DNA of 64,000 nt from positions 248,001 through 312,000 of the forward strand of contig NZ_JACPYU010000010.1 of NCBI RefSeq assembly GCF_016195855.1, given 5' to 3'. Shown piece after piece: positions 1 through 64,000 of this stretch (position 1 is its first letter; each line of letters opens with the position of its first letter). The position numbers and the translations under genes are program-made. This DNA comes from Aquabacterium sp. GTDB lineage: Bacteria > Pseudomonadota > Gammaproteobacteria > Burkholderiales > Burkholderiaceae_C. The notes beneath the pieces are model-generated. The model had not been told where the DNA came from. It searched no databases and saw only the letters and a program-made list of their open reading frames with translations.

Positions 1-671
1 CCCAGCATCAGGCCCGATGGGAAGAGGTACATGTTGACGATGGAGTGCTCGAAGCCCATGTAGAAGAACAACATGATGGGCATCCACATGCCGATGACCT
101 TGCCCGAGACGGAGGTCGACATCATGGCGGCGACCACACCGGTCGACACCATCCAGTTGCACATCACGCCGCGGATGAACAGCGTCAACATGCCGGCGGC
201 GCCGTGTGCGGCGTAGCCCACCGTGCGGCCTTCACCGATGGAGCCGATCTTCACGCCGATGGCATTGGGCGCCTCGGTGAAGCCGAAGGTGAAGATGATG
301 GCCATGAACACGGCCACCGTGAGCGCACCGGCAAAGTTGCCCAGGAACACCAGCGACCAGTTGCGCATGACGCCGCCCCAGGTGGCGCCAGGGCGCTTGT
401 CGAGCACGGCCAGCGGCACCACGGTGAAGACACCGGTCAGCAGGTCAAAGCCCAGCAGGTACAGCATGCAAAAGCCCACGGGGAACAAGACAGCCCCAAG
501 CAGCGGGTTGCCCGTGTTCACGTTGACGCTGATGGCGAAGGCGGCCGACAGCGCCAGGATGGCGCCTGCCATGTAGGCACGGATGAGGGTGTCCCGTGTG
601 GACATCAGCAGCTTGGATTCACCGGCATCGACCATCTTGGTCACGAACTCGGCAGGTGCGAGGTAAGCCAT
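1..671 (-). CDS. nirC: Formate/nitrite transporter (FNT family), NirC-like; partial at window edge
   Basis: Reading the minus strand from the ATG at 671 gives an open frame to the window edge (about 223 residues seen; the C-terminus is cut off). It starts MAYLAPAEFVTKMVDAGESK and continues with several hydrophobic helices, FNT-type pore segments (NVNTGNPLLGAVLFPVG; MRNWSLVFLGNFAGAL) and a GEGRTVGYAAHG stretch. FNT proteins are pentameric inner-membrane channels for formate, nitrite or related anions. Following nirBD and nasR on the same strand, nitrite import for assimilation is the likely role. Its 167-bp leader carries a two-hairpin ANTAR-type motif and a terminator (separate entries), so expression probably depends on NasR. 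FocA is the alternative, but the operon argues for NirC. Confidence 0.9.
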   Translation of the reverse strand, partial: MAYLAPAEFVTKMVDAGESKLLMSTRDTLIRAYMAGAILALSAAFAISVNVNTGNPLLGAVLFPVGFCMLYLLGFDLLTGVFTVVPLAVLDKRPGATWGGVMRNWSLVFLGNFAGALTVAVFMAIIFTFGFTEAPNAIGVKIGSIGEGRTVGYAAHGAAGMLTLFIRGVMCNWMVSTGVVAAMMSTSVSGKVIGMWMPIMLFFYMGFEHSIVNMYLFPSGLML

Positions 672-699
672 GCGGACTTCCTTTGAAAAGTGAGGATGG

Positions 700-760
700 A
701 AAAGCAAAACGGCGCCCCTTCCAGGCATCAGCTCAAAGCCGATGCTGGACGGGACGCCGT
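700..760 (-). terminator. Intrinsic terminator in the nirC leader
   Basis: On the minus strand an outer 10-bp stem (709-718 with 751-760, one U-G pair) continues through a second helix (about 9 bp with one bulge) into a short apical stem, then runs directly into TTTTGCTTTT (709-700). It lies upstream of the nirC start and uses the same bases as the second ANTAR hairpin (749-769), so only one of the two structures can form. Confidence 0.85.
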
Positions 761-800
761 TATCCACGTATTCAAGATGTCAGGCCGTCATTAGCCTGAC
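749..800 (-). promoter_or_regulatory. Two-hairpin ANTAR (NasR) binding motif in the nirC leader
   Basis: In the minus-strand RNA, hairpin 1 (779-800) has an 8-bp stem ending in a U-G pair around the hexaloop AAUGAC. Nine bases later hairpin 2 (749-769) closes, again through U-G, on the hexaloop AACGGC, with a one-base bulge. Both loops carry A at position 1 and G at position 4, the known requirement for ANTAR-domain antiterminators. Hairpin 2 overlaps the 5' arm of the terminator at 700-760, the classical antitermination layout. nasR, just upstream, encodes the obvious ligand. Confidence 0.88.
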
Positions 801-838
801 CAGCCCGTGGCATGCAGGTTTCGTGCCTGGGTGCGTGC

Positions 839-2125
839 TTACTTCTGGTGCGTGCTGGCCGGTGGCGCAAACGCGAAGTCGGGCAAGGCCAGGGTGGCCT
901 CGGCCACGTCCAGCAACCTGCGGTTGTGGTCCATGGAGGCCTTTTGCAGCGCGCGGAAGGCGGCTTCTTCGGTGAGGCCCATGCGGGCCATCAGCGCGCC
1001 CTTGGCCCGCTCGATCACCTTGCGCTCATGCAAGGCGCGCCGCGCGGCCTCCAGTTCGGACTCCATGCTGGCCAGGCGTGTGGACTGGGCCTGCAGCAGG
1101 TCCACCAGGGAGGACACCGAGGGCTGATCGGGGGTGGCCAGGGCCGGTGCCGCGTCCGGTGCTTCATTGGTGTTGAAGAAGCGCGCGACCGCATGGCTGT
1201 GGGGGGGCGGGTTGTCCCGCAGCTGCCGCAACAGGCCTTCGGAGTCCTGCAGGTTGCGCTCGGCGGCCTCGATCTGCGTCTGGCAGGCCCGGCGCAGGCT
1301 TTGTACCAGCTCGACCTGCACCCGCCCCATCTCCGAGATGCGTTCGCTGGAGACGGCGAACCAGGTGTCGCTCAAAGCCGTGTCCAGCGGGGCGCCGGGC
1401 TTGGTGGTGCACAGGGTGCGGCGCAGGCGCTCCAGCTGGGCCACCGTGGGGCTGAGCTGGTGCTGTTGCCAGCGGGCGCGCAGCGCGGGTTCGGCGAACT
1501 CTTCGAACACGCGCAGGCTGCGCTCTTGTGCATCGATCAGGTGCACGACGCGTTGTTGTTCGGCTTCGTCATTGGCGCCCGATGCAAAGAGCTGGGCACC
1601 CACGGCGCGCTCCTGGCCCGCGGCCTCCTTGCCTTGCACCAGGTGCACAAAGGCCACCAGCAGGCGGGAGATGCCGGGGTGCAGGGCCGCATCGGCCACA
1701 TGGAAGACCAACTCCACCAGGCCGGCAATCAGGCGGCTGAAGGCGGCCACGGCCTCGTGGGCGGTCGGGGTGCGCTGGTCGATCTGCGTGCGCAAATCGG
1801 CCAGGGCATCCAGGCCCAGCAGGGCCCAGGCCATCAGGGAGAGGGTGCGGGCCGAGGCGCCTTGCGCTGGCGCCAGTTGTTGCTCGAACAGCGTGCGCAG
1901 CGTCACCTCGATGGGGCGGGCCTTGTCCATGGCGGCCTGCCGCTCGGCCTGGAAGCGCTGCCCACCAGAGGCCAGGAAGATGCTGGTGGCGCCCCGCTCA
2001 CGCTGCAGCGCGTGGATCAACTGGCCGATGACGTCTGCCAGCTCGACGCGCCCGGCCAGGTGGCGCACGGCCTCGATCTCCAGTTGCTTGGCACGCAGAA
2101 CGAGGTGGGAGACAGACAAGGGCAT
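839..2125 (-). CDS. nasR: Nitrate/nitrite-responsive transcription antiterminator NasR (NIT-ANTAR)
   Basis: A 428-residue protein with an N-terminal NIT-type helical sensor (about residues 25-280; RERGATSIFLASGG near the start is typical) and a C-terminal ANTAR RNA-binding domain (about 345-405; ERKVIERAKGALMARMGLTEEAAFRALQ reads as the canonical helix set). NasR-type proteins bind nitrate/nitrite and then grip paired leader hairpins to prevent termination. It lies between nirD and nirC on the same strand, so the regulator seems to be encoded inside the operon it controls, and matching hairpin pairs sit ahead of nirB and nirC. Length and domain order fit NasR. There is no receiver domain, so NasT is excluded. 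Confidence 0.92.
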   Translation of the reverse strand: MPLSVSHLVLRAKQLEIEAVRHLAGRVELADVIGQLIHALQRERGATSIFLASGGQRFQAERQAAMDKARPIEVTLRTLFEQQLAPAQGASARTLSLMAWALLGLDALADLRTQIDQRTPTAHEAVAAFSRLIAGLVELVFHVADAALHPGISRLLVAFVHLVQGKEAAGQERAVGAQLFASGANDEAEQQRVVHLIDAQERSLRVFEEFAEPALRARWQQHQLSPTVAQLERLRRTLCTTKPGAPLDTALSDTWFAVSSERISEMGRVQVELVQSLRRACQTQIEAAERNLQDSEGLLRQLRDNPPPHSHAVARFFNTNEAPDAAPALATPDQPSVSSLVDLLQAQSTRLASMESELEAARRALHERKVIERAKGALMARMGLTEEAAFRALQKASMDHNRRLLDVAEATLALPDFAFAPPASTHQK

Positions 2126-2198
2126 GGCGGGGCATCGGGGTCAAAGGCACAGGTGTGCCATTGTCCCCAATTTGACTCGCCCCTGCGCATGCCGCTGA

Positions 2199-2546
2199 TC
2201 AATTCAGCGCGACCAGCACCTGCCCGTTTTCGGCGCGCACCTCGTGCACGCTGACGTTGTAGTCCGGCGTTTCCAGGCACTCGCCGGTGAGCAGGTCAAA
2301 GTGGTGCTTGTACAGCGGCGAGGCCACCACCACGCGGTCACCCAGGCTGCCGATCAGGCCGCGCGACAGCACACTGGCGCCCGTCTTGGGGTCAAGGTTG
2401 TCGATGGCAAACAGCTTATTTTGCCCGATGCGAAAAACCGCGACGTGGCGGCCTTGCACCAGGGCACACACACCCGTGTTGGGCACGATGGCGTCCACGG
2501 GGCAGACCGGGACCCAGGCTTCGGCGGATTTCAGTACGGCGTTCAT
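2199..2546 (-). CDS. nirD: Nitrite reductase (NADH) small subunit NirD
   Basis: A 115-residue Rieske-fold protein of the NirD type. The Rieske Cys-His ligands are missing (PLYKHHFDLLTG takes the place of the second cluster box), as in other NirD subunits, so it is structural rather than an iron-sulfur carrier. It pairs with NirB, whose stop lies 52 bp upstream, to form cytoplasmic NADH-dependent nitrite reductase (nitrite to ammonium). The start at 2546 is preceded by AGGAAAGAAACACC, giving a usable ribosome site. nasR follows 73 bp downstream. Confidence 0.95.
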   Translation of the reverse strand: MNAVLKSAEAWVPVCPVDAIVPNTGVCALVQGRHVAVFRIGQNKLFAIDNLDPKTGASVLSRGLIGSLGDRVVVASPLYKHHFDLLTGECLETPDYNVSVHEVRAENGQVLVALN

Positions 2547-2598
2547 CTGGTGTTTCTTTCCTAGGCGTGATGACAGTGGGCTGCTTCAGTTGGGCGCA

Positions 2599-5121
2599 TC
2601 AGTTGGCCTCATCGGCGGTTTCGCGTTCTTCAGGGCGGGCAGGGCGGATCTGGCCACGCTCTTCCACGAAGATGATGTGCTCGTCCTTCTTGTCGCTGTT
2701 GACGAAAGAGCGGAAGCGCTGGCGCACCTCGGGGGTGGTCACGGCCGTCTTCCATTCGCACTGGTAGGTGTCGACCACATGCTGCATCTGGGCTTCCAGC
2801 TCGGCGTTCAGGCCCAGGCTGTCGTTCAGGATCACGTTCTGGAGGTAATCCAGCCCGCCTTCCATGTTGTCGCGCCAGGTGCTGGTGCGTTGCAGGCGGT
2901 CGGCCGTGCGCACGTAGAACATCAGCACGCGGTCGATCAGCTTGATCAGCTCCGCCTTGCTCAGATCGGAAGCGAAGAGTTCGGCGTGCCTGGGCTTCAT
3001 GCCACCGTTGCCGCACACGTACAAATTCCAGCCCTTCTCGGTGGCGATCACGCCGATGTCCTTGCCCTGGGCTTCGGCGCATTCACGCGTGCAGCCGGAC
3101 ACACCGAACTTGATCTTGTGCGGCGCGCGCAGGCCCTTGTAGCGGTTCTCCAGCTCGACTGCCAGGCCCACGCTGTCGTCCACGCCATAGCGGCACCAGG
3201 TGGAGCCCACGCAGCTCTTGACGGTGCGCAGCGACTTGCCATAGGCATGACCGGATTCAAAGCCCGCGGCGATCAGCTCTTCCCAGATCAGGGGCAACTG
3301 CTCCACACGCGCACCGAACATGTCGACCCGGGCACCGCCCGTCACCTTGGTGTACAGGCCGTACTTCTTGGCCACCGTGCCCACGGCGATCAGGCCATCA
3401 GGCGTGACCTCACCACCGGGCATGCGGGGCACGACCGAGTAGCTGCCGTCCTTCTGGATGTTGCCCAGGTAGTAGTCGTTGCTGTCTTGCAGGCTGGCCA
3501 GTTCCTTCTTGAGGACGAAGTCGTTCCACACCGAGGCGAGGATCGACGCGGCGGTGGGTTTGCAGATGTCGCAGCCCAGGCCCTTGCCGTGCTTGGCCAG
3601 CAACTCGTCAAAGGTCTTGATCTGGCCAACGCGGATCAAGTGGTACATCTCCTGGCGCGAGTAGGCGAAGTGTTCGCAGAGGTGGTTGTTCACCTCCATG
3701 CCCTGCTTCTTCATCTCGAACTTCATGACCTGCGTGACCAGGGGCACGCAACCACCGCAGGTGGCGCCAGCCTTGGTGCAGGCCTTGAGTTTGCCGATGT
3801 CGGTGGCGCCCTCGCACACAGCGGCGCAGATCTGCCCCTTGGTGACGTTGTTGCACGAGCAGATCTGGGCGCAGTCGGGCAGGGCATCCACGCCCAGGCC
3901 GGGCTTGGCCTTGCCATTGCTGGAGGGCAGGATCAGGAACTCGGGGGACTCGGGCAGGGTGATGCCGTTGAGCGCCATCTGCAGCAAGGTGCCGTATTCA
4001 TCGGCATTGCCGACCAGCACGGCGCCCAGCAGCTTCTGGCCGTCTTCGCTGACCACGATCTTCTTGTAGATCTGCTTGACTTCGTCGATGTACTGGAAGG
4101 CGCGGCTGTGCGCGGTCTTGCCCTGGGCGTCGCCAATGGAGGCCACGTCCACGCCCATCAGCTTGAGCTTGGTGCTCATGTCGGCGCCGGTGAAGCTGGC
4201 CTGGGCGTCGCCGGCAATGTGTTTGGCGGCAATACGGGCCATGTCGTAACCGGGGGCCACCAGGCCGAAAGTCTGGTCGCCCCAGGAGGCGCACTCGCCA
4301 ATGGCGTAGACATGGTGGTCGCTGGCGCGGCAGTGGTCGTCGATCACCACGCCGCCGCGCGGGCCGATGGCCAGCACGCATTGGCGGGCCAGCTCGTCAC
4401 GTGGGCGGATGCCGGCGGAGAACACGATCATGTCGGTCTCCAGGTAGCTGCCGTCTTCAAACACCATGCGGTGCAGGTGTTCGGCGCCGTCCACGATCTT
4501 GACCGTGCTGCGGCTGGTGTGCACGTGCACGCCCAGGGCTTCGATCTTGTTGCGCAGGATGCGGCCACCGCCCTCGTCGACCTGCACGGCCATCAGGCGC
4601 GGGGCGAACTCGACGACGTGGGTGTCCAGGCCCATGTCACGCAGGGCCTTGGCGCATTCCAGGCCGAGCAGGCCGCCGCCCACCACCACACCGTTCTTGG
4701 CCTTGGCACCTGCGGCCTTCATGGCGTCGAGGTCTTCGATGGTGCGGTAGACAAAGCACTTGTCGCGCTCGCGGCCGGGGATGGGGGGCACGAAGGGCAC
4801 GGAGCCAGTGGCCATCACCAGTTTGTCGTAGACCAGTTCTTCGCCGTCGGCGGTGGTGACGGTGTTGGTGCGGCGCTCGATGGCCACGGCCTTGGCGGCC
4901 AGGCGCAGTTTGAAGCCGGTGCGCTCGAAGAAGCCGGGTTCGACCACGGACAGCTCTTCAGCGGATTTGCCCGAGAAGTATTCGGAGAGGTGGACCCGGT
5001 CGTAAGCGGGGCGTGGCTCTTCGCAAAGGACCGTGACTTCGGCATCCTTGAGGCCGGACTCAGCCAGGCTTTCGAGGAATTTATGGCCAACCATGCCATG
5101 ACCAACGACGACGATCTTCAT
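2599..5121 (-). CDS. nirB: Nitrite reductase (NADH) large subunit NirB
   Basis: An 840-residue flavo-sirohaem enzyme reducing nitrite to ammonium with NADH. It opens with the FAD fold MKIVVVGHGMVGHKF, has an NAD-binding GGGLLGLECAKAL segment, a BFD-like [2Fe-2S] Cys cluster around residues 417-455, and the sulfite/nitrite reductase module with Cys near 637, 643, 677 and 681 (VGSTWCRYG, SGCTRECAEAQGKDIG) for [4Fe-4S]-sirohaem. The frame stays open upstream to 5199, but the ATG at 5121 is chosen because AGGAG sits six to seven bases before it and the nucleotide-binding fold starts there. It is the first gene of nirBD-nasR-nirC and has an ANTAR-type leader. Confidence 0.95.
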   Translation of the reverse strand: MKIVVVGHGMVGHKFLESLAESGLKDAEVTVLCEEPRPAYDRVHLSEYFSGKSAEELSVVEPGFFERTGFKLRLAAKAVAIERRTNTVTTADGEELVYDKLVMATGSVPFVPPIPGRERDKCFVYRTIEDLDAMKAAGAKAKNGVVVGGGLLGLECAKALRDMGLDTHVVEFAPRLMAVQVDEGGGRILRNKIEALGVHVHTSRSTVKIVDGAEHLHRMVFEDGSYLETDMIVFSAGIRPRDELARQCVLAIGPRGGVVIDDHCRASDHHVYAIGECASWGDQTFGLVAPGYDMARIAAKHIAGDAQASFTGADMSTKLKLMGVDVASIGDAQGKTAHSRAFQYIDEVKQIYKKIVVSEDGQKLLGAVLVGNADEYGTLLQMALNGITLPESPEFLILPSSNGKAKPGLGVDALPDCAQICSCNNVTKGQICAAVCEGATDIGKLKACTKAGATCGGCVPLVTQVMKFEMKKQGMEVNNHLCEHFAYSRQEMYHLIRVGQIKTFDELLAKHGKGLGCDICKPTAASILASVWNDFVLKKELASLQDSNDYYLGNIQKDGSYSVVPRMPGGEVTPDGLIAVGTVAKKYGLYTKVTGGARVDMFGARVEQLPLIWEELIAAGFESGHAYGKSLRTVKSCVGSTWCRYGVDDSVGLAVELENRYKGLRAPHKIKFGVSGCTRECAEAQGKDIGVIATEKGWNLYVCGNGGMKPRHAELFASDLSKAELIKLIDRVLMFYVRTADRLQRTSTWRDNMEGGLDYLQNVILNDSLGLNAELEAQMQHVVDTYQCEWKTAVTTPEVRQRFRSFVNSDKKDEHIIFVEERGQIRPARPEERETADEAN

Positions 5122-5132
5122 GTGTGCTCCTG

Positions 5133-5232
5133 CGACGGCGAGGGCAAACCTGGCGGCTTGCCTGAAACAAGGGGAAATGAGCGGGCGCCTGGTCAACACG
5201 GACCTGGGGCATCCAACTGGTTTCCGCCGTCG
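5133..5232 (-). promoter_or_regulatory. Alternative long-range helix of the nirB leader abutting its Shine-Dalgarno
   Basis: RNA bases from 5232-5225 (CGACGGCG) are perfectly complementary to those from 5140-5133 (CGCCGUCG). Beyond an internal loop, AAACC can pair with GGUUU to extend the helix. The first arm is the loop and 3' strand of ANTAR hairpin 2; the second ends one base before the CAGGAG ribosome site of nirB. The pairing is seen in the sequence; its role as the competing OFF structure is inferred. Confidence 0.5.
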
Positions 5233-5280
5233 TTAGCGGAGAGGGGGTGTGCACGCTGAGGCGACCTTACCTGCGTGCAC
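5223..5280 (-). promoter_or_regulatory. Two-hairpin ANTAR (NasR) binding motif in the nirB leader
   Basis: In the minus-strand RNA, hairpin 1 (5249-5280) has an 8-bp outer stem (GTGCACGC with GCGTGCAC), a 2-base bulge and a 4-bp inner stem closing through U-G on the hexaloop AAGGUC. After 8 bases, hairpin 2 (5223-5240) is a 6-bp stem, again U-G closed, around AACGAC. Both loops have A1 and G4, and spacing and loop pattern match the nirC leader. No clear U-tract terminator follows; instead the bases of hairpin 2 can pair with 5133-5140 next to the ribosome binding site. Confidence 0.85.
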
Positions 5281-5832
5281 GGCAGGAGAGATGCAAGTGG
5301 TGTGCCAGCTTTGTTGCCCTAGGGGCAGGCCTGGGGTGAGGTCGTTTGCGGGGTGGGTGTGCACCGAATTTGGGGTGCGGGGAGGGGGTTTGCACCTTGT
5401 CGGTGCGGGGTGGGGTGTTGGCTGAGGTCGGCGTGGGACAGGGGCGCCAGGTGGCCAACTTCGCTCATGTCCTCCGGTTCCGGCGTGGCCGGAACCTCCC
5501 CCTTTACTTCGCTGCGTTGGCCACCCGGCGCCCCTGTCTTGAAGTGATTGGGCGTGCGGGGAGAGGGTTCATTTAGGCTGGTCAGAGTCATTCGCCCTCG
5601 GGGGCCTGGGCGGCTGCTTCTCTGCTTCTATCACCACCGGCCAGTCGGCGGACAGTCGCGCGTATGGCAGCAGTACCGTCGAAGCCTGACACTCGACAGC
5701 TGGCGGCGACGATCCAAACCTGAATGGCCGGTCCGACGTGATGCGACCTGGCGGATCCGACCCACAGCCGAAGTCCACCCTACAAGATTCGCCCCCCGCA
5801 ACCAGACGCTCTACACAGCGAGTCCCTTGGGC
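5281..5832. other. Intergenic region between the nirB leader and the GST operon
   Basis: No convincing gene. It holds one copy of the nested-hairpin repeat (5437-5538) and the start of the GST promoter region at the right. The left part (5281-5436) is G-rich on the plus strand and should contain the nirB promoter on the minus strand, but no clear -35/-10 pair stands out. Confidence 0.6.
5437..5538 (-). repeat. Nested-hairpin intergenic element, copy 1
   Basis: 102 bp. Outer arms of 23 nt (5437-5459 and 5516-5538) are complementary except for one A/C opposition, which becomes a U-G wobble in the minus-strand RNA. Inside is a 9-bp hairpin (GGTTCCGGC, loop GTG). The unpaired linkers read, on the minus strand, GCAGCGAAGTAAAG and GACATGAGCGAAG, shared with the copies at 9624, 57393 and 57501. 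It is on the same strand as nirB but about 100 bp before the ANTAR leader. Confidence 0.85.
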
Positions 5833-5858
5833 TATACTTTCCATGTTCGGAAACTATA
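5833..5858 (+). promoter_or_regulatory. Imperfect palindrome before the GST-ArsR-SRPBCC operon
   Basis: TATACTTTCC, six bases, GGAAACTATA: 10-bp arms with one mismatch. The right arm runs into the AGGAG ribosome site of the GST gene. The size and position suit an ArsR-family operator, and an ArsR-type regulator is the second gene of the operon, so autoregulation is inferred. Confidence 0.6.
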
Positions 5859-5867
5859 GGAGCTGGC

Positions 5868-6557
5868 ATGACTGCTCTCACGTTGTACTACCACCCCCTA
5901 TCGTGCTACTGCCACAAGGTGCTGATCGCCCTCGACGTGTTGGGGATCGAGCTCGACAAGCGGCTGCTCAATCTGGGCGATCCCGCCGAGCGTGCGGCAC
6001 ATTTGGCATTGTGGCCCATGGGCAAGATGCCGTTGCTGGTGGACCAGGGCCGGCCGGTTCCCGAGACCAGCATCATCATCGAGCACCTGCAACGCCACCA
6101 CGCACGCCCTGCCAGCGCGCTCATCCCGCCAGACGCGGACGCTGCGCTGGAGGTGCGCTTGTGGGACCGGCTGTTCGACCTGTACGTGATGACACCGATG
6201 CAGGCGCTCACCGCCGACCTCTTGCGTCCGGAAGGTCGCCGCGACGCCGACAGCGTGGCTGATGCGCGGGAGCGTCTATCGTCGGCTTACGCATTTATCG
6301 ACCGCCACCTTGAAGGACGAACCTGGGTGAGCGGCGATTCGTTCAGCATGGCCGACTGCGCCGCTGCGCCTGCCTTGTTCTATGCCGTGACCTACGTGCC
6401 GCTGCCGCCACAGCATGTGCATCTGGCGGTCTACTTCGAGAGATTGATGGCGCATCCCTCGGTTGCGCGCGTCATCGATGAGGCGCGGCCCTGGTTCAAG
6501 TTCTATCCTGGTCGCGCTGGCTTGTCTCGACGCTTCTTCGACCCAACGAGTATCTGA
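5868..6557 (+). CDS. Glutathione S-transferase family protein
   Basis: A 229-residue two-domain GST. The N-terminal thioredoxin-like domain begins TLYYHPLSCYCHKVLIALDVLGIEL, with the cis-Pro/GSH segment as KMPLLVDQGRPVPETSIIIEHLQ (P-E-T-S-I binds the glutathione gamma-glutamyl group); the helical C-terminal domain includes FSMADCAAAPALFYA. It probably conjugates or reduces small electrophiles in the cytoplasm; the substrate is unknown. ATG at 5868 follows AGGAGCTGGC. The ArsR gene starts two bases after its stop, so the three genes 5868-7361 form one transcription unit. Confidence 0.9.
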   Translation: MTALTLYYHPLSCYCHKVLIALDVLGIELDKRLLNLGDPAERAAHLALWPMGKMPLLVDQGRPVPETSIIIEHLQRHHARPASALIPPDADAALEVRLWDRLFDLYVMTPMQALTADLLRPEGRRDADSVADARERLSSAYAFIDRHLEGRTWVSGDSFSMADCAAAPALFYAVTYVPLPPQHVHLAVYFERLMAHPSVARVIDEARPWFKFYPGRAGLSRRFFDPTSI

Positions 6558-6558
6558 G

Positions 6559-6906
6559 ATGCGTGCGATGGCCGACCCTGTGCGCCTCGACCGCATGTTC
6601 TTCGCGCTGGCCGATGCGCACCGCCGCGGCATGCTCGACCGCCTGAGCCGCGGGCCGGCCTCGGTGTCCGAATTGGCCGAGCCGTTGGGCATTGCGCTGC
6701 CCTCAGCAGTCAAGCATCTGGCTGTGCTCGAGCAAGGAGGCTTCGTCGCCTCGCAGAAGCTGGGCCGCGTGCGCACCTACACGGCGCAGCCCAAGGCGCT
6801 GGATGAGATGGAAGCCTGGGTTGCCAGACGCAAAACGCTGCTCAATGCACAGTTCGACCGGCTCGACGCCTATCTGGCCGAGCAGAAAGGCAAGGCCACG
6901 CGATGA
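6559..6906 (+). CDS. ArsR/SmtB-family transcriptional regulator
   Basis: A 115-residue winged-helix protein: ADAHRRGMLDRLSRGPASVSELAEPLGIALPSAVKHLAVLEQGGFVASQKLGRVRTY covers helices 2-5 and the wing. There are no Cys/His metal ligands, so it belongs to the non-metal ArsR subgroup commonly paired with SRPBCC (AHSA1-type) genes. The frame opens earlier, but the ATG at 6559, right after the GST stop, begins the conserved MRAMADPVRLDRMFFAL start. The stop overlaps the next ATG by four bases (ATGA), implying translational coupling. Likely represses its own operon through the palindrome at 5833. Confidence 0.9.
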   Translation: MRAMADPVRLDRMFFALADAHRRGMLDRLSRGPASVSELAEPLGIALPSAVKHLAVLEQGGFVASQKLGRVRTYTAQPKALDEMEAWVARRKTLLNAQFDRLDAYLAEQKGKATR

Positions 6907-7361
6907 AGCACACTCCGAGCACGCACACCGACTTCGTCATCGAGCGCGACTTCTCCGCCACTCCGGAGGCGGTATTCCAGGCCTGGGCCGACCCGCAGGC
7001 CAAGCGCCGTTGGTCTGACTGCCATGCCGAGCACACCACTGAGTACCGTCTGGACTTCCGCCCGCTCGGTCATGAGACGCATCAGGTCGTCTACCCCGAC
7101 GGGCGTGTTCAGCAGATCGAAAAGGTCTTCTTCGACATCGTGGATGCGCGGCGCATCGTCTTTACTTATGACATCCGGCTCGACGGTCGCCGGCTGTCGG
7201 TCTCTCTGGTAACGGTCGAGTTCTTCGCCAGTCGGCGTGGTACGCGCATGGTCTACACCGAACAGCTTGCCTACCTGGATGGGCATGAGGACCGCGCCCA
7301 GCGCCTTCACGGAACGGAAGAAGGCTTGGACCGACTCGGGTTGGAATTGTCGCGTCAGTAG
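6903..7361 (+). CDS. SRPBCC-domain (AHSA1-like) protein
   Basis: A 152-residue START/Bet v1-like protein: the opening FVIERDFSATPEAVFQAWADPQAKRRW and later DIRLDGRRLSVSLVTVEFFASRRGTRMVYTEQ with a terminal HGTEEGLDRL helix are typical of the activator-of-Hsp90-homologue subgroup. The fold makes a hydrophobic cavity for a small ligand; the ligand is unknown. It is the last gene of GST-ArsR-SRPBCC and overlaps the regulator by four bases. Gene pairs of ArsR with SRPBCC proteins are widespread in soil proteobacteria, so the pairing itself is ordinary. Confidence 0.9.
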   Translation: MKHTPSTHTDFVIERDFSATPEAVFQAWADPQAKRRWSDCHAEHTTEYRLDFRPLGHETHQVVYPDGRVQQIEKVFFDIVDARRIVFTYDIRLDGRRLSVSLVTVEFFASRRGTRMVYTEQLAYLDGHEDRAQRLHGTEEGLDRLGLELSRQ

Positions 7362-7516
7362 ACCTTCCGCGACCTGCGGCCTGTGCGCTTGGCCATGGAG
7401 ATGACGGTCGCGAATACCCGCTCTTGGCCGGTAGTACCAGTTCGCGGATGGTGCCGACAGCTGACTTTGGTTGGCTAAATGCCTGGCGGTAAAGGTCAGC
7501 TTCCCGGCACTGCAGT

Positions 7517-7578
7517 GTACTCACGCTCACGGCCAGTTGCGGGTACTCACGCTCACGGCCAGTTGCGGGTACTCACGG
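7517..7578. repeat. 26-bp tandem repeat, about 2.4 copies
   Basis: Unit starting GTACTCACGCTCACGG repeats exactly with period 26 from 7517, 7543 and (partly) 7569. It sits between the SRPBCC and TetR genes, which converge. The rest of 7362-7607 shows no gene. Confidence 0.9.
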
Positions 7579-7607
7579 GAGGCAGCTTTGGGGAAGCAAA
7601 GCTACCT

Positions 7608-8180
7608 TCATCGAACCGGGCCCAGCAGCGCCGCCTCGGCCGCATTCGCAATCTGATCTGCAAAGGCCGGGCTTCCAACCGCACGTGCGAGCGTCACCGC
7701 GCCTACCAGGGAAGCCAAAGCTGAACACGCTGCTTCAAGGTTCCTGGGTGCGCGTGGCGAGGCAGGGCCATCTATGACAGCCTGTGCAACTCCGCGCAAT
7801 GCCACTTCGAATGCAGTGCGCGACTCCTGGTCGGAGCGTGCCACCTCAGTCGGCATCGTCTGCAGCGTGCAGCCTTCTGACAGGTCACAGGTTCGTTTTT
7901 CGCTGAGATAGAACCGCACGAACTCCGGCCACCAAGCGCGCCCATGCTCCGCTTGGAAGTAGAGGATGCCTCCGCGCAAATCGTCCATCCCTTGTCTCAG
8001 CGAGTCACGGAAGGCGTCGCTCTTGGAGTCGAAGTGAACGTAGAAGGCACCAGACGTGACGCCCGCCTCCTTGGCCAGAGCGTCGACGCCTGTTCCCGCG
8101 TATCCGCCCTTGCGAAACGCACGTCCTGATCCCTCAAGAATGCGCTGACGCGTGTTCGCCTTCTGTTCAGCTCGTGACAT
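7608..8180 (-). CDS. TetR/AcrR-family transcriptional regulator
   Basis: 190 residues from the ATG at 8180, chosen because GGAGAGGA lies eight bases upstream and the TetR helix-turn-helix begins at once (MSRAEQKANTRQRILEGSGRAFRKGGYAGTGVDALAKEAGVTSGAFYVHFDSKSDAF). The C-terminal ligand domain is of the common YcdC/AefR-like length. It is divergent from the tautomerase gene, and the intergenic region contains a 10-bp inverted repeat (8223-8260), so it most likely represses itself and the tautomerase/VOC genes. The inducer is unknown. Confidence 0.9.
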   Translation of the reverse strand: MSRAEQKANTRQRILEGSGRAFRKGGYAGTGVDALAKEAGVTSGAFYVHFDSKSDAFRDSLRQGMDDLRGGILYFQAEHGRAWWPEFVRFYLSEKRTCDLSEGCTLQTMPTEVARSDQESRTAFEVALRGVAQAVIDGPASPRAPRNLEAACSALASLVGAVTLARAVGSPAFADQIANAAEAALLGPVR

Positions 8181-8222
8181 TGAAATCCTCTCCATCAGCC
8201 AGATCACATTGTAGTTGACCGA

Positions 8223-8260
8223 ATAACGACCGTTATCTATACTCGCATCACGGTCGTTAT
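8223..8260. promoter_or_regulatory. Inverted-repeat operator between TetR and tautomerase genes
   Basis: ATAACGACCG (8223-8232) and CGGTCGTTAT (8251-8260) are perfect inverted repeats separated by 18 bases. The first is itself close to a palindrome (AACGACCGTT). The arrangement suits binding of two TetR dimers between divergent promoters. Confidence 0.75.
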
Positions 8261-8323
8261 GCAAAGCCCGATTGGCGGGCGAAGTCGCTTTTGACGCCGC
8301 AACCCTCTGACTCGAGAAATCTC

Positions 8324-8725
8324 ATGCCGCTCACCCTCACTCTCACCGAAGGCGTTCTCCCTAAGGGCCAAGAAACGCTGGCTTTCGCCCAGCTCTCCGA
8401 AGCCATGCTCAAGTGGCACGGACTGGTTGGGAACGCAGCCATTGCGCCAAACATTGTTGGCTCGATCAACATCGTGCCAAAGGAGCACACGTTCTCCGGA
8501 TCGAAGGAGGCGGCCGTTGCATTCATCGAGTGGAAAGTTCCGGCGTTCGCATTCAACACCCGCGAGATTCAATCCGGGTACATCGAAGAGGCCACCGAGA
8601 TCATCCACTCGATGTCGGGCAAGAAGCAGCCCAAGGAGCGCATCTGGGTGAACGTGGTTCACGCGGTGGACGGCGCCTGGGGAGTTGGCGGTGCGGCATT
8701 GACCAACGCGCAACTCATGGGCTGA
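8324..8725 (+). CDS. Tautomerase-superfamily protein
   Basis: 133 residues starting MPLTLTLTEGVLPKGQETLAFAQLSEAMLKWHG. The ATG at 8324 is favoured over the upstream in-frame ATG because it puts proline at position 2, which becomes the N-terminal catalytic Pro1 after Met removal. The length is about twice that of 4-oxalocrotonate tautomerase, so it is a fused or long member. It is divergent from the TetR gene and shares its operator. The actual substrate cannot be read from the sequence; an enol/keto tautomerase acting on an aromatic-derived or dicarbonyl compound is the family expectation. Confidence 0.8.
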   Translation: MPLTLTLTEGVLPKGQETLAFAQLSEAMLKWHGLVGNAAIAPNIVGSINIVPKEHTFSGSKEAAVAFIEWKVPAFAFNTREIQSGYIEEATEIIHSMSGKKQPKERIWVNVVHAVDGAWGVGGAALTNAQLMG

Positions 8726-8798
8726 TTGGGCGAGCTTGCGTCAAAGGTTATGCGAGGAGGACCTATCGCGCCTCCATCCCTTCTACCAGGAGCGCTTG

Positions 8799-9206
8799 AT
8801 GCTGCTTTCAAACTACCTGTTCTTTACCGACGCATGCGAGGAGGCCCTGCGCTTCTACGAGGCATGCGGCCTGGGCCGGATTGTCGAGATGCTGCGGTAC
8901 GACGCGGACGGGATACCTGCCAAGAGCGAGGCAATGCGCGGGAAGGTCATGCACGCAAAGTTCGCAGGAGATGGCGTCGTCTTCTACGCCTCGGACAACG
9001 ATGACGCCGAGCCGATGCGAGGATCCGCGCACCATCTGGCAATGGACAGCAGGCAAGCGACCGATCGGCTGTTCAGTGCGCTGAGTTCAGGAGGCCTCGT
9101 AACGACTGCACTCGGCATGCAGCCGTGGGGCGACTACTACGGAAAGCTAACGGACCGCTTCGGCGTGCAATGGATGCTGAACTGTCATGAACCGTCTTGC
9201 CGATGA
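8799..9206 (+). CDS. VOC (glyoxalase/PhnB-like) family protein
   Basis: 135 residues beginning MLLSNYLFFTDACEEALRFYEACGLG, with AKFAGDGVVFYASD in the middle and MQPWGDYYGKLTDRFGVQWMLN at the end, the PhnB/3-demethylubiquinone-like version of the vicinal-oxygen-chelate fold. ATG at 8799 follows CCAGGAGCGCTTG. The frame is open from 8736, but the fold starts here. It lies 73 bp after the tautomerase gene on the same strand and may be co-transcribed under the TetR operator. The function is unknown; PhnB-like proteins are often annotated only by fold. Confidence 0.85.
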   Translation: MLLSNYLFFTDACEEALRFYEACGLGRIVEMLRYDADGIPAKSEAMRGKVMHAKFAGDGVVFYASDNDDAEPMRGSAHHLAMDSRQATDRLFSALSSGGLVTTALGMQPWGDYYGKLTDRFGVQWMLNCHEPSCR

Positions 9207-9623
9207 ATGCGCGCGAGGCAGAACCCTGTATGAGCTGGCGCTGGATGGCTGCTCCCAGGCTTCGAATTCGCAAAGCTGAATGTCGCTGATGGGTCGGCAG
9301 CGCGAGTTCGCCGCTTTCAGATGCAGTCATTGGTGCGACCGAAGCGGCGCTAACTGAGCATCGACCGCGACAATGTCAGCAGTGCCGTCGAAATCGGTCA
9401 TTCCTGTGGCTTCAGGCGCGTTGGCTTATTGACCGCAGTGTGGCCAAGACCGTGAGTGCAGTGCGTGACCGCCAACAGCAGTAATCGCTGCCAAGCTGCC
9501 GTTGACAGCCGATTGGTCAAGGGTAGCAATGGATGGGGATGCGTCGATCATCAATGGCAACGACCATTTGCGACCGGTTATGTTCGACCTGTGTGCGGCC
9601 GTTCAACAGCCTCCGCGTCTCTG
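9207..9623. other. Non-coding stretch without recognisable features
   Basis: About 400 bp with no ORF that has a ribosome site and coding-like codon use on either strand. It is less GC-rich than its surroundings and may be decayed sequence, but no parent gene could be named. It is followed by a nested-hairpin element. Confidence 0.5.
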
Positions 9624-9729
9624 GATCAGTCCGGTGGGGTGTTCTGCGCAGCGAGGTAAAGGAGGAGCAATGGGCTGCAAGCCCATTGCGGGGGACACGA
9701 GCGGAGCAGAGCACCCCGCCGGACTGATC
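9624..9729 (+). repeat. Nested-hairpin intergenic element, copy 2
   Basis: 106 bp. Outer arms of 24 nt (9624-9647, 9706-9729) pair throughout, with two T-G oppositions that are wobble pairs only in the plus-strand RNA. The inner hairpin is 9 bp (CAATGGGCT, loop GCA). Linkers read GCAGCGAGGTAAAGGAGGAG and GGGGGACACGAGCGGA. The right arm ends 34 bp before the stop of the convergent map gene. Confidence 0.85.
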
Positions 9730-9763
9730 TCGCGCCAATTCGCTCCAAGAGGGCCTACGCCGC

Positions 9764-10534
9764 CTAGCCCCCCGCCCAAGCCGTCAGCACCTCACACCCC
9801 TCGGGCGTCACCGCCACCATGTGTTCCCACTGGGCAGACAGCGATCCGTCCTTGGTCACCACGGTCCACCCGTCGGCCAGTTGCCTGGTGCCACGCTGGC
9901 CTGCGTTGAGCATCGGCTCGATGGTGAACACCATGCCCGCCTCCAGCGTGAGCCCTTCGCCGCGTTGCCCGTAGTGCAACACTTGCGGGTCATCGTGGTA
10001 GATCTGACCAATGCCGTGCCCGCAGTATTCGCGCACCACGCTGAAATGCGCACGGTGCGCGACCGACTGGATGGCGTGCCCCACATCACCCAGCGTGGCG
10101 CCAGGCTTGACCTGCCCGATGCCGGCCAGCAAGGCTTCGTAGGCCGTCTCCACCAGGCGCCGTGCCAAGGCGCTGGGGGCGCCGACGAAGTACATGCGGC
10201 TGGTGTCGCCATACCAGCCATCCTTGATGACGGCCACGTCGATGTTGACGATGTCGCCCTTCTTCAAGATCCGGTCACGCGAGGGAATGCCGTGGCAGAC
10301 CACCTGGTTGACCGAGGTGAGGATGGTCTTGGGATAGTCGTGGTAGCCCAGGTTGGCCGGGATGGCACCTTGCACATGGACGATGTGGTCGTGGCAGATG
10401 CGGTCGAGCGCCTCCGTGCTCACGCCCGGCTCCACATAGGGTGCGATCATGTCGAGCACTTCGGCGGCCAGTCTGGCAGCCCGCCGTGCCATCTCGATGC
10501 CGTCTGCGTCATGAATGGGAACGCCGCGGGCCAC
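9764..10534 (-). CDS. map: Methionine aminopeptidase type I
   Basis: 256 residues. All type I MetAP metal ligands are present: D99, D110, H173, E206 and E237, plus substrate-binding H81 in the HGIP motif. It removes the initiator Met from nascent proteins in the cytoplasm. The start is GTG at 10534, sharing its first base with the final base of the TAG of the ParD-like gene (TAGTG), so translation is coupled. Because it is tied to a small DNA-binding-type protein instead of rpsB or other housekeeping genes, it may be a second, accessory MetAP. A housekeeping copy elsewhere would test this. Confidence 0.93.
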   Translation of the reverse strand: MARGVPIHDADGIEMARRAARLAAEVLDMIAPYVEPGVSTEALDRICHDHIVHVQGAIPANLGYHDYPKTILTSVNQVVCHGIPSRDRILKKGDIVNIDVAVIKDGWYGDTSRMYFVGAPSALARRLVETAYEALLAGIGQVKPGATLGDVGHAIQSVAHRAHFSVVREYCGHGIGQIYHDDPQVLHYGQRGEGLTLEAGMVFTIEPMLNAGQRGTRQLADGWTVVTKDGSLSAQWEHMVAVTPEGCEVLTAWAGG

Positions 10535-10794
10535 TAGTGTTTCCCTTTCCCATTCGAGGCCGCAGAGGCCTTGCCAACTGGCGCTGCGGCCGCCGCGGTG
10601 ATGTCCAGCCCCCCCACCAGTTCGGCTCGTATCAACAGCTGGCAGATTTCACGGTGGTTCAACTCCGGGTGCAGCTCGGTCAGCATGCCCACGCGCATCC
10701 AGTGCTCTGCCTGTGCATTGATGGACCTGCTGAGGGCGTTGCCCGCTACCCGCAGGTTCTCATGCATCAGGTCTGAAATTTTGACGATACCCAT
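10534..10794 (-). CDS. ParD-like (antitoxin-type) small protein
   Basis: 86 residues from the ATG at 10794 (one codon inside the longest frame): MGIVKISDLMHENLRVAGNALSRSINAQAEHWMRVGMLTELHPELNHREICQLLI looks like a ribbon-helix-helix N-terminus with the ParD-like SINAQAEHW helix; the C-terminus is an Ala/Lys/Gly-rich tail. Such proteins resemble antitoxins of type II systems, but no ParE-like toxin is adjacent; the coupled partner is methionine aminopeptidase. A 29-bp perfect palindrome 15 bp upstream is a fitting autoregulatory operator. Function beyond DNA binding is not established. Confidence 0.8.
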   Translation of the reverse strand: MGIVKISDLMHENLRVAGNALSRSINAQAEHWMRVGMLTELHPELNHREICQLLIRAELVGGLDITAAAAAPVGKASAASNGKGKH

Positions 10795-10808
10795 CAATGG
10801 CCTCTATG

Positions 10809-10837
10809 CGAAATGTATATAAATTATATACATTTCG
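10809..10837. promoter_or_regulatory. Perfect AT-rich palindrome upstream of the ParD-like/map operon
   Basis: CGAAATGTATAT, five bases AAATT, ATATACATTTCG: 12-bp arms without mismatch. AT-rich in a GC-rich genome and overlapping the expected promoter, it is a probable operator for the ParD-like protein. Confidence 0.8.
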
Positions 10838-10915
10838 TATGGCCAGGTGTTGCCTTGGTGAATGAGCTTGAAAAGAGGGCCGGACGCCGCGCCAGCCCTT
10901 TGTGGCCGCTTTGGG

Positions 10916-11977
10916 TCAGAACAGTTCCAGCGCCTTCAGCCGGCCGGGGGCGGCTTTCAACTCCTTGGCAAAGTCGGTGATGGTGGCATTCAAGTCGTGC
11001 TGCGCGCCAACCCAGCCCCAATCGGCCTTGGCCGCTTCATCGTTCAAGATGCCAAAGCCTTGCACCGTGGTGTCCAGCCCGGCGTCGAAGGCATTGAAGG
11101 TGATGCGGTCTGCGGCCACGCCACTGGCAACCACCGCGTCCGCAATCTGCTGGGCCGACGGCGCCTGCCCCTGGATGCGCATGCCTGCGATGTTGTAGAC
11201 GCGGCGCTTGTCGTCAGGCAACTGCGCCGCATCGTGCAAAGAGGTCAAGGCATGAACAGCGTCTTTCACGTAGAGCACGTCCAGCTGCCGCTCGGGCTTG
11301 ACATAGACGTCGTACACCTTGCCCAGCAAGGGCAGTTGCATCATCAGCGTGGAATAGACGGTGGTGCCGCCAGGGCCCCGCGCAGCGCCAACCACAGAGG
11401 GGAAGCGCACCGCCCGGAAGTCCACCCATTTCTTGGCGTGGTAATACTCGCCCAGGCGCTCGCTGGCCACCTTGGCGCAGCCATACATCGTGGTGGGCAT
11501 CTGGACCGATTCGTTGGCCACGTTGCCGGGGTTGGGCAGGAACTTGCCGAACGACGCAATCGTGCTGGGGAACAGCACCTTGATGGGCGGGGTGCCCTGG
11601 CGCTGCTGGCAATAGATCCGCGCCGCTTCAAGCACATTCCAGGTGCCGACGAGGTCAACCTGGAACCCCATGGTGGGGTTGGACTCCGTGCCGGCCGACA
11701 GCAAGGCGCCGAGGTGGAACACCGATTGCGGCTCGTGTTTGTCGAACAAGGCCATCACGTGCGGGAGCAGGCTGAGGTCGCCCTGCACGAAGGACACCAT
11801 GCCGTCTTTCTGGTAATGGGTGAAGGCCTGGCCAAAGCCTGTCAAGCGGCGGATATCGGGGTCGCGGTCAAACAGCACGACGCGCTGCCCCCGCTGCAAC
11901 AATGCCATGGCCAGATAAGACCCGATGAAGCCTGAGCCGCCTGTGATCAGGACGGGCTTGTTTGCTGCGTGTTTCAT
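10916..11977 (-). CDS. NAD-dependent epimerase/dehydratase (extended SDR) family protein
   Basis: 353 residues with the Rossmann NAD motif ITGGSGFIGSYLA at the N-terminus, the DLVGTWNVLEAAR helix, and the catalytic Tyr-Lys pair in MYGCAKVASE, plus PSTIASFG supplying the Ser/Thr. The order is that of extended SDRs (UDP-glucose epimerase or NAD-dependent threonine dehydrogenase-like). The substrate is uncertain: the PNPGNVANES and FRAVRFPSVVG segments fit the threonine-3-dehydrogenase-like branch better than sugar epimerases. ATG at 11977 follows AAGGAGAG. A short palindrome lies 61 bp upstream. It stands alone between map and the membrane-protein gene. Confidence 0.85.
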   Translation of the reverse strand: MKHAANKPVLITGGSGFIGSYLAMALLQRGQRVVLFDRDPDIRRLTGFGQAFTHYQKDGMVSFVQGDLSLLPHVMALFDKHEPQSVFHLGALLSAGTESNPTMGFQVDLVGTWNVLEAARIYCQQRQGTPPIKVLFPSTIASFGKFLPNPGNVANESVQMPTTMYGCAKVASERLGEYYHAKKWVDFRAVRFPSVVGAARGPGGTTVYSTLMMQLPLLGKVYDVYVKPERQLDVLYVKDAVHALTSLHDAAQLPDDKRRVYNIAGMRIQGQAPSAQQIADAVVASGVAADRITFNAFDAGLDTTVQGFGILNDEAAKADWGWVGAQHDLNATITDFAKELKAAPGRLKALELF

Positions 11978-12037
11978 GTTCTCTCCTTGAGGATGAACCA
12001 GAGGGCGATTTCCGCCAGGACCGCAGCGGATCGGGCG

Positions 12038-12054
12038 TCAGTTCATGAAACTGA
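12038..12054. promoter_or_regulatory. Short inverted repeat upstream of the SDR gene
   Basis: TCAGTT, five bases, AACTGA: perfect 6-bp arms within the 152-bp gap upstream of the SDR gene. Possible operator; no regulator is evident beside it. Confidence 0.35.
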
Positions 12055-12129
12055 TCACGCGCAAATCGTACGAACAGGGCACGGTGCTGAACAGCGCTGT
12101 GTGCCCTCCAAACTAGGGGCACGCCCCCT

Positions 12130-12735
12130 TCATCTTTGGGGGCTGACGTGGCCTCGCCATAGCAGCCAGGCAGCGGCACAACCCCAGATGCCAAAGAGGC
12201 GCTCCACCGTGGTGACAAAACCGAGATCGGTCGGCGAAGCGCCTTCTGCGGCTGCCAGCAGGCCTTGCACGCCGGTGGCTGCCCCCAGGCCCACCACCAG
12301 GTGCCCGGCGATGAGGGCGGCCAGTGGCGCCAAGGTGGCCAGCACGCCGACGGCGCCCACCACCTTCAATTCACGCTGCCGGTGCAGAAAGGCGATGGAC
12401 CAGAACAGGAGGGCGAGCAACAGGAACGCGGCGTACAGCAGGGCATGGCGCCCGAGAAGCGGGGTGGGCAGGCCCAGCACGAGTTCCACCTTGGCGAGGG
12501 CCGCCACCGCGAAGAACACAAACCCTGCCCGGTTGAGTGGTTTCTTCAGCCCCATCTCGTCGCAAAAGGCCCATACGGCAAATGCGCCCGTTGCGAGCGT
12601 GAGAAGGCGCAAAGGGGCGAGCGGCATGGCCGCTTGTGAGAGCAGCAAGGTCGCCCCTGCCGCGGACGCCAAAGTGAGGGCGCCCACCCTCCCGTTGAGT
12701 GACTCGCAACGGCTGGCAAGGAAGGATGCGTTCAT
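12130..12735 (-). CDS. Membrane protein of unknown function
   Basis: 201 residues with about six hydrophobic helices (for example LTLASAAGATLLLSQAAM, LLTLATGAFAVWAF, HALLYAAFLLLALLFWSIAF, VVGAVGVLATLAPLAALIAGHLVVGLG) and no signal peptide, so an inner-membrane protein. No catalytic motif was recognised and no family can be named. It is divergent from a TetR gene (12907), with which it shares a 171-bp intergenic region containing GTCCAG/CTGGAC half-sites, so it may be that regulator's target. ATG at 12735 is accepted without a strong ribosome site. Confidence 0.7.
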   Translation of the reverse strand: MNASFLASRCESLNGRVGALTLASAAGATLLLSQAAMPLAPLRLLTLATGAFAVWAFCDEMGLKKPLNRAGFVFFAVAALAKVELVLGLPTPLLGRHALLYAAFLLLALLFWSIAFLHRQRELKVVGAVGVLATLAPLAALIAGHLVVGLGAATGVQGLLAAAEGASPTDLGFVTTVERLFGIWGCAAAWLLWRGHVSPQR

Positions 12736-12861
12736 GTCGGTTCGCCTGTGGTTTGGTGAGTTGGGGGGCTCCAGTCATGGACGCGGTGTCCAATAATGAG
12801 CGCGATGCCCGTGATCATTGGCGATGGCCTTGCGAGCAGAAAGATCGTTCACCGGTGTTTT

Positions 12862-12896
12862 GTCCAGAACTGGACGAGGCGCACCGTTTTGTCCAG
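12862..12896. promoter_or_regulatory. Operator-like half-sites between membrane protein and TetR genes
   Basis: GTCCAG (12862-12867), AA, CTGGAC (12870-12875) make a perfect palindrome, and a third GTCCAG half-site follows at 12891-12896, directly against the ribosome site of the TetR gene. This suggests autorepression. Confidence 0.65.
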
Positions 12897-12906
12897 GAGT
12901 GGCGTG

Positions 12907-13485
12907 ATGACTGAACCGTCTGGCAATGCCGACCAGGCCCGTGTTGACCGGCGTGTGTTGCGCACCAGAGAGGCCTTGCGCAATGCGCTTTTGGCCCTGC
13001 TCGTTGAGCGCGGTTGGGATGACATCGATATTCAGGGCCTGTGCGAGCGCGCCAACATCGGGCGCTCGACCTTCTACCTGCATTTCCCCAACAAGGAGGC
13101 TTTGCTCAAGGGCAGCTTTGGCGACCTGCGCTCAGCCTTGCGCGAGCAAGCCCAGTCTCTGGGCGCTGCGCAAGCTGGCAGCCTGGCGTTTGTGGGGGCG
13201 CTGATCAACCACGTGCACGAGCAGCAGCAAGTCTTTCGCGCCATGCTGGGCCGACGCTCAGGCCATTTCGTGCAAGACCGGTTTCGCGAGCTCCTGGTGG
13301 AGATGGTGTCCGAGGAGCGCCTGCTGGGTGACCGGCGTTCGTGGAAGACCCAGGCATCGGCCCACTATCTGGGCGGCGCCTTGTTTCAGTTGCTCGTCTG
13401 GTGGCTTGAATCCAATCGGCCGCAAAAGCCCAGTGAGATTGAAGCGCTGTTTCTGGGCCTGAGCCAGCCCTTGTTCAGACCCTGA
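12907..13485 (+). CDS. TetR/AcrR-family transcriptional regulator
   Basis: 192 residues from the ATG at 12907 (ribosome site CCAGGAG). The HTH reads [59 protein letters not shown], and the C-terminal part ([16 protein letters not shown]) resembles the TetR C-terminal helices of the AcrR/YfiR kind. The frame is open from 12796, but the extra residues lie in the operator region. Its 3' end overlaps the convergent copA stop by 11 bp. Probable targets are itself and the divergent membrane-protein gene; the ligand is unknown. Confidence 0.88.
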
Positions 13486-15733
13486 TCGTGCGCAAGCGCA
13501 AGGCGTTGCCAATGACGGATACCGAACTCAAGGCCATGGCGCCGCTGGCCACCATGGGGCTCAACAACAAGCCCAGCCAGGGGTAGAGCACGCCCGCAGC
13601 CAGCGGCACGCCCAGGAAGTTGTACACAAAGGCAAAGAACAGGTTCTGCCTGATGTTGCGCATGGTCGCCTGGCTCAACTCCCGCGCCTTGGCGATGCCG
13701 CGCAGGTCGCCCTTGACCAGCACGATGCGTGCGCTGCTCATGGCCACGTCGGTGCCCGTGCCCATGGCGATGCCCACGTTGGCTTGCGCCAGGGCGGGCG
13801 CATCGTTCACGCCATCGCCGGCCATGGCCACGATGCGGCCCTGGTCCTGCAGGGCTTTGACGTGTTTGTATTTGTCCTCCGGCATCACACCGGCCTTGAC
13901 CTCGTCCAGCCCCAAGCGCTTGCCCACCGCGGCGGCCGTGACGGGGTTGTCGCCCGTCAGCATGACCAGGCGCATGCCAGACGCCTTGAGCAGGCGGATG
14001 GCCTCGGGCGTGGAGGCCTTGATGGCATCGGCCACGCCCACATAGCCCGCTAGGCGTGAGCCCACGGCCAGGAACATCACCGTCTGGCCTTGCTCGCGCA
14101 GCCCCTCAACCGCTGCGTGACTGGCCGATAGGTCGATCTGCGCGGCCTGCATCAGGCGGTCGTTGCCCAACAAGATGGGCTGGCCATCGATGCTGCCGCG
14201 CACCCCCTGGCCGGTGACCGCATCGAATCCCGCTACGTTGGCCAGCGTCAGGCCATCGGCCTGGGCTTTGCCCACGATGGCGGTGGCCAGCGGGTGTTCG
14301 CTGAGCTGCTCCAGGCTGGCCGCCCAGGCCAGCACCTGTTGGGCGTCAAAGCCATTGGCCGCCACCACCGTCTGCACGGTGGGCTTGCCTTCGGTGAGCG
14401 TGCCAGTCTTGTCGACGACCAGGGTGTCCACCTTCTCCATCAATTCCAGGGCTTCTGCGTCCTTGATGAGCACGCCCTCCTTGGCACCGCGCCCCACGCC
14501 CACAATGATGGACACAGGGGTGGCCAGGCCCAGCGCACAAGGGCAGGCGATGATCAGCACCGACACGGCCACCAGCATGGCGTTGGCCAATGCGGGCGCC
14601 GGCCCCCACACGGCCCACACCGCGGCGGCCAATGCCGCGATGCCCAGCACAGACAGCACGAACCAGCCCGATACCTGATCGGCCAGCTTCTGGATCGGGG
14701 CACGGCTGCGCCCGGCCTCGGCCACCATCTGCACGATGCGGGCCAGCAGGGTCTCGGCACCCACGCGTTCGGCCCGCATGGTGAAGGCGCCGGTCTGGTT
14801 GACCGTGGCGCCTGTGACCTTGCTGCCCGGTGTCTTCTCGCTGGGGATGGGCTCACCCGTGATCATCGACTCGTCCACGCTGGACTGGCCCTCCAGCACG
14901 ACACCGTCGACCGGCACCTTGCTGCCTGGTTTGACACGCAAGGTGTCGCCCACCACCACCTGGTCGAGCGGCACCTCGGCTTCATGGCCATCTGCCGCCA
15001 CCCGGATCGCCGTGTTGGCCGCCAGGCCCAGCAGATCCTTGATGGCGCTGTTGGTGCGGGAGCGGGCACGCAACTCCAGTACCTGGCCCAGCAGGACCAG
15101 GGTCACGATCACGGCGGCCGCTTCAAAATACAGGGGCAGGCCATGCTCGGTCAGGAAGGCCTGAGGCAAGGTCTGTGGCAGCAAGATCGCGTAGAGGCTG
15201 AAGCCATACGATGCGGCCACACCCAGCCCGATCAGGCTGAACATGTTCAACTGCCAGGTGACGAAGGAGCGCCAACCGCGCTCGAAGAAGGGCCAGCCGG
15301 CCCACAGCACCACGGGCGTCGCCAGCAGGGCCTGCACACACTGAGACCAGCTCACTTGCAGCCAATGCGGCCAGGCGAAGCGATCGGCCAGCCCACCGAT
15401 GGCCTCGTCCACCCAGGCCGAGAGATCAAAGGGGAAGAACTCGTGCATGGCCATCAGCAAGAGCGGCACGCTGAAGACCAGTGCGAACCAGAAGCGTTGC
15501 GTCATGGTGCGCAACTCGGGGCTCTCTTCTTCGGCTGTGGCCGTGGGCAGCAGTGGCTCCAGCGTCATGCCGCAGATGGGGCAGTTGCCAGGGTGGTCCT
15601 GCCGAATCTGCGGGTGCATCGGGCAGGTGTAGATGGTGCCTGCGGGTGCGGTGTGCATGCCCGCCCCACCGGGGTGATGGTGGGCGTGCGGCCCGGCATC
15701 GGTGTGGTGATGGGTGTGCTCGTGGGTGGGCAT
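13475..15733 (-). CDS. copA: Copper-exporting P-type (P1B) ATPase
   Basis: 752 residues. A His-rich start ([17 protein letters not shown]) is followed by a heavy-metal-binding domain with CPMH and CPICGM Cys pairs (36-56) instead of the usual HMA domains. The ATPase core has TGEP (292-295), the CPC ion motif (397-399), the phosphorylated Asp in DKTGT (441-445), and [10 protein letters not shown] near the C-terminus. It exports Cu+ across the inner membrane. The gene starts 17 bp after the Met-rich protein gene, in one operon under a CueR-type promoter. A silver-type (SilP) exporter is a close alternative. Confidence 0.93.
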
Positions 15734-15750
15734 GGTGGGCCGCTGCTGGA

Positions 15751-16326
15751 TTACTTCGTGCTGTCGGCAGCGGCGCGGTCAACCATCATCTGCATCATCA
15801 TTTGCATCATGTCCATGCGCTTCATCATCATGTCGTGATGCTGGTGCATGTCCGACTTGCCGCCGCCCATCATGCCCATGCCACCCATGCCCATGGACAT
15901 ACCCGATGCGGACGAGGCTGCGGGCGTTGCGGCCTTGGCCCCGCCCATCATGCCCATGCCACCTTGCATCATCTGGTTCATTGCACCCATGCCGTCCTGC
16001 ATGAGCTTCATCTGTTCGTCCATCAGCGCACGGCGCTCTTCCGGTGTTTTGGCGTTCGCCATCTTGTCATGCATCTCTTGCATGGCCTTCATCTGTTTGT
16101 CCATGTCTTGAGGCATCTGCGCGTCTGTGGCCGGGCTGGCTTTGGATGAGGGGGCCGGCTTGGCCTTCTTGACCGTGGTGGCTTTGACGGCTGCAGCCTT
16201 GGGTGCCGAGCCCGCTTGATCCGGATGGTGGCTGGCGTGCTCTTCGGCTGTCACGGCCCAAGCCATTTGCGATGCGGCCAGGCAGGCGATGGCGGTTGCG
16301 GTGGACAGCAAGCGGGTGGTGTTCAT
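15751..16326 (-). CDS. Secreted Met/His-rich copper-binding protein
   Basis: 191 residues from the ATG at 16326 (AAGGAAA ribosome site). A signal peptide ([24 protein letters not shown]) is followed by a Lys/Ala/Pro-rich linker, a helical [38 protein letters not shown] segment and a C-terminal half dominated by Met, Gly and His ([38 protein letters not shown]). Met and His clusters suit periplasmic Cu+ or Ag+ sequestration. It precedes copA in the same operon behind a 19-bp-spacer promoter. Homologues are probably lineage-specific; the exact role (chaperone or buffer) is inferred. Confidence 0.85.
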
Positions 16327-16373
16327 GTGGGTTTCCTTGATTGAAGTAGGGGGCTTTTGGGTGAGGCCAGGAA

Positions 16374-16404
16374 AGCTTAAACCTTCCCACGGAGGGAGAG
16401 TCAA
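16374..16404 (-). promoter_or_regulatory. CueR/MerR-type copper-responsive promoter
   Basis: On the minus strand TTGACT (-35) and TAAGCT (-10) are separated by exactly 19 bases containing the dyad CTCCCTCCGTGGGAAGG. An over-long spacer with a central dyad is the hallmark of promoters activated by MerR-family regulators such as CueR. No MerR gene is in the window, so the activator is elsewhere. Confidence 0.88.
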
Positions 16405-16472
16405 GCGATTTTTCAAGAAGGCAACCCGGCCACCCGGGAGGGCCATCGACATCAGCTGACCGCCCTCTGCCT

Positions 16473-16534
16473 CCCTAGAAGCCTGGCGCTTTACCCCTAA
16501 GTCATGGGAAGCGCCATCCGTGCCCGCTTCCTAC
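16473..16534 (+). promoter_or_regulatory. Promoter block of the tyrosinase-VWA gene, shared with 52328-52389
   Basis: CCCTAG, 6 bases, GGCGCTT, 38 bases, CCTAC. The same three words with the same spacings occur at 52328-52389, and positions between them also agree in part (a CCCC-rich box, then CCGCT before CCTAC). The gene start is 57 bp further on. The word TACCCCT inside it resembles NarL/FixJ-type half-sites; the regulator is unknown. Confidence 0.7.
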
Positions 16535-16590
16535 ATTGAAGCCGTGCCGCGAATCTGCGGCGCATGGTCAGTTTCACGAGGAGTTTCATC

Positions 16591-19383
16591 ATGGCATTGG
16601 GCGACGGCATCCGGCGCGATATCGCCAAGGTCTCTGACCTTGAGCGTGATCGCTTCATCAACGCGATCGTCAAGATCGACACCACCAAGTTTTTCCCCGA
16701 TGGCGTCTCGTACTGGGACAAGCAGGAAGACATCCACAAGAACGCCCACTTCAACGGGGTGAACGTGCACTCCGGGCCAGCGTTCGTGCCATGGCACCGC
16801 GTGATCGTCAACCGGCTCGAGGCGCTGCTTCGCGAGGTCGACCCGGCACTGTCGCTGCACTACTGGGACTGGACCACCGACCCACGCGCCACCGCAGGCG
16901 GCCGCACCGCGCTGTTCACGGCGCAGTTCATGGGCAATGCCAGCGGCGATGCGGGGCATCTGCTCAATGACTTCGAGTCCAGCGAGGATGCCGAGCTTGG
17001 CAACGGCCACACCAAAATCTGGCGAGACGTGGCCGGCTCCGCGGCCAATTCCGACGGTACGCCAGCGATCAGCAGCGATGCATCGATCCTCGGTCATGGT
17101 GATTTCGCAAGCTTCGCCGCTGCTTTGAAATCTGCGCATGACAACGTGGCGCACTCCTACATTGGCGGCACGATCTCGGACGCGCACTATTCGTTCCACG
17201 ACCCGTTCGTCTTCCTGCTGCATGCCAACCTCGACCGCCTGTGGTCCCAGTGGCAGACAGACCCCGCACACCCCGACCGCCTGCTCCCGGCCACGGCCTA
17301 TGCAGGCTTGTCGGCCTCGGACATCACGACGCTGGCCACCGAGCATGTCGAGCCTTGGGCCGGTGGCACGGGGCTGGAGCCCTGGGCCTCCGACCCCACC
17401 AAGCGCGCGGTCATCACCTACACCGATGTGTCGGTCGTGACGCCACCGTGCTACGACACCAACGCCAGCAGCTTCCAGGTGCTGGAGGTCGAGAACCCGC
17501 TGAACGGCGCCACCTCGCGCTACCAGGTGATTTTCAACGATGTGCCCGAGGAAGAAACCACCTGGCGGCCCGCCGTTGTGCGTGTGCGCGCCTGTGGTGA
17601 CGTGACCTTGCGCGTCAAACCGGGCACAGAGCCGGGGGCGCCCTTTGGCGTCGCGATGGGGGCGGTGACCTCGCATGAGAGCACCACGGCCTTCCGTGAC
17701 GTGCAGCTGTGGTTCCAGTTCACCGCCAACGCGGTTGGCACGGCACCGCAGACGCTGGGCCCCGTCAACACCATCGTCAAGTGCGACGAGAACGGCCAGG
17801 AGTTCGAGTTCGAGCTGCGCGCCAACACCATCCACCGGCCAACCGTGGCGGTGCAGATGGCGCTGGACCAGTCGGGCAGCATGGGCGATCCAGCCGGCAC
17901 GAGCGGCAGCACGCGCCTGCAGGTGTTGAAAGACGCGGCGAGCCTGTTCGCAACGCTGATCCAGAAGAGCAACGGCATTGGCATCATCCGCTTCGACCAG
18001 GACGCCTACCCTCCCAATGACCCCACCTACGGCGGCATGCCGATCACCAAGGTGATGTCAGACGGCTTCGGTGACGCAACGCGCCTGGCAGCGCAGGGCG
18101 TGATTGCCGCACACGGCGCGCATGGCAGCACCTCGGTCGGTGACGGGCTGGAGATGGGGCATAACCAACTCGCCGCCCTGCCGGTCGGCAGCTACGACCG
18201 CAAGGCCCTTCTTTTGCTGACGGATGGCCTGGAGAACACCCCGAAGTGGATCTCGGACGTGGTGGGCCTGATCGACGACCGCACCTTCGCCATTGGCCTG
18301 GGCAATGAGGCGCAGGTGAACACCGCGGCACTCAACGCGCTGGCTGGCGGCACCGGCGGCACCCTGTTGTTGTCGGGCTTGCTGTCGGCGAGCCTGGACG
18401 ATCAGTTCCGCCTGCGCAAGTTCTTCCTGCAGATCCTGGCTGGCGTCACCAACACCAGCATCGTGAAGGACCCGGTGGGCTACGTGGGCATCGGCAGCCG
18501 TGTGCGCATCCCCTTCGTGCTCAACGAGGCTGACATCAACTGCCGCGTGATCCTGCTCACCGAGTTGCCGATCGTGCGCCTGGCGGTGGAGACGCCCGAT
18601 GGCAAGTTGATCGACCCGGGCAATGCCGCTGCCTTTGGGGTGCACTTCGATACGGCGCAGGCGGTGCGCACCGTGAGTTTCGGCTTGCCGCTTGCCTTCC
18701 AATCGCAAAAAGTTCAGGCGGGCACCTGGCACGCGGTGCTGGAGCTCGACCGCGACGTGATCAAGAAGCTGGATTCCGGCGAGGTGGCCGGCGCGGCGAA
18801 TGGCTCGCTGCAGACGCTGCGCAGCCATGGTGCCAAGTACTGCCTGAGCGTGCACGCCTTCTCCAACCTGCGCATGAAACTGGGCTTGAGCCAGAGCGGC
18901 TTTGTGCCGGGCTCGACGCTGTACCTGCGCGCGGTGCTCAGCGAGTACGGCTTGCCAGTGGCGCATCGGGCCCAGGTGCACGCCGAGCTCGGGTACCCGG
19001 ACGGTAGCCAAGGCCTCATCGACCTGACCGAGAGCGCACCGGGCGTGTTCACCGCCGCACTGACCGCACAGCAGGCGGGCATCTACCGCATGCGCGTCAT
19101 TGCCGAGGGCGCGACCTTCCGCGGGCAGGCCTTCACGCGTGAGGAGCTGGCGGTGGGCGCGGTGTGGGCCGGTGGCGATACACCGCCGCCAAGGCCAGAC
19201 GACGGCGGTGGAGCCGGTCGCACGTGCTGCTGCGATCTGTTGGGCTGCTTGTTGAGTGAGCGTGTGCTGTCGCGCGAGCTGGAGGAGCGGCTGCGCAAGA
19301 CCGGCGTCAATCTCGACGCTGTGCGGCAGTGCTTGAAGGCGCACTGCGGGCGTGGGCGGGTGAAGGGGGCGCTGCCACGGTGA
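16591..19383 (+). CDS. Tyrosinase-von Willebrand factor A fusion protein
   Basis: 930 residues from the ATG at 16591, preceded by GAGGAG at seven bases (the upstream ATG at 16564 has no such site). Residues about 40-230 form a tyrosinase type-3 copper centre: CuA His 53, 60 and 69 (FVPWHRVIVNRLE), CuB His 183, 188 and 211 (FHDPFVFLLHANLDRLW). A VWA domain follows with a complete MIDAS (D426, S428, S430; GSTSVGDG; LLLLTDGLEN). The last 250 residues look beta-rich and end in a Cys-rich tail (TCCCDLLGC). No signal peptide is visible. It may oxidise phenolic or tyrosyl groups on a partner held by the VWA domain; that is inference. The fusion is unusual. Confidence 0.85.
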   Translation: MALGDGIRRDIAKVSDLERDRFINAIVKIDTTKFFPDGVSYWDKQEDIHKNAHFNGVNVHSGPAFVPWHRVIVNRLEALLREVDPALSLHYWDWTTDPRATAGGRTALFTAQFMGNASGDAGHLLNDFESSEDAELGNGHTKIWRDVAGSAANSDGTPAISSDASILGHGDFASFAAALKSAHDNVAHSYIGGTISDAHYSFHDPFVFLLHANLDRLWSQWQTDPAHPDRLLPATAYAGLSASDITTLATEHVEPWAGGTGLEPWASDPTKRAVITYTDVSVVTPPCYDTNASSFQVLEVENPLNGATSRYQVIFNDVPEEETTWRPAVVRVRACGDVTLRVKPGTEPGAPFGVAMGAVTSHESTTAFRDVQLWFQFTANAVGTAPQTLGPVNTIVKCDENGQEFEFELRANTIHRPTVAVQMALDQSGSMGDPAGTSGSTRLQVLKDAASLFATLIQKSNGIGIIRFDQDAYPPNDPTYGGMPITKVMSDGFGDATRLAAQGVIAAHGAHGSTSVGDGLEMGHNQLAALPVGSYDRKALLLLTDGLENTPKWISDVVGLIDDRTFAIGLGNEAQVNTAALNALAGGTGGTLLLSGLLSASLDDQFRLRKFFLQILAGVTNTSIVKDPVGYVGIGSRVRIPFVLNEADINCRVILLTELPIVRLAVETPDGKLIDPGNAAAFGVHFDTAQAVRTVSFGLPLAFQSQKVQAGTWHAVLELDRDVIKKLDSGEVAGAANGSLQTLRSHGAKYCLSVHAFSNLRMKLGLSQSGFVPGSTLYLRAVLSEYGLPVAHRAQVHAELGYPDGSQGLIDLTESAPGVFTAALTAQQAGIYRMRVIAEGATFRGQAFTREELAVGAVWAGGDTPPPRPDDGGGAGRTCCCDLLGCLLSERVLSRELEERLRKTGVNLDAVRQCLKAHCGRGRVKGALPR

Positions 19384-19403
19384 AATGGGTGGCGCCGGGC
19401 TGA

Positions 19404-19859
19404 TCAGCGGGCCCTGCGGCCAGGCTTGGCCAAGGCCCGCGGCGCCAGGCCTAGTGCAGCACGCGCCAGCGCATCCGCCTCGCCATTGCGGTGCTGCGGT
19501 ATCCATTGCAGGCGGGCCTGCTCGAACGACTGCAGCAGGGCGCGGGCCTCGTCAAACAAGGCGCTCAAGCGCGCAATGGGTTTGGCTGGCTTCACGCCGT
19601 CGAGTTGTTCAACCAGGATGCTGCTGTCGCTGCGGACCAGCAGCGAACGGGCACCGTGCTGTTGCAAGGTCTGCAGCGCCGCGATCAGGGCGCGCAGCTC
19701 CGCCTCGTTGTTGCAGCCCGTGGTGTGCGTGGCCATGGACAGCGTGTGCCGGCTGCCATCCGGGGCAATGAGGAGGGCGCCCAGGCCCATGCGGCCCGGA
19801 TTGGGCAGGGCGCTGCCATCGCAGTGGATGAGCCAGCTTGCTGCCGCGTCTTCAGCCAC
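19404..19859 (-). CDS. Ribonuclease HI-like protein
   Basis: 151 residues with the RNase H fold: D14 in IHCDGSALPNPG, E52 in NNEAELRALIAAL, D78 in VRSDSSILVEQL, and H123/D129 in PQHRNGEADALARAAL. All four carboxylates are present, so catalysis of RNA-DNA hybrid cleavage is expected. It is shorter and more diverged than housekeeping RnhA and belongs to the RnhA-like (reverse-transcriptase-like) group. The stop of the tyrosinase gene lies 20 bp away, convergent. The gene ends the minus-strand series that begins at 28529. Confidence 0.85.
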   Translation of the reverse strand: MAEDAAASWLIHCDGSALPNPGRMGLGALLIAPDGSRHTLSMATHTTGCNNEAELRALIAALQTLQQHGARSLLVRSDSSILVEQLDGVKPAKPIARLSALFDEARALLQSFEQARLQWIPQHRNGEADALARAALGLAPRALAKPGRRAR

Positions 19860-19868
19860 GCACCGCGC

Positions 19869-21062
19869 TCAGAAGAAGGCCTGGATGCCCGTCTGCGCAC
19901 GCCCCAGGATCAGCGCATGCACATCGTGCGTGCCCTCATAGGTGTTGACCACTTCGAGGTTGACCAGGTGGCGCGCCACGCCGAACTCGTCGCTGATGCC
20001 GTTGCCACCCATCATGTCCCGTGCCAGGCGGGCGATGTCCAGGGCCTTGCCGCAGTTGTTGCGCTTCATGATCGAGGTGATCTCGACCGCGGCTTTGCCC
20101 TCGTCCTTCAAGCGGCCCAGGCGCAGGCTGCCTTGCAGGCCCAGCGCGATCTCGGTCTGCATGTCGGCCAGCTTCTTCTGGATGAGCTGGTTGGCAGCCA
20201 GCGGGCGGCCGAACTGCTGGCGGTCCAGTGTGTACTGGCGGGCGCGGAACCAGCAGTCTTCAGCTGCGCCCATCGCGCCCCACGAGATGCCGTAGCGCGC
20301 CGAGTTCAGGCAGGTGAAGGGGCCTTTCAGGCCGCGCACTTCAGGGAAGGCGTTCTCTTCGGGCACGAACACATCGTCCATCACGATCTCGCCGGTGATG
20401 GAGGCACGCAGACCCACCTTGCCGTGGATGGCCGGCGCGCTCAGGCCCTTGAAGCCTTTCTCCATCACGAAGCCGCGGATGTGGTCCTTGCCATCTTCAT
20501 TGAGCTTGGCCCAGACCACGAACACATCGGCAATGGGCGAGTTGCTGATCCACATCTTGCTGCCGCGCAAGGTGTAGCCGCCATCCACCTTGGTGGCGCG
20601 CGTGATCATGCCGGCCGGGTCAGAGCCGTGGTTGGGCTCGGTCAGGCCAAAGCAGCCGATGTACTCGCCACTGGCCAGCTTGGGCAGATACTTGCGTTTG
20701 GTGGCCTCGTTGCCGAACTCGTTGATGGGCACCATGACCAGCGAGGACTGCACGCTCATCATCGAGCGGTAGCCCGAATCCACACGCTCCACTTCACGCG
20801 CGATCAGGCCATAGCTCACGTAGTTCAGGCCGGCGCCGCCGTACTCGGTGGGGATGGTGGCGCCCAGCAGGCCCAGCTCGCCCATCTCGCGGAAGATGGC
20901 CGGATCCGTCTGTTCCTTGCGGAAGGCCTCGGTCACGCGGGGCTGCAGCTTGTCTTGCGCGTAGTTGCGGGCCGCATCCTTGATCATGCGTTCTTCCTGC
21001 GTGAGCTGGTCGTCCAGCAGCAGGGGGTCGGCCCAGTTGAAAGAGGCTTGTGGGGTGCTCAT
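19869..21062 (-). CDS. gcdH: Glutaryl-CoA dehydrogenase-type acyl-CoA dehydrogenase
   Basis: 397 residues from the ATG at 21062. The C-terminal [26 protein letters not shown], with the catalytic Glu in YEGT, and the [15 protein letters not shown] substrate loop are closely glutaryl-CoA dehydrogenase-like; the enzyme oxidatively decarboxylates glutaryl-CoA to crotonyl-CoA with FAD. The start is 17 bp after the acyl-CoA ligase stop, making it the last gene of the six-gene fatty/dicarboxylic acyl-CoA operon (28529 down to 19869). Crotonyl-CoA would feed directly into the hydratase/dehydrogenase of the same operon. Confidence 0.9.
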
Positions 21063-21079
21063 GGTGTGTGTCCTGTCTG

Positions 21080-22798
21080 TCAATGTGGGGCGGTCTCTGC
21101 GGTGCGCGTGTCCGGCGCGCGTTCTTGGTCCTGCAATGCTCGCCACTGGATCTTGCCCGTGCCCGAGCGGGGTAGGGCCTCGGTGAACTGCACGATGCGG
21201 GGGGCTTTGTAGGCGGCCATGTGGCCGTGGGCCCAGTCGATGATGCTTTGCTCGCTGACCTGGCCGCGTTGATCGGGCTTGAGCACGACCACGGCCTTGA
21301 CGGTCTCGCCTCGCTTGGCATCAGGCGAGGCGATCACGCAGACCTCCTGGATGGCGGGGTGGTGGTACATCAAGGCTTCGACCTCGGCAGGCCAGACCTT
21401 GAAGCCCGAGGCGTTGATCATGCGCTTGAGGCGGTCCACCATGAAGAAGTAGCCGTGCTCGTCCACGCGGGCCAGGTCGCCCGTGCGCAGGAAGCGCTTG
21501 CCATCGCGCTCGACAAAGGTGTCGGCGTCGGCCTGCGGGTTGCGCCAGTAGCCCTGCATCACCTGCGGGCCGTTGACGATGATCTCGCCCACCTCGTTGG
21601 CGGGCAGTTCTTCAAAGGTGAGCGGGTCCACCACGCGCGCGTCCACATCGAAGATGGGGATGCCCAGGCACTGCTTCATGGGCCGCTGCGTGGGGTTCAC
21701 ATGCGTGGCCGCCATGGTCTCGGACATGCCATAGCCTTCGATGTAATCCAGGCCCGTGAGCGCCTTCAGCTTGGCGGCGATGGCTTCGGGCATGGCCGCG
21801 CCGCCCCCGCCGATGCTGGTGAGGCTGCTCAGATCGAATTCGTTGATGTGGGGGTGGCTGAGCATGTCCACCACCATGGTGGAGATCATCTGGGCGCCGG
21901 TGACCTTGTAGCGCGCGATGCATTGCAGGGCCACATCGCGGTCCCAGCGGGGCAGCAGCACGGCGGTGGCGCCCAGGTAGAGCGTGCCGTTCATGGCGTT
22001 TTGCATGCCCGTCACATGGAAGAAGGGCAGCACGGCCAGTTGCACGCCATCGGGCGAGCTCTTGAGCCACACACCGCGGGCCACCACGTTGTACATGACG
22101 CTGCGGTGCGTGTGCATGCAGCCCTTGGGGTGGCTGGTGGTGCCTGAGGTATAGGGCAGCACGGCCAGGTCATCCGGGCCGGCCAGCATGGGGCCGGGCT
22201 GGTGGCCGCTGTGCAGGGCGTCGGCCCATGCCGTGGCGCCGTCGTCATGCAGGGGCTGGCGCGGGGCGGCGATGAAGTCGGGCACGCGCAGGTCGGTGGC
22301 GGCCTCCAGGTAGTCGCTGTAGGTGGCCACGATGGCGTGCTGCAGGCCGTGCCCGCTTTGCCTGCCCTCATTCAGCAGCGGCTGGATTGGCGCATACAGC
22401 TCTTGCGACACGAAAGCGACCTGTGCTTGCGCGTCGCTCACATAGTGCCGCAGCTCCTCGCTCAGGTTCATGGGGTTGACCGGTACCACCACCGCATCGG
22501 CCCGCAGGATGGCGTAGTAGGCCAGCACGAACTGCGGGCTGTTCTGCATGTAGAGCAGCACCCGGTCGCCCTTCTTCACGCCGCAAGCCTGCTGCAGGTA
22601 GCCGGCCAGGCGCTCGCTCTCGTCCTTGAAGCGCGCGTAGCTGATGGGCGTGTCGTAGAAGATCAGGTAGGGCTTGTGCGGTACGCGCTGCGCCGACACC
22701 TCGACATTGTGGAAGAGGTGCGTGGCGGGCAAGTCCAGGTGCCGCGGGACGCCGGGCGGCCAGTGTGCAAAGTGAGGTGCAAGGTGGTGGTCAGACAT
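21080..22798 (-). CDS. AMP-dependent acyl-CoA synthetase (long/medium-chain)
   Basis: 572 residues with the ANL-superfamily core: the P-loop-like [18 protein letters not shown], the GYGMSET motif, [37 protein letters not shown] hinge region and the C-terminal [11 protein letters not shown] with the catalytic Lys. It activates a carboxylic acid to its CoA thioester via an acyl-adenylate. Operon position between two acyl-CoA dehydrogenases implies a fatty, aryl-aliphatic or dicarboxylic acid substrate. A FadD-type role is likely; chain length cannot be told. Confidence 0.9.
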
Positions 22799-22843
22799 GG
22801 GCTGTAGTGTGCCTCGTACCTGGTGCCTTGTACTGTGCCGGGC

Positions 22844-23980
22844 TCAGGCCTGACCCAGCGCGATGTAGCGCGCCAGGTGGTGGTCTTCGTCACCCAGTTG
22901 GTGGTCGATCATCACCAGGCGTTTGGCGTAGTGCGACAGGGGCAGCTCCCAGGTCATGCCGATGCCACCATGCAGCTGGATGCATTCTTCGGCTACCAGC
23001 GTGCCGATGCGGCCGATGCTGTACTTGGCGGCCGACAGGGCGCGTTCACGCGTGATGCGGTCTGTGCTGTCCAGGGCCGCTGCGGCATTGATCACCGCCG
23101 AGCGGGCCTGTTCGATCTCCAGCAGCAGGTCGGCCATGCGGTGCTGCAGGGCCTGGAAGCTGCCAATGGGCACACCGAACTGCTTGCGTGTCTGCAGGTA
23201 CTCGATGGTGGCTTGTTTGGCCACTTCCATCGCGCCCAGCGATTCGGCGCACAGGGCCAGCACGCCACGCCCGATGGCGTGCTCCAGCGTGGCCAGGCCC
23301 TGGCCTTCTGCACCCAGCAGTGCGCCCGCTGGCAGCTTGACCTGCTTGAGGTGCACCTCGGCTGCGCGGCCGCCATCGATGGTGGGGTAGCCACGTTGGC
23401 TCAGACCGGCCACGTCAGCAGGCACGATGAACAGGGAGATGCCTTGGTCATCGTTGACCTGGCCTGAGGTGCGTGCCGACACGATCAACACCTGCGCCTG
23501 GTCGCCCACCGGCACCACGGCCTTGTTGCCATCAAGCACCCAGCCCTCGGCGGTGCGCGTGGCGGTGGTCTGCACGCGGGCCAGTTCGTGGTGGGATTCG
23601 GGCTCGCCATGGGCGAGGGTGGCGACCGTGGCGCCGTCGATCAGGTCGGCCAGCAAGGCTTGTTGCTCGTCGCTGCCGGCATGCACCACGGCGCTGCCCG
23701 CCAGGATGGCCGAGGCCAGGAAGGGCTCGACCACCAGGCCGCGGCCCAGGGCCTCGAACACCACGGCGATGTCAAAGCCGGCGCCGCCATAACCGCCGTG
23801 GGCCTCGTCGAACAAGGCGCCGATCACGCCCAGCTCGGCGAAGGTCGCCCAGCGTTGCGTGCTGAAGCCCTTGGGCGAGGCCACGATGGCCATGCGGGTT
23901 TCAAAGTTGTACTGCTCGGCCACATAGCGGTTGAGCGTGTCCGCCAGCATGCGGCGGTCTTCGGTATGTTCAAAGTTCAT
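22844..23980 (-). CDS. Acyl-CoA dehydrogenase
   Basis: 378 residues, starting MNFEHTEDRRMLADTLNRYVAEQYNFETRM, with the C-terminal IQLHGGIGMTWELPLSHYAKRLVMID typical of the group that works as a partner subunit beside a second dehydrogenase gene. The catalytic-base region is the variant kind (no YEGT), as in pimeloyl-CoA (PimD-like) or steroid side-chain alpha2beta2 dehydrogenases. The adjacent gene (23982-25178) ends one base before this gene's start region, so the two probably form a heteromer. FAD-dependent, cytoplasmic. Confidence 0.88.
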   Translation of the reverse strand: MNFEHTEDRRMLADTLNRYVAEQYNFETRMAIVASPKGFSTQRWATFAELGVIGALFDEAHGGYGGAGFDIAVVFEALGRGLVVEPFLASAILAGSAVVHAGSDEQQALLADLIDGATVATLAHGEPESHHELARVQTTATRTAEGWVLDGNKAVVPVGDQAQVLIVSARTSGQVNDDQGISLFIVPADVAGLSQRGYPTIDGGRAAEVHLKQVKLPAGALLGAEGQGLATLEHAIGRGVLALCAESLGAMEVAKQATIEYLQTRKQFGVPIGSFQALQHRMADLLLEIEQARSAVINAAAALDSTDRITRERALSAAKYSIGRIGTLVAEECIQLHGGIGMTWELPLSHYAKRLVMIDHQLGDEDHHLARYIALGQA

Positions 23981-23981
23981 G

Positions 23982-25178
23982 TCACAACCCCAGGATCATC
24001 TTGGAGATGATGTTTTTCTGGATTTCGTTGGAGCCACCGAAGATCGACAGCTTGCGGTTGTTGAAGTACTGGGCCGCCGCACTGGCCGCCTCGGGCTGGC
24101 CCAGCGGCTCACCTTGATAGCCGTCTTCCATCGCTTCATGCACGAAGGGCAGGGCATAAGGCCCCATGGCTCGGCGCATCAGCGCGTTCAGCTCCTGGCG
24201 GATCTCGGTGCCCTTGATCTTGAGCATGGAGCTTTCGGCGCCCGGTGCGCCACCTCCGGCCACCGCGGCGATCACGCGCAGGTTGGTGGTCTTCATGTTC
24301 TCCAGGTCGATCTCGACCTTGGCCATGCGTGCGGCAAACAGCGGGTCTTGCGCCAGGGGCTTGCCGTTCTTCATCACGCGGCCAGCCACCAGCTTGAGGC
24401 GCTCCATGGCCGCCACCGAGAAGCCCACGCCCGCGATGTTGGTGCGCTCATAGGTCAGCAGGAACTTGGCACAGGTCCAGCCCTTGTTCTCTTCGCCCAC
24501 CAGGTTCTCGACCGGCACTTTCACATCGGTGAAGAAGACCTCGTTGACCTCGTGTTCGCCATCGAGCGTGATGATGGGGCGCACTTCCACGCCCGGTGTG
24601 GCCATGTCGATCAGCAGGAAGCTGATGCCCTCCTGCTTCTTGGCTTCGCGGTTGGTGCGCACCAGGCAGAAGATCATGTTGGCGTGGTGGCCCAAGGTGG
24701 TCCAGGTCTTCTGGCCATTGACGATGTAGTGGTCACCCTGGCGCACGGCCGTGGTCTTGACCGAGGCCAGGTCCGAGCCGGAGCCCGGCTCGGAGTAGCC
24801 CTGGCACCACCAGTCCAGCCCGTTGAGGATGCGGGGCAGCCAATGGCGCTTTTGCAGCTCGTTGCCGTACTTGATCAGCACGGGGCCCAGCATGTTCAGG
24901 CCGAAAGGCACGGTGCGCGGGCAATAGGCCAGGGCGCATTCGTTTTCAAAGATGAACTTCTGGATGGCGCTCCAGCCGGGGCCACCATAGGCCTGAGGCC
25001 AGTGGTTGGCCAGCCAGCCTTGCGCGTTGAGGATGGCGTGCCATTCTTCATGTTCAGCCTTGCTGAGGTGGATGCCGTTGCGCACCTTGTCGGTCAGGCG
25101 CCGGGGCACCTTGTCGCGCAAGAAGGCCTGCACCTCGTCGCGAAAGGCCTGTTCTTCGGGGGTGAAACTCAAGTCCAT
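23982..25178 (-). CDS. Acyl-CoA dehydrogenase, partner subunit
   Basis: 398 residues from the ATG at 25178 (MDLSFTPEEQAFRDEVQAFLRDKVPRRL), with WCQGYSEPGSGSDLASVKT as the substrate/FAD loop and IFGGSNEIQKNIISKMILGL at the C-terminus (long-chain family pattern). Its stop is one base before the start of the next dehydrogenase, and the two together resemble the PimC/PimD arrangement used for odd-chain dicarboxylic or branched acyl-CoAs. The first ATG of the frame (25208) lies inside the thiolase gene and is not preferred. Confidence 0.88.
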   Translation of the reverse strand: MDLSFTPEEQAFRDEVQAFLRDKVPRRLTDKVRNGIHLSKAEHEEWHAILNAQGWLANHWPQAYGGPGWSAIQKFIFENECALAYCPRTVPFGLNMLGPVLIKYGNELQKRHWLPRILNGLDWWCQGYSEPGSGSDLASVKTTAVRQGDHYIVNGQKTWTTLGHHANMIFCLVRTNREAKKQEGISFLLIDMATPGVEVRPIITLDGEHEVNEVFFTDVKVPVENLVGEENKGWTCAKFLLTYERTNIAGVGFSVAAMERLKLVAGRVMKNGKPLAQDPLFAARMAKVEIDLENMKTTNLRVIAAVAGGGAPGAESSMLKIKGTEIRQELNALMRRAMGPYALPFVHEAMEDGYQGEPLGQPEAASAAAQYFNNRKLSIFGGSNEIQKNIISKMILGL

Positions 25179-25194
25179 GATGCGTGCCCTTGGG

Positions 25195-26391
25195 TCAGTA
25201 GATTTCAAACAGGCCAGCGGCGCCCATGCCGCCCGCGATGCACATGGTCACCACGGCCCATTTCACGTTCGGGTTCTGAGCCTTGCGGCGGCGGCCTTCC
25301 AGCAGCACGTGGCCGGTCAGGCGCGCGCCGGTCATGCCGAAGGGGTGGCCGATCGAGATGGCGCCACCGTTCACGTTCAAGCGCTCATCGGGGATGCCCA
25401 GCTTCTGCTGGCAGTAGATGCTTTGCGAGGCAAAGGCTTCATTCAGTTCCCACAGGTCGATGTCATCGACCTTCAGGCCATGACGCGCCAGCAGCTTGGG
25501 CACGGCAAACACCGGGCCGATGCCCATTTCATCGGGCTCGCAGCCATGCACGGCCATGCCGCGGAAGGCACCCAGGGGTTGCAGGCCCAGGCGCTCGGCC
25601 TCCTTGCGCTCCATCAGCACGCAGGCCGAGGCGCCGTCTGACAGCTGCGAAGCATTGCCCGCGGTGATGAACTGGTCGGCGCCGCGCACGGGGGGCAGCT
25701 TGGCCAGCGACTCGTAGGTGGTGCCGGCGCGGTTGCAGGTGTCGTGGTCCACCGTGGCCTGCTGGTGCGTGACTTCCTTGGTGTCCTTGTTGACCACGGC
25801 CATGGTGGTCGTGATGGCAATGATCTCGTCCTTGTAGCGGCCGGCCGCTTGGGCCTCGGCGGTCTTGCGCTGGCTTTCGGCCGAGAAGCGGTCTTGTGCT
25901 TCGCGGCTGATGTTGTAGCGTTTGGCCACGATGTCGGCCGTCTCGATCATGGCCATGTACAGCGCGGGCTTGCGCTCGACGATCCAGGGGTCCATGCCCG
26001 AGTCACCGTCTTCACGTGTCTTGATGCCCGAGATGCTTTCCACCCCGCCGGCGATCATGGCCGGGGCGCCGTCCACGATGATGCGGCTGGCGGCCATGGC
26101 AATGGCCTGCAGGCCCGATGCGCAGAAGCGGTTGACCGTGGTGCCCGCGATGCTGATGGGCAACTCGCTGCGGATGATGGCCTGGCGCGCGATGTTGCGG
26201 CCCGTGGTGCCTTCGGGGTAGCCGCAGCCCAGGATGGCGTCTTCGATCATCGCCGGGTCGATGCCGGCGCGCTGCACGGCGGCCTTGACCGCAAAGGACG
26301 CCAGGGTCGGGCCCGGCGTGATGTTGAGCTCGCCCCGATGCGACTTGGTCAGCGGGGTGCGGGCGGTGGACACGATGACGGCTTCACGCAT
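25195..26391 (-). CDS. Acetyl-CoA acyltransferase (thiolase)
   Basis: 398 residues of the thiolase family. The nucleophilic Cys lies in [14 protein letters not shown] (about residue 89), the catalytic His in [16 protein letters not shown], and the second Cys in [16 protein letters not shown]. It cleaves 3-ketoacyl-CoA to acetyl-CoA and a shortened acyl-CoA. It is the second gene of the operon, right after the hydratase/dehydrogenase, matching a FadA- or PimB-like role in degradation rather than biosynthesis. Confidence 0.93.
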
Positions 26392-26417
26392 GGTGGGTCT
26401 CCTCAGCTATATGGGTG

Positions 26418-28529
26418 TCAGGCCTTGTTCAGGCTCTCGAAATCCCGGCCTTCTTCCACGAGCCTGACCAGCAGGGCGGCGGGCTGCCAGAACAGCGGGT
26501 CATCCAGGGCAAAGGTGTGGATGTCACCCAGCACTTGCGGCAGGCCGACCATGTCGGCGTACTTCATGGGGCCACCGAGCCAGCGCGGGAAGCCGTAGCC
26601 GTGCACCAGGGTCACGTCCACATCGAGCGGGCGCAGGGCAATGCCTTCTTCCACCACCTTGGCGCCTTCGTTGATCATGGCCGCGAGGTAACGGCGCTGC
26701 AACTCCTCGGCGGTGAATGACCTTGGCGTGATCCCGGCCTTGGCGCGCTCCTCGGCCACGATGGCCAGCACCTCGGGGTCGGGCGTGCCGTTGCGGGCGC
26801 CGTTGGGGTAGAGGTAGTAGCCGCGGCCGGTCTTCTGGCCGAACCAGCCACGCTCGCACAGATTGTCGGCGATGTGGACGTATCGGGCTTTGGGGTCGCG
26901 TGTGGCGGCGCGGCGCTTGCGCGTGGCCCAGCCAATGTCGCCACCAGCCAGGTCGCTCACTTCATAAGGGCCCATGGGGTAGCCGAAGGCGCGTGCCATC
27001 TGGTCGATCTCATACGGCGAGGCGCCGTCTTCCATCATGTGGTCGGCGGCGGTGCGGTAGGTGGCCAGGATGCGGTTGCCGATGAAGCCGTCGCACACAC
27101 CGGCGCGCACGGGCACTTTCTTAAGCAGGCGCGCCAGCTCGAAGCCGGTGGCCACCACATCGGCACTGACCTTGGCGGGCACCACGATCTCCAGCAGCTT
27201 CATGATGTTGGCCGGCGAGAAGAAGTGCAGGCCGATCACGTCCTGCGGGCGGAAGATGGCGTTGGCGATCTCGTTGATGTCCAGGTAGGAGGTGTTGGTG
27301 GCCAGCACGGCGCCAGGTTTGCAGACGGCATCAAGTTGCTTGAACACGGCGTGCTTGACGGCCATGTCTTCAAACACCGCTTCGACCACCAGGTCGGCCT
27401 GGGCCAGGGCGCTGTAGTCGGTGGCGCCCGTCAGGCGGGCCATGATGGCGGCCTTGCCTTCGGCGGTGAGGCGCTTCTTGGCGATCAGGCCGTCGTACAC
27501 CTTTTCAACGCGGGTGATGCCTTGGGCCAGGGCCGTTTCATCGCGCTCCAGCATGGTCACTTGCAGGCCCGCATCCAGCATGGCCACGGCGATGCCCGCA
27601 CCCATGGTGCCGCCGCCGATCACGCCCACTTCCTTGATCGAACGGGGCTTCGCAACCTTCGTCTCAGGTGCCTTGAGCACCTCGCGTTCGGCAAAGAAGC
27701 TGTGGATCAGGCCGGCGCGTTGCGGGCTGGCCAGGCATTGTTCAAACAGGGCACGCTCGGTGTGCAGGCCGCCTTCGAACGACCCGTCCAGCGCGGCCTG
27801 CACGCAGTCCACGATCTTGGCGGGTGAGAACAGACCACGCTTTTTGGCCACGTCCGCGCGGGCAGCATCGATGGCGACTTGTTGCTTGACCTGGTCGGCC
27901 AGGGCCTCGGTCTGGTCACGCGTGCGGCGCACGGCCCCGCCTTCGCTGAGCACGTGGCGCACATAGGCCATGCCTTCGGCCTGCACGTCGTCGCTGGTGG
28001 CCACGTGGTCGATCAGGCCCATGCGCAGGGCTTCCTGTGCGCCAACATGGCGGCCGCTGAGCATCATGTCCAGCGCGGCCTGGGCGCCCACCAGGCGCGG
28101 GGCACGTTGCGTGCCGCCAGCGCCGGGCAAGAGGCCCAATTGCACTTCGGGCAGGCCCAGCTTGGCACTGGCCGTGGCCACGCGGTAGTGCGCGGACATG
28201 GCCACCTCCAGCCCACCGCCCAACGCAGGGCCATGGATGGCGGCGACCACGGGCTTGGTACAGGCCTCGATCGCGTTGCACACGTCGGGCAAGGCGGGCG
28301 CCTGGGGCGGCAGGCCGAATTCGCGGATGTCGGCGCCGGCGATGAAGGCCTTGCCTTTGCCCACGATCAGCACGGCGTGCACGTTGGCATCGGCCTGGGC
28401 CTGCTCGATGGCCTGCTGCAGACCGCGCCGCACCGCCACACCCAAGGCGTTGACGGGCGGGTTGTCGATCACGACCAGGGCGATGTGGTTTTGAACCGTC
28501 AGCTGAACGGGTGGGTGGTCGTTGTCCAT
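26418..28529 (-). CDS. Bifunctional enoyl-CoA hydratase/3-hydroxyacyl-CoA dehydrogenase
   Basis: 703 residues from the ATG at 28529 (MDNDHPPVQLTVQNHIALVVIDNPP), the first start after the promoter region. Residues 1-190 are a crotonase domain (AFIAGADIREFG; ALGGGLEVAMSAHYRVA oxyanion loop), then a Rossmann 3-hydroxyacyl-CoA dehydrogenase (VGVIGGGTMGAGIAVAMLDAG at about 290) and two C-terminal dehydrogenase lobes (DGFIGNRI; YGFPRWLGGPM). This is the monomeric, peroxisomal-type multifunctional enzyme (FadJ/PimF-like). It is the promoter-proximal gene of the operon. Confidence 0.93.
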   Translation of the reverse strand: MDNDHPPVQLTVQNHIALVVIDNPPVNALGVAVRRGLQQAIEQAQADANVHAVLIVGKGKAFIAGADIREFGLPPQAPALPDVCNAIEACTKPVVAAIHGPALGGGLEVAMSAHYRVATASAKLGLPEVQLGLLPGAGGTQRAPRLVGAQAALDMMLSGRHVGAQEALRMGLIDHVATSDDVQAEGMAYVRHVLSEGGAVRRTRDQTEALADQVKQQVAIDAARADVAKKRGLFSPAKIVDCVQAALDGSFEGGLHTERALFEQCLASPQRAGLIHSFFAEREVLKAPETKVAKPRSIKEVGVIGGGTMGAGIAVAMLDAGLQVTMLERDETALAQGITRVEKVYDGLIAKKRLTAEGKAAIMARLTGATDYSALAQADLVVEAVFEDMAVKHAVFKQLDAVCKPGAVLATNTSYLDINEIANAIFRPQDVIGLHFFSPANIMKLLEIVVPAKVSADVVATGFELARLLKKVPVRAGVCDGFIGNRILATYRTAADHMMEDGASPYEIDQMARAFGYPMGPYEVSDLAGGDIGWATRKRRAATRDPKARYVHIADNLCERGWFGQKTGRGYYLYPNGARNGTPDPEVLAIVAEERAKAGITPRSFTAEELQRRYLAAMINEGAKVVEEGIALRPLDVDVTLVHGYGFPRWLGGPMKYADMVGLPQVLGDIHTFALDDPLFWQPAALLVRLVEEGRDFESLNKA

Positions 28530-28619
28530 GGTGCTCTCCTCTGGCGCGCGCCGGACGAGGGCCCAGCGTGGAACATGCATTGTTCGAGAAGCGTTTGGGC
28601 TTGACAATCCCTGTTACCG

Positions 28620-28634
28620 TTGACAGACTGTCAA
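28620..28634. promoter_or_regulatory. Palindromic operator between the beta-oxidation operon and the Lys-rich gene
   Basis: TTGACAG, A, CTGTCAA: a perfect 15-bp palindrome that also supplies a -35-like TTGACA on either strand. ATTGTTC (28579-28585) and GAACAAT (28643-28649) form a second, wider inverted pair around it. The layout suits a TetR-type fatty-acid regulator, not present in the window. Confidence 0.6.
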
Positions 28635-28664
28635 ATCATTTTGAACAATCTCGTGGAGTCAAAC

Positions 28665-28799
28665 ATGCCCAAAGGTCAACGCAACAGCAAGGAAGCGAAG
28701 AAGCCCAAGAAGGACCAATCGCCGTCCAAACCCGTGTCGGCGGGGGCCGTGATGCCCACCAAGGTCACCGTGGTGCCCGAGCGCAGCAAGAAGAAGTAA
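28665..28799 (+). CDS. Small Lys-rich protein
   Basis: 44 residues: a basic N-terminal half (MPKGQRNSKEAKKPKKDQ) and a short hydrophobic middle (VSAGAVMPTKVTVVPE), ending in three Lys. ATG at 28665 has GGAG eight bases upstream. Similar tiny Lys-rich proteins are common and unannotated in Burkholderiales and Pseudomonas. It is divergent from the beta-oxidation operon. A nucleic-acid-binding role is only suggested by charge. Confidence 0.75.
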   Translation: MPKGQRNSKEAKKPKKDQSPSKPVSAGAVMPTKVTVVPERSKKK

Positions 28800-28859
28800 G
28801 GCCGCGCCTTGGTGGATGGGCGCCAGCCGCCCCTGTATTGCATGTGAGTGTCATCAGAG

Positions 28860-29753
28860 ATGGACCTGCAATCGCTGTCCCTGCTGGTCGAGATCCTGGA
28901 CGCGGGCAACCTCAGTGAGGCCGCGCGCCGGCTCAAGATGAGCCGCGCCAACGTCAGCTACCACCTGGGCACCTTCGAGCGGGCGGTGGGCCAGCAACTG
29001 GTGCGCCGCACCACGCGCCGCATCGAGCCCACCGAAATCGGGCTGCAGCTGTACGAGCATGGGCGCAAGATCCGCAACGAGTTGGCCGCCGCGCACGAAT
29101 CCGTGGCCACCCTGGGCCAGAGCCTGCAAGGCCGGGTGCGCCTGAGTGTGCCCAGTGGTTATGGGCAGATGGTGATGTCGCCCTGGTTGATCGATTTCAA
29201 GCGCGCCTACCCGGGCATCGTGCTGGATGTGGCGTTTGAAAACCGCGTGGTCGACCTGCTGCGCGACGAGGTGGACATCGCCGTGCGTGTGATGTCCGAC
29301 CCGCCCGACAACCTGGTGGCCCGCGACATGGGCCCGGTGCGTTATGTGGCCTGTGCCTCCAAGGCCTATGCCCAGGCGCATGGCCTGCCTGCGCAACTGG
29401 AAGACCTGGACAAGCTGCCCGTGATCACCTCCGGGGTGGTGGGGCGGCAGCTGCGGCTGTCGGCCTACCTGCACGGTGAGCGCCACGAGGTGCCGCTGTC
29501 GCCCACGCTCACCTCAGAGAACTTTGCCTTCCTGCGCGAGGCCATCCTGGCTGGCCTGGGCCTGGGCCTGGTGCCGGATTACGTGGTCCACGATGCCGTG
29601 GCCGCGGGCGAGGTGCTGACCACGCTGGACGACTGGAAGCTCAGCATCTTCGGCACCCGCATGGTGATGCTCTACATGCCCAACCGCCACCACACGCGGG
29701 CGGCGTCCACTTTCATCGAATTTGTCCTGGAAAAGGCGCGGCAATCCGAGTGA
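28860..29753 (+). CDS. LysR-family transcriptional regulator
   Basis: 297 residues from the ATG at 28860 (an in-frame GTG lies four codons earlier). The winged HTH reads MDLQSLSLLVEILDAGNLSEAARRLKMSRANVSYHLGTFERAVGQQLVRRTTRRIEPTEIG; the rest is the periplasmic-binding-like effector domain. The YHL in the recognition helix where many have RQI is a mild variant. The 3' end overlaps that of the convergent acetoacetate decarboxylase-like gene by 41 bp. The target may be that gene or the small Lys-rich gene's region; no T-N11-A site was fixed. Confidence 0.92.
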   Translation: MDLQSLSLLVEILDAGNLSEAARRLKMSRANVSYHLGTFERAVGQQLVRRTTRRIEPTEIGLQLYEHGRKIRNELAAAHESVATLGQSLQGRVRLSVPSGYGQMVMSPWLIDFKRAYPGIVLDVAFENRVVDLLRDEVDIAVRVMSDPPDNLVARDMGPVRYVACASKAYAQAHGLPAQLEDLDKLPVITSGVVGRQLRLSAYLHGERHEVPLSPTLTSENFAFLREAILAGLGLGLVPDYVVHDAVAAGEVLTTLDDWKLSIFGTRMVMLYMPNRHHTRAASTFIEFVLEKARQSE

Positions 29754-30441
29754 TGGTGGCCGGCTGGAAGCGCATGTTGAAGTCCCGGGCCTTGATGACG
29801 GCCAGCACCTTGCCGCGCGACAGATCAGGGAAGTAGGCCGCATCGAACTGCGATTCCAGCAAGGTGGCCCATTGCACGTGGCCGGTGGCGCTGGGCGTGT
29901 AGACGTACTCATGCCCTTCCCAATGCTGCCCGAAGGTGCGCAGGAAGCGCGGAATCAGGGCGGCATTGAAGGGCGTGGACGGGCCTTTCTCCTGGAATGC
30001 AAACTCGGCGAAGGGGTGGCCCTGGTGCTGCACACGCACGCGGTCGATGCCGTCGTTGCCGTAGTAGATGCGAAAGTCTGCCCGGTCCTTGGGGATGCCC
30101 CAGTTGCGCCGGCCGTTGACGACGCTGTCGTAGGTGGACACGAAGCAGCGCGTGATCGAGCGGGTTCTTTGCGAGCTGAAGCTCAAGGGCCCCGGGATGT
30201 AGAGCAGCTCCTTGTAGGCGCCGCAGGGGGACTCGTGGTAGTCCACAAACATCATCAAGGCCAGGCGGCCGCGGTGGGTGTGGGCCAGATCGGGCGGCAG
30301 GAAGCTGTTGGTGTCGATCACTTCGCGCGGCATCCAGACCGCCACGATGTAGCCATTGCCCGTGATGTCCCAAGGCGCGGGGGCCAGGGGCACATTGGGC
30401 AGGGTCTCGCTTTTTTCCAGTACGTGTTCTTCGTTGCTCAT
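29713..30441 (-). CDS. Acetoacetate decarboxylase-family protein
   Basis: 242 residues from the ATG at 30441. The family's Schiff-base lysine is present (NWGIPKDR, K118), with the following beta-barrel strands (RIYYGNDGIDRVRVQHQGHPFAEF). Known family members decarboxylate acetoacetate, but many bacterial homologues act as dehydratase-aldolases or lack assigned substrates. An acetoacetyl-CoA synthetase gene is 25 kb away, so acetoacetate handling is possible but not shown. The C-terminus overlaps the convergent LysR gene by 41 bp. Confidence 0.8.
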   Translation of the reverse strand: MSNEEHVLEKSETLPNVPLAPAPWDITGNGYIVAVWMPREVIDTNSFLPPDLAHTHRGRLALMMFVDYHESPCGAYKELLYIPGPLSFSSQRTRSITRCFVSTYDSVVNGRRNWGIPKDRADFRIYYGNDGIDRVRVQHQGHPFAEFAFQEKGPSTPFNAALIPRFLRTFGQHWEGHEYVYTPSATGHVQWATLLESQFDAAYFPDLSRGKVLAVIKARDFNMRFQPATITRIAAPFPGQIR

Positions 30442-30512
30442 GGCGGGCGTGCGGCTCTTCGGCGGCTCTCGATTTCGGATCAGGCGCGCAGCGTAACCCA
30501 GACTGACGCGGA

Positions 30513-31214
30513 CTAGAGCACCTTTCGCAGCCACACTTCGATGTCTCTGATTTCATCCAGACACATGCCGTGTTCGATGGCGTAGTCATGCCACTGAACG
30601 GCATAACCCAGGCGGCTCAGTTCGGCCTGCGCGGCCTGGCCGCGGCTCATCAGCACGACGTCGTCGTGGCTGCCATGCGCCATGAAGACCGGCGTGTGTT
30701 GATTGGCCGCGTGGCGCTCGGCCTCGGTGGTGCCGGGCAGCGGCAGGTAGCCCGACAGGGCCACGATGCCGGCGAGCCGATGGGGGTAACGCAGCCCGGT
30801 CATCAAGGCCATGGCGCAGCCCTGAGAAAAGCCCATGAGCACGATGCGCTCGGGCGCGATGCCACGTTGTACCTCGCGGTCGATCAGGGCGCTGATGGCC
30901 TGGTGCGAGCGGCGCAGGCCGGCTTCGTCCTCGCGCCTGGCCAGGTCGTTGGTGGGCAGGATGTCGTACCAGGCCCGCATCTCGTAGCCGCCATTGAGGC
31001 TCACCGGCATCACGGGGGCGCTGGGCATCACGTAGCGCAGCGGGGGCAGGCCGGTGGTGTCCAGCTCGCGGCAAACGGGGATGAAGTCGCCGCCATCGGC
31101 GCCCAGGCCGTGCAGGATGATGATGCTGGCCGTGGGGTGAGGCGCCGTTTCGAGTTCGATGGCTTCCAATTGTGGGCTGTGGTCCATTGCTTCCATCCAC
31201 TTCTTGATGAACAT
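30513..31214 (-). CDS. Carboxylesterase/phospholipase of the alpha/beta-hydrolase fold
   Basis: 233 residues from the ATG at 31214, behind GGAGG at ten bases. The LHGLGADGGDFIPV oxyanion region, nucleophile elbow GFSQG, acid in HGSHDDVV and His in EHGMC complete the triad of the acyl-protein thioesterase/EstA carboxylesterase family. Cytoplasmic, active on short-chain esters or lysophospholipids. Three further in-frame starts exist within 45 bases. It is not obviously tied to its neighbours and lies at the boundary of the signalling island. Confidence 0.9.
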   Translation of the reverse strand: MFIKKWMEAMDHSPQLEAIELETAPHPTASIIILHGLGADGGDFIPVCRELDTTGLPPLRYVMPSAPVMPVSLNGGYEMRAWYDILPTNDLARREDEAGLRRSHQAISALIDREVQRGIAPERIVLMGFSQGCAMALMTGLRYPHRLAGIVALSGYLPLPGTTEAERHAANQHTPVFMAHGSHDDVVLMSRGQAAQAELSRLGYAVQWHDYAIEHGMCLDEIRDIEVWLRKVL

Positions 31215-31244
31215 GGACCTCACCCTCCTCATCCATAACGGGGC

Positions 31245-31784
31245 TCACGGGTCCAACGGTGGCATCAGTATCTCGCCATTCGGGCCCCAATTGACTTGCG
31301 TGATGCCCGGCTCCATTTCTTCAAGGCGTTTGAGTTCAAGGGCTTGCGGTGACATCTCTCCGATCTGAGCCCGTCTGTCGTCTGCCAATGCGCGCTCTTC
31401 TCGGCTCGCCGCGCTGTGAGCCAGCGCGAGTTGGATTTGCGAGATGAGTTCGTCTTCCTGCCATGGTTTGCTCAGGTAACGAAAAACCTCGACGTCGTTC
31501 ACGGCTTTCATGAGGGCATCAACTTCGGTGGACGCGCTCAGCACCATCCGGACGCAATGGGGCCATTTTTCTCTCACGAGCTTGAGGAAGGTGAAGCCAT
31601 CCATCTGCGGCATTCTGAAGTCGCTGAGCACAACATCGAATGGCATGGTCTGAATGCGCGCCAGCGCAGCCAGCGGGTTGTCAAACGCTTCGACCTGAAC
31701 GGCCCTTGCCAAGCGCCGACGCATGACCCTTTGCAGGGCCGCCACGACGTTGGGCTCGTCGTCAACAAGCAATAGGCGGCTCAT
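31245..31784 (-). CDS. Response regulator receiver protein
   Basis: 179 residues from the ATG at 31784. A complete CheY-like domain (LLLVDDEPNVVAALQ; phospho-Asp in VVLSDFRMPQMDG at about residue 54; YLSKPWQED with the conserved Lys) is followed by a short helical tail (about 60 residues) without a DNA-binding or enzymatic domain. The start overlaps the HD-GYP stop by four bases (ATGA), so the pair is coupled. The SKPW signature is shared by the other REC domains of this island, pointing to duplication within one family. Confidence 0.9.
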   Translation of the reverse strand: MSRLLLVDDEPNVVAALQRVMRRRLARAVQVEAFDNPLAALARIQTMPFDVVLSDFRMPQMDGFTFLKLVREKWPHCVRMVLSASTEVDALMKAVNDVEVFRYLSKPWQEDELISQIQLALAHSAASREERALADDRRAQIGEMSPQALELKRLEEMEPGITQVNWGPNGEILMPPLDP

Positions 31785-33079
31785 TTTTTCTCCTGGGGTG
31801 GTCTGATCGACATCAACAGCGACTTGCCGCTGCGTTGTTCGAACGTGCGGATGCGCACGATGAGCTCCTCGGTCAGGACATGATCGGCGGACAGCAGCAA
31901 GACCCCTTCCTGAGACAGGAAGTCGCAAGCCAGGACCATGCCTGGGCGCAGTTCATCCGTTCTCAGCTTCAGATTCCGGTGAGGCGAAGGGGCGGCCGGC
32001 TTGGCAAAGAGACCGAGGAAGGCCTCCACCACCCGAGGGTCGAACTGTGAGCCGGCGCCTCGGCCGATCATGATGCGGGCATCCGAGGCCGACAGACATT
32101 CCGAAATGAAATGACCCGATTGCATGTCCTCGTACGTGTCGGCGATCGCCAGGATGCGGGCTCCCAGAGGAATGGCGTCACCCTTCAAACCATCCGGAAA
32201 GCCCTTGCCATCGTGGCGTTCATGGTGCGACCGAATGAGCGCGGCCACCGGCTGCATGTCATCCAGAACCAGCAGGGCCTGTTCACCAAAGATGGGATGA
32301 AGCCGGTAGCGGGTAGCCTCCTCCGGGGCCATCTTGGAGACGGGTTTGGCAAGGATATGATCAGACAAGCCGATGTGACCGATATCGTGCATCAGGGCTG
32401 CAATGAATACTTCATGGGATGCGGGTTGGTCCAGGCCCAACGCCTGGGCGGTCTTTCTGGCCAGGTCCGCCACCTTGCGCGCGTGGCCCATCAAGTGACC
32501 TCCGCGTAACTCGATCAGGTTGGAGAAGGTTTTGATCGAATTGAAGTAGCCCTTCTTCAGGCGGTCGTTGGCGAGCGCGAGCTCGGCTGTCCGCGCTTCG
32601 ACCTTGTCCTCCAAGGTCGCGTTAAGTTCTTTCAGCTGCTCATTCTGTCGCTGGGTCAACGCTTCGAGGCGGTCCTTTTCGGCTTGCAAGGCTTGCCGTT
32701 CGAAAATATCCTTGATCAGTATCAGGACATCTTCGTCTTGCCAAGGCTTGGCGATGTAGCGGTAGATCTGTCCATCGTTGATGGCGGCAACGGTCGATGC
32801 CATGTCCGCGTAGCCTGTCAGGAGCACACGGGTTGCATGGGGTTGGCGCAGCCGAGCCTGTCGCAGCAATTCCGCGCCGTTCATCACCGGCATGCGCATG
32901 TCCGAGATGATCAGATCGATGGACTCGGTCTCCAGCATGGCCAGTGCCGATTCGCCGCTCTCGGCCGTCAGAACGCGATGGCCTGTAGACCGGAAAAGCC
33001 GCTTCAAGGACGACAGGATATTGGGCTCGTCATCCACACAGAGAATGGTTCGCTCCGGGCTCAAGGGGTTGGTGCTCAT
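31781..33079 (-). CDS. REC-HD-GYP response regulator (c-di-GMP phosphodiesterase type)
   Basis: 432 residues from the ATG at 33079. A REC domain (residues 10-125, phospho-Asp in IISDMRMPVMNG) is followed by a coiled-coil linker and an HD-GYP domain with the HD pair in ALMHDIGHIGL and HHERHDGKGFPDGLKGDAIPLGARILAIAD. The GYP motif proper appears as GFP, a tolerated variant. Active members hydrolyse cyclic di-GMP. It is coupled to the REC protein after it and follows the HDOD gene by 16 bases. RpfG-like architecture. Confidence 0.93.
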   Translation of the reverse strand: MSTNPLSPERTILCVDDEPNILSSLKRLFRSTGHRVLTAESGESALAMLETESIDLIISDMRMPVMNGAELLRQARLRQPHATRVLLTGYADMASTVAAINDGQIYRYIAKPWQDEDVLILIKDIFERQALQAEKDRLEALTQRQNEQLKELNATLEDKVEARTAELALANDRLKKGYFNSIKTFSNLIELRGGHLMGHARKVADLARKTAQALGLDQPASHEVFIAALMHDIGHIGLSDHILAKPVSKMAPEEATRYRLHPIFGEQALLVLDDMQPVAALIRSHHERHDGKGFPDGLKGDAIPLGARILAIADTYEDMQSGHFISECLSASDARIMIGRGAGSQFDPRVVEAFLGLFAKPAAPSPHRNLKLRTDELRPGMVLACDFLSQEGVLLLSADHVLTEELIVRIRTFEQRSGKSLLMSIRPPQEKK

Positions 33080-33095
33080 GCTGCATATCCTCTCG

Positions 33096-33941
33096 TCAGA
33101 TTTGAAGCGCCTGGCACACGCATTCGAATTGGTTCTCCACCTTGGCGAACAGCTGCATGAATGCATCAGGCTTGGGGGACATGGCAGCCCAGATGGCTGG
33201 TGGGGTGATCGGAACGTACTCGTCCTCCAGCCCCGACAGGCCAAGGCCATGGGACAGGGCATCGGCCATGTGCGTCAGCCCCACCAAGCCGGGGCCATGG
33301 TGCATGGCTGGTGCATGGTGATGTGCAATCGCCTCGACAACCACGGGCGAGAACCGCCAGTGTTCGGCAATCTGTCCGCCTATCGCGGCGTGATCTGTCC
33401 CCAGAACAGCCAGCTCCGCGTCGATGAGCATGCAGTCATGCGTCTGCCGGTGAAGCAGCACCTGTGTGTACTCATCAGGGAAGCAGCAGGACAAAGTCAT
33501 TTGACCGATGTCGTGCAGCAGCCCAACCGTAAAGCCCATGTCCGCGTCCATGTCGATCTCTTGGGCCAGCGCCTGCCCACACAAGGCTGCGCCGATGGCG
33601 TGTCGCCAGAAAGCGTGAAAGTTGAAGTCAGTGCTCGCAGGCGGTGTGAACCAGCTTGTCAGACCGCCGGCGATCACCAGGTTGCGCACCGTCCGCAGGC
33701 CGAGGACCGTGACAGCCTCCTGAATGGTTTCGATCTGTCTGGACATGCCGTAAAACGACGAGTTGGCCATGCGCAGGGTCTTGGCGCTCAAAGCCAGGTC
33801 TTTCGATAGCTTCGCTGCGATGTCGTCAGACGTCACGGTGTCATTGCCGATGGATGTGATGAGCTCCGCTACCACGGCCGGCAGTGCGGGCAAATCCTTG
33901 AGCCGGGCCTTGAGCAAATCGGGGGTGACAAGAGGACTCAT
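33096..33941 (-). CDS. HDOD-domain signalling protein
   Basis: 281 residues, a single HDOD domain (about 15-215): LPALPAVVAELITSIGNDTVTSDDIAAKLSKDLALSAKTLRMANSSFYGMSRQIETIQEAVTVLGLRTVRNLVIA is the canonical opening, and VGLLHDIGQMTLS carries the HD pair. HDOD proteins are mostly non-enzymatic adaptors in c-di-GMP, chemotaxis or stress circuits. It overlaps the upstream 58-residue gene by four bases and precedes the HD-GYP gene, so it belongs to one unit 36749 to 31245. Confidence 0.9.
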   Translation of the reverse strand: MSPLVTPDLLKARLKDLPALPAVVAELITSIGNDTVTSDDIAAKLSKDLALSAKTLRMANSSFYGMSRQIETIQEAVTVLGLRTVRNLVIAGGLTSWFTPPASTDFNFHAFWRHAIGAALCGQALAQEIDMDADMGFTVGLLHDIGQMTLSCCFPDEYTQVLLHRQTHDCMLIDAELAVLGTDHAAIGGQIAEHWRFSPVVVEAIAHHHAPAMHHGPGLVGLTHMADALSHGLGLSGLEDEYVPITPPAIWAAMSPKPDAFMQLFAKVENQFECVCQALQI

Positions 33942-34114
33942 GACTGTTGCTCCAGCTTGTATCTCAAGAGCAGATGTAGAAGCGGGTGAACCTGATTGGC
34001 GCGCAGACCGTGCCGGAAGCGGTGTTCGAGTGCGCGGCGGACTTGCTCCCGGTTGTCTTGACCTTGGCTGGTGAGCGGCTGCTCGGCCGTGGTCGGTGTG
34101 TGTGTGTGGATCAT
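33938..34114 (-). CDS. Small His/Arg/Leu-rich protein of the signalling operon
   Basis: 58 residues from the ATG at 34114: a His/Thr/Gln-rich disordered start (MIHTHTPTTAEQPLTSQGQD) and one amphipathic helix (REQVRRALEHRFRHGLRANQVHPLLHLLLRYKLEQQS). AGGAAGC precedes the start, and its stop overlaps the HDOD ATG by four bases, so it is probably translated. No family was recognised. The helix could mediate docking between the multidomain protein upstream and the HDOD protein downstream; this is speculation. Confidence 0.6.
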   Translation of the reverse strand: MIHTHTPTTAEQPLTSQGQDNREQVRRALEHRFRHGLRANQVHPLLHLLLRYKLEQQS

Positions 34115-34142
34115 GCTGCTTCCTGAGTTTGGTGGTTTGTTT

Positions 34143-36749
34143 CTAACGGTCGGTACTCGGCATGAGCACCATGAACGAGCCACGGGATTGGGCGTCGCCT
34201 TTCATGGAACGGCATACCGCTCGGTATGCGCGCCCTTGCACTTCAATGTCGTGATGCCTCCCGTCCTGGGTCTGCCACAGTCGTGCAAGCGGCGGACAAC
34301 TGATGTCATCCAGATGCATGCCCAACAGGACGGTCGCGCCGTCAAAAAGCAACTCGGCATCCGAGTTCATGAACGAAATCATGCCCTCCTGATCGATGCC
34401 GACGACAGGGCAGGGGATGCTTTCGAGGGCATCTCTGGCGATCACCAGGCTGGCCTCCTCTTTCAGGATGCGCTCGCTCTGTGTGGCAAGCAAGGTCTTC
34501 AGTCGTCGGTTCACATCCGCCAGTTCCAGGTTGGCCTGCTGAACCTCTCGGTCCAGCCGTCGGTTTTCGTCGGCCATCTCCTTTTGCTCGAATGCCTCCC
34601 TGATATGGGTGCGCAGGCGCTCGTCGTCCCATGGCTTGGTCAGGAACTTGTAGATGGCGCCCTCGTTGATGGCATCCGTGATCGATTGAAGCTCGGTGTA
34701 GCCGGAGAGCACCATCCTGATGGTCTGGGGGTAGAGCGCTTTGGTCTGCCTCAGAAATTCGACGCCCGTCATGCCCGGCATGCGCTGGTCGGAGACGATG
34801 ACATCCACCTGATGTTCCGCCAGCCTTTGCAGGCCTTGCGGACCGCTGCTGGCCGTGACGATGTTGTAGCCATCACGACGCAGCAGGCGCTTGAGCGCCG
34901 ATACGATGTTGTCTTCATCATCGACGAGCAGCAATGTTCGCTGACGTGCCTGGCGTCCCAGCACGTCGCCTGGTAGATGCTTGCCTTCGCGCAGCAATGG
35001 CAGCAGTTCTTCTTCCGTCAGCGGCTTGCTGAAGAAGTTGCCTTGCATCAGGTCGCATTGATTGGCCAGAAGCAGCGCCAACTCTCCCTCGCTTTCCACG
35101 CCCACGGCCATCACCCTGGTCTGCATGCTGTGGGCCATGTTGATGATGGCGCGGGTGATGGACACATCCCGTGCGGCGGCAGTCACGTCGGGAACGAGGG
35201 AACGGTCGATCTTGATGACACTGATGGGCAGGCGCCGCAGGCTGCTCAGGTTCGAGCGACCCGTTCCAAATCCATCCAGCGAGATGTCGATGCCGATGGA
35301 GCGTATGTCTGTCAGTATTCTGGCTGCGTGATCCAGGTCGTCCATCAGCGTGTCTTCGGTCACTTCGATGGAGAGTCGCTGGGGGGGGAGCTCGGACTGT
35401 ATCAAGGCGGTCTGGATCGCGCCGGCAAGATCAGGTTGACGAAGTTGGCGGGGAGATAAGTTGACGGCCATCTGGATGGCCGGCAGCCCCATTTGCTTCC
35501 ATCGTGTAGCGGCTTCGCAGGCCACCTTCAACACCCAGCTATTGATCGGCAGGATCAAACCTGTACTTTCGGCAATGGGGATGAAGACGTCGGGTGGAAC
35601 CTCGCCGAGCGTGGGATTTCGCCAGCGCAGCAAGGCCTCTACACCGATGATCTGCCCCGTCTTGAGGTCGACTTGTGGCTGGTAAAGCAGATGGAATTCC
35701 CCTCGCTCAAGCGCATGGCGCAGTGCGGCTTCCCTTGCCTGCTGCTCGCTGGCCCTAGCGTTGGCCTCGGGGGTGTAGAAGCTGATCTGATTGACGCCCT
35801 GGGTCTTGGCCAGGCGCATGGCGACTTGGGCCTGACGCAGGATGTGGGCCGGTTCGCGTGCATCTTGAGGGAAGATGACGATGCCAATGTCGCAAGTGAC
35901 CGAGACATCTTGGTGTTCAAGCCTGACCGGTGTGGTCAACGCTTCTCGAATTTGGCGACTCACTTGCAGTGCGACGTCATCGTCTACATCCGAGTCCTGC
36001 ACCAGAAGCAGTGCGAACTCCCCTGCGCCGAGATGAGCGAGAACGCTGGCGCCGCGCAAGCTGCTCGACACGCGCCGAGTGAGCATCATCAGCAATTGAT
36101 CGCCCAGGGCGTAGCCCAGGGATTCGTTGATGTGTCGGACTTCGTTGATCTCTATGGCCAGAAGCCCTATCCGTCGACCTTCCTGAGTGGCCAGCAAGGC
36201 CTCACTCTCGATCCGGTCTTGCAGCATCTTTCGGTTGGGCAGACCTGTCGTGTCATCGATGTGGGCGAGCCGGAAAGCCTGCTCCAGCGCGTGTTGCTGC
36301 GCCGATATATCTCTTGCAAAAACAAGGACGTGGTCCATTGCCTCAATGGGCATGAAGCAGGCGTTGAGCTCCAGCGAGAGTGTTTTCCCCTCAGCGGTCT
36401 GCCAGTCGCTGTTGAGTGTCAGCGGCCCTCTTTGCTTGACCGTATGAATGCTGTCGGCCCACATGTCTGGCCGTCGATGCGGCGCGATGTCGAAAATGGA
36501 CATCGCTTCCAGCTGCTCTCGAGGCCAGCCCAACATCGCGGCCGCTGCATTGTTCGCGTAGCACAGGCACCCCTGCGCATCAATGAGCACGATCGGCAAA
36601 GGCGCCCTGTCAAGCATGAGTTGAGGCAGGCTTGGTGAAGCAAGACCGTTCTCGGTTGCTGCGGCGTTCAGGCCTTCATGATCGAGCGGCTCGTGCACAG
36701 TAGGCCTCACATGATGAGTTCGCATTGCCGACTCAAGTCCGGCCGACAC
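34143..36749 (-). CDS. PAS-GGDEF-EAL-REC-PAS hybrid protein with degenerate cyclase and phosphodiesterase sites
   Basis: 868 residues from a GTG at 36749 (AGGA six bases upstream; ATG at 36725 is the alternative). Domains: PAS (about 45-160), GGDEF (165-325), EAL (335-585), REC (600-720, phospho-Asp near 652, LTKPW), coiled coil, PAS (750-868). The GGDEF site reads GAGEF and the usual metal Asp is Glu, so cyclase activity is unlikely. EAL keeps EALLRW and K-I-D, but DDFGTG is DGFGTG and AEGVET is AVGVES, removing a metal ligand and the proposed base. It is probably a phospho-controlled c-di-GMP receptor or scaffold. First gene of the minus-strand signalling operon. Confidence 0.9.
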   Translation of the reverse strand: MSAGLESAMRTHHVRPTVHEPLDHEGLNAAATENGLASPSLPQLMLDRAPLPIVLIDAQGCLCYANNAAAAMLGWPREQLEAMSIFDIAPHRRPDMWADSIHTVKQRGPLTLNSDWQTAEGKTLSLELNACFMPIEAMDHVLVFARDISAQQHALEQAFRLAHIDDTTGLPNRKMLQDRIESEALLATQEGRRIGLLAIEINEVRHINESLGYALGDQLLMMLTRRVSSSLRGASVLAHLGAGEFALLLVQDSDVDDDVALQVSRQIREALTTPVRLEHQDVSVTCDIGIVIFPQDAREPAHILRQAQVAMRLAKTQGVNQISFYTPEANARASEQQAREAALRHALERGEFHLLYQPQVDLKTGQIIGVEALLRWRNPTLGEVPPDVFIPIAESTGLILPINSWVLKVACEAATRWKQMGLPAIQMAVNLSPRQLRQPDLAGAIQTALIQSELPPQRLSIEVTEDTLMDDLDHAARILTDIRSIGIDISLDGFGTGRSNLSSLRRLPISVIKIDRSLVPDVTAAARDVSITRAIINMAHSMQTRVMAVGVESEGELALLLANQCDLMQGNFFSKPLTEEELLPLLREGKHLPGDVLGRQARQRTLLLVDDEDNIVSALKRLLRRDGYNIVTASSGPQGLQRLAEHQVDVIVSDQRMPGMTGVEFLRQTKALYPQTIRMVLSGYTELQSITDAINEGAIYKFLTKPWDDERLRTHIREAFEQKEMADENRRLDREVQQANLELADVNRRLKTLLATQSERILKEEASLVIARDALESIPCPVVGIDQEGMISFMNSDAELLFDGATVLLGMHLDDISCPPLARLWQTQDGRHHDIEVQGRAYRAVCRSMKGDAQSRGSFMVLMPSTDR

Positions 36750-37062
36750 ACTGCATCCTGTGCCTGGATTGACGTCCGCGAGGACGTCCCGGTTCTACTG
36801 CTGTTCCTGCCAGCGCAGCAGAGGGTTCACGCCAGCGAAGTGATATTAGACCGAGTTGGCGCGAGAGAAAAGGGCAGCTCAATCCGGGTAAGGGCATGTG
36901 CATCTCGGCACCTTGGCGGTTCTCGGCGGGGGATTGACGGGAAGCCTTTCAATTGCGCCAATACATCACGCGTTTGCCCCTCTCGTTGTGCACGGCGCCT
37001 CATTTATTCGCGTGCGTGGCCGAAAGTACAGACGCCTTGTCCCACCCATTCGGAGCCATGCC
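36750..37062. other. Divergent intergenic region of the signalling island
   Basis: 313 bp between the PAS-GGDEF-EAL gene and the FIST gene. No ORF with a plausible ribosome site and no clear palindrome. It should contain both divergent promoters, but no sigma-54 or FliA-type consensus could be fixed. Confidence 0.5.
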
Positions 37063-38202
37063 ATGCAGGTTGAACAATTGACTTGGACTCCCGCGAGCGG
37101 CTGGTCCAGCCTCCTTCCCGGGCTGAGTGGGCGCGCGCAGTGGGTACTGGTGTTCGGTGCGCCTGACGCGCTCAACAACATGGATGCGCTGGCCAGTCTG
37201 GAGTCTGCGTACCCGGGCGCGTGCGTCGTGGGGTGTTCCACGGCCGGAGAAATCCTGGATACGCGGGTTCAGGACGATACGCTGGTCGCGACCGCCGTTC
37301 ATTTTGCGGACACTCAGGTGCGCATGGCCACGGCCAGGGTCGATGGCATGCCCGACAGCTACCAGGCTGGCACGACGTTGGGCCGTGCACTGAATCTGCC
37401 GGGCCTGGTGCATGTGATGGTGCTTTCCGATGGGCTTACAGTGAATGGCACGGCTCTGGCGAGAGGCTTGCGTGAGAACCTGCCGCCCACTGTGGCGGTC
37501 ACCGGTGGCCTGGCTGGTGATGGTGACCGCTTCAAGCAAACAAGGGTCTGCGCTGGAGGTGAGGTCATGGAGAACGCCATTGTCGCCATTGGCTTTTATG
37601 GCGATCGGCTGCGAGTCGGCTATGGGTCTTTGGGTGGGTGGGATACCTTTGGGCCAGAGCGTCTGGTCACGCGCTCTGAAGGCAATGTGCTGTATGAGCT
37701 GGACGGTCAGCCGGCCCTGGCGCTCTACAAACGCTACCTGGGGAAGGATTACGCGGCTCAGTTGCCGTCCAGTGCCTTGTCCTTCCCCTTGTCCTTGCGT
37801 GGCGACCATATCCATGACAGCGTCGTGCGTACCATCTTGTCGGTGGATGAGGTCAGTGGGAGCATCACCTTTGCGGGCGACGTGCCGCAGGGTTCGCACG
37901 CCACGCTGATGAAGGCCAATTTCGATCGATTGATTGACGGCGCGGCGGGCGCTGCACGTTCTGGATTGCAACGCCTGGACAGCTTCGAGCCTGCTTTGGC
38001 CGTTCTGATCAGCTGTGTGGGGCGCAAGCTGGTGCTCAAGCAGCGTGTGGAGGAAGAGCTCGAAGGGGTTCGTCAGGTGATGGGCCCGCAGGCGTTGCTG
38101 GCCGGCTTTTACTCATACGGCGAGATCTGCCCGCACGGCGGCGTGACAAAGTGCGAACTGCACAACCAGACCATGACCATCACAACCTTTGCAGAATCGT
38201 GA
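37063..38202 (+). CDS. FIST-domain sensory protein
   Basis: 379 residues from the ATG at 37063 (GGAG upstream). The whole chain is a FIST-N plus FIST-C protein: ACVVGCSTAGEILDTRVQDDTLVATAVHF, GLVHVMVLSDGLTVNGTALARGL, GGLAGDGDRF and the terminal LLAGFYSYGEICPHGGVTKCELHNQTMT are typical. FIST domains are proposed to bind small ligands, often amino-acid derivatives, and occur beside signalling proteins. The last bases overlap the histidine kinase start (GTGA), so the two are co-translated; FIST is probably the input module of that kinase. No signal peptide or membrane segment, so sensing is cytoplasmic. Confidence 0.93.
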   Translation: MQVEQLTWTPASGWSSLLPGLSGRAQWVLVFGAPDALNNMDALASLESAYPGACVVGCSTAGEILDTRVQDDTLVATAVHFADTQVRMATARVDGMPDSYQAGTTLGRALNLPGLVHVMVLSDGLTVNGTALARGLRENLPPTVAVTGGLAGDGDRFKQTRVCAGGEVMENAIVAIGFYGDRLRVGYGSLGGWDTFGPERLVTRSEGNVLYELDGQPALALYKRYLGKDYAAQLPSSALSFPLSLRGDHIHDSVVRTILSVDEVSGSITFAGDVPQGSHATLMKANFDRLIDGAAGAARSGLQRLDSFEPALAVLISCVGRKLVLKQRVEEELEGVRQVMGPQALLAGFYSYGEICPHGGVTKCELHNQTMTITTFAES

Positions 38203-39311
38203 GTTACCACAAGCTGCTCGAACGTCAGATTCTTCGGCACCTGTCGACGGTCTCGTTGGTGCCGGGGGAGTTGGATGCCTTTTTCTCCGCGATCAGTGAC
38301 GCCTATCGTGATGCCGATGTGGACCGCAATACCATCGAGCGCACCTTGGAATTGATGTCGGAGGAGTTGACTGAACGCAACGCGCAGTTGCATCTGCAGT
38401 TGGCCCAGCGGCAGGTTGTAGAACAAGCCTTGCTGAAGGAAAAGGCTGATCAGCAAGCCTTGATCAAGCGCCTCGAGGAGGCGCATCATCAATTGCTGCA
38501 GGCAGAAAAAATGGCGTCAATCGGCCAACTGGCCGCTGGCGTTGCGCATGAGATCAACAATCCCATCGGCTTTGTGGGGTCCAACATTGGCACCTTGCGC
38601 AAGTATGTTGATGACTTGCTGGAACTGATCGCGGCCTACGAGGTGCACGAAAGAGATTTGGCCGACGAGGCCAGATCCCATATGGCGGGCATGCGCGCCA
38701 CGCTTGATCTGGCGTACCTGCGCGAAGACCTTGTTGCCTTGCTGGCAGAGTCCAACGATGGCATTGGCCGCGTCAAGCAGATCGTGCAGGATCTCAAGGA
38801 CTTTTCTCATGTTGACGAGGCGCAGTGGCAATGGGCCAGCCTGCACAGAGGATTGGACAGCACGCTGAACATCGTGCATAACGAAATCAAGTACGTTGCC
38901 GAGGTGGTCAAGCTTTACGGCCAGATTCCTGACGTCGAATGCATGCCCTCTCAAATCAACCAGGTGTTGATGAATTTGCTGGTCAATGCCGCCCATGCGA
39001 TGCATGAGCGGCGCGGCAAGATCACGATCCGAACGGGCATGGCAAGTGCCGATGAGGTCTTTGTGGAAATTGCCGACGAAGGGCACGGCATACCGGAAGA
39101 GCACCTCAAGCGGATTTTTGATCCCTTTTTCACCACGAAGCCGGTTGGCAAAGGGACGGGCCTGGGCTTGTCGCTGTCTTACGGCATCGTCAACAAGCAC
39201 CATGGCCATATCTCCGTGAGCAGCCAGATGGGTGTGGGCACCACGTTCAGGGTGGTGTTGCCTGTGCGTCAGGCTGACAACGAGGTGCCCGAGCATCAGG
39301 GCTTGATGTAG
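38199..39311 (+). CDS. Sensor histidine kinase (soluble, FIST-linked)
   Basis: 370 residues from a GTG at 38199, inside the stop of the FIST gene. A helical N-terminus and coiled coil ([29 protein letters not shown]) lead to the H box [14 protein letters not shown], then N box ([15 protein letters not shown]), G1 (DEGHGIP), F box (DPFFTTK) and G2 ([11 protein letters not shown]). There are no transmembrane segments, so it must receive its signal from a partner, most likely the FIST protein. No response regulator is on this strand; the REC-bearing proteins across the divergent promoter are candidates. Confidence 0.93.
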
Positions 39312-41377
39312 AGCGACTGGTTGTAGGCTTTCTCCAGCACGCCTTGCGCACCACCACCACCGGTGATGTTGGAGTTGATGAACAGCACACCCAGCACGCG
39401 GGGGCCGGTCACGGGGCCGAACATGGCCACCGAGGTGGTGATGTTGTCGCACACGTTGTTGCCATCACAGTTGGCGCCCCAGCCGCCGTTCTTCTCCAGC
39501 TCGCCGTTGTTGTCCACGTCCCAACCCAGGCCACGCTTGCGCATGGTTTCGAACAGGTCCTTGCCACCGGATGCGGCCAGGATCTTGCCGTCCTTGGCGT
39601 TCAGGCTGAGCATCACCTTGGCCATGTCCTCCACCGACAGGTACCAGCCAGCGGCACCGCAGATCAGCGAGACATCACCCCAGTCCGTACCCTGGGCATT
39701 GCTGGCCGGGCCCTTGTAGGCAAAGGCGTAGTTGGTCGAGGCCACAGGGGGCTTGCAGGTCACACCGTTCTGGCCGACGAGGTTGAACACGTTCTGCTGA
39801 ACCAGGCTGGTGTACTGATTGGCCAGGGTCTGCGGGCGGGTGGCCTGGTTGGCGTCTTCGGCAAAGCCGGCGACCTTGGGCAACAGCACGCGCATGATGG
39901 CGAAGTTGTAGTTGCTGTAGCACCAGCTCTGGTCATTGACGTTCACCGGGTTGGCGGGGTTCTTCACACCCGAGCCCTGGCACGAGGTGTTGGCCATCGC
40001 GTTGGTGCTTTGCGTGAAGAACTTCTTGAGCTGCGCATAGTCCATGGACACGTTGCCGTAGTCCTTGATGCCGCTGCGCTGGCCCAGCAGCTGCGCGAAG
40101 GTGATGCTCTTGATGTAGTTGCTCTGCGGTGCCCAGTCGGCGGGCAGGTAGGCGCCAATCGGGGTGTCCAGGCCCAAGGGCATGCTGGCGGCCTTCTGGT
40201 CGATGAGGCGCACGGCCGCAATCGTGGTCACCAGCTTGCTGACGCTGGCCACCGTGATCTTGGTGTTGGACTTGAACGCGGTCTCCGGTGCGTCGGCCGA
40301 GGTGCGGGCATCGCCATGGCCCGTGAACTTGGGGTACTGGCCCACGAAGAAGGAGTAGCCCGTCACCTTGCCATCAAGCTGCGCGTGGATGTTCTTTTCA
40401 ATGTCACACACGCGCACGCATTGGGTGCCCTGGCAGATGGGGGTGCTGGGCGGCACCTTGGCGTAGTCGCTCCAGCCTTCCTGGACCAGCAGGGATTCCA
40501 GATGCGAGCCAATGGGCGTCTGGGCCTGCGGGCCGCGCCAGTCCAGCACGCTGCTCAGTTGCGGGCCGCACACATTGCGGTACTGGGCGTTCCACTGGCT
40601 GTATTGCTGGTCTTCCGGGAGTTGCGATGTGGGTGGCGGCAGCACGGCATCCAGGTGCACGCTCACCGTGGTGGACGCGCCCGGTTGCAGCGAAGGGATG
40701 CTCACGCCCGAGGTGTTCTGGCGCATCAAGAGGTTGGTGTCCTTCACGGCCAGCCAGGCGGGGTCGGTCACGGCCTTGCTCTTGTTGGTCACGCGCAGGG
40801 TGATGTCGGCACCCGCGTAGTGCAGCTGGGTGAGCGGCACCACGCCGATCTTTTCTTCGTAGTTGATGATGTCAACCTTGGGGAAGTTGGCACTGGGCCC
40901 GAACACGATGGGCGGCGTGGTGGTGGCCGGCACCTGCGTGACCACGACATTGGGCGACACCGTGCCCATGGCTTGCATCACACCGTTGTGCGGCTGGATG
41001 CTGAGCTTGTACTGCTTGGTGGTGGCGGTCGAAGCCGGCAGGAAGGCGTTTTGCGGGATGCTGAAGCGCAGGAAGTGGCCCACGGCCGGGGCGGGGGTGG
41101 CCTCGCCACTGGCCACGACCTGGCTGTTGGCGTCCGTCACCTTCCAGGTGCCGCCTGCTGCGCCCACCTGGTCGGTGGTCCATTGCATGGTGAAGGCGGT
41201 GGGGGCGGTCACGGTGACGGCGGTGTCCAGGGTCTGGAACTCGCCGCTGCCTTGCACCACTTGCAGGGTGGCGGCGGCCATGGCCGTCAGGGGCAGGAAG
41301 GTGGCGGCAAAACCGGCGGCGAAGCTGGCGAGGGTGAGGGCGCTGCGGTTGATGCGCTGGCGGGTTGAAACGTTCAC
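39296..41377 (-). CDS. Secreted serine hydrolase (beta-lactamase/PBP-like) with long N-terminal beta domain
   Basis: 693 residues from a GTG at 41377, behind GGAGAAC at four bases; the frame's earlier starts lack a ribosome site. A signal peptide (SALTLASFAAGFAATFLPLTAMA) is followed by about 300 residues of Ig-like, Thr/Val-rich repeats, then the hydrolase domain with the SxxK motif SVSK at about residues 377-380 and Y-S-N-Y-N in the Y-x-N position. DD-peptidase- or esterase-type activity in the periplasm or outside is likely; the substrate is unknown. The C-terminus overlaps the histidine kinase 3' end by 16 bp. Confidence 0.85.
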   Translation of the reverse strand: MNVSTRQRINRSALTLASFAAGFAATFLPLTAMAAATLQVVQGSGEFQTLDTAVTVTAPTAFTMQWTTDQVGAAGGTWKVTDANSQVVASGEATPAPAVGHFLRFSIPQNAFLPASTATTKQYKLSIQPHNGVMQAMGTVSPNVVVTQVPATTTPPIVFGPSANFPKVDIINYEEKIGVVPLTQLHYAGADITLRVTNKSKAVTDPAWLAVKDTNLLMRQNTSGVSIPSLQPGASTTVSVHLDAVLPPPTSQLPEDQQYSQWNAQYRNVCGPQLSSVLDWRGPQAQTPIGSHLESLLVQEGWSDYAKVPPSTPICQGTQCVRVCDIEKNIHAQLDGKVTGYSFFVGQYPKFTGHGDARTSADAPETAFKSNTKITVASVSKLVTTIAAVRLIDQKAASMPLGLDTPIGAYLPADWAPQSNYIKSITFAQLLGQRSGIKDYGNVSMDYAQLKKFFTQSTNAMANTSCQGSGVKNPANPVNVNDQSWCYSNYNFAIMRVLLPKVAGFAEDANQATRPQTLANQYTSLVQQNVFNLVGQNGVTCKPPVASTNYAFAYKGPASNAQGTDWGDVSLICGAAGWYLSVEDMAKVMLSLNAKDGKILAASGGKDLFETMRKRGLGWDVDNNGELEKNGGWGANCDGNNVCDNITTSVAMFGPVTGPRVLGVLFINSNITGGGGAQGVLEKAYNQSLYIKP

Positions 41378-41628
41378 AAAAGTTCTCCAAAAAGAAAAAA
41401 TCGGGTTGCACGGTGCAGCGCGGTGGGGTGGTTGTTCTGGCGTGCCTTCGTGGCGCCGGACCGTGCTGACAGGTCGCCATTGAATGCGTCTGGCCGCCTG
41501 CTCGCATCCCCCCAAGGTGGGTTTGCCCCATCGAGAGGGGCCGTGGCGGATTCCGGTTTTTGTTTGCGTGTGCCCGCGGTTTGAGCCCCCCGCGCGGGGG
41601 ATGCGCGTCGCATCTTTGGTACACTCGC
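41378..41628. other. Intergenic region upstream of the Mn riboswitch
   Basis: No gene. It contains the minus-strand promoter of the serine hydrolase and a G/C palindrome (CCCCCCGCGCGGGGG near 41587). A CDS-like open frame here is a by-product of the composition. The promoter for the riboswitch RNA should lie at about 41600-41630. Confidence 0.5.
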
Positions 41629-41762
41629 ACCCGTCATTCGGGAGTAGCTGCACCTCATCGCGAGGTGGCCCGCGTCAACATGATTGGCCCTGTTCACAAC
41701 AATTGGGGCCATGGCGCCGGCGGTTACAGCCCCAGGTTGCTCAACAACCTGCGGCTTTTTTC
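41629..41762 (+). ncRNA. yybP-ykoY (Mn2+) riboswitch
   Basis: The conserved GGGAGTAGC at 41640-41648, a hairpin CACCTCATCGCGAGGTG, CCCGCGTCAACATGATTGG, a GGCCATGGCGCC stem and the terminal expression platform match proteobacterial yybP-ykoY aptamers, which bind Mn2+. It sits 83 bp before a TMEM165/GDT1-family exporter gene, a classic target. A terminator hairpin (41729-41761) closes it, so Mn2+ binding should prevent termination. Confidence 0.9.
41729..41761 (+). terminator. Rho-independent terminator of the Mn riboswitch
   Basis: CAGGTTG, loop CTCAA, CAACCTG (41733-41751), extended by GCC/GGC across one mismatch and followed directly by TTTTTT (41756-41761). It forms the expression platform of the upstream aptamer. 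Confidence 0.9.
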
Positions 41763-41844
41763 TTGGCAAGACGTCTGACCATGTGCTGCTTCACGGCTGG
41801 TGGGCGGCGTATGGTCATGCGCACGCACCAGCCAAGGACGTCTG

Positions 41845-42420
41845 ATGGAATCCCTCTTCGTATCGACCGGTGTGGTCGCCCTCGCTGAAATCGGCGACAA
41901 GACCCAATTGCTGGCCTTCATCCTGGCCGCGCGCTTCAAGCGCCCCGTGCCCATCATCCTGGGCATCCTGGCGGCCACCCTGGTCAACCATGGCCTGGCT
42001 GGTGCACTGGGCGCCTGGATCACCTCCATGGTCAGCCCGGACATCATGCGCTGGGTGCTGGGTTTGAGCTTCATCGGCATGGCCATCTGGACCCTGATCC
42101 CCGACGAGATCGAAGAGGAAGAAACCAAGGTGGCGCACAAGCTGGGCGTGTTCGGTGCCACGCTGGTGACCTTCTTCCTGGCCGAGATGGGTGACAAGAC
42201 GCAGCTGGCCACCGTGGCCCTGGCTGCGCACTATGCCAACCCGCTGTGGGTGATCGCAGGCACCACACTGGGCATGCTGATCGCCGATGTGCCCGCCGTG
42301 TTCGTGGGCAACCGCTTCGCCGAGAAAATCCCGATGAAGCTGGTGCACGGCATCGCTGCGGCCATCTTCGCGGTGATGGGGTTGCTGACCCTGTTCAAGA
42401 TCGACAAGTTGTTTGCCTGA
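41845..42420 (+). CDS. mneA: TMEM165/GDT1-family manganese exporter
   Basis: 191 residues from the ATG at 41845. Two inverted repeats each carry the family signature: ALAEIGDKTQLLAF near residue 16 and FLAEMGDKTQLATV near residue 100; about six transmembrane helices with a charged cytoplasmic loop (DEIEEEETKVAHK) between repeats. The family exports Mn2+ (and Ca2+ in eukaryotes). Position downstream of a Mn riboswitch makes Mn efflux very likely. RBS is AAGGACGTCTG. The CDF gene follows after 35 bp, so both may be under the riboswitch. Confidence 0.92.
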   Translation: MESLFVSTGVVALAEIGDKTQLLAFILAARFKRPVPIILGILAATLVNHGLAGALGAWITSMVSPDIMRWVLGLSFIGMAIWTLIPDEIEEEETKVAHKLGVFGATLVTFFLAEMGDKTQLATVALAAHYANPLWVIAGTTLGMLIADVPAVFVGNRFAEKIPMKLVHGIAAAIFAVMGLLTLFKIDKLFA

Positions 42421-42455
42421 GCAGGCGACAGACCAGGCAAAAAGAAGGACTTTGT

Positions 42456-43445
42456 ATGCGTGACACCGACCTGTCCCAGTGGATACACGATCACATCTTT
42501 GACGAGGGCAGCCAGCAGGCCGAAACCCGCACGCGGCTGGTGATGTGGATCACGCTGGCCATGATGGCCCTGGAGATCACCGCCGGCTGGTGGTACAACT
42601 CCATGGCCTTGCTGGCCGATGGCTGGCACATGAGCTCACACGCCGTGGCCATTGGCCTGAGCGCCTTTGCCTATGCTGCAGCACGCCGCTATGCACGTGA
42701 CCCGCGCTTTGCCTTTGGCACCTGGAAGATCGAGGTGCTGGCGGGTTTTGCCAGTGCGGTGTTCCTGGTGGGCGTGGCGGGGGTGATGGTCTTCGGCTCG
42801 GTCGAGCGCCTGCTGACACCTGAGCCCATCCACTACCGCGAGGCCTTGTTTGTGGCGGTGATCGGGCTGGTGGTCAACCTGGTGTGTGCCCTCATCCTCG
42901 GTGGTGCACACGATCACCACCACCATGATCATGGCGGGCACGGGCACCATCATGGGCACGACCACGGTCATGCACACCACGATCACGATGCGCATGAAGG
43001 CCATGGGCACCAGCATGACCTGAACCTCAAGTCAGCCTATGTGCATGTGCTGGCCGACGCGGCCACCTCGGTGCTGGCCATCCTGGCGCTGATTGGCGGC
43101 TGGATGTACGGCTGGTCCTGGTTGGACCCGGTGATGGGCCTGGTGGGGGCGGTGCTGGTGGCCGTGTGGGCCAAGGGTTTGATCATCGAGACCGGCAAGG
43201 TGCTGCTGGACCGCGAGATGGACCACCCCGTGGTGGACGAGATCCGCGAGGTGATGGCCGAGCTGGATGCCCATGCCGACAGCCACCTGACCGACCTGCA
43301 TGTGTGGCGGGTTGGCAAGGGCGCATATGCCTGTGCCTTGACCGTGGTCACGGGCGACAAGGCCCTGACGCCCGCCCTGATCCGGGAGGCCTTGAAGGTG
43401 CATGAAGAGATCGTGCACGCCACGATCGAGGTGCATCACCGCTGA
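42456..43445 (+). CDS. dmeF: Cation diffusion facilitator, DmeF-type
   Basis: 329 residues from the ATG at 42456 (AAGAAGGAC). CDF core with HMSSHAVAIG and the second-site D...D pattern (HVLADAATSVLAIL), six helices, a long His-rich cytoplasmic loop (HDHHHHDHGGHGHHHGHDHGHAH) and a C-terminal metallochaperone-like domain. It exports divalent cations such as Co2+, Ni2+, Zn2+ or Mn2+ by proton antiport. Co-transcription with the Mn exporter suggests overlapping metals. Its last 37 bases are duplicated exactly at 49214-49250. Confidence 0.92.
   Translation: MRDTDLSQWIHDHIFDEGSQQAETRTRLVMWITLAMMALEITAGWWYNSMALLADGWHMSSHAVAIGLSAFAYAAARRYARDPRFAFGTWKIEVLAGFASAVFLVGVAGVMVFGSVERLLTPEPIHYREALFVAVIGLVVNLVCALILGGAHDHHHHDHGGHGHHHGHDHGHAHHDHDAHEGHGHQHDLNLKSAYVHVLADAATSVLAILALIGGWMYGWSWLDPVMGLVGAVLVAVWAKGLIIETGKVLLDREMDHPVVDEIREVMAELDAHADSHLTDLHVWRVGKGAYACALTVVTGDKALTPALIREALKVHEEIVHATIEVHHR
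43409..43445 (+). repeat. 37-bp direct repeat, left copy (3' end of dmeF)
   Basis: The 3' end of dmeF including its stop codon (from GATCGTGCACGCC to CACCGCTGA) is repeated exactly at 49214-49250. The two copies flank the lipoprotein and M50 protease genes, spaced 5,805 bp. This is the intact-gene side. Confidence 0.95.
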
Positions 43446-43493
43446 GCGGTGGCTCAGCGGCGCCCTGTATCGTGGCGCCTCATGAGCGGCACA

Positions 43494-46331
43494 CTACTGG
43501 CGGATCACCTGCATCGTTGGGGAGATGCGCTTGCGCGGTGTGCTGATCGATTGAGACTGAGCACGTTTGCTGGTGGTTTGGGCACTTGAGGGCGAACCTG
43601 TATTTGAGGGCGCGACGGCCGACGAGAGCAAGATCGCTGCGACGCCACGCGGACCCAGAACAAAAGCTGAACTTCCTGTGGGGTCGCTCACCACATGGGC
43701 CACATGCTTACAGCTCTCTCCAAGTGCGAAAGTGCCTGTGCAGCCCAGCGCGTCCGGCAGGCTGATGGCGCCCGTGATCCTGGCGCCGTTCGGCACGCTG
43801 ATCGTGATGCCTTGCAGGTCAACGATCCACACTGTCGCCTCCCGTGCTCGGTCACCACTGGGCTCGCTGGTGATACGGTATCCGTAGATCAGCGCGTAGT
43901 GTCCATCTGGTGTCAAGCCGTAGCCGCCTGCCACGTGTGTTGAGGGCAGCAGTGTCGACAAGCTGGGTGTGGTGATGTTGTTCCACATTTGCAGGACACC
44001 GTCAGTGCGCAGAAGGATGGCGCCATCGTTGCTCACGGATGCCAATTGCTTGCCTGCCGGCAGGTAGCCTGCGTCGACCCATGCGCCACCCCGGTCGGCG
44101 TAATACGCCCACATCTTGCCGTCCGGATCGACCGAGTAAAGCATCTGCCCCCCGGGGCTGGTGACCATGCCCGATCCTGCCAAGGTGCCGGGGAACGTGC
44201 GGGTGCGGCGATCTGGCTCAACTTGATGGGGCGCCAAGGCCAGATCCCAAGCGGTCATGCTGGAGCCATAGCTGCCGTCGCCACCCGCAATCCAGGCCAC
44301 GCCGTGTTCCGCGGAGGTGCCCGATACACTGATGCTCGCAAACGTTTGGCCGTCCTCCAGCAGTGTGAGCGCACGCATGGCAACGGGGGTTTGTGCGTCA
44401 AAGGCGACGCCGGTCATCAGGCCATCAAGATGGGTATAGCTGCCCTGATTGATGAAGGCCAGGCTGACCGGGTCGAATCCTTTGATGAGGTTGTTCGACG
44501 CGACATACAGGCGAGACTCGTCCGGGTTGATGGCAGCATCCACGATCCCATCGACAGAGGCTTGAGTGAGTTGCCACGTGGCGCCATCATGAGACCAACG
44601 CCAGACTTGGCCTGCACCAGACCAATAGAGAGCGTGCAGTCCAGGCACATATTGAGCGGGCCTGTATTGCGCATAGGGCAGTGACTGGTAACCGGCTGCA
44701 ATGGCTGTTGGCATCGCTACCCTGACGCTGGCCTGGCTGGACTCCAGATTGGTTTGCCAGGATGCCGTGATGGCTTGCCCGGCTTGCGCGCCGCTCACGT
44801 CCAGCACCAAAGTGCGGTTGCCCGGCAGAATGGCCGATTTTTCTACGACCGCGCCAGTCACGCGTAAGTAGCCTGCGGCCAGCAAGGTGGCGGAGTCGAT
44901 GCTGGGATCAAACTGGCCTGCGATGTAAATGCGCCCTCTGCTGCCCATCAACGTTCCGCTGGCAACCCGTTGAAGTCGAGAAATCTGATTCAGAAGTCTG
45001 ACGTTCACGGTAACCGGCAGCAGGCCTGGCCGGTTGATGCTCACGTCAATGGCATCGGCCTGCATGAGTTGCCGTTGACTCAAAGCGAACGCCTTGTCCA
45101 CCTTGAACGTCAGCTCGTCGACACCCGCGGCGCCGGAGCTTCGGGTCAGGGTGACCCATGGCACCTTGGCGATGGCTGTCCAGGTGGTGGGCGCGTTATC
45201 GTAGACGGTGACGGGCATCGAGAAGGACAGGTCCGCTTCGGTGCTGGTTTCCGTCAGCGCGACACCAATCAGGGGGGCCCACTTGCCTACGCCAAATTGG
45301 CCATTGACTGATGCCGTCAACTGGACATCCACATTGCCTGTCGTGGGGCCGGCGCTGAACCGCAAGGTGTTCTGATAGTTGTCGACGGCGACGTTGGCCC
45401 CATTGATCAGCACTTCGTACTCGTCATTGCCCAGATCTCGCAGGCTGAATACGCTGTCTGCGTTGAGCAATTTGGGGCTGATCCATTGCGATGTCCAGGT
45501 CGGGCGCGTCACCTTCACACGTGTCGAGGCGCTCTGGCCCTGGCGGATCACGGTGAAGGTGCTGCTGGGGTCGGCTGTCAGGCCAAGCTCGCCGCCGATG
45601 GGCGGCTTCACCGTGTAGGTGACATTCAAAGAGGCTTGGTACAGACTGTTTGCCTGCCCGGTCAGGACCACGGTGCCGGTGTAGACCCCCGCCTTGACTT
45701 GCGTGGTCTGGATCGTCAGTTGGTTGCCCGACAAGGATGCCGTCATGGCCTCGGGCGTCAGTGTGCTCAACTGCACCGTGACCTGTCCGGCCTCTGCAGG
45801 AATCTCAACGGGTACCGTCTGGCTGGGGGCTGCATCACGTCCTGTGCGTTCCAGAGCCAGGGCGGGCTGGACATGGATATTGGGCTTGACGACGTAGTGA
45901 ACTGGCAAACGCGCGGGGCTGTTGGGAAACTCGGACGCGCAGCTTTCGTCCCGGCACAGATGGACCAGGATGGCAGAGTCATATGACCCCGGAGGCAGTT
46001 CTTTCCTGAAGGTGAGCTGCAGGGTGAATTCGTCAAAGGAGGGGAAGCTGGGATCACCGCTCTCGATGATGTTGCCTGTTTCTTCCACCCCGATCCAGAG
46101 GTCGGCAGACGAAGGGTTGGTTACTTTGGTGGTCATGGTGGCTACGCCTTGGCCTCCCTCAATGACGGAAGCATTCAAGGTGTCCACACTGAACGCCAGT
46201 GTCACGTCGTTGCCTTGAGGTGCTTGGGCAGACGGGGTTGCACCCGCTGTTGAGCCACCGCCGCCGCCGCCACAAGACGCAAGCAGTACCGTGGAGATCA
46301 GGCCGATCGCCACGTAAACCATTTTCTTCAT
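43494..46331 (-). CDS. Large secreted lipoprotein with Ig-like and beta-propeller-like regions
   Basis: 945 residues from the ATG at 46331. A type II signal peptide (MKKMVYVAIGLISTVLLASC) is followed by a Gly/Ser linker. About residues 40-480 are repeated beta-sandwich segments (TVKPPIGGELGLTADPSSTF and similar), while the C-terminal half alternates short beta motifs with Trp (WSGAGQVWRWSHDG; DESRLYVASNN), like a beta-propeller. It should be anchored to a membrane and face the periplasm or surface. No enzyme motif seen. It lies divergent from the M50 protease inside the repeat-flanked segment. The function is unknown. Confidence 0.8.
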   Translation of the reverse strand: MKKMVYVAIGLISTVLLASCGGGGGGSTAGATPSAQAPQGNDVTLAFSVDTLNASVIEGGQGVATMTTKVTNPSSADLWIGVEETGNIIESGDPSFPSFDEFTLQLTFRKELPPGSYDSAILVHLCRDESCASEFPNSPARLPVHYVVKPNIHVQPALALERTGRDAAPSQTVPVEIPAEAGQVTVQLSTLTPEAMTASLSGNQLTIQTTQVKAGVYTGTVVLTGQANSLYQASLNVTYTVKPPIGGELGLTADPSSTFTVIRQGQSASTRVKVTRPTWTSQWISPKLLNADSVFSLRDLGNDEYEVLINGANVAVDNYQNTLRFSAGPTTGNVDVQLTASVNGQFGVGKWAPLIGVALTETSTEADLSFSMPVTVYDNAPTTWTAIAKVPWVTLTRSSGAAGVDELTFKVDKAFALSQRQLMQADAIDVSINRPGLLPVTVNVRLLNQISRLQRVASGTLMGSRGRIYIAGQFDPSIDSATLLAAGYLRVTGAVVEKSAILPGNRTLVLDVSGAQAGQAITASWQTNLESSQASVRVAMPTAIAAGYQSLPYAQYRPAQYVPGLHALYWSGAGQVWRWSHDGATWQLTQASVDGIVDAAINPDESRLYVASNNLIKGFDPVSLAFINQGSYTHLDGLMTGVAFDAQTPVAMRALTLLEDGQTFASISVSGTSAEHGVAWIAGGDGSYGSSMTAWDLALAPHQVEPDRRTRTFPGTLAGSGMVTSPGGQMLYSVDPDGKMWAYYADRGGAWVDAGYLPAGKQLASVSNDGAILLRTDGVLQMWNNITTPSLSTLLPSTHVAGGYGLTPDGHYALIYGYRITSEPSGDRAREATVWIVDLQGITISVPNGARITGAISLPDALGCTGTFALGESCKHVAHVVSDPTGSSAFVLGPRGVAAILLSSAVAPSNTGSPSSAQTTSKRAQSQSISTPRKRISPTMQVIRQ

Positions 46332-46542
46332 ATTCCACCCTGAAAATTGCGCGGGCCAGCTTGCATGACGCAACCAACAGCCCATAGGTGATTATCCGGC
46401 GGCGCGGATCGGCACTCCACACCGCGAACGAGCGGTCATTCTTCGGACGAACAGGCCGCCATGCCGGTCTCATCCAGGGGCCGCAGGTGGCTTAAGGATT
46501 TTTTCAGACGCATGTTCGCCCAGGTCTCCATCAGTGCGGGCA

Positions 46543-46560
46543 CTCAAATTGAGAATTGAG
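46543..46560. promoter_or_regulatory. Palindrome and extra half-site before the M50 protease gene
   Basis: CTCAA, A, TTGAG (46543-46553) followed by another TTGAG (46556-46560). It lies 38 bp before the protease start in the divergent intergenic region; possible operator. Confidence 0.35.
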
Positions 46561-46597
46561 AGATGATCGACTGCATGACGTTAGCGGGGATGGGCAG

Positions 46598-49186
46598 ATG
46601 GATGAAGTGTTGAGATGGGCGGGGGTGCTGCTCTGCATCTGGTTCGTATATCAAGGCATCATCCTGATGACGGTTCTGGTGCAGCTGCTGCGTACGCCTG
46701 TGACGCCTGTCAAGGTGTTGCTGGACTTTGATGCGCCAGCCAAGGTCGACCTTTTGACGTCTGATCAGCAAGCCTGGTTGGATGAGTTGCGGGACCTGGG
46801 CTTCGAGCTGATGTGGTCGGGGACGATGGAGCGGGGACTGAGCGCGCGGCTCGATCCCATTGCGGTGGCTTATCTGCAGCATCGAGACGAGCCTGTCATG
46901 GCGACGGTCACGTTCTGTGCATCGCTCCTGTCCATTTATCCCGTGCAATTTGTCAGTGAGGACGCCCAGGGGCGCTTGCTGATCACCCAGAACCGCCTTG
47001 GTTTCATGGGGCTGTCGGGCAGCGATGAGGCATTGGTCAAGGATGTCTACTTGCCTGCTTTGGCCGATCACCTGGCTGCCCATCGTGAACGATTGGATCC
47101 AGCCGCCCAGCCGTTGATGCAACCGGCGGCAATCCGTCGCATGGCTGAGCGCATGGCCGGGCGCGCGGAAGCCTGGTTTGATCTGCAGAGGCAGCGCGGG
47201 CAGTTGGTGTCCGGTGGCGATGGCTGGCACTATGGCTTGATGCCCGCCATCCGAATTGCCTGGGCCATGATGCGTGTGCGTCGCCAATTGCTGCGTCCTT
47301 ATCAAAGTCGGGTGACGCGAGGCCAACATCAAGCCAGCTTCCTGGCGCAGTGCTATCTGTTCAATGAACAACTGCTGTCTTCGCGGCCTGCGCGACACAA
47401 CGTGAAGGCCGCAGTGCTTGTGCTCTCGATGGGTTTGACCCTGGTGTTGTGGGGTTGGGCATTCGATTGGGTGCAGGCTCTGGCCTTGATGGCCATCCTG
47501 TTGGTGCATGAGGGTGGTCACGCGCTGGCCATGCGCTGGTTCGGATGGAAGGACATGAGCATGTTCTTCGTGCCCTTCATGGGGGCGATGGTCACAGGGC
47601 GGCCCGCCAGCATTGCGGCCTGGAAGCAAGCCATCGTGCTGCTGGCAGGCCCGATGCCTGGCCTGCTTGCTGGTGCCGCCTATTTGTACTTTGTGCCCCC
47701 CGTCCCTGATGCGGCCATCGACTGGCAACGCGTGGCGAGTTTGGCGGTGGCGATCAACCTCTTCAATCTGCTTCCATTGAGTCCCCTGGATGGCGGGCAG
47801 TTGATTGATGGCATCGTGTTCCGGCGCTGGCCCCGGATGCGAATGGGGTTTGTATGGATGAGTTGGCTGGCTTTTCTGGCGATGGCGATCTACACAAAGC
47901 AGCCCGTGTTCTGGGGGTTGCTTGTCTGGTTGGGGATGATGCTGCCCGTGCTTTGGCGTGTCAGCCGAATCGACATGGAAGCTGAAGCGGGCCAGGATCT
48001 GTCGATCCGGGTGAGGGCGCTCTTCGAACAGGCCCGGACGCTTTTCCCAACCGCCAACGCATTCAGGCTGCATGCCATCGTCAAGAGCCTCATCGAGCGC
48101 AAGATCATGAGCGCGCCACGGTGGTGGGAAAGCGCCGGGGTGCTTGGCGTCCTGGTCGCGGTCTGGGGAGGCTCGGCACTGGGCTATGCAGGTATGGTGA
48201 GCAATGACACTGAACTGGGCGATCACCTCACGTCTGCGCAGCGCCATTTTGACCAAGCCTGGTACCGCGATTTTGGCGATGCGGTTGATGCGGACAACTT
48301 GAAGTCCGTTCAGGATGCGGCTCGTGGCTTGGAGCCCAAAGATCCGAGGTTGTTTGACCTGGCGGTGAGGGAGGCTGAAGCGCTGCCCTTGTTGCTGCGC
48401 CGTGATCGGCTTGCTGCGCTGGTGAGATCGGGGCGAGACGGGCAGCACGAAACCGCATCCGGTCTGTTGTCCAATGAGCTTGACCGTGTGTGGAGAGAGG
48501 TTGGTGCACAGCCGCCCGATGAGCGGGTGCCCGCGATGCGGGATGCCGTGGCCTGGGCTGAGCAAATCAGCCCTAAGGACTTGCGCTCGACAATCGATTT
48601 GCGATTACGTCTCATCGAGGCGGATGACGAAAGAGGCAACACCGATCAAGCTCGCCAGGCTTTGGAAGCGCTGCGTGAGCGCGCCGAGCATGACGAGGGC
48701 TGCCGTTGTGCCATGCGCCCCATCATCCGCGCGCAATCATGGTTCTACATGAGCCATGGCGATGCACCGCAGGCTTTGCGCGTGTTGGAGACTTCGCGCT
48801 ACATCCAGGGCATTTTGGGGCGGCACGACAGCCTGTCGATGGACTATGGCTGGATGTTGCTGTTCAATGGCAAGACGCAGCCAGGCATCAAGATGATCAA
48901 GGCCGCGGCGTATACGGCGCCTTACGATCCAGATTGGGTGTCTTGGCTCAAGGGGGCCAGATCACACCCGGCTCAGATCGACAAGGCTTTGGATCTGGCG
49001 TATGCGCTCAAAATTGCGGGTCAGGACGGGGCGGTTCATGCCGTCTTAAACGGGGATATGGCCTCCTTTGAATGTGCACAAGCGACTGGCGGCCGCTTGT
49101 ATGAGGACCGTTACCCATGGCAGCGTGAGCGCGATCGCTTGCTGAAAGGCATCGCGCTGGCCCATTGTCGCCCGGTACGCGATTGA
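46598..49186 (+). CDS. M50-family (site-2-protease-like) membrane metalloprotease
   Basis: 862 residues from the ATG at 46598. Membrane segments flank the zinc motif HEGGH (about residue 304-308) and the second motif LSPLDGGQL (about 397), both typical of M50 intramembrane proteases; further helices follow, then a cytoplasmic or periplasmic C-terminal 350 residues with helical repeats resembling TPR (LRRDRLAALVRSG, LIEADDERGNTDQARQALEALRERAE). A long N-terminal soluble part precedes the protease. It may cleave a membrane-bound partner, possibly the divergent lipoprotein's regulator; this is inference. The gene belongs to the repeat-flanked 5.8-kb block. Confidence 0.85.
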   Translation: MDEVLRWAGVLLCIWFVYQGIILMTVLVQLLRTPVTPVKVLLDFDAPAKVDLLTSDQQAWLDELRDLGFELMWSGTMERGLSARLDPIAVAYLQHRDEPVMATVTFCASLLSIYPVQFVSEDAQGRLLITQNRLGFMGLSGSDEALVKDVYLPALADHLAAHRERLDPAAQPLMQPAAIRRMAERMAGRAEAWFDLQRQRGQLVSGGDGWHYGLMPAIRIAWAMMRVRRQLLRPYQSRVTRGQHQASFLAQCYLFNEQLLSSRPARHNVKAAVLVLSMGLTLVLWGWAFDWVQALALMAILLVHEGGHALAMRWFGWKDMSMFFVPFMGAMVTGRPASIAAWKQAIVLLAGPMPGLLAGAAYLYFVPPVPDAAIDWQRVASLAVAINLFNLLPLSPLDGGQLIDGIVFRRWPRMRMGFVWMSWLAFLAMAIYTKQPVFWGLLVWLGMMLPVLWRVSRIDMEAEAGQDLSIRVRALFEQARTLFPTANAFRLHAIVKSLIERKIMSAPRWWESAGVLGVLVAVWGGSALGYAGMVSNDTELGDHLTSAQRHFDQAWYRDFGDAVDADNLKSVQDAARGLEPKDPRLFDLAVREAEALPLLLRRDRLAALVRSGRDGQHETASGLLSNELDRVWREVGAQPPDERVPAMRDAVAWAEQISPKDLRSTIDLRLRLIEADDERGNTDQARQALEALRERAEHDEGCRCAMRPIIRAQSWFYMSHGDAPQALRVLETSRYIQGILGRHDSLSMDYGWMLLFNGKTQPGIKMIKAAAYTAPYDPDWVSWLKGARSHPAQIDKALDLAYALKIAGQDGAVHAVLNGDMASFECAQATGGRLYEDRYPWQRERDRLLKGIALAHCRPVRD

Positions 49187-49213
49187 GTGGCGATTGGTCA
49201 CCTCATCCTGGAT

Positions 49214-49250
49214 GATCGTGCACGCCACGATCGAGGTGCATCACCGCTGA
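49214..49250 (+). repeat. 37-bp direct repeat, right copy (dmeF 3' end)
   Basis: Exact copy of 43409-43445, but without the rest of dmeF before it. It lies 27 bp after the stop of the M50 protease gene and marks the right edge of the putative insertion. Confidence 0.95.
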
Positions 49251-49325
49251 ACTGGTTGCGCACCAAGGGCTTTCCTGTTTCACGCCTTGTGCCTAAGATG
49301 AACGGATGGCAGCAGGAGCTTTGTC

Positions 49326-49580
49326 ATGGACCATCAAGTCACCCACAGTGCGGATCAGGAGGAAGCCATCGGTGCCCACAGCGGGTTTCGCATCCGCGTG
49401 GTCACGAGCTGGGATGCGCCGGCGCGTCAGTTTGTGGTCAAGGCCTATGTGCGTGGGTCCGAGACGGAGGAAGAGGTCGCCATGGACACGCAGGGGCGGC
49501 GCTTTGCGCTGATTCAGGATGCCCAAGACCATGGCTTTGCCGCCGCCATGGAATGGATCGATCAACAAGGGCGCGCCTGA
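49326..49580 (+). CDS. Small conserved-type hypothetical protein
   Basis: 84 residues from the ATG at 49326 (AGCAGGAGCTTTGTC precedes it): an acidic N-terminus, a beta-rich middle (FRIRVVTSWDAPARQFVVKAYVRGSE) and a C-terminal helix (AAAMEWIDQQGR). No family was recognised. It lies just right of the duplicated 37-bp repeat, so it may be the original neighbour of dmeF. Confidence 0.6.
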   Translation: MDHQVTHSADQEEAIGAHSGFRIRVVTSWDAPARQFVVKAYVRGSETEEEVAMDTQGRRFALIQDAQDHGFAAAMEWIDQQGRA

Positions 49581-49622
49581 TCGCAGACGCCTCCCGATCC
49601 TTGGCGGCCAGCCACGGTGCAC

Positions 49623-51698
49623 TCAGTCGTCGCCTGAAGCCAGCCCGGCCAGGAACAGGTCAATGGCGTCGTCATCGGTGCCGCTGGCGCCGCCCAGGGG
49701 CTCCAGCCCCTTGTCCCGGCTGAAGGCCGTGCTGAACACCTGCGGTGCCCCGCCGCACACCTCGGCCAGCACTTCACGCCAGCGCCGCAGGCGCGTGCCG
49801 TACAGCGCGGCCAACTCCGTTTCGCCGAGCCTGAATTCCTGCCCCCAGTGGGGGATGCCTTGGCGTGCGCGCGCCGCATCGTGCAACTCGGACCAGAAGT
49901 TGGCATAGACATCGTCCAGGCGTGAGCGCGGCGTGGCCACTTCGACCGACGCGGTCAAGGGGTAGCGCTGCATGGCGATCAGGGCCGAGGCCACGGGCGT
50001 GAAACGGATGCCGATGTAGCCAAAAACCGGGAAGTGCTTGCGCGCGAGCCCGATCACATCGTCAATGAAGGCGAGATAGGCGGGGCCTGCGGCATCGAAG
50101 TGGTACTCGGCAGAGTTGCCGCACTGCGCGCCGTCCAGGCCATAGTCGTGCGCATCGAGCATGTTCTGGTTGAGGCCGCCACTGGCGTGGCCAGCACGCG
50201 CCAGCTTGGCGAACGCGCCGCCGATGGCCTCGGACACGGCCTGCGCCACGTCGCTGCCTGCGTCGAGCACGCTGTCGATGGCGATCTTGTAGAGCACCAG
50301 GAACAGCTCTTCGCCGCTCGTGGCGCCAATGGCCAGGTGCTGCTGCGCCAGGTGCGCAATCTCGTGGTCCAGATACCAGTCCAGGCGCTGCTTCTTTGCG
50401 TTGTGCGTGAGCCAGCCCAGGACGTTGAGGAAGGGGTCGATTTCAAGCTGATCCTTGAGCGCGTCCACGATGCCCGGCGGGTTCTGCTTGTTGGCCTTGA
50501 CCGACGCCACCAGTTTGTCATCGGCCGCCGGGGCCACATCGTGCTCGTGCACAGCTTGCTCGCGCTTCCAGCGGCGCCGCACCCAGCAGCGCTCGGGGTC
50601 GCTCAGCGAGACGCCGATGTTCAGGTGGTGCAAGGGCATGAGCGGGCCACCGCGCAGGTCGTCGGCCAGCGCGCTCAGCTTGAGGTCGGCCAGCAGCCGG
50701 GTATAGACCTCGGGGTGTGCATCGAAGTAGGCCGGCACATTCGGCCACTTCTCGGGGCCGCGCACATAGGTGAACTTTGCGTCCTGCACGACCGCGGGGT
50801 AGTAGGTGCGCCGCAGTACCTCCGTGCGGAAGAAGCCTGCATCCAGATCACGCAAGGGCGCGTCGAACACGCCCGTGGGGCCGTTGGGCCCCAGCTGGCT
50901 GCTGAGGAGTTGCGCGCCGAGCTCGCGCCAGCGGTACTCGAAGTTTGTCTCGACGAGGGTGTACTGCTCGACGACCTCCAGAACGACCGAATAGATGGCG
51001 CCCATGCGGCCCGCGCCCAGCCGCACCGCGGCGAAGGTGTCGTCGTCTGCAATGAAACGGGTGTCCGGGCACCAACCCGGCAACTGCATGACCTGGGGTG
51101 CGAACCCCCATGCGCTGTCGCTGGCGGTGACCCAGAGCTCCCGTCCTGTCGCGCTGACGAGGTGCACCGCACGGATCCACTCGACGAGCGGTGGCACCTT
51201 CAAGTCGCCGCCATGCGTGCCGGTTGAGATGGCGCCGATCAGCGACTGGCCCGCACCATCGCCCATGGTGGGCAAGGCCAGGCCGCAGCGCGCGAGGTCT
51301 TCAAGCAGGTGGCGGATCTTGATGCCGGCCTCGACGTGCACGAAGTAGCGGCCCTGCAGGCGTGCATCACCGGCGCAGGTGCGCTCGAGCAAGTCACTGC
51401 TTGCCCGCAGCCGCTCGTCGGGCAGTGGCTGGCCGCGGTTGGGAAACGGTGCGCTGACGTGCCGCGACAGCAAGCTCGTGTCGATGACGTCTTGTGCGAC
51501 ACCCGCGCTGGACAGCGACCAGTTCGAGCCCAGCGCACGCAGGCTGCGGCCCTCGCTTGCCGCTTGCATGACCGCGGTGACCAGCCCGGCGCGATCGGCT
51601 GGCAGATAGCGCTTGGCGCCTGAGAACGGGTGAACAAACAGGAAGTCCTCAACGAGGACATTCTGCTGCGTGTCAACCGAACCGCCTGGGCAGGGCAT
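49623..51698 (-). CDS. FAD-linked oxidase (VAO/aldonolactone-oxidase-like)
   Basis: 691 residues. The FAD-binding PCMH-type fold is marked by RALGSNWSLSSAGVAQDVIDTSLLSRHV, GIKIRHLLEDLARCGLALPTMGD and the flavin-site GAISTGTHGGD (about 157-167). The C-terminal domain is large (about 400 residues) and diverges from characterised ALO, GulLO and cholesterol oxidases. It oxidises an alcohol or lactone with O2 or another acceptor; the substrate is unknown. It follows the PASTA-like gene by 28 bp, and both are divergent from the Cys-rich small protein/GRDP pair. Confidence 0.8.
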   Translation of the reverse strand: MPCPGGSVDTQQNVLVEDFLFVHPFSGAKRYLPADRAGLVTAVMQAASEGRSLRALGSNWSLSSAGVAQDVIDTSLLSRHVSAPFPNRGQPLPDERLRASSDLLERTCAGDARLQGRYFVHVEAGIKIRHLLEDLARCGLALPTMGDGAGQSLIGAISTGTHGGDLKVPPLVEWIRAVHLVSATGRELWVTASDSAWGFAPQVMQLPGWCPDTRFIADDDTFAAVRLGAGRMGAIYSVVLEVVEQYTLVETNFEYRWRELGAQLLSSQLGPNGPTGVFDAPLRDLDAGFFRTEVLRRTYYPAVVQDAKFTYVRGPEKWPNVPAYFDAHPEVYTRLLADLKLSALADDLRGGPLMPLHHLNIGVSLSDPERCWVRRRWKREQAVHEHDVAPAADDKLVASVKANKQNPPGIVDALKDQLEIDPFLNVLGWLTHNAKKQRLDWYLDHEIAHLAQQHLAIGATSGEELFLVLYKIAIDSVLDAGSDVAQAVSEAIGGAFAKLARAGHASGGLNQNMLDAHDYGLDGAQCGNSAEYHFDAAGPAYLAFIDDVIGLARKHFPVFGYIGIRFTPVASALIAMQRYPLTASVEVATPRSRLDDVYANFWSELHDAARARQGIPHWGQEFRLGETELAALYGTRLRRWREVLAEVCGGAPQVFSTAFSRDKGLEPLGGASGTDDDAIDLFLAGLASGDD

Positions 51699-51726
51699 GG
51701 GTGATCCTGGTGATGCGTCTGGCGCG

Positions 51727-52257
51727 TTACGCGAAGAGCTCGATGCTCACGATGAACAGGTCGCTGCTGGTGATGAGCCGGACCCGGTGGCCATGCGTGA
51801 ACGCGCGTTGCGCGGCCCCCAGCATCGCGCCACGGCGCATCCATTCGGTGCGGTCTGGTGGCGCGGCAGGCGCGACGGCATGGTCGAAATAGAGCACGCC
51901 GGTGAAGCTCACCGCCCCGCCGTCCATCTGCGTGTCGAACGATACCCAGGCGCCTTGACCCGAGCCATAGGGGTTGCCAATCAGCACGCTCTTGATCGTG
52001 CCTTCGTAAGTACCTGCGCGAAGCGTCGGCCCTTGCACCGAGGTGTCGTCGAGCGGGCCCATGGGGCTGGGGTAGGACACGGTGACCACGGTGAACGAGG
52101 GCACCAATGTGCCTGCAGGTGGGCTCTGCACCGTGGCGCGGCCATCGCCGTCTGCGGCGAACGGGAAGCGCGCGATGTAGCGCAGCAGGCGGGCTTGCAG
52201 CGCCGCTTCGGCATCGGGGCGGCCCATGCCAATGACGTTGGGGACAATGACCGACAT
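51727..52257 (-). CDS. PASTA-domain protein
   Basis: 176 residues starting MSVIVPNVIGMGRPDAEAALQARLL and returning with QSPPAGTLVPSFTVVTVSYP, the two ends of one PASTA domain (about 1-60), followed by a beta-rich C-terminal domain (GAWVSFDTQMDGGAVSFTGVLYFDH) that was not recognised. PASTA domains normally hang off transmembrane kinases or PBPs; here there is no transmembrane segment or signal peptide. A ribosome site (ACAGGAGG) lies just before. It is the first gene of the minus-strand pair with the FAD oxidase. Confidence 0.75.
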   Translation of the reverse strand: MSVIVPNVIGMGRPDAEAALQARLLRYIARFPFAADGDGRATVQSPPAGTLVPSFTVVTVSYPSPMGPLDDTSVQGPTLRAGTYEGTIKSVLIGNPYGSGQGAWVSFDTQMDGGAVSFTGVLYFDHAVAPAAPPDRTEWMRRGAMLGAAQRAFTHGHRVRLITSSDLFIVSIELFA

Positions 52258-52327
52258 GGCGGCACCTCCTGTCTTGGTTCACGGATCATAGGGACGCACT
52301 TCCCGCGCGGTATCCCTAGCTTGCGCC

Positions 52328-52389
52328 CCCTAGTTCAAAGGCGCTTGCCCCCAACCGTAGGGGATGCTGTGATGAGGCCCCGCTCCTAC
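52328..52389 (+). promoter_or_regulatory. Promoter block shared with the tyrosinase-VWA gene
   Basis: CCCTAG, 6 bases, GGCGCTT, 38 bases, CCTAC, the same words and spacing as 16473-16534. A GTAGGGG box lies inside where the other copy has TACCCCT-like sequence. It leads the Cys-rich small protein gene and shares the intergenic region with the divergent PASTA/FAD-oxidase genes. Confidence 0.7.
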
Positions 52390-52453
52390 GATGCCATCGA
52401 GCAAGGCGCGATGCGATCGCACCAAGGCTCACCTTAGCAAGAGGATGAACGCC

Positions 52454-52708
52454 ATGAGCAACGACAAGTTAGCGGTGCCGCTGCAGACCTTTGAAGCCGT
52501 CACGCAGCTTCGCCTTGAAGGCCTGATGCAGGAACTCACCAAGCGGGTGAGGGTGGTCAACGAAGACGCCCTGACCCATCTGATTGACCGCGGCGTGATC
52601 GCCCGCATGGCGCGTGATGGCTGCTGCAAGCCCGATGGCGGCACCTGCTGCCCCAACGCCAGGTTGCGCATCGAGCAGCCTGGGGTAGGTCCGATGGTGG
52701 GCAAGTAG
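52454..52708 (+). CDS. Small Cys-rich protein of unknown function
   Basis: 84 residues from the ATG at 52454 (AAGAGG ten bases before; ATG at 52445 is possible). The N-terminal half is helical (TFEAVTQLRLEGLMQELTKRVRVVNEDALTHLIDRGVIARMARDG), the C-terminal part has CC..CC (CCKPDGGTCCPNAR) and a disordered RIEQPGVGPMVGK end. The Cys pairs could bind metal or be cross-linked. No family known to me. It precedes the GRDP-like gene by 17 bp and shares a promoter block with the tyrosinase-VWA gene. Confidence 0.65.
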   Translation: MSNDKLAVPLQTFEAVTQLRLEGLMQELTKRVRVVNEDALTHLIDRGVIARMARDGCCKPDGGTCCPNARLRIEQPGVGPMVGK

Positions 52709-52725
52709 GCGCGCAGGCCAAGGCG

Positions 52726-53229
52726 ATGGCGACGCACCCCATGCTGAGCGACGCGCTCCTCGACGCGCCGATGCGGCATTACTTCCAGTGCAAGTTCAGT
52801 GGCCTGCCCGCGCAGGAGCTGGACTTGCGCATCGAGGAGACGCTGCGCTTCCTGTTCATCTCGCACGAGTGCACGGGCGCGATCCCCGTGTCCAAGGACA
52901 TCGACGAGGTGTGGCACGCCTGGATCCTGCAGACGCAGGAGTACGTGGCGCTGTGCGAGCAGTTGCCGACGGGGCGCTACATCCACCACAGCGCCAACGA
53001 CTACCTGCGCTACTTCGACCCTGCCGTGGGTGAGAACGACGAGCTGGAACTGAGCGTCAAGATGCTGGCGCTGTACGTGGCCAACTTCGGGCCGTTCGAT
53101 GAGGCGCGCGCCAGGCACTGGCTGCTGGCCAGCCACCTGCAGCAGCGCCTGGGGTGGTCGGTGGGCATGTTGAACGATTGGCTGCAGGCGGCGCAGCATC
53201 TTGCCAACGCGCCTGTGTGCATGGCCTAG
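52726..53229 (+). CDS. Glycine-rich-domain-protein-like (GRDP/DUF1399-type) protein
   Basis: 167 residues; the SHECTGAIPVSKDIDEVWHAWILQTQEYVALCEQLPTGRYIHH segment corresponds to the conserved D-x-x-W-H-x-H-I-L-x-T region of plant and bacterial GRDP-like proteins. The family's function is unsettled in bacteria. The domain covers nearly the whole chain. It lies 17 bp after the Cys-rich gene, likely co-transcribed, and 49 bp before the solute-binding protein gene. Confidence 0.75.
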   Translation: MATHPMLSDALLDAPMRHYFQCKFSGLPAQELDLRIEETLRFLFISHECTGAIPVSKDIDEVWHAWILQTQEYVALCEQLPTGRYIHHSANDYLRYFDPAVGENDELELSVKMLALYVANFGPFDEARARHWLLASHLQQRLGWSVGMLNDWLQAAQHLANAPVCMA

Positions 53230-53278
53230 GTGAGCCGCTGCATTGAAGTCATAATGCCCCCTATTAAGGGAGGGGCTT

Positions 53279-54067
53279 ATGTCTTGCGGTATGGGTCTTG
53301 GGGCTCAGACATTCAAAAAACGACTGAGATCGCTTTGTGTCGGCTTGTTGTCGCTGTTGTGCTTGCATGGCGCTGGGGCCAAGGAGCTGCGCATCGTCAC
53401 CATCGAGTCGGCGCCGTTTGGCTTCATCGGGAAAGATGGCAAGCCCACCGGCATGATGTACGAGATCGGCAACCTGATCGCCACGGAGGCCGGGTTCAGC
53501 TACACCAACCAGATCACGCCTTATGCGCGGTCGGCCCATGTGGTGGCGCGTGGTGATGCGGACTTCGTGTTGCGTTATCGAAGCGCCGAACTGAGCAGCT
53601 CGGCGATCCCGGTGGCTGGGGTGTTGAGCCTGCCCACCATCGTTGTGGGCAAGCCCTCGCTCAAGGTTCGATCGCTGGCTGATTTGCGTGGCAAATGGGT
53701 CGGCACGCCCAGAGGGGGGCGTTTTGATGATGCCTTTGATGCGGAGACCGAGATCCAGAAGTACCAGGTGTCCGACTATTCGCAAATGCTCAAGATGCTG
53801 ATGAATGACCGGATTGATGCCGCGCTGGGCTCATCCATCGGGCTCTTCTACAACGCGCACCAGCTGGGTATCAAGAAGGAGCAGTTGGGCAAGCCCCTGG
53901 TCCTGAGCGCCCAGACCTTCGAGCTGCATTTCTCGCAAAAGACGGCCGATGAAGAAACCATTGCGGCCCTGAAGGGCGCCGTGGCGCGCCTGAAAAGCCG
54001 CAACGACATCAGGAAGGTCGTCGACAAGTACCTGAACAGCTTTGACTGGGAAATGGTGTCCAGGTAG
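53279..54067 (+). CDS. Periplasmic solute-binding protein, family 3
   Basis: 262 residues from the ATG at 53279 (GGAGGGG ribosome site). A signal peptide (MSCGMGLGAQTFKKRLRSLCVGLLSLLCLHGAGA) precedes a typical amino-acid-binding fold (ELRIVTIESAPFGFIGKDGKPTGMMYEIGNLIATEAGF; VPIVVG-like hinge; DRIDAALGSSIGL). No permease or ATPase genes follow, so it may be an orphan or a sensor-type SBP. It is not linked by overlap to the GRDP gene. Confidence 0.9.
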   Translation: MSCGMGLGAQTFKKRLRSLCVGLLSLLCLHGAGAKELRIVTIESAPFGFIGKDGKPTGMMYEIGNLIATEAGFSYTNQITPYARSAHVVARGDADFVLRYRSAELSSSAIPVAGVLSLPTIVVGKPSLKVRSLADLRGKWVGTPRGGRFDDAFDAETEIQKYQVSDYSQMLKMLMNDRIDAALGSSIGLFYNAHQLGIKKEQLGKPLVLSAQTFELHFSQKTADEETIAALKGAVARLKSRNDIRKVVDKYLNSFDWEMVSR

Positions 54068-54094
54068 CGGGTGGGTGCGCGCGGCGCCACGCGC

Positions 54095-55294
54095 TCATTG
54101 CTGGAGGGCCTTGTAGACCCGTTGCTTGAGCTCGAACGAGAAGGGATGCCAGAAAGCCATGTCGCGCTGGGTCATCACCACGCCGGCGATATTGGCCCTG
54201 GGGTTGAGCCACCAGTGCGTGCCGGCCAGGCCACCCCACTGGAACTCGCTGGTCGAGCCCTGCGGGTCAAAGGGTGAGGGCATCAGGGTCACCGCGCCAC
54301 CCAGGCCATAACCTTTGCCGATCACGTCGCCAAAGCGCGGGAAGCGGATCCATTGGCCATCGGGCAACTGGTTGGACATCAGCATCGTGATGGTCGCGGG
54401 CTTGAGCAGGGCCGGGCCACCTGGCATCAGGCTGCGCAGCAGGGCCAGGGTGTCGGCCAGTGACGAAACCAGGCCGCCACCGCCGGACAGCCAGGGAACG
54501 GGCTGAAGGTTGGCTTGGGGGTAGGGCGCGTTGTCATTGCGCGTGAGGCCCGGCAGCATGGGCTTGGTGAAGTCCGCGCCCATGTAATAGGCGGCCAGGC
54601 GGTGTTGCTGCTCTGGGGGCACCACAAAGCCCGTGTCCACCATGCCCAGCGGCTCGAAGATGCGCGAGAGCAGGAAGGCATCCAGTCGCTGGCCGCTGAC
54701 CACTTCAATCAGGTGCCCGACCACGTCGGTGGCGATCGAGTACTCCCAGCCTTTGCCGGGATGGAACAGCAGTGGCAGGCCCGCCAGCGCATCGATCATC
54801 TCGACCAGGGTGCGACGGGGGCTGAGGATCTTGCGCTCGCGGTAGGCATTGAACATGAGCGTGCCGGGGTCCAGCAGGCCGTAGCTCAGGCCGGACTGGT
54901 GGCTCAGCAGGTGGCGGATGGTGATCGGGCCTTGCGCGGGTTCGACGTCATCGATCGAGGTGGCACCAGGGCGCAGGACCATGCGCTGGCCCAGTTGCGG
55001 GATGTAGCGCTCGATGGGGTCATCCAGTTGGATGCGGCCCTCGTCCAGCAACAGCAAGGCCGCATACGAGGTGATCAGCTTGCTGCCCGAGTAGATGCGA
55101 AAGAGGTGGTCCGCGCGCATGGGGTGCTGGTGCTCTTTGTCGGCCCAGCCGGCGCAGTGCAGGTCGACCAGGTCCTGCCCCAGCAGCACGGCAGAGGACA
55201 CGCCCGCGAGGATGTTGTTGTCCACATGGCTTTGCATGGCTGCGTGCAAGGCGCTGAAGTCATGGCCCTGGGGTGTCACCGTCAAACTGCTCAT
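54095..55294 (-). CDS. Serine hydrolase of the beta-lactamase/EstB esterase family
   Basis: 399 residues without a signal peptide. The SxxK motif is SGSK (about residue 69-72), followed by the YS of the Y-x-N-like box (WEYSIATDVVGHLIEVVSG) and a C-terminal WGGLAGTHWWLNPRANIAG that resembles the EstB/class C third motif. Such enzymes hydrolyse short-chain esters or beta-lactams; family members in betaproteobacteria are mostly esterases. It is convergent with the SBP gene and divergent from the acetoacetyl-CoA synthetase gene, which starts 98 bp away. Confidence 0.88.
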   Translation of the reverse strand: MSSLTVTPQGHDFSALHAAMQSHVDNNILAGVSSAVLLGQDLVDLHCAGWADKEHQHPMRADHLFRIYSGSKLITSYAALLLLDEGRIQLDDPIERYIPQLGQRMVLRPGATSIDDVEPAQGPITIRHLLSHQSGLSYGLLDPGTLMFNAYRERKILSPRRTLVEMIDALAGLPLLFHPGKGWEYSIATDVVGHLIEVVSGQRLDAFLLSRIFEPLGMVDTGFVVPPEQQHRLAAYYMGADFTKPMLPGLTRNDNAPYPQANLQPVPWLSGGGGLVSSLADTLALLRSLMPGGPALLKPATITMLMSNQLPDGQWIRFPRFGDVIGKGYGLGGAVTLMPSPFDPQGSTSEFQWGGLAGTHWWLNPRANIAGVVMTQRDMAFWHPFSFELKQRVYKALQQ

Positions 55295-55391
55295 CGTGCT
55301 ACCTTGATGCGAGGATGGGCAAATTGTGCGGGATATTCAACGAGGCCCGCTGGGATAAAGTCACCACATCGTCACGGCTATCTGTTTCAGC

Positions 55392-57386
55392 ATGCGCCCT
55401 CCCTATCTGCCCCAGATGCGTTTGTTCCAGGACTGGCTGCGTGAACACCGCGGCCTGAGCTTCGACAACTACGATGCCTTGTGGCAGTGGTCGGTGAATG
55501 ACCAACCCGCCTTCTGGCAAAGCATCTGGGACTACGAGGGCATGCACTCGCCCACGCCTTACGATGCCGTGCTGGCCGATGCGCGCATGCCGGGTGCCAG
55601 GTGGTTCCCGGGTGCCAAGGTCAATTACGCTCAGCGCGTGTTGCGGCATGTGGATGCCGCGCAGGCTGCGGGCGTGCAAGCCATCATCAGCGAGAACGAG
55701 TTGGGGCAGGTGCGCGAGTTGAGCTGGCCCGAGTTGCGCCGCCAGGTTGCATCCCTGGCCTTGGCGCTGCAGGACCTGGGTGTGCAAAAGGGCGACCGCG
55801 TGGCCGCCTACCTGCCCAATGTGCCCGAGACGGTGGTGGCCTTCCTGGCCTGTGCCAGCGTGGGCGCCATCTGGAGCGTGTGCGCGCCGGACATGGGCAC
55901 GCAAGCGGTGACCGACCGCTTCCAGCAGATCACGCCGCGCGTGCTCATCGCCGCCGAAGGTGTGCACTACGCCGGCAAGGGGCTGGACCGCAGCGCCGTG
56001 GTGGAGGGCTTGCGCGCCGCCTTGCCCACGGTGGAAAAGCTCATCGTGCTGGAGAGCCCCTACGCCGCGCAGCCGGTCCGGGCCGACCTGCGTTTTGCGC
56101 AAGCCATCGCCCGCGATGACGAGGCCGTGCGCACCTTCGAGCCCGCATGGCTGGATTTTGATCACCCTTTGTGGATCGTGTACTCCAGCGGCACCACAGG
56201 CCTGCCCAAGCCCCTGGTGCATGGCCATGGCGGCATCCTCATGGTGAGCGCCGCCGGCAACAAGCACGGTGACGTGGGTTGCAGCTACAAGCCCAACAGC
56301 CTGGGTGAGCGCTTCCATTGGTACAGCTCGACCGGCTGGGTGATGTGGAACAGCCAGATCAGCGGGCTGATCAGCGGTGCCACCATCTGCCTGTTTGATG
56401 GCAGCCCGGGCGGCAGCAAGGAGGCGCCCGACTGGACGGTGTTGTGGCGCTTTGCCGCACGCCACCAGGTGAGCTACTTTGGCGCAGGGGCTGCGTTTTA
56501 TGCGGCCTGCATGAAAGCCGGTGTGGACCTGAGCCAGTGCGGCGACCTGTCACGCATCCGCGCTTTGGGCTCGACCGGCTCACCCTTGTCGGAAGAAACG
56601 CAGCGTTGGGGCACGGATCAGTTTGCCCGCATCGGCACGCCAGACATCTGGTGGAGCAACATTTCGGGCGGCACGGACTTTTGCGGTGTCTTCATCGGTG
56701 GCCACCGCGAGCTGCCACTGGTGCCGGGGCGTTTGCAGTGCCGTTACCTGGGCGCGTCGGTGGAGGCCTGGAACGAGCAGGGCCAGCCTGTCATCGGGGA
56801 GGTGGGCGAGCTGGTGTGCACCAAACCCATCCCCTCCATGCCGCTGTTCTTCTGGGGCGACCAGGGCAACGCGCGTTACCTGTCGAGCTACTTTGATGTC
56901 TACCCGGGCATCTGGCGCCACGGTGACTGGCTCAAGATCGATGCCGATGGCAGTTGTGTGATCTACGGCCGCAGCGATGCGACCATCAACCGCCATGGCC
57001 TGCGCATGGGCACCAGCGAGCTCTATGCGGCGGTTGAGGCTTTGCCCGAGGTGCTGGATTCGATGGTGATCGATCTGGAGTACCTGGGGCGCGAGAGCCG
57101 CATGATCTTGTTCGTGGTGTTGCGCGAAGGGCATGCGCTGGATGCGGGTGTGCAGGGGCGCATCAACGAGGCCATCAAGGTGGCGGTGTCGCCGCGTTTC
57201 ATTCCGGATCTGACCTTGCAGGCGCCAGAGATTCCGCGCACCTTGTCGGGCAAGAAGCAGGAGGTGCCGATCAAGAAGGTGTTCCTGGGGCAGCCGCTGG
57301 CCAAGGTGGTGAACCCGGATGCGATGGCCAATCCGGGTTGCTTGCCGTGGTACGTGGAGCAGTTCAGGTTGACGCAGCAGGGGTGA
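55392..57386 (+). CDS. aacS: Acetoacetate-CoA ligase
   Basis: 664 residues of the ANL superfamily, longer than acetyl-CoA synthetase-like FadDs and with the acetoacetyl-CoA synthetase-type N-terminus (LREHRGLSFDNYDALWQWSVNDQPAFWQSIWDY). AMP-binding P-loop IVYSSGTTGLPKPLVHGHGG, then WYSSTGWVMWNSQ, DIWWSNISGGTDFCGVFIGG and HGDWLKIDADGSCVIYGRSDATINRHGLRMGT (hinge) follow. It activates acetoacetate to acetoacetyl-CoA, allowing ketone-body or PHB-derived carbon use. A nested-hairpin element begins six bases after its stop. Confidence 0.92.
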   Translation: MRPPYLPQMRLFQDWLREHRGLSFDNYDALWQWSVNDQPAFWQSIWDYEGMHSPTPYDAVLADARMPGARWFPGAKVNYAQRVLRHVDAAQAAGVQAIISENELGQVRELSWPELRRQVASLALALQDLGVQKGDRVAAYLPNVPETVVAFLACASVGAIWSVCAPDMGTQAVTDRFQQITPRVLIAAEGVHYAGKGLDRSAVVEGLRAALPTVEKLIVLESPYAAQPVRADLRFAQAIARDDEAVRTFEPAWLDFDHPLWIVYSSGTTGLPKPLVHGHGGILMVSAAGNKHGDVGCSYKPNSLGERFHWYSSTGWVMWNSQISGLISGATICLFDGSPGGSKEAPDWTVLWRFAARHQVSYFGAGAAFYAACMKAGVDLSQCGDLSRIRALGSTGSPLSEETQRWGTDQFARIGTPDIWWSNISGGTDFCGVFIGGHRELPLVPGRLQCRYLGASVEAWNEQGQPVIGEVGELVCTKPIPSMPLFFWGDQGNARYLSSYFDVYPGIWRHGDWLKIDADGSCVIYGRSDATINRHGLRMGTSELYAAVEALPEVLDSMVIDLEYLGRESRMILFVVLREGHALDAGVQGRINEAIKVAVSPRFIPDLTLQAPEIPRTLSGKKQEVPIKKVFLGQPLAKVVNPDAMANPGCLPWYVEQFRLTQQG

Positions 57387-57392
57387 GCGGCT

Positions 57393-57482
57393 GGCGCAGT
57401 GCGACCAACGCAGCGAAGTAAAGGAGGAGGGACCGGCGTAGCCGGGCACGGGGGACATGAGCGAAGTTGGTCGCTCTGCGCC
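57393..57482 (+). repeat. Nested-hairpin intergenic element, copy 3
   Basis: 90 bp. Outer arms of 17 nt (57393-57409, 57466-57482) with one T-T mismatch, inner 5-bp hairpin (CCGGC, loop GTA), and linkers GCAGCGAAGTAAAGGAGGAG and GGGGGACATGAGCGAAG. It begins six bases after the aacS stop, on the same strand as that gene. Confidence 0.88.
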
Positions 57483-57500
57483 TGAAGTGCTGGAGCGGTC

Positions 57501-57590
57501 GGCACGAGGTGGACAACTCCGCTCATGTCACCCGGATCGGGCTGTGCCCGATCCTCCTTCTTTACTTCGCTGCGTCGCCCACCTCGCGCC
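57501..57590 (-). repeat. Nested-hairpin intergenic element, copy 4
   Basis: 90 bp, opposite in orientation to copy 3 and 18 bp from it. Arms of 17 nt (57501-57517, 57574-57590) match at 14 positions; the three differences become U-G wobbles in the minus-strand RNA. Inner 9-bp hairpin (GGATCGGGC, loop TGT on the plus strand). Linkers as in the other copies. It lies 44 bp past the stop of the convergent RlmN-like gene, on the same strand as that gene. Confidence 0.88.
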
Positions 57591-57633
57591 TGATGGCGCT
57601 CCACCGAGGTGGGGCTCGGGCGGAAGGTCTATT

Positions 57634-58701
57634 TCAGTCGGCTGCGTTGCTCGCCTCGCGCCTGACGATGCGCACGGGCCTGGACTGGTTGGCACCGCTC
57701 AGGTCTCTGGCGCGCAGTTGCCCGCAACCCCCCTCCACATCCTGGCCTGCCGATTGGCGCAGCTTGGTCAGGATGCCGCGGCGGTGCAGGGTGCGGGCGA
57801 TCTCGGCGGCGCGCTCCCACGAGGGGCGCTTGAAGTCGAGTTCGTCCACCGTGTTGTAGGGGATCATGTTCATCAGGGCGTACTTGCCCTTGAGCAGGCG
57901 CACGATGCCTTCGATCTCTTCTTCGTTGTCGTTCACGCCGTCGATCAGCGTCCACTGGTATTGGATCGGGTAGTCGGTCTGGCGGGCGTACACCTCGGCG
58001 CGTTCGACCAGTTCTTCGGGTGTCATGCGTGGGGCACGGGGCAGCAGCTGAGCCCGCAGATCGGCCTTGGTGGTGTGCAACGACAGGGCCAATGCCGGCC
58101 GAACACGGCCCACTTCCAGGCTTTGCAGGCGATCGAAGGCGCGCGGGTCACCCACGGTCGAGAACACCAGGTTCTTGTGCCCGATGTTGCCGATGGTGCC
58201 CAGCAGGTCCATGGCTTCGAGCACGTTGTCCATGTTGTGCGAGGGCTCGCCCATGCCCATGAAGACGACCTTGCTGACCTTGCGGCGTGTGCGGGCCAGG
58301 GCCACCTGGGCCACGATCTCGGCGCTGCCGACCTGGCGCAGCAAGCCTTCCTTGCCCGTCATGCAGAACACGCAGCCCACGGCGCAACCCACTTGCGAAG
58401 ACACACACAGGCCATCACGCGGCAGCAGCACGCTTTCGACCGTCTGGCCATCGGCCAGCTCGACCAGCAAGCGGGCCGAGCCATCTTCACCAGGGTGCTC
58501 CGAGCGGATGCGGGCCAGCTTGTCGATGTCGGCCAGCAGGGCGGGCATGGCGTCGCGCACCTCCAGTGGCAGGAAGTCTTCGGGGCGTCGCTTGCCGCCT
58601 TCTTGCGGCAGGGCTTGCGACCACAGGCGCAGCACACGCTGGATGTGAATGGGTTTGGCGCCGAGCGCTTGCATGCGTTGGCGGATGTCTTCAATGCGCA
58701 T
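57634..58701 (-). CDS. RlmN/Cfr-family radical SAM RNA methyltransferase
   Basis: 355 residues. The radical-SAM CX3CX2C motif is CAVGCVFC (C106, C110, C113), GMGEPSHN follows, and a C-terminal CGQLR supplies the second catalytic Cys (about 331). Both Cys needed for the methylated-cysteine mechanism are present. The VESVLLPRDGLCVSSQVGC approach to the cluster differs from housekeeping RlmN (usually YIPE..RGTLC), and the protein is a little shorter, so this could be a second, RlmN-like copy acting on 23S rRNA A2503/A37 of tRNA or another adenine. Confidence 0.88.
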   Translation of the reverse strand: MRIEDIRQRMQALGAKPIHIQRVLRLWSQALPQEGGKRRPEDFLPLEVRDAMPALLADIDKLARIRSEHPGEDGSARLLVELADGQTVESVLLPRDGLCVSSQVGCAVGCVFCMTGKEGLLRQVGSAEIVAQVALARTRRKVSKVVFMGMGEPSHNMDNVLEAMDLLGTIGNIGHKNLVFSTVGDPRAFDRLQSLEVGRVRPALALSLHTTKADLRAQLLPRAPRMTPEELVERAEVYARQTDYPIQYQWTLIDGVNDNEEEIEGIVRLLKGKYALMNMIPYNTVDELDFKRPSWERAAEIARTLHRRGILTKLRQSAGQDVEGGCGQLRARDLSGANQSRPVRIVRREASNAAD

Positions 58702-58759
58702 GGCGAAATCGAAACGCGGGGGCAGGGTGACAGTGTAGGTGGCGGCGCCCGATTGCGCT

Positions 58760-59809
58760 TTATGCCGCCTGGTTACGCCATTCGCGTGGCGAGCAGCCCG
58801 TCCAGCGCTTGAAGGCGCGTGTGAAGGCGCTGACCTCGGAGAAGCCCAGCAAGAAGGCGATTTCGCCCACCGAATACTGCTCGCTGCCCAGGTAGCTCAG
58901 GGCCAGTTGGTGGCGCGTGTCATTGAGCACATCGCGATAGCAGGTCTGGGCCTCGGACAGGCGGCGCTGCAAGGTGCGCAGGGTCATGTTCAGGCGCTGG
59001 GCCACGTCGTCCTGAAGGGGCTCGCCGCTGGGCAGCAGCTCCTTGAGTACGCCTGCCAGTTGCTCTGTCAGTTGGCGCTCACCCAGGTTGGAGCTGTAGC
59101 GGTCCAGCGTGGTCTCGCTGGCCTTGACCACGTCCGTGTTGGCATAAGACAGCGGCTTGTTGAGCGTGGCCAGGTCCACCACCAGGGTGTTGTCTTCGCA
59201 GCCGTAAACGGGCACGCAGCGCAGCACGCGCTCGAAGCGGGCGTGGTCCTTGGGGCGCTGGCGCTGCAGGCGCAACTCCAGGGGCATGAAGTCCTTGCCG
59301 TAGAGCATGCGCGAGCCGCGCACCACGGTCAGCATGGCGTAGTCGAAGATGCTCCAGCGGGTGGCGTCGTCGACCGTGGCCAGCAGGGCTGGGTCACCGG
59401 TGACGCTCAGGCGGCCGGCGCCGGGGCCCACCTCGAAGCGGATGTCGGCCGCGTCGGTCACGATGTGGGCGTAGCGGGACAGGCGCAGGTACATCTGCGC
59501 CAGATTCTCGGAGGCCATCAGGGCATACCCGAGGGCGTTGAAGTTCAGGGGGACGAACTGCAAGGCCACGTCCATGCCCAGCATCTCTTCACCGATGAGG
59601 GTGACGGCCTTTTGCCAGAATGCCAGGCCCAGGTGAGCGGGGTAGCGCGCCATGGGGTCTGTCGCAGTGGACAGGTCCAGCCCCACCTGCTGCAATAGCG
59701 CGTCGGCATCCACCCCCCGTTGCTCGACCGCGTTCCGGGCCGCGATCAGCCAGCTTCGCAGGGCCGAGGCGTAGGTATCCGGCTTCAGGGTCGGCGCGGC
59801 AGGGGACAT
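58760..59809 (-). CDS. AraC-family transcriptional regulator (OruR/arabinose-binding type)
   Basis: 349 residues from the ATG at 59809, the start giving the usual length for the family; the open frame continues far upstream into the divergent acyl-CoA dehydrogenase region and is unlikely to be used. An N-terminal arabinose-binding-like domain (WLIAARNAVEQRGVDADALLQQVGLD) precedes two HTH motifs ending SVGEIAFLLGFSEVSAFTRAFKRWTGCSPREWR. It is divergent from the two acyl-CoA dehydrogenase genes and probably controls them in response to an acyl compound. Confidence 0.9.
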   Translation of the reverse strand: MSPAAPTLKPDTYASALRSWLIAARNAVEQRGVDADALLQQVGLDLSTATDPMARYPAHLGLAFWQKAVTLIGEEMLGMDVALQFVPLNFNALGYALMASENLAQMYLRLSRYAHIVTDAADIRFEVGPGAGRLSVTGDPALLATVDDATRWSIFDYAMLTVVRGSRMLYGKDFMPLELRLQRQRPKDHARFERVLRCVPVYGCEDNTLVVDLATLNKPLSYANTDVVKASETTLDRYSSNLGERQLTEQLAGVLKELLPSGEPLQDDVAQRLNMTLRTLQRRLSEAQTCYRDVLNDTRHQLALSYLGSEQYSVGEIAFLLGFSEVSAFTRAFKRWTGCSPREWRNQAA

Positions 59810-59929
59810 CTGGTGGCGTGTTCTGGCAAGGCCGGTCAACTGGACTGGCGTAAAGGGGCAAGTATTGGCGGCGGGCATTGGGCAAGATGCCTGCCACTGT
59901 TCATCCAACCTCGGCATCTTATCCAACCC

Positions 59930-61240
59930 ATGACCTCGCTCACACGACTCGGCCTGCGTTCTTTGAGCCGCATGGCAGCCAATCCGCAACTGGACAAGCT
60001 CAACTTGCGCAAACCGACCGAAAAGGTGCTCTACCAGGGGACCAAAGTCGGCTTCAAAGCCGTGACGGCGGCCAACCGGGCATTCAAGGCGGTGAAGACC
60101 CTGGGTTCGCCCCAGCGCCTGCCCAAGAGCGGCGGCAGCGGCGACCTGTTCGACCTCACCCCGAGCGATGACCAGGCCGCCTTGCAGGATGCGGCACGCA
60201 CTTTCGCCATGGAGCAATTGCGCCCGGCCGCGTCAGCAGCTGACGCAGCGTATGCGGCGCCCGAGTCCTTGCTGGCGCAATGCGCCGAGCTGGGCTTCAC
60301 GGCCCTGGGCATCCCCGAATCCCTCGGTGGCATGGGGGCCGAGCGTTCGGCCATCACCAATGCGCTGATCGCCGAAGCCATGGCCGAGGGTGACATGGGC
60401 CTGGCTTTTGCCGCCCTGGCCCCGTCTGCCGTGAGCACGGGCCTGGTCTTGTGGGGTGATGCGGATCAGCAGGCGCGTTATCTGGCGGACTTTGCCGGCG
60501 AGAAGCCCCCGGCTGCCGCCCTGGCCGTGCAGGAGCCCGTGGCCCTGTTCGACCCCTATGTGCTGCAGACCCGTGCCATGCGCGTGGGCAACGGCTTCGT
60601 GCTGCATGGGCTCAAGTCCATGGTGCCGCTGGCCAAAACGGCCGAGCTGTTCATCGTGGCGGCGCACCTGGAGGGCGCGGGCCCCGCATTGTTCCTGGTC
60701 GAGTCGTCCAGCAAGGGCTTGTCGATCGAAGAAGACCGCAGCATGGGCTTGCGTGCGGCAGGTTGTGCGCGCTTGCGTCTGGAGTCGGTCGCCGTGCCGG
60801 CAGGCAACCTGCTGGGCGAGGCCAAACCCGCCGTGTACAACGAATGCATCCAGCTGGGCCGCCTGGCCTGGTGTGGTTTGGCGGTGGGTTGCGCCAAGTC
60901 CGTGCTGGACTACCTGATCCCGTATGTGAACGAGCGCGAGGCCTTTGGCGAGCCCATCAGCCACCGCCAGTCCGTCGCGTTCGCGATCTCGAACATGGCC
61001 ATCGAGTTGGGCGGCATGCGCCTGCTCACCTGGCGTGCGGCCAGCCTGGTCGATGCCGACCTGCCTTCTGACGAGGCGGTGACGCTGGCGCGCCGCCTGT
61101 GTGCCGACAAGGGCATGCAGATCGGCAACGATGGCGTGCAGTTGCTGGGCGGGCATGGCTTCGTGAAGGAGCACCCGGTGGAGCGTTGGTACCGCGATTT
61201 GCGCGCGGTGGGCGTCATGGAAGGTGGGTTGCTTTTGTAA
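59930..61240 (+). CDS. Acyl-CoA dehydrogenase (variant)
   Basis: 436 residues from the ATG at 59930. A basic, helix-rich extension (about 60 residues: TRLGLRSLSRMAANPQLDKLNLRKPTEKVLYQG) precedes the fold, which has ALGIPESLGGMGAERS and LLGGHGFVKEHPVERWYRDLRAVGVMEGGLLL. The usual E-x-x-Q/YEGT catalytic positions are changed at the C-terminus, as in family members that act as partners. It is divergent from the AraC regulator and followed by another dehydrogenase after 142 bp. Confidence 0.85.
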   Translation: MTSLTRLGLRSLSRMAANPQLDKLNLRKPTEKVLYQGTKVGFKAVTAANRAFKAVKTLGSPQRLPKSGGSGDLFDLTPSDDQAALQDAARTFAMEQLRPAASAADAAYAAPESLLAQCAELGFTALGIPESLGGMGAERSAITNALIAEAMAEGDMGLAFAALAPSAVSTGLVLWGDADQQARYLADFAGEKPPAAALAVQEPVALFDPYVLQTRAMRVGNGFVLHGLKSMVPLAKTAELFIVAAHLEGAGPALFLVESSSKGLSIEEDRSMGLRAAGCARLRLESVAVPAGNLLGEAKPAVYNECIQLGRLAWCGLAVGCAKSVLDYLIPYVNEREAFGEPISHRQSVAFAISNMAIELGGMRLLTWRAASLVDADLPSDEAVTLARRLCADKGMQIGNDGVQLLGGHGFVKEHPVERWYRDLRAVGVMEGGLLL

Positions 61241-61264
61241 ACCCAGGGCTGAGCCCTCCCCCTA

Positions 61265-61291
61265 CCGCCTTCGGCGGCCCCCTCAAGGGGG
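61265..61291. repeat. Tandem short hairpins between the acyl-CoA dehydrogenase genes
   Basis: CCGCC TTC GGCGG (61265-61277) and CCCCC TCAA GGGGG (61278-61291) lie in the 142-bp gap, followed by an imperfect CCGGC/GCCGG hairpin. Such GC hairpin strings are common intergenic features in Burkholderiales and might act as a weak terminator or as mRNA stabiliser. Confidence 0.7.
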
Positions 61292-61382
61292 CAACACCGA
61301 CGGCCCGGCAGAGCCGGATCCATGGTGTTCGCTGGATCTGATTCGGCTCGTGCGATGAGCCCACGCCTTACGAGAGATTTTT

Positions 61383-62597
61383 ATGATCAATCTGGATATT
61401 CCCCGCAAGTTCAAGCCCCTGGTGCGCCAGGCCCAGGAAACCGCCGCCGAGGTGCTGCGCCCCATCTCGCGCAAGTACGACCTGGCCGAGCACGAGCGCC
61501 CGGTCGAGCTGGACATGCTGGCCGCCGTGATCGACGGCATGAACGAGGGCAACAGCGAAGTGGGTGGCACCGGTGCGACCGGCGTGCGCCGCGATGCCAA
61601 CGACAAGTCCGTGGGCAACCGCAATGGCACCAACCTGTCCACAGCGCTGTCCATCATGGAGCTGTGCTGGGGCGACGTGGGCATGCTGCTGTCGATGCCG
61701 CGCCAGGGCCTGGGCAACTCGGCCATCGCGTCCGTGGCCAATGACGAGCAGCTCAAGCGCTTCAAGGGGCGCTGGGCGGCCATGGCCATCACCGAGCCAG
61801 GTTGCGGTTCGGACTCTGCGGCCATCCGCACCACGGCCAAGCTGGATGGCGACCACTACGTGCTCAATGGCGAAAAGATCTACGTGACCTCGGGCGACCG
61901 GGCCGATCTGGTCGTGGTGTGGGCCACACTGGACAAGAGCCTGGGGCGTGCAGCGATCAAGTCCTTCGTGGTGGAGAAGGGCACACCGGGCTTCGACCTC
62001 GTGCGCCTGGAGCACAAGCTGGGTATCCGTGCATCCGACACTGCCGCCTTCCTGCTGAAGGATTGCCGCGTGCCCAAGGCCAACCTGCTGGGTGACCCCG
62101 AAGTCAACCCGGAGAAGAGTTTTGCTGGCGTGATGCAGACCTTCGACAACACGCGCCCGTTGGTGGCCGCGATGGCGGTGGGCCTGACGCGCGCCTGCAT
62201 CGAAGAGATGGGTCAGATCCTGAAGAGCTGCGGCATCGACGTGGACTACGGCAAGCCGGTGCACCGTCAACCTGCCGCTGTGGCCGACTACATTCGCATG
62301 CAGGCTGACTATGAAGCGGCACGCCTGTTGACCATGCAGGCGGCCTGGATGGCCGACAACGCCCGCCCCAATTCGCTGGAAGCATCGCTGGCCAAGGCCA
62401 AGGCGGGGCGCACTTGTGTGGATGTGGCGCTCAAGTGCGTGGAGCTGGCGGGGAGCATCGGCTATACGGAAACGGCTTTGCTGGAGAAGTGGTCGCGTGA
62501 TGCCAAGATCCTTGACATCTTTGAAGGCACGCAGCAGATCCAGTTGCTGATCATTGCGCGGCGGCTGCTGGGCAAGAGTTCGGCGGAGTTGAAGTAA
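61383..62597 (+). CDS. Acyl-CoA dehydrogenase
   Basis: 404 residues starting MINLDIPRKFKPLVRQAQETAAEVLRPISRKYDLAEHERPVELDML. TEPGCGSDSAAIRTTA is the FAD/substrate loop and IFEGTQQIQLLIIARRLLGKSSAEL the C-terminus, with the E-G-T catalytic-Glu box. FAD-dependent alpha,beta-dehydrogenation of an acyl-CoA. It follows the variant dehydrogenase on the same strand, and the pair is probably regulated by the AraC protein. Substrate unknown; medium- to long-chain or cyclic acyl-CoAs are candidates. Confidence 0.92.
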   Translation: MINLDIPRKFKPLVRQAQETAAEVLRPISRKYDLAEHERPVELDMLAAVIDGMNEGNSEVGGTGATGVRRDANDKSVGNRNGTNLSTALSIMELCWGDVGMLLSMPRQGLGNSAIASVANDEQLKRFKGRWAAMAITEPGCGSDSAAIRTTAKLDGDHYVLNGEKIYVTSGDRADLVVVWATLDKSLGRAAIKSFVVEKGTPGFDLVRLEHKLGIRASDTAAFLLKDCRVPKANLLGDPEVNPEKSFAGVMQTFDNTRPLVAAMAVGLTRACIEEMGQILKSCGIDVDYGKPVHRQPAAVADYIRMQADYEAARLLTMQAAWMADNARPNSLEASLAKAKAGRTCVDVALKCVELAGSIGYTETALLEKWSRDAKILDIFEGTQQIQLLIIARRLLGKSSAELK

Positions 62598-63109
62598 GGC
62601 CATCTTGCTCATTTGCCGGTGAGTGTTCGTTAGTAGGCTGTATCGCTTTGGCGGTGCAGCGCGGGGCGCGGCCGAGGTGGCGTGCGTCCGGCTTCATTGT
62701 TGGCGGCCCCGCTTTGCAAGCGGGGCTCCCCTGCGCTGCTCACGTCAAGGTGGCGCTGGCGAACTCGCCACAGGGCCCTCGGCCCTTGCGCTCGAACAAC
62801 GCCAGCGAGTCAGAGCACGAAGCGCACTGCGTGCGCCCACCTTGGCGTTCCGCTGCTCGGCACCACCAAGGCGCCCCGCCGCATGCCACCTCAGCCTTTG
62901 ATCGCCCCGCTTGAGTGGCTCAACGGTTGCTTGCGCCGCGCAGGGCTGTCTTGCCAGCTATCGGCTCAGCCCTCACCTCGGGCAGCACCACCAAAGCGCA
63001 CCCCAAAAAAACAAGCCCACTTAGAATGTCGCCCCTTGCCGCGCCTTTCTCGCTTCCGCTTGTTGGCGCCCCGCATCCCGACTGAAAAGCAGTACCCGCC
63101 CCGCGCCCC
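62598..63109. other. Palindrome-rich intergenic region
   Basis: No gene. Between 62660 and 62890 there are several perfect short hairpins: CCCCGCTT TGC AAGCGGGG (62708-62726), TGGCGA AC TCGCCA, GGGCC CTC GGCCC, GCGCAC TGC GTGCGC, plus GGTGGCGTGCG (near 62677) facing CGCATGCCACC (near 62880) and GCGGGGCG facing CGCCCCGC. The last two pairings cross each other. The promoter of the ParB-like gene must lie in 62950-63109. Confidence 0.6.
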
Positions 63110-63955
63110 ATGAACATCCAAGTCCTGGAAGAACTGCGTGTCTACATTGACCCGCTCACCCCCGAAGAACACGACGCGCTGGAACGCAGCATCCTGGCCG
63201 AAGGTTGCCGCGATGCGCTGGTCCTGTGGGGCGACGTGCTGGTCGACGGCCACAACCGCTACGGCATCTGCCAAAAGCATGGCGTTCCCTTCAACACTAT
63301 CCAGAACCCGACGTTCAAGTCCATGGACGATGTCCACCTGTGGATGATCGACCAGCACCTGGGCCGCCGCAGCGTGTCGGACTTCCAGCGCGGTGTACTG
63401 GCCCTGCGCAAGAAGGACATCCTGGCCTCGCGCGTGCAACAACCGCCTCAGACCGAGCCCGCACCCGCTGATGCGGCGCATGTCAACCCCGCTGACCAGA
63501 CCGAGTCGCCGGCCACTGCCGCCAAACCCGTCGAGCCGCTGAACAGCCGCGAGGCCATTGCCAAGGCCGCCCGCATCAGCGCCACCACCGTCAGCCAGAT
63601 CGAAAAGATCCAGAAGACGGCGGCCCCCGAGCTGGTCGCGGCCGTCAAGGCCGGGGAGATCTCGATCAACGCCGCCGCCATCGTGGCCTCCTTGCCTGTG
63701 GAAGAGCAGGTGGCCGCAGCCGCCGGTGGCAAGAAAGAGTTGCGACAGGCCGCCAAGCAGGTGCGCGAAGCCAAGGCGCAGGCCCGTGCTGCCGCCGTGG
63801 GGGCTTTGCTGGATTCGCCTGAGGAAAAACCTGCTGCAACGCAGCAAGAGGGCGAAACCGATGCGCAGTTCATCAGCCGCTTGCAACGCATCATCGCGGA
63901 CCTGACAGCCGAAAACACCCAGCTCAAGGCGCGTCTGGCCGAGGTGGCTGCCTGA
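63110..63955 (+). CDS. ParB-like N-terminal-domain (partition/replication-related) protein
   Basis: 281 residues from the ATG at 63110. A ParB/Sulfiredoxin-like N-domain (IDPLTPEEHDALERSILAEGCRDALVLWGDVLVDGHNRYGICQKHGV, then WMIDQHLGRRSVSDFQRGVLALRKKD) is followed by a Pro/Ala-rich linker, an HTH-like region (SREAIAKAARISATTVSQIEKIQ) and a C-terminal coiled coil. Proteins of this type are annotated as plasmid replication or partition-related in Burkholderiales, although they occur on chromosomes. No ParA gene is in the window (the right edge follows 45 bp later). Confidence 0.85.
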   Translation: MNIQVLEELRVYIDPLTPEEHDALERSILAEGCRDALVLWGDVLVDGHNRYGICQKHGVPFNTIQNPTFKSMDDVHLWMIDQHLGRRSVSDFQRGVLALRKKDILASRVQQPPQTEPAPADAAHVNPADQTESPATAAKPVEPLNSREAIAKAARISATTVSQIEKIQKTAAPELVAAVKAGEISINAAAIVASLPVEEQVAAAAGGKKELRQAAKQVREAKAQARAAAVGALLDSPEEKPAATQQEGETDAQFISRLQRIIADLTAENTQLKARLAEVAA

Positions 63956-64000
63956 CGGGGTCCTGAAGGCGCATACCCGGGGGAGTACTGAGTGCGAATT

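Follow-up and report, generated by a model that had tools for sequence, protein, structure and literature searches.

Elements integrated by tyrosine recombinases are bounded by direct repeats of 8 to 60 bp and can lie in the 3′ ends of genes, where one of the repeats supplies an end of the target gene and thereby prevents its disruption. Cis-mobilizable elements (CIMEs) are decayed ICEs or IMEs that kept attL and attR and lost the genes for integration and transfer (both statements according to the excerpt of PMC5704250 used here). A 5.8-kb block downstream of the efflux gene dmeF, located in the window (the whole stretch of DNA analyzed, 64,000 nucleotides), is best read as an insertion event of this known kind, namely as a CIME-like remnant. 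As in a CIME so described, the block has short exact direct repeats, here putative att sites, one of which is the 3′ end of the still intact target gene; it contains no integrase or transfer genes, and its cargo is lineage-specific. Unlike in the excerpted description, no remnant of a mobility module is present in the block, and neither a second copy of the site in the 41 other genomes of the genus nor a viral, phage or plasmid carrier in the collections searched was found.

IMEs and genomic islands in the 3′ ends of protein-coding genes are likewise comparable, as the repeat extends to the stop codon, with the gene kept intact, but the block has two cargo genes only and no integrase. An insert flanked by direct repeats is also reminiscent of a transposon target-site duplication. 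Such duplications are usually far shorter than 37 bp, however, and neither of the two genes in the block codes for a transposase. In a limited literature search, no paper naming dmeF as an integration target was found. The features of the locus are listed in Table 1.

Table 1. Features of the dmeF locus and the downstream block (positions refer to the window).
Feature	Position	Strand	Basis
dmeF, CDF-family Co(II)/Ni(II) efflux gene, intact, 329 aa	42456..43445	+	Pfam PF01545; NCBIfam NF033827
Repeat copy 1, att-like: the 37 bases that close dmeF, up to and including the stop codon	43409..43445	+	sequence comparison
Core-like inverted repeat GATCGTG-CACGC-CACGATC, with which copy 1 begins	43409..43427		sequence
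Large predicted lipoprotein, 945 aa	43494..46331	-	no Pfam, NCBIfam or PDB sequence match
Divergent intergenic region, largest non-coding stretch of the insert	46332..46597		sequence
M50 site-2-protease-like membrane protein, 862 aa, HEGGH and LDGG motifs, long C-terminal extension	46598..49186	+	Pfam PF02163, 3.1e-12
Repeat copy 2, non-coding, 27 bases 3′ of the M50 stop codon; either the original dmeF end after displacement or the copy that came in	49214..49250	+	
Inverted repeat of copy 2	49214..49232		genome-wide pattern search
Second stretch that the closest relative lacks here: genes for an 84-aa product, an FAD oxidase, a PASTA-domain protein and a 167-aa product	49251..53236		alignment with G044

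An earlier note on this DNA had described the block as flanked by an exact 37-bp copy of the dmeF end, with the lipoprotein and M50 genes between the copies and no recombinase inside. All of this was borne out: the two copies are identical in 37 of 37 positions at exactly the coordinates given, both genes lie between them, and the Pfam search found no recombinase in the block, which holds these two genes only. The borders of the repeat are sharp, since both the preceding base (A in copy 1, T in copy 2) and the following base (G and A, respectively) differ. With up to three mismatches allowed, the 37-bp sequence occurs twice in the genome of 4,875,293 bases (29 contigs). No exact direct repeat on the 357,625-base contig (C15) is longer, and the expectation of an exact 37-bp pair by chance in this contig is about 1e-12 by our own arithmetic.

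The whole of this contig, 800 kb of C20 and 400 kb of C19 (1,557,625 bases, approximately one third of the genome) were scanned for isolated repeats. Apart from the 37-bp pair, no exact direct repeats of 30 bp or more were found that lie 0.2 to 50 kb apart and have unrelated 60-bp flanks. Two further isolated exact pairs had lengths of just 29 and 22 bp, and a genome-wide habit of gene-end duplication was therefore rejected for the scanned 1.56 Mb. The repeat pair is neither due to chance nor a habit of the scanned part of the genome.

Both edges of the repeat coincide with borders of other features. The left edge is the outer edge of the 7-5-7 inverted repeat, and the right edge falls on the final base of the dmeF stop codon. 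The arms of the dyad with a spacer of 4 to 8 bases were found at three places in the genome, two of which are the repeat copies, while the third has a different spacer. The gene was left whole: its 3′ end is retained in copy 1, which includes the entire stop codon, and the protein matches the NCBIfam equivalog NF033827 with 366.7 bits (cut-off 250; 9.8e-110).

The first 27 bases of the repeat are identical in dmeF of G018, G002 and G004 and differ by one change in the closest relative, G044, so that the dyad probably belonged to the gene before the insertion. A 31-base pattern of the dmeF end (up to three mismatches) was identified in 7 of the 42 genomes of the genus, with two copies in the genome under study and one in each of the six others, including those with two (G048) and three (G050) mismatches. 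The same dmeF end is present in three named records (two of Aquabacterium sp., one of a Burkholderiales bacterium), from which the window's own record was possibly excluded. In six genomes, 74 of 230 amino-acid-invariant dmeF columns were codon-invariant overall, compared to 6 of 8 in columns 322-331, a range picked post hoc and with codon preference uncontrolled. The three longest stretches of invariant codons (8, 4 and 4) are found in other parts of the gene, and the codon conservation at the dmeF end is given no weight in the argument.

G044 aligns at about 90% up to position 43449 and again from position 53237 at 87%. Neither the lipoprotein gene nor the M50 gene is present at this place in G044; between the aligned parts it has 1.3 kb with a different gene, the protein of which we take to resemble a PHB depolymerase. 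Since the alignment runs through dmeF and resumes at 53237 without the two genes, the insertion probably postdates the split from G044. The exact repeat, the intact dmeF, the lineage-specific genes between the copies and their absence in G044 are seen directly. The full-length M50 gene is absent from the 41 other genomes of the genus, and none of them has a close lipoprotein relative downstream of dmeF. The case of a relative carrying the same genes in place with no second repeat, which the earlier note had named as speaking against its reading, was not found among the 42 genomes.

The stretch beyond copy 2 (49251-53236) had been overlooked and is likewise missing at this place in G044. In the proposed scheme, it is the predicted neighbor of dmeF before the insertion. 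An empty site would show as an alignment crossing base 64 of the query 49187-53300. In the 42 genomes of the genus (7 candidates scored in each), no such junction of the dmeF end with position 49251 was observed: matches to the dmeF end stopped at or before base 64, and those to the 84-aa gene started at base 88 or later. The proposed comparison with an empty site in relatives thus gave a divided answer. The block is missing in G044, but dmeF is followed there by the different 1.3 kb and not by the sequence from 49251 onward.

Yet other genes were found 3′ of dmeF in G002, G004 and G007, and a second copy of the respective dmeF end was not found in the stretches fetched from these genomes. With up to three mismatches allowed, no second copy of the site could be identified in any of the 41 other genomes of the genus. 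The content between dmeF and the beta-lactamase-like gene at 54095-55294 varies in G002, G004, G007 and G044 without a repeat. The compared sequences thus mark the region downstream of dmeF as a turnover spot, at which the repeat is seen only in the genome under study among those examined. As the content changes there without a repeat in the relatives, gene gain at this spot would need no integrase mechanism.

The synonymous distance of dmeF between the genome under study and G044 ranges from dS 0.38 (NG86) to 0.53 (YN00). Under the assumption of equal rates in both lineages, roughly at least 7 changes would be expected in a free non-coding copy if the duplication were as old as the split, whereas 0 of 37 positions differ. 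The duplication would thus be much younger than the split, unless the sequence is constrained. The block is probably a real single and recent insertion event adjoining an intact dmeF.

The block has a GC content of 60.6% (4th percentile of 352 windows of the same size), whereas that of the contig is 65.3%, and the tetranucleotide distance of the block lies at the 96th percentile. For the lipoprotein and M50 genes, a GC3 of 0.71-0.72 was determined (6th-7th percentile of 256 mechanically chosen ORFs). The statement that coding inside the block is less GC-biased than around it agrees with these values, but it is only partly distinctive: an equally low GC3 was found outside the block at 36898-39311 (5th-7th percentile), and dmeF itself lies at the 13th percentile. 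The atypical composition is weakly consistent with a foreign origin and is no proof of it, because some neighboring genes have an equally low GC3.

The genome has 7 matches to the integrase family PF00589, none of them on the contig of the window. Six 20-kb stretches holding these 7 places contained nothing more similar to the site than 24 of 37 positions, and related att sites at the resident integrases were rejected on this basis. The gaps of the block (48 bp between dmeF and the lipoprotein gene, 266 bp between the two genes and 27 bp between the M50 gene and copy 2; no non-coding gap above 270 bp) are too short to accommodate an integrase or a remnant that could still be read. A tRNA target was dismissed, with no tRNA in the window.

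The site was found neither in IMG/VR (exact degenerate pattern) nor in INPHARED, and PLSDB gave two marginal matches of 24-26 bases (E 0.8). A phage or plasmid origin was discarded, with no convincing record of the site in these three collections. To look for an integrase adjoining dmeF in other genera, the 1.5 kb 3′ of dmeF were scanned at 30 loci, the one under study included (30 of 34 match rows; at L168 only a part of dmeF is matched, so its downstream sequence does not follow a gene end). An integrase box motif occurred once each in six loci, and these hits did not look integrase-like by eye. The best downstream copy of a locus's own last 40 bases had 26 of 40 identical positions, at one locus (L165).

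The reading preferred here, to which a rough probability of 0.48 is given, is the integration of a small circle at the 3′ end of dmeF by a tyrosine integrase which acted in trans or has since been lost. The incoming molecule would be a circular DNA with the lipoprotein and M50 genes and a copy of the 37-bp dmeF end. A single crossover between this circle and the chromosomal dmeF 3′ end would have been catalyzed most likely by a tyrosine-type integrase, with the GATCGTG-N5-CACGATC dyad as the core. The incoming copy would have rebuilt dmeF and pushed the old 3′ end to the position of copy 2; the predicted earlier order is dmeF followed directly by position 49251. We infer the circular intermediate, the integrase and the direction of displacement.

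The integrase reading is favored because the edges of the repeat are the outer edge of the inverted repeat and the last base of the stop codon, because the dyad probably preceded the event in dmeF, and because the genome under study has two copies of the site whereas six other genomes of the genus have one each. The absence of both genes at this place in G044, a composition departing from the contig mean and the status of the repeat as the sole isolated one of its length in 1.56 Mb point in the same direction. In addition, its length and placement match those given in the excerpt of PMC5704250 for tyrosine-recombinase elements at the 3′ ends of genes. Against this reading stand the lack of an integrase or scar and two intact genes packed more tightly than expected of a decayed element. 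Further points against it are the position of the PF00589 matches off the contig with no similar site near them, the lack of a carrier record, and the observation of neither a second copy in other genomes of the genus nor an empty site. The suggestion of an integration at the gene end or a duplication-insertion made from the sequence alone is partly supported: it agrees with the repeat end points, the lineage-specific M50 gene, the lack of a close lipoprotein relative at this place in the genus, G044 without both genes and, weakly, the composition, whereas an integrase, a carrier and an empty site were not found in the searches described.

The main rival is a serious one. An insertion without any integrase is a real possibility, although still a tentative one. 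Foreign DNA would have served to repair a break close to the dmeF stop codon, with staggered-end fill-in or template switching as the source of the 37-bp duplication; alternatively, a transformed circle with a short dmeF end would have entered by RecA. This rival agrees with the lack of a recombinase in the block and of a PF00589 match on the contig, with the two intact genes and hardly any other DNA, and with the repeat-free variation up to 54095-55294 in the relatives, from which replacement that is not site-specific seems to occur. It does not predict that the repeat starts at an inverted repeat and ends at a stop codon; moreover, 37 bp is long for a fill-in duplication and short for RecA. 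In Aquabacterium-like Burkholderiales, the conserved dyad could also serve as a novel type of attachment site for a minimal two-gene cassette (lipoprotein and site-2 protease) that has no integrase of its own and moves in trans between dmeF 3′ ends, which we consider unlikely.

A larger rearrangement, in which a segment containing dmeF was duplicated in tandem and then deleted except for an isolated 37-bp copy, appears improbable. That dmeF can be duplicated is indicated by G170, a genome of another genus of the family, with an exact 3.8-kb duplication including dmeF at a distance of 20 kb. Here, only 37 bp are duplicated, and the scheme would require two events as well as a coincidence of both ends with meaningful borders. 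It is very improbable that the 37 bp were copied 3′ of the M50 gene for a function of their own, for example as a stem-loop stabilizing or terminating the M50 transcript, independent of the arrival of the block. The 37-mer, 27 bp after the M50 stop codon, does fold with a perfect 7-bp stem (-13 kcal/mol), and the dmeF end at 43400-43490 folds strongly (z = -3.70), though this range includes sequence absent from copy 2. The values are z = -1.57 for the 37-mer itself and -1.04 for copy 2 in its context (49180-49275), no U-tract is present, and the terminator scan does not list the sequence as terminator-like. Such a function would also leave unexplained why genes absent from G044 lie between the copies.

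Should the repeats be att sites, dmeF would be added to the conserved genes that are targeted by integration at the 3′ end, and the block would show how cargo can stay behind, clean, without its integrase. Otherwise, the block would be a well-delimited insertion of two genes with a target duplication of unusual length. In both cases, the acquisition of the two genes, which are otherwise unplaced, is assigned to one recent lineage.

For the lipoprotein, no match was obtained in sequence searches of Pfam, NCBIfam and PDB. Matches in the genus are limited to 4 of the 42 genomes including the one under study. The sole strong match (47% over residues 2-815) is found in G002 at a different location, at a contig end. 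A paralogue with 25% identity lies elsewhere in the same genome. A conserved pairing of the lipoprotein and M50 genes was not seen in the 5 loci examined, one of which reaches a contig end. No lipoprotein relatives were found in plasmid records, and viral contigs held relatives of neither protein in a search sensitive to close relatives only.

The M50 protein, in which HEGGH and LDGG are taken to be the protease motifs, matches SpoIVFB structure sequences at 1.4e-7. A match was found in 20 of the 42 genomes of the genus, outside the genome under study limited to residues 165-428 with 31-42% identity, and relatives in 4 plasmid records cover 15% of its length. In the family, 45 of 399 genomes gave a match (up to two candidates scored in each), the best non-self match having 34% identity over residues 112-488. 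M50-like matches lie in open frames of 758-973 aa in six family genomes, so that the long M50 protein appears to form a scattered family and is not unique to this locus.

The stretch beyond the second 37-bp copy of the dmeF 3′ end is not present at the corresponding place in the closest relative. DNA relatives of its 84-aa gene, 73-81% identical, were found in 5 of the 41 other genomes of the genus. When 10 other proteins of the window were compared with the neighbourhood of these relatives (~1.5 kb), none was found except for a weak match (25%) to the beta-lactamase-like protein near one of them.

In the genus genome G048, a putative IS-type end, identified by its appearance, lies within about 40 bp 3′ of dmeF (locus L072, G048:C399) at the contig edge. 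It is a further hint that the spot downstream of this gene receives insertions.

In G170, a family member of another genus, dmeF is located inside an exact 3,787-bp duplication, the copies of which are 20 kb apart. A second exact repeat of 2,269 bp begins where this duplication ends.

An intergenic region within the window has exact counterparts, in inverted orientation and 32, 24 and 20 bases long, at the beginning of its own contig (C15), at a distance of about 310 kb. The two regions share a repeated element.

Positions of the features described
Feature	Position	Content
Stretch beyond the second 37-bp copy	window 49251-53236	84-aa gene, FAD oxidase, PASTA gene, 167-aa gene
dmeF loci L171/L172	G170:C2:150413 and 170665	
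Starts of the 2,269-bp repeat	G170, 154198 and 178592	
Repeated element, intergenic copy	window 62658-62917	
Repeated element, contig-start copy	C15 bases 411-669
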